Positions 1 to 6,015 of a DNA stretch of 6,015 bases are shown here, one piece after another. This stretch comes from Spirochaetia bacterium. GTDB taxonomy: Bacteria > Spirochaetota > Spirochaetia > PWKH01. The stretch is from NCBI GenBank assembly GCA_021736505.1, contig JAIPFU010000104.1:1-6015 (forward strand), in the 5' to 3' direction. Under the pieces are notes generated by a model. It saw only the letters and a list, made by a program, of their open reading frames with translations. It was not told the origin of the DNA and did no database searches. Positions within the stretch are counted from its first letter, which is position 1. The number at the start of each line of letters is the position of its first letter. Position numbers and translations under genes: made by a program.

Positions 1-766
1 CATTAAGCTGCACAGTGACAAATATTTCAAAAGGGAAATCCCATATCCCTTTATGTTTCAGATCTTCGATGATTTCCACAAGCTTGGGAGACTGGTGTTC
101 ATTCTGATAGGCTAAGAGCGCTTCACGATCCACTTGATCTACATGAAATTCCAGCGACGCAGGAGTCATCAGCCCATCCTCTTCTCTTCCCTTCTGATAG
201 GAGCATCCCGCCATGGCAGCAATATCAGCATCTCCAGTTGCATCGATAATGACATCTCCCCGTAATGAAAACAGACCGCTTTTATTATGCGCTGTGAGAG
301 AAACAACTCTCTTTTCATACCGCTGAAGGCTGATAATCCTTGTCTGCAGATACGGCTGTATCCCTTCCTCAAGACATATAGTATCGAGAAACAGTTTCAT
401 TCTATTTCCATCAAAGGGAATACCTGCCGCCATGCGCGGATACCAGCCATGCGGGTTATTTTGTACATCTATAGTATCTGGTTCTATTGCTCCGCCGATG
501 GAGATAAGGCGATCTGTTAATTCATCGAATACTCCGCCGATTTTCCGTTCGACCCGCCCTGTCTTTTTGTTGTAGTATCTGCCGCCGAGAAGATGATTTA
601 TGCCGCTGTTCACGGCTACCCCTCCCAAGGCTCCTGATTGTTCTACAAGGGCCGTTTTTAAACCATTTCGTGCTGCTGTTACAGCAGCCGCAATGCCGCT
701 CATTCCGCCTCCGCAGACTATACAGTCAAAAGCAGTTTCTCCATTCACTGCGATGGTCGTCTCCAT
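1..766 (-). CDS. FAD-dependent oxidoreductase, N-terminal part (runs off left edge)
   Basis: The first 255 residues of a flavoprotein are present; the C-terminal part lies beyond position 1. The N-terminus has a Rossmann dinucleotide-binding motif, CGGGMSG at residues 18-24, followed by a helix and an acidic residue (E42) that would bind the FAD ribose. Residues 46-51 (ALGGVA) and the later DATGDADIAAMAG stretch (175-187) are typical of the FAD_oxidored family (PF12831), whose members are usually 430-550 residues long. The ATG at 764-766 is preceded by a strong Shine-Dalgarno (AGGAGAAGG, 770-778 complement). The gene starts 24 bp after the URO-D-like gene stops, so it is the third gene of that operon. 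Members oxidise or dehydrogenate diverse small molecules, and the substrate cannot be told. Inference: a cytoplasmic redox step of the same catabolic pathway. Confidence 0.88.
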   Translation of the reverse strand, partial: METTIAVNGETAFDCIVCGGGMSGIAAAVTAARNGLKTALVEQSGALGGVAVNSGINHLLGGRYYNKKTGRVERKIGGVFDELTDRLISIGGAIEPDTIDVQNNPHGWYPRMAAGIPFDGNRMKLFLDTICLEEGIQPYLQTRIISLQRYEKRVVSLTAHNKSGLFSLRGDVIIDATGDADIAAMAGCSYQKGREEDGLMTPASLEFHVDQVDREALLAYQNEHQSPKLVEIIEDLKHKGIWDFPFEIFVTVQLN

Positions 767-790
767 AAACCTTCTCCTGTTTTTGATCAA

Positions 791-1954
791 TCATGATCTT
801 TTTACTGATGCTTCAGCATATGCTTCAAAAAGCTCCCGGGCTTCTCTTACTGATTCAGCATGATAGAGAAGCGAAACTCCAGTGGGATACTTTTCCATAA
901 TTCTCCCAGACAGCAGATCCTCTTTCTTTGGCTGTATTCTAAGCAGTGGGATCTTCTTCGCTTCCGCCCTCTTATATATCACATCAATATCGTTCATATA
1001 CGGCTGTCCGAAATCCAAACACTGCAGATTTTCACTATCCAGCATGGCATCAGCGGTATGATCAAATTTTCCGCAGGAGTGGATGCCTCCGCCATGGACC
1101 TTTTGAAGTACATACTCATCTGCGGGTTTTACAAGATCTCTATATATCTCCGATGAGATCATGACTACTGAGTCATTCCGGATAAGAATATTACCCTTGA
1201 GCAGTACTCCATGCTGATGAGAGAAACCGTCCATCCTTTCAGTAACATAGGGCTGGAAACGTTTCATACAGTTCAGCTGCATTTCGGCAGTCTTCATGAG
1301 CGCTTGCTGAACTAAATCAGGTCTAGTCAGCATATCAATGAATAGCTCCTGCCCAATAACCTGTTCAAGTGAATCCAAGGGTCCCTGCAGATCCGGCAAG
1401 GTTATCGTCAGAAGCTCAGCCAGTTCCGGATAGCGACGCAACTGTTCATGATAGAATTCATAACTCTCAATAACCTTATTTACCCAGACATTATTTTCTA
1501 TATCTGCAGCAGTATTCAAAGCATCTTCCAAAGAAAACTGTTCATCAGTCCGCTTTATCCAGGGAGTCTGCTCATCTCTCTGCTCCGGCGGGAAGCCAAA
1601 AAGGGATGCCACGGTGACCGTCCCCCAATTGGGGCGAATGGTCAACGGAAGATCATCTGAAAGCCTGTCACGGCAAACAATACTCTGTCCCCAGGCACTC
1701 ACAAGCTCATTGTACATCATGGCAGCAGGGCTGCTGTATATCGAACTATTGGGAAAGGGCTGAAACACATCTTCCCCTTCCAAAGGGTAGGAAAAAATAA
1801 TGGGAAGTCGATCTACTGACTCATATTGCAGAGCAGATCTGTGACGCTCCTCAGTAATCCGCTGCCGATCTCCTAAATCCAAATTGAGTATATAGAGGAT
1901 CACCTCTTCCAGACGGTTTTCAGCATCCAGGTGTTTTTCAGTATCCGCATACAT
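791..1954 (-). CDS. Uroporphyrinogen decarboxylase/MtaA-like protein
   Basis: A 387-residue protein of the URO-D superfamily, a TIM-barrel fold. An N-terminal extension of about 35 residues precedes the family opening RHRSALQYESVDRLPI (37-52). Mid-protein there is GPLDSLEQVIG (191-201), the family's 'gPld...G' segment. The NDSVVMIS stretch (260-267) and IHSCG (291-295) follow; H292 and C294 match the His-x-Cys zinc ligands of the cobamide-dependent methyltransferases (MtaA, MtbA, CmuA). The C-terminal cysteine ligand of those enzymes is not obvious: the corresponding region reads GVSLLYHAESVREA (359-372). C312 is the only cysteine after the motif. This is unlikely to be a haem-pathway HemE, given the HxCG motif and the catabolic context. 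The ATG has AGGGAG 8 nt upstream, and the gene begins 11 bp after the aldolase gene stops, so the two are translationally close. Its reaction is unknown: methyl transfer, or a decarboxylase-like or lyase step, are both possible. Confidence 0.85.
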   Translation of the reverse strand: MYADTEKHLDAENRLEEVILYILNLDLGDRQRITEERHRSALQYESVDRLPIIFSYPLEGEDVFQPFPNSSIYSSPAAMMYNELVSAWGQSIVCRDRLSDDLPLTIRPNWGTVTVASLFGFPPEQRDEQTPWIKRTDEQFSLEDALNTAADIENNVWVNKVIESYEFYHEQLRRYPELAELLTITLPDLQGPLDSLEQVIGQELFIDMLTRPDLVQQALMKTAEMQLNCMKRFQPYVTERMDGFSHQHGVLLKGNILIRNDSVVMISSEIYRDLVKPADEYVLQKVHGGGIHSCGKFDHTADAMLDSENLQCLDFGQPYMNDIDVIYKRAEAKKIPLLRIQPKKEDLLSGRIMEKYPTGVSLLYHAESVREARELFEAYAEASVKRS

Positions 1955-1965
1955 ATCTGCTCTCC

Positions 1966-2847
1966 CTATTCCTGCAGTCTCTGTTCAAATACTTCATCAA
2001 CCAAACGCTTATCATCTTCCGTCAGGGGAAGAAAGGGTCTCCGACACATACCACTTTGTATATGCTGTTTCTCCAGTACATACTTCTGTGCATTCAGCAA
2101 TTTGCCGGTTTTCAGCAATACGCGAATCACTTCATTGGCATCTGTCTGCAGTTCAGCTGCTTTCCTCATATCTCCCTGTTTATAAGCTTTTTGTATATTG
2201 ATATATTTTTCGGGCATGAAATTAAATGTACTCCCTATAGCTCCATCGGCTCCCATGGATAGGCCTGCAAGGAATATTTCATCAAGTCCATTATATATCA
2301 GCAGATCGGGGTCATCGTTTTTCATACCCTCAAGCTGATACAGATCATTGGATGTAAATTTAACTCCGATAATATTCTTGTGCTCCCTGAGCCGGCTCAT
2401 CATTTCGCTTGTCAGGGAGACACCGGAAAGACCTGGAAAATTATACGGGATGAGAGGAAGCTGTATGCTGTCAGCAATATCGGTATAATATCCTATAAGT
2501 TCATCTTCAGAGAATTTATAGTAAAAAGGGGGTATTGATGAAACGGCATCGGCGCCAGTTTCCTGAGCATGAAGGCCGAGTTTGATGGAAAAATCCGTAG
2601 AAATTGCTCCAATATGGCATATGACCTTCACTTTCCCGGCTGTTTCATCCAGAACGGTTTCTAAAATGCGCTTGCGTTCTTCAAAACTGAGAAGAAAAGC
2701 CTCTGCGGTACTTCCGCAGACATAAAAACCGTTGATACCTTTTTCAATATTCTTTGCTGTAAGCTGGCGCAGGGCCTGCTCATTGATCTTTCCCTCTTCG
2801 TCGAAGGGTGTAAGTAATGCGGTAAATAATCCTGCTAGTGGTTTCAC
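1966..2847 (-). CDS. nanA: N-acetylneuraminate lyase-like class I aldolase (DapA/NanA family)
   Basis: A 293-residue DHDPS/NAL-family TIM-barrel aldolase that forms a Schiff base with a 2-oxo acid. The resemblance to NanA runs the full length: ALLTPF (10-15), GSTAEAF (45-51), FYY (108-110), YNFPGLSG (135-142) with the catalytic tyrosine Y135, GVKFTSNDLYQLE (161-173) with Schiff-base lysine K163, YNGLDEIF (185-192) and IGSTFN (204-209). D189, E190 and S206 correspond to the residues that grip the sialic-acid glycerol tail in NanA, so a long polyhydroxylated substrate is likely. GSTGE of characterised enzymes is GSTAE here (A48). The start is GTG (2845-2847) behind an AAAGGGGG Shine-Dalgarno. 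It is the first gene of a three-gene operon and carries the TGATATATCA palindrome 26 bp upstream. No other sialic-acid gene (nanE, nanK, nagA, nagB) is visible, so the substrate may be another 2-keto-3-deoxy acid. Confidence 0.9.
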   Translation of the reverse strand: MKPLAGLFTALLTPFDEEGKINEQALRQLTAKNIEKGINGFYVCGSTAEAFLLSFEERKRILETVLDETAGKVKVICHIGAISTDFSIKLGLHAQETGADAVSSIPPFYYKFSEDELIGYYTDIADSIQLPLIPYNFPGLSGVSLTSEMMSRLREHKNIIGVKFTSNDLYQLEGMKNDDPDLLIYNGLDEIFLAGLSMGADGAIGSTFNFMPEKYINIQKAYKQGDMRKAAELQTDANEVIRVLLKTGKLLNAQKYVLEKQHIQSGMCRRPFLPLTEDDKRLVDEVFEQRLQE

Positions 2848-2873
2848 GAAGCCCCCTTTATCAATATATCTTA

Positions 2874-2883
2874 TGATATATCA
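2874..2883. promoter_or_regulatory. TGATATATCA palindromic operator, nanA-like operon
   Basis: A perfect 10-bp palindrome in the 115-bp gap upstream of the nanA-like operon, identical to the sites in front of gntR, hpcH and the rraA-like gene. Inference: operator of the GntR protein encoded next door. The overlapping TTGATA (2879-2884 complement) is the same hexamer used as -35 at gntR and hpcH. Here, however, the best matching -10 is only GATAAA (2857-2862 complement, 16-bp spacer), and it overlaps the Shine-Dalgarno, so the actual start of transcription is uncertain. Confidence 0.75.
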
Positions 2884-2906
2884 AAAAATGTATAATTTTT
2901 TCTCCC

Positions 2907-2933
2907 GCATAGATACTATCTCATTCCCTATGC
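2907..2933. repeat. Inverted repeat between gntR and the nanA-like operon
   Basis: GCATAG (2907-2912) and CTATGC (2928-2933) form a 6-bp perfect inverted repeat. Inside it, AGATACTATCT (2911-2921) is a 5+1+5 palindrome that would compete with it. It lies downstream of gntR and upstream of the nanA-like operator. It could be a weak hairpin at the end of the gntR transcript or a second protein-binding site. No U-tract follows the stem directly on the minus strand, so it is not called a terminator. Confidence 0.4.
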
Positions 2934-2962
2934 TGCACTATTTTTCAAAAACATTTCTTTGT

Positions 2963-3637
2963 TTAATTATCCACAAAGAGGTGGTGCTTACCGCTCCGCA
3001 GATGCTGCCGTATGATATATTCCGCTTCATCGGCATTCTCAGTTGTCAACTGCTCCACGAGTTCAATATGACTTTTTCTCTCCTGCTTATCCACAGGAAG
3101 CAGAATTCTATTCATATTATAGAAGATACCCAACTTAGTTATCCGGACAAATTCCCGCTCAAGAGCACTGCAGGAGGATAAAACAACTAAGTTTTTATGA
3201 AACTCAATCTCCTGCTCCCAGTGTTCCGGACTGTCGGCTTCTGTCTCTTCAACTTTTCTTGCCAGTTCAATTAAGCGTTCTTTATGGTCAACTATAGGCT
3301 TCCCATGATAATGCCGGGCAGCCTGGCATTCAATTGCCTCTCTGAGAATGAGCTGATTAAAGACATCCTCTTTCCGTATCGGTTTTACGATAGTACCTTT
3401 TCTCGGTATGCTTTCTACAAAGCCTTCAATTTCCAACTGCAGAATTGCTTCAAGTACAGGCGCTACGCTCACTCCGAGTTCATCAGCCAGCTTTCTTCTG
3501 TTAAGCACATTTCCAGGAACCAGTTCATTCTGCATAAACCGATCCAGCAGTTTTTCATACACTTCCTTAGAGAGTGAACTTTTCTGCTTAGGCACATTAT
3601 CTTTCAAGTCTGCATTCATATGAGTTTCTTTATCCAT
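2963..3637 (-). CDS. GntR-family regulator, FadR/FCD subfamily
   Basis: A 224-residue transcription factor. The winged helix-turn-helix spans roughly residues 22-88 (KLADELGVSVAPVLEAILQLEIEGFVE, then the wing RKGTIVKP). The all-helical FCD ligand-binding domain spans about 92-220. FCD metal-site residues are visible as E143, H147 (EIEFH), H190 (SHIELV) and H212 (QHL); the first is usually Asp and is Glu here. FCD regulators sense small carboxylates, often via the bound metal, and normally repress until the effector binds. Unusually, the recognition helix reads SVAPVLEA where the family norm is SRxPVREA, so both DNA-contacting arginines are missing. The gene has the palindromic operator in its own promoter, implying autoregulation, and sits centrally among the controlled genes. 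The start is uncertain: ATG 3637 is only 7 nt from the predicted -10 and has no Shine-Dalgarno. ATG 3619 (residue 7) is the alternative. Confidence 0.92.
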   Translation of the reverse strand: MDKETHMNADLKDNVPKQKSSLSKEVYEKLLDRFMQNELVPGNVLNRRKLADELGVSVAPVLEAILQLEIEGFVESIPRKGTIVKPIRKEDVFNQLILREAIECQAARHYHGKPIVDHKERLIELARKVEETEADSPEHWEQEIEFHKNLVVLSSCSALEREFVRITKLGIFYNMNRILLPVDKQERKSHIELVEQLTTENADEAEYIIRQHLRSGKHHLFVDN

Positions 3638-3644
3638 AATACCA

Positions 3645-3673
3645 ATAATAAATCATTTCTTCTGATATATCAA
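3645..3673 (-). promoter_or_regulatory. gntR promoter
   Basis: The -35 is TTGATA (3668-3673 complement) and the -10 is TATTAT (3645-3650 complement), with an exact 17-bp spacer. The -35 lies largely within the palindrome at 3663-3672, so a bound regulator would block RNA polymerase. The predicted transcript begins at about 3638-3639, almost on the first ATG of gntR. The hexamers and spacer length are identical to those of the hpcH promoter. Confidence 0.75.
3663..3672. promoter_or_regulatory. TGATATATCA palindromic operator, gntR
   Basis: An exact copy of the shared palindrome, overlapping the gntR -35 box. The flanks match the hpcH site closely: on the minus strand both read CAC-T before and, after one variable base, AAGAAAT. 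The position implies negative autoregulation (inference). Confidence 0.78.
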
Positions 3674-3780
3674 GTGATTTTTCAGACACGTTTTTTCTGA
3701 ACCCATTGTTTTTCTCCGCCATATTGTTCATCTCAAGAACATCCTGGGATTTCACCCCTCAGTTTTAAAGGATATTGACC

Positions 3781-4605
3781 TTACTTTGTCCCTTGCTGTG
3801 TAGAAGTATCCATGCTTATATCCGCTGCTGAATTTTTTAAGCTATCTATATCTTGCCTGATTTTTTCCTGTACTGCAATGATATCTGCTTCATGGAGGAC
3901 AAGGTTCATACCCTGCTGTATAAGCTCTTTTTCAAAGGCTATCCCCGCGCCTCCGTAGCCTTTATGGTATCCGGCACCTTTACCAAATTCCCGAGCGGTT
4001 CTGATAATATGAATAACCATCTCCTTGAAAATCGAATTATCATATTGCTCCGGTATTCCCATACTGCAGGATAGATCATGGGGACCAATGAGTACGGCAT
4101 CAACTTCCGGGTACTTGAGAATTTCGTGCAAGCTATCCACCGCCGTTCTGCTCTCAATATTCAGAATAAGCGCACTATGCTGATTCTGTACGGCTACATA
4201 GGATTCCAGCTCCTGAGAAGCATACTCTGAAGTCTTGAGAATTCTTTGCAGACTTTCCCCCTGGATAGGTCTTTTTTTAACGGAACCGATTAATCCTTCA
4301 ACTTGTTCCTTATTTTCTATATAGGGAGCAATGATGCCAGCAGCACCGCCGTCTAGAGCCATTCTTGCTTTTACTGGATCGGGAGAAGGAATTCTTAGCA
4401 AAGGAGGCAGACCCATTGCTGCATACATCCTGCACATGAGAGCAGTCTGCTCCCGGTTCAAGGGGATGTGCTCGGTATCAATAAACACAAAATCAACACC
4501 GCCGGCAGCAATAACTTCAGGCCATAACGGAGAACTTGATACAACCAAAGTACCATACATCATAATGCCATTCCGCAGTTTTTCTGGAACAGTAAAATTC
4601 TTCAT
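3781..4605 (-). CDS. HpcH/HpaI family class II aldolase
   Basis: A 274-residue class II (divalent-metal) pyruvate-type aldolase of the HpcH/HpaI/citrate-lyase-beta TIM-barrel family; HpaI is about 262 residues. The family's catalytic set is complete: H46 in DTEHIP (43-48, catalytic base), R71 in LLRIPSPD (69-76), and metal ligands E151 in NIESRTAV (149-156) and D177 in IGPHDLSCSMG (173-183). Members reversibly cleave 4-hydroxy-2-oxo acids to pyruvate and an aldehyde, as in homoprotocatechuate or sugar-acid degradation. An in-frame ATG exists upstream at 4689, but it lies upstream of the predicted promoter. The ATG at 4603-4605 has a perfect AAGGAGG 8 nt ahead, so it is the start. The polar tail (about 255-274) is not family-specific. 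The gene is transcribed alone, divergently from the rraA-like gene, from its own operator-bearing promoter. Confidence 0.92.
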   Translation of the reverse strand: MKNFTVPEKLRNGIMMYGTLVVSSSPLWPEVIAAGGVDFVFIDTEHIPLNREQTALMCRMYAAMGLPPLLRIPSPDPVKARMALDGGAAGIIAPYIENKEQVEGLIGSVKKRPIQGESLQRILKTSEYASQELESYVAVQNQHSALILNIESRTAVDSLHEILKYPEVDAVLIGPHDLSCSMGIPEQYDNSIFKEMVIHIIRTAREFGKGAGYHKGYGGAGIAFEKELIQQGMNLVLHEADIIAVQEKIRQDIDSLKNSAADISMDTSTQQGTK

Positions 4606-4613
4606 CAGAGGAG

Positions 4614-4620
4614 CCTCCTT
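4614..4620 (-). promoter_or_regulatory. Ribosome binding site that sets the hpcH start
   Basis: AAGGAGG on the minus strand, 8 nt before ATG 4605. With the -10 box at 4627-4632 the transcript should begin near 4620, so the leader is about 15 nt. The 28 residues encoded upstream of this ATG cannot be translated from this promoter. Confidence 0.85.
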
Positions 4621-4623
4621 AAA

Positions 4624-4636
4624 AGTATAATATACT
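4624..4636. repeat. AGTATAATATACT palindrome over the hpcH -10 box
   Basis: A perfect 6+1+6 inverted repeat that covers the hpcH -10 hexamer (4627-4632) and lies nine bases from the GntR-type operator. It may be a second protein-binding site, or simply a symmetric AT-rich -10 region. It is not found at the gntR promoter, which otherwise has the same architecture. Confidence 0.5.
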
Positions 4637-4655
4637 ATTTCTTGTGATATATCAA
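4627..4655 (-). promoter_or_regulatory. hpcH promoter
   Basis: The -35 is TTGATA (4650-4655 complement) and the -10 is TATTAT (4627-4632 complement), with a 17-bp spacer, exactly as at gntR. The -35 overlaps the palindromic operator. The predicted start of transcription, about 4620, falls at the Shine-Dalgarno. Confidence 0.8.
4645..4654. promoter_or_regulatory. TGATATATCA palindromic operator, hpcH
   Basis: The third exact copy of the palindrome, overlapping the hpcH -35. On the minus strand its flanks (CACT before; AAGAAAT after one variable base) are shared with the gntR copy, so the bound element may be longer than the 10-bp core. Confidence 0.78.
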
Positions 4656-4827
4656 GTGCTATTTTATGTTTTTTAATATAGCTGATCACCTTGCGTAAAT
4701 TCTCTTTTCTTGAACTTCATCAACGGGCAGAATAGTTAGTAATGGCCCACCTGCATAATAAATAATAATTGGATCACCTATTATGTACATCTTTTTTAGG
4801 TATCATCTGGATTTTCATCAAATAAAA
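4656..4827. other. AT-rich spacer between divergent hpcH and rraA promoters
   Basis: No gene is supported here. The middle (about 4757-4770) is a run of AATAATA-like sequence, and GATCACCT occurs twice (4684-4691 and 4772-4779). I see no operator copy, hairpin or convincing promoter other than the two described at its edges. It probably serves as a spacer that keeps the two divergent promoters independent, or as an activator landing zone. Confidence 0.5.
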
Positions 4828-4857
4828 TTGACAGAGCCGGCAGTTCTCATGTAGTAT
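4828..4857 (+). promoter_or_regulatory. rraA-like gene promoter
   Basis: There is a perfect -35, TTGACA (4828-4833), then an 18-bp spacer and TAGTAT (4852-4857) as a moderate -10. The palindrome begins two bases downstream, over the likely start of transcription. The leader to the ATG would be about 110 nt, much longer than at gntR or hpcH. The -35 overlaps the left arm of a long-range inverted repeat. Confidence 0.65.
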
Positions 4858-4909
4858 ATGATATATCAACAGATATTTTATAACTTGTATGTACTGCATA
4901 CGGCTCTGT
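4831..4909. repeat. Long-range inverted repeat flanking the rraA promoter and operator
   Basis: ACAGAGCCG (4831-4839) is repeated inverted as CGGCTCTGT (4901-4909). The match resumes inward as GCAGT (4840-4844) and ACTGC (4893-4897), with three extra bases in the right arm. The arms enclose the -10 and the TGATATATCA operator. The left arm overlaps the -35 and is not transcribed from this promoter, so the repeat acts as DNA, plausibly as two sites for another regulator, rather than as an RNA hairpin. Confidence 0.55.
4859..4868. promoter_or_regulatory. TGATATATCA palindromic operator, rraA-like gene
   Basis: The fourth exact copy of the palindrome. Here it sits immediately downstream of the -10 box, over the predicted start of transcription, instead of over the -35 as at gntR and hpcH. 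Its flanks differ from those copies. The position fits repression by steric block (inference). Confidence 0.75.
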
Positions 4910-4950
4910 TTTCTGAATTTTACTTAATTCATTTGTAAACGATACAAGTT
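4882..4950 (+). other. Potential structured leader of the rraA-like mRNA
   Basis: AACTTGTAT (4882-4890) and ATACAAGTT (4942-4950) form a perfect 9-bp stem within the predicted 5' leader, ending 13 nt before the Shine-Dalgarno. The large loop contains a smaller hairpin, GAATT (4915-4919) with AATTC (4926-4930), and GTATG/CATAC (4887-4891/4897-4901), which would compete with the outer stem. It does not match any riboswitch class I recognise. It could also be a DNA-level dyad. Confidence 0.4.
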
Positions 4951-4973
4951 GTGAAAAATTAACGGAGGAATGC

Positions 4974-5717
4974 ATGACCATAGAGACATTGCTGAAACTG
5001 CAGCGCTGGAACACACCGGCTGTCTATAACGGCTGGGAAGCTGTAACTGATCATCCGAGAACCAGCTGCTTCAACCTTGACCCAGTTAGCCAGTTCACCC
5101 CGAAACAGGGCATCATGGCAGGAAGAGCTGTTACCGTTGTTATTGAACCGGGAAATCCGGAACATCCAAAACAGAATATGGATGCCTGGAATGAATATAG
5201 AGCTTATATTGCATCAATTGAGGGTCCCAAAATTGTTGTTGTTCAGGATCTTGACAGCCCGAAGGCCTTGGGAGCCTTTTGGGGGGAAGTAAATACCAAC
5301 ATTCACTTGGCTTTAGGCTGCGTCGGAACTATCACAGATGGAGCAGTACGGGACATTGATGAGATTCGGGAAACAGGTTTCAATGTACTGGCACGACGAT
5401 TATGCGTCGGACACGCATGGAGTTACCCTGTTCGCTGGAATTGTTCAGTTTCCGCCTTCGGCTGTCCAATAGAACCCGGTCAGTTACTGCACGCTGACCA
5501 GCACGGCTTTCTTGCAATCCCGAAAGAGGATGAAGAGGCGCTGCTCCATGCTGCAGAATTTCTCGACAGCTTAGAAAATGAAACAGTTATTGCCGCAGCT
5601 AAACAAAGCCGGGGAAAAAGCATGGAAGCTATTCTCGCCTCAATAGCTCGAGCAGACAATGAGTTCGGGAAATTCTATAAACAGAAATTGGGGACAGATT
5701 CAGCAAACGTAAAATGA
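4974..5717 (+). CDS. RraA-like / 4-hydroxy-4-methyl-2-oxoglutarate aldolase family protein
   Basis: A 247-residue RraA-fold protein. The family core is clear: WGEVNTNIHLALGCVGT (103-119) leading into ITDGAVRDIDEI (120-131), with R126 and D127 as the substrate- and metal-binding pair of the HMG/CHA aldolases, then HADQHGFLAIP (173-183). The length fits the aldolase and oxaloacetate-decarboxylase branch (about 220-240) rather than the ~160-residue RNase E inhibitor RraA. Characterised relatives use a divalent metal to cleave 4-hydroxy-4-methyl-2-oxoglutarate to pyruvate or to decarboxylate oxaloacetate. Databases often mislabel the family as demethylmenaquinone methyltransferase. The start ATG 4974 is set by GGAGG (4964-4968) 5 nt upstream; the ATG at 4970 is out of frame. 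It is transcribed divergently from the HpcH aldolase from a promoter with the shared operator, so it likely handles an oxo acid of the same pathway. Confidence 0.88.
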   Translation: MTIETLLKLQRWNTPAVYNGWEAVTDHPRTSCFNLDPVSQFTPKQGIMAGRAVTVVIEPGNPEHPKQNMDAWNEYRAYIASIEGPKIVVVQDLDSPKALGAFWGEVNTNIHLALGCVGTITDGAVRDIDEIRETGFNVLARRLCVGHAWSYPVRWNCSVSAFGCPIEPGQLLHADQHGFLAIPKEDEEALLHAAEFLDSLENETVIAAAKQSRGKSMEAILASIARADNEFGKFYKQKLGTDSANVK

Positions 5718-5732
5718 CTTACCGGTCATTTT
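5711..5732. terminator. Weak bidirectional hairpin after the rraA-like gene
   Basis: AAAATGAC (5711-5718) and GTCATTTT (5725-5732) form an 8-bp stem with a 6-nt loop that overlaps the stop codon. The gene ahead and the convergent gene behind make a two-way terminator plausible. The stem is AT-rich and the T-run is short, so termination strength is doubtful. Confidence 0.45.
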
Positions 5733-5767
5733 ATCAACGGATCCTAGTACCCTAAATTCACGGAGAA

Positions 5768-6015
5768 TTATGCAGGAAGCAGACTCATCACTAAACCGAT
5801 GGCTCCGCCGAAAACTCCTCCCCAGACTACCAGCCATCCGAGATGCTTAGCTATCATCTCTTTTACAATCTGTTTTACCATCTGCGGAGTCAGTTCATCC
5901 AAGCGTGATTCAACAATCAGTTCCACTTTGCTCTTAACTGCATTAACCATGGAATCAATCCCGTCTTCACTTTTTCCACTTCCTGAACTAAGTAAAGCTT
6001 CTCGAAACTCTTCCC
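5768..6015 (-). CDS. C-terminal end of a DUF445 (YheB-like) membrane protein, cut by right edge
   Basis: The last 81 codons of a longer gene. The reading frame is open from the window edge through a polar linker (SSGSGKSEDGIDS) into ESRLDELTPQMVKQIVKEMI and then a hydrophobic C-terminal segment, HLGWLVVWGGVFGGAIGL. This ELTP...LGWLVVWG ending is how I remember DUF445/YheB proteins, which are membrane proteins of unknown function found in Firmicutes, spirochaetes and others. The ATG at 5950 is internal and should not be taken as the start. The gene converges on the rraA-like gene with a 50-bp gap and has no visible operator, so it probably does not belong to the catabolic cluster. Confidence 0.7.
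   Translation of the reverse strand, partial: EEFREALLSSGSGKSEDGIDSMVNAVKSKVELIVESRLDELTPQMVKQIVKEMIAKHLGWLVVWGGVFGGAIGLVMSLLPA

Follow-up and report, generated by a model that had tools for sequence, protein, structure and literature searches.

Among described regulators, one of the closest is Atu1419, a VanR-type GntR/FCD repressor of Agrobacterium fabrum. It has a 10-bp palindromic operator, ATGTATACAT, in which, according to the accessible portions of PMC7797058, Arg45 reads G3, and the combined change of G3 to A and C8 to T abolishes binding; the same source treats an arginine that reads guanine as typical of GntR/FCD proteins. For the FadR/FCD subfamily, the consensus is TKGT/ACMA (Suvorova et al. 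2015, PMC4494728, as excerpted), with BioR (TTATMKATAA) and NanR as named exceptions.

The window analysed here, a 6,015-nucleotide stretch of contig JAIPFU010000104.1 from a Spirochaetia bacterium, encodes a GntR/FCD protein among catabolic genes and contains a palindrome, TGATATATCA, that shares with the FadR/FCD consensus its AT-rich palindromic form and 2-nt spacing class. The genes and candidate operators are as follows:

2..766, minus strand: FAD-dependent oxidoreductase (PF12831, 150 bits over 2-763), incomplete at the window end
791..1954, minus strand: UroD/methyltransferase-like protein, 387 aa, assigned from homologue names
1966..2847, minus strand: N-acetylneuraminate-lyase-type (NAL) aldolase of the DHDPS family (NF003164, 336.9 bits, cut-off 281)
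2874..2883, minus strand: candidate operator copy 1, exact TGATATATCA, before the NAL-UroD-FAD operon
2963..3637, minus strand: gntR, GntR/FCD transcription factor, 224 aa (PF00392 and PF07729)
3663..3672, minus strand: candidate operator copy 2, exact TGATATATCA, in the gntR promoter
3781..4605, minus strand: HpcH/HpaI aldolase, 2-keto-3-deoxy sugar acid type (PF03328; best PDB match YfaU)
4645..4654, minus strand: candidate operator copy 3, exact TGATATATCA, before the HpcH/HpaI aldolase gene
4859..4868, plus strand: candidate operator copy 4, exact TGATATATCA, before the RraA-like gene
4974..5717, plus strand: RraA-like aldolase/decarboxylase (PF03737; best PDB match 3noj)

These genes form four units: HpcH, gntR, NAL-UroD-like-FAD oxidoreductase (with gene gaps of 11 and about 24 nt) and RraA. 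The NAL product falls under the TIGR00683 cut-off (295.8 vs 382), and its best PDB matches are N-acetylneuraminate lyases; the UroD-like protein matches no Pfam-A family at 1e-3, and some of its homologues are named as uroporphyrinogen decarboxylase family. The gntR product scores 55 bits against the GntR winged HTH (PF00392, cut-off 27) and 28.4 bits against the C-terminal FCD domain (PF07729, cut-off 24.3), and the top Foldseek matches of its structural model (mean pLDDT 89.6; recognition helix 58-71, beginning at V58) are GntR/FCD regulators, with Atu1419 among the nearest folds. FCD proteins hold a metal by Asp/Asn and three His; as candidates for these ligands, H147, H190 and H212 are invariant in 42 sequences, and Glu143, four residues ahead of H147, sits where, by the available part of PMC7797058, Atu1419 has Asn137 before His141. 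Assignment as PhnR (TIGR03338) was rejected at 59.2 bits, below the curated cut-off of 271.5.

An exact scan of the window finds TGATATATCA only at 2874-2883, 3663-3672, 4645-4654 and 4859-4868; all four copies are intergenic, one ahead of each transcription unit, just as the sequence-only reading had reported. Its estimate of fewer than 0.02 copies by chance agrees with the first-order Markov expectation for the window (0.016); the second-order expectation is 0.052, and 200 dinucleotide shuffles held 0.01 copies on average, none of the 200 reaching four. With up to 2 mismatches allowed, the window has 12 matches (shuffle mean 4.87; 12 reached in 1 of 200). Copy 1 lies 26 nt ahead of the NAL/DHDPS start (2847), copy 3 lies 39 nt ahead of the likely HpcH/HpaI start (ATG, 4605) and copy 4 lies 105 nt ahead of the RraA-like start (4974). 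The site claimed for the regulator's own promoter is indeed there: copy 2, 25 nt ahead of the gntR start (3637), from which we infer a predicted autoregulation of gntR. A mechanical ORF list offers an earlier GTG at 4689 for HpcH/HpaI, which would include copy 3.

The positions of the sites relative to putative promoters bear on the likely mode of action:

3645..3673, minus strand: predicted sigma-70 promoter of gntR, TTGATA-17-TATTAT (10/12 consensus bases)
4627..4655, minus strand: predicted sigma-70 promoter of the HpcH gene, TTGATA-17-TATTAT (10/12 consensus bases)
4828..4857, plus strand: predicted promoter of the RraA-like gene, TTGACA-18-TAGTAT (10/12 consensus bases)

In each of the gntR and HpcH promoters, five of the six -35 bases fall inside the operator, and at the RraA-like gene a single base separates the predicted -10 from copy 4. 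Since two sites overlap the -35 and one comes after the -10, promoter occlusion is likely, the promoters themselves being predictions. A regulator that activates, or whose action depends on the site, is rather unlikely: sequence gives no direction of regulation, and the RraA site stands 105 nt ahead of its start codon, but overlap with the -35 or a position after the -10 of the predicted promoters suits a repressor. Because two of the four sites provide most of the -35 in the best local promoter matches, one could also suppose that the repeat is mainly a promoter element, the -35 hexamer being TTGATA and AT-rich promoters giving rise to the palindrome incidentally. We consider this most improbable: the other half of the palindrome recurs though a -35 does not need it, the site at the RraA gene is beyond the -10, and among the upstream regions of 49 arginine-type regulators not one has a copy with 1 mismatch or fewer.

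All four sites are repeated imperfectly 12 bp away, each repeat differing from its site at 2-3 positions:

2862..2871, minus strand: degenerate second copy of copy 1, AGATATATTG on the minus strand (3 mismatches, offset 2, i.e., 12 bp)
3675..3684, minus strand: degenerate second copy of copy 2, TGATTTTTCA (2 mismatches, 12-bp offset)
4657..4666, minus strand: degenerate second copy of copy 3, TGCTATTTTA (3 mismatches, 12-bp offset)
4871..4880, plus strand: degenerate second copy of copy 4, AGATATTTTA (3 mismatches, 12-bp offset)

Of the eight window flanks, two come as close (2-3 mismatches) at another offset between 0 and 15, in both cases offset 7. In the wider set of sites beside the regulator, a degenerate second copy stands 12 bp off at 15 of 26, and TGAT occurs at offset 2 in 11 of the 52 flanks of these 26 sites, as against 0-2 at each of 19 other offsets.

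Comparison with other genomes supports the regulator-operator pairing. In the closest genome found (G008, 2.6 Mb), where the regulator is 69% identical, the syntenic cluster (L008) has five copies of TGATATATCA, including counterparts of copy 1 (L008:8795 and, in a further locus, L001:3002, both before the NAL gene), copy 2 (L008:8041), copy 3 (L008:7156) and copy 4 (L008:7078); the sixth and last copy in the genome, at L103:4991, is where two convergent ORFs end. In L008 the NAL operon also includes a sulfatase, and the cluster extends to a Dpp-type transporter that has a site to itself. With these additions, and with the FAD gene incomplete in the window, the description of the regulon as self-contained has to be dropped; control of the cluster through the palindrome fares better, exact copies lying directly upstream of regulator homologues in Spirochaetota, Calditrichota, Clostridia, Lentisphaerae and Verrucomicrobiota. 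In 62 loci collected by regulator homology, no 10-bp palindrome stands upstream of the regulator as often as TGATATATCA (14 loci; runner-up 2), and the best count for any palindrome in 200 resamples was 4. Over the 44 regions tested there are 17 exact sites against a mean of 0.02 in resampled sequence of the same composition, which also tells against a mere promoter element. These 44 regions come from a set of rows in which loci of minus-strand matches were read as plus-strand. Of the 64 copies in 19 genomes picked in list order, 17 fall in regulator loci (0.26 expected).

Co-occurrence of genome-wide hits with the regulator had been put forward as a check; it holds for their placement beside it, not for their bare presence. 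In the relative's family, 106 of 139 genomes have the exact 10-mer and 10 of 139 have the regulator (E<=1e-20), so the 10-mer alone is not diagnostic; the number of copies per genome (0-16, most genomes being without the regulator) was rejected as a presence/absence test. The six copies in G008 are no excess (expected 5.9 at first order, 22.9 at second order), G006 (71% GC) being exceptional with 6 copies against 0.09 expected. In such counts, only the placement of TGATATATCA is informative. By a crude ORF caller, 25 of 75 distinct genomic copies examined sit inside ORFs, and a control pattern read backwards was discounted as evidence because its dinucleotides differ. As for loss of the motif where the regulator is kept, 11 of 43 loci with an A-P helix (L004, L009, L012, L013, L014, L019, L020, L030, L031, L034 and L041) show no site with 1 mismatch or fewer in the 3-21 kb covered, which counts against the pairing.

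The abundance of the 10-mer in genomes without the regulator might mean that the palindrome serves as operator for a different factor, such as a TroR/DtxR-type metal repressor or another FCD paralogue, and that the local GntR adjoins it by chance. In favor of this reading, Treponema denticola tro promoter oligonucleotides contain TTTTGATATATCAAAA (PMC2628430, as excerpted), G008 has 23 FCD matches, and a second FCD regulator has the site in three genomes. However, only 3 of 52 flanks start with AAA and none of 26 sites has both TTT/AAA arms, Pfam detects no metal gene in the window, the FCD paralogues among the matches listed (14 of 23) are all on contigs without TGATATATCA, and the pairing of site and regulator is seen again in different phyla and in clusters of differing content. 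Another factor is unlikely; very probably it is the cluster's own repressor that binds at the four palindromes.

How this protein would read its target is suggested by its recognition helix. In the regulator clade, SRTPVRE has become SVAPVLE and the operator TKGT..ACMA has become TGAT..ATCA: Val58 replaces the arginine that reads guanine in FadR (Arg45) and Atu1419, L62 replaces the neighbouring arginine, R47 replaces the glutamate that braces both, and TGATATATCA lacks the GT/AC core of GntR operators. The hallmark arginine-guanine contact appears to have been lost jointly from protein and operator, and the DNA-reading head and target of this branch seem to have changed together. The recognition-helix arginine is not a defining trait of the GntR/FCD protein family.

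On both strands upstream of regulators with x-A-P helices, 18 of 52 have an exact TGATATATCA and 30 of 52 have one within 1 mismatch, against 0 of 49 and 0 of 49 for arginine helices, in groups that mostly differ in source: 43 of the 52 A-P regulators come from one search, whose scan patterns included VS[VM]APVLEA, and 48 of the 49 arginine regulators come from others. The canonical TKGT(2-3)ACMA is upstream of 8 of 49 arginine and 3 of 52 A-P regulators, which is not significant (p=0.12). On the tree (96 rows, window included, from the same set as the 44 resampled regions), the helix changed once, which gives one independent pair for comparing helix with site. Three genomes (G001, G005 and G006) encode an FCD regulator whose helix is of the arginine type (SRTPLRD or SRAPLRD) and whose gene is preceded, at 15-17 nt, by TGATATATCA. 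Helix and operator are therefore not matched exclusively, unless that gene is under the control of the SVAPVLE regulator in trans. A search of 296 genomes for this second GntR (L252), aimed at finding it apart from the first, gave one genome, and that one encodes the first as well.

We consider it highly probable that the GntR/FCD protein (2963-3637) binds TGATATATCA through an altered DNA-reading head and represses the four promoters until released by an effector; binding, repression, effector, tandem dimers and pathway are all inferred. The protein would sit on TGATATATCA as a dimer, covering the -35 or start region of the four promoters, its own included, and a second dimer may occupy the degenerate copy 12 bp away. 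The ligand that releases the regulator from DNA would be a carboxylated pathway intermediate, probably a 2-keto-3-deoxy sugar acid or a precursor of one, bound in the putatively metal-holding FCD pocket. Whether the clade (Spirochaetota, Calditrichota, Clostridia and PVC) rewrote its code in one step (E34/R45/R49 to R/V/L in FadR numbering, TGGT..ACCA to TGAT..ATCA), with tandem operators 12 bp apart and an undescribed three-aldolase sugar-acid pathway in Spirochaetia, is a question on which we find the balance even.

The libraries searched have no separate name for the clade, and the literature searched for the palindrome and GntR, as far as its excerpts go, yielded no description of this pair: the other occurrences of TGATATATCA in those excerpts were a primer and a table row on V. 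cholerae HapR/LuxO binding, and GntR with ATATATCA led to what is, by title, a prodigiosin paper. The pair is a testable regulator-operator combination for a GntR/FCD clade and could help to predict regulons of uncultured Spirochaetota and PVC members; for the GntR recognition code it is a natural experiment.

Known systems resemble this one in different respects. The tro promoter of Treponema denticola, in the portion given by PMC2628430, contains TGATATATCA, as here, but TroR is a DtxR-like metal repressor with TTT/AAA arms around it. TM0439 (3sxy/3fms), a Thermotoga FCD regulator and the closest solved sequence to the profile, has the helix SFTPVRDAL, in which the first arginine is absent, as here, and the second is kept, unlike here. 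The FadR/FCD subfamily, as excerpted from PMC4494728, likewise has further half-sites at 7-12 nt from the center of the site and shares with the window regulator an arginine at HTH position 28 (R48); the window system differs in an operator that lacks the GT/AC core and in non-arginine residues at HTH positions 38 and 42. Atu1419, in the available text of PMC7797058, has two identical operator copies at its own promoter and a further one ahead of an adjacent gene, and, like the role proposed here, represses a small catabolic cluster that includes itself. Tetramer and looping are features of Atu1419. What sequence shows directly is where the sites lie, that they recur next to the regulator, and how the residues differ: G3 and C8 of the Atu1419 operator are A and T in TGATATATCA, and its Arg45 is Val in the window regulator.

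If TGATATATCA occurred only by chance, 0.016 copies would be expected in the window under a first-order model and 0.052 under a second-order model. The sequence-only reading had claimed four identical intergenic copies of this palindrome, one ahead of each of four transcription units, and both claims stood: none of 200 dinucleotide shuffles (mean count 0.01) held four copies, which excludes chance, and the sites and genes are arranged as follows.

2874-2883, 3663-3672, 4645-4654 and 4859-4868: the four copies of TGATATATCA, a putative operator
2963-3637 (-): gntR, encoding the 224-aa GntR/FCD regulator; site ahead
HpcH/HpaI aldolase gene; site ahead
Operon of NAL-type (N-acetylneuraminate-lyase-type) aldolase, UroD-like protein and FAD oxidoreductase, the last truncated by the window end; site ahead
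RraA-like gene, divergent from the other units; site ahead
DUF445 fragment at the right end, convergent with the RraA-like gene; without a site

The UroD/methyltransferase-like protein (791-1954, 387 aa) has 445 homologues at E<=1e-3, yet neither Pfam-A nor NCBIfam matches it at 1e-3, and the PDB gives nothing at 0.01.

Loci were gathered by searching for the regulator, not the motif (67 found, 62 used), and all 1024 10-bp palindromes were ranked over the 300 nt upstream of each regulator match plus its first 30 nt. The commonest was TGATATATCA, at 14 of 62 loci; the runner-up reached 2, and in 200 Markov resamples of this ranking the top palindrome of any kind never exceeded 4. Of 102 copies across 28 genomes, regulator loci account for 27, where 0.42 were expected, and 22 stand no more than 1 kb from gntR, where 0.074 were expected; nine of these genomes had been picked with the motif already known to be present. 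In the other 19, taken by list order (L001-L020 without L013), 17 of 64 copies lay in regulator loci against 0.26 expected, with at least one copy at 10 of the 19 loci, in line with co-occurrence of site and regulator. Genome G006 (71% GC in sampled DNA) holds six copies against 0.09 expected: gene starts lie 17-114 nt from four of them, the genes including a transporter binding protein, a pyridine-nucleotide oxidoreductase, an aldehyde ferredoxin oxidoreductase and a second FCD regulator, while one of the remaining two overlaps a gene start and the other has no start within 400 nt. Raw counts in the seven other genomes measured were near first-order and below second-order expectation, and 25 of 75 distinct copies examined fell inside ORFs (crude ORF caller), so that a bare 10-mer match distant from the regulator carries little weight. 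The ten copies in Clostridia genome G020 (L104-L112; 4-12 expected from composition) are all intergenic by the crude caller, two of them ahead of GH28 and pectate-lyase-like genes.

The best relative found is L008, from a MAG (Sphaerochaetaceae bacterium bin_35), where the genes and their order match at 54-69% identity; among the 62 loci it alone has all five enzyme genes. Its order is RraA, two sites, HpcH, site, gntR, site, NAL, UroD-like, FAD oxidoreductase, sulfatase, a fifth site and a Dpp-type transporter (SBP_bac_5 and BPD_transp_1 domains). Behind RraA lies another UroD-like gene. HpcH begins at a TTG in the ORF list, which places one site inside it; its likely ATG start lies past that site. 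In this cluster (L008:5208-15467) the two additions, the transporter and the sulfatase, which has an SGSH_C domain, hint that the substrate there may be a sulfated glycan product. This 2.6-Mb genome has six copies of TGATATATCA in total, the sixth (L103:4991) where two convergent ORFs meet rather than ahead of a gene, against 23 FCD matches, so the motif is no general FCD mark there. L001 retains NAL, UroD-like, RraA and two sites; at other loci the regulator's neighbours vary and the site is often kept.

Counting against the proposed pairing, 11 of the 43 loci with an A-P helix (among the 62) show no site within one mismatch in the 3-21 kb of DNA examined per locus. Five related regulators (L010, L012, L013, L014, L019) have no site directly upstream; at L010 one lies ~740 bp upstream, in front of the preceding gene. 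Three genomes that also carry the first regulator (G001, G005, G006) encode a second FCD regulator of the arginine-helix type (SRTPLRD or SRAPLRD), with TGATATATCA 15-17 nt upstream (L249:4131-4823, L252:1486-2226, L256:4083-4757); at L252 the next gene encodes a PFL-like glycyl-radical enzyme. A further search of 296 genomes found it in one, again G005. That site may reflect cross-control by the first regulator or independent use of the same sequence. An unrelated repressor can likewise occupy a promoter with this core, as TroR of Treponema denticola shows (PMC2628430).

Around 26 exact sites (52 flanks, 20 offsets), TGAT stood at offset 2 in 11 flanks against 0-2 at the 19 other offsets, and 13 flanks had GATA at offset 3 (0-1 at the others), an enrichment that reads as a degenerate second operator copy 12 bp on. 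At 15 of the 26 sites a GAT in one or both flanks marks the second copy, and all four sites of the window have such a copy at 2-3 mismatches. In L033, L037 and L193, from two Lentisphaerae MAGs and a genome of the phylum of G022, the tandem operators are close to perfect, spaced by 12 bp and overlapping as ATCACGTGAT. A promoter scan of 2800-5000 gave 11 matches, the three best belonging to operators: TTGATA-17-TATTAT for both HpcH and gntR, each with five of six -35 bases within the operator, and a third for RraA, TTGACA-18-TAGTAT, which stops one base short of its operator. Because 6.1 matches are expected by shuffling, these assignments are predictions only.

Most likely, the regulator is a repressor that would block its own and the three other cluster promoters until a carboxylate effector binds its FCD pocket, which has three histidines invariant across 42 homologues. 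A sugar-acid pathway is suggested by the two 2-keto-3-deoxy-acid-type aldolases (NAL and HpcH types) together with the RraA-type aldolase.

By domain and fold the regulator is an ordinary GntR/FCD family member; a literature search found no paper describing this regulator-operator pair. Its recognition helix, beginning near residue 58 in the predicted structure model, is S-V-A-P-V-L-E, with S57, A59 and P60 invariant across the 42 homologues. In an alignment with FadR made by eye, Val58, Leu62 and Arg47 presumably take the places of Arg45, Arg49 and Glu34, and Arg48 that of Arg35, which is kept. TGATATATCA departs from the canonical operator at position 3 and the position symmetric to it, the only positions at which it differs from TGGTATACCA, found upstream of the arginine-helix regulators L200 and L204.

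Helix and site were compared at 138 of 156 loci (15 duplicates, 2 short and 1 low-scoring dropped). Exact sites accompanied 18 of 52 x-A-P helices (SVAPVLE-type, without arginine), 0 of 49 arginine helices (SRTPVRE-type) and 2 of 37 others; allowing one mismatch, 30, 0 and 5. Fisher tests of x-A-P against arginine (1.5e-6 exact, 6.9e-12 with one mismatch) ignore descent; 43 of the 52 A-P regulators came from the initial search, which used the helix as one of its scan patterns, and other searches supplied 48 of the 49 arginine regulators. Canonical TKGT(2-3)ACMA upstream did not differ significantly (8 of 49 arginine, 3 of 52 A-P; p=0.12). In a tree of 96 regulators every site-bearing row falls within one 63-row clade (SH-aLRT 99) and the A-P helix is a single change; on these sequences the association is strong, yet it represents one evolutionary event. 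L047 and L051 (SPLPVTE or SPMPVTE) carry a related palindrome, TGACATGTCA, upstream of gntR, and three loci with other helices carry TGATCGATCA; these are possibly further operator variants in a sister group.

For FadR, PMC4494728 describes a guanine contact by Arg45 of the recognition helix and electrostatic bonds of Glu34 with Arg35, Arg45 and Arg49; the same paper gives the FadR/FCD consensus as TKGT/ACMA, with BioR and NanR as named exceptions, and places additional half-sites 7-12 nt from the site centre, with which the 12-bp second copy agrees. Atu1419, like the present regulator, has a 10-bp palindromic operator, whose G3 is read by Arg45 and in which changing G3 to A and C8 to T abolishes binding (PMC7797058). 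Judged by sequence, both the operator and the helix of our regulator lie outside the rule so described for the family.
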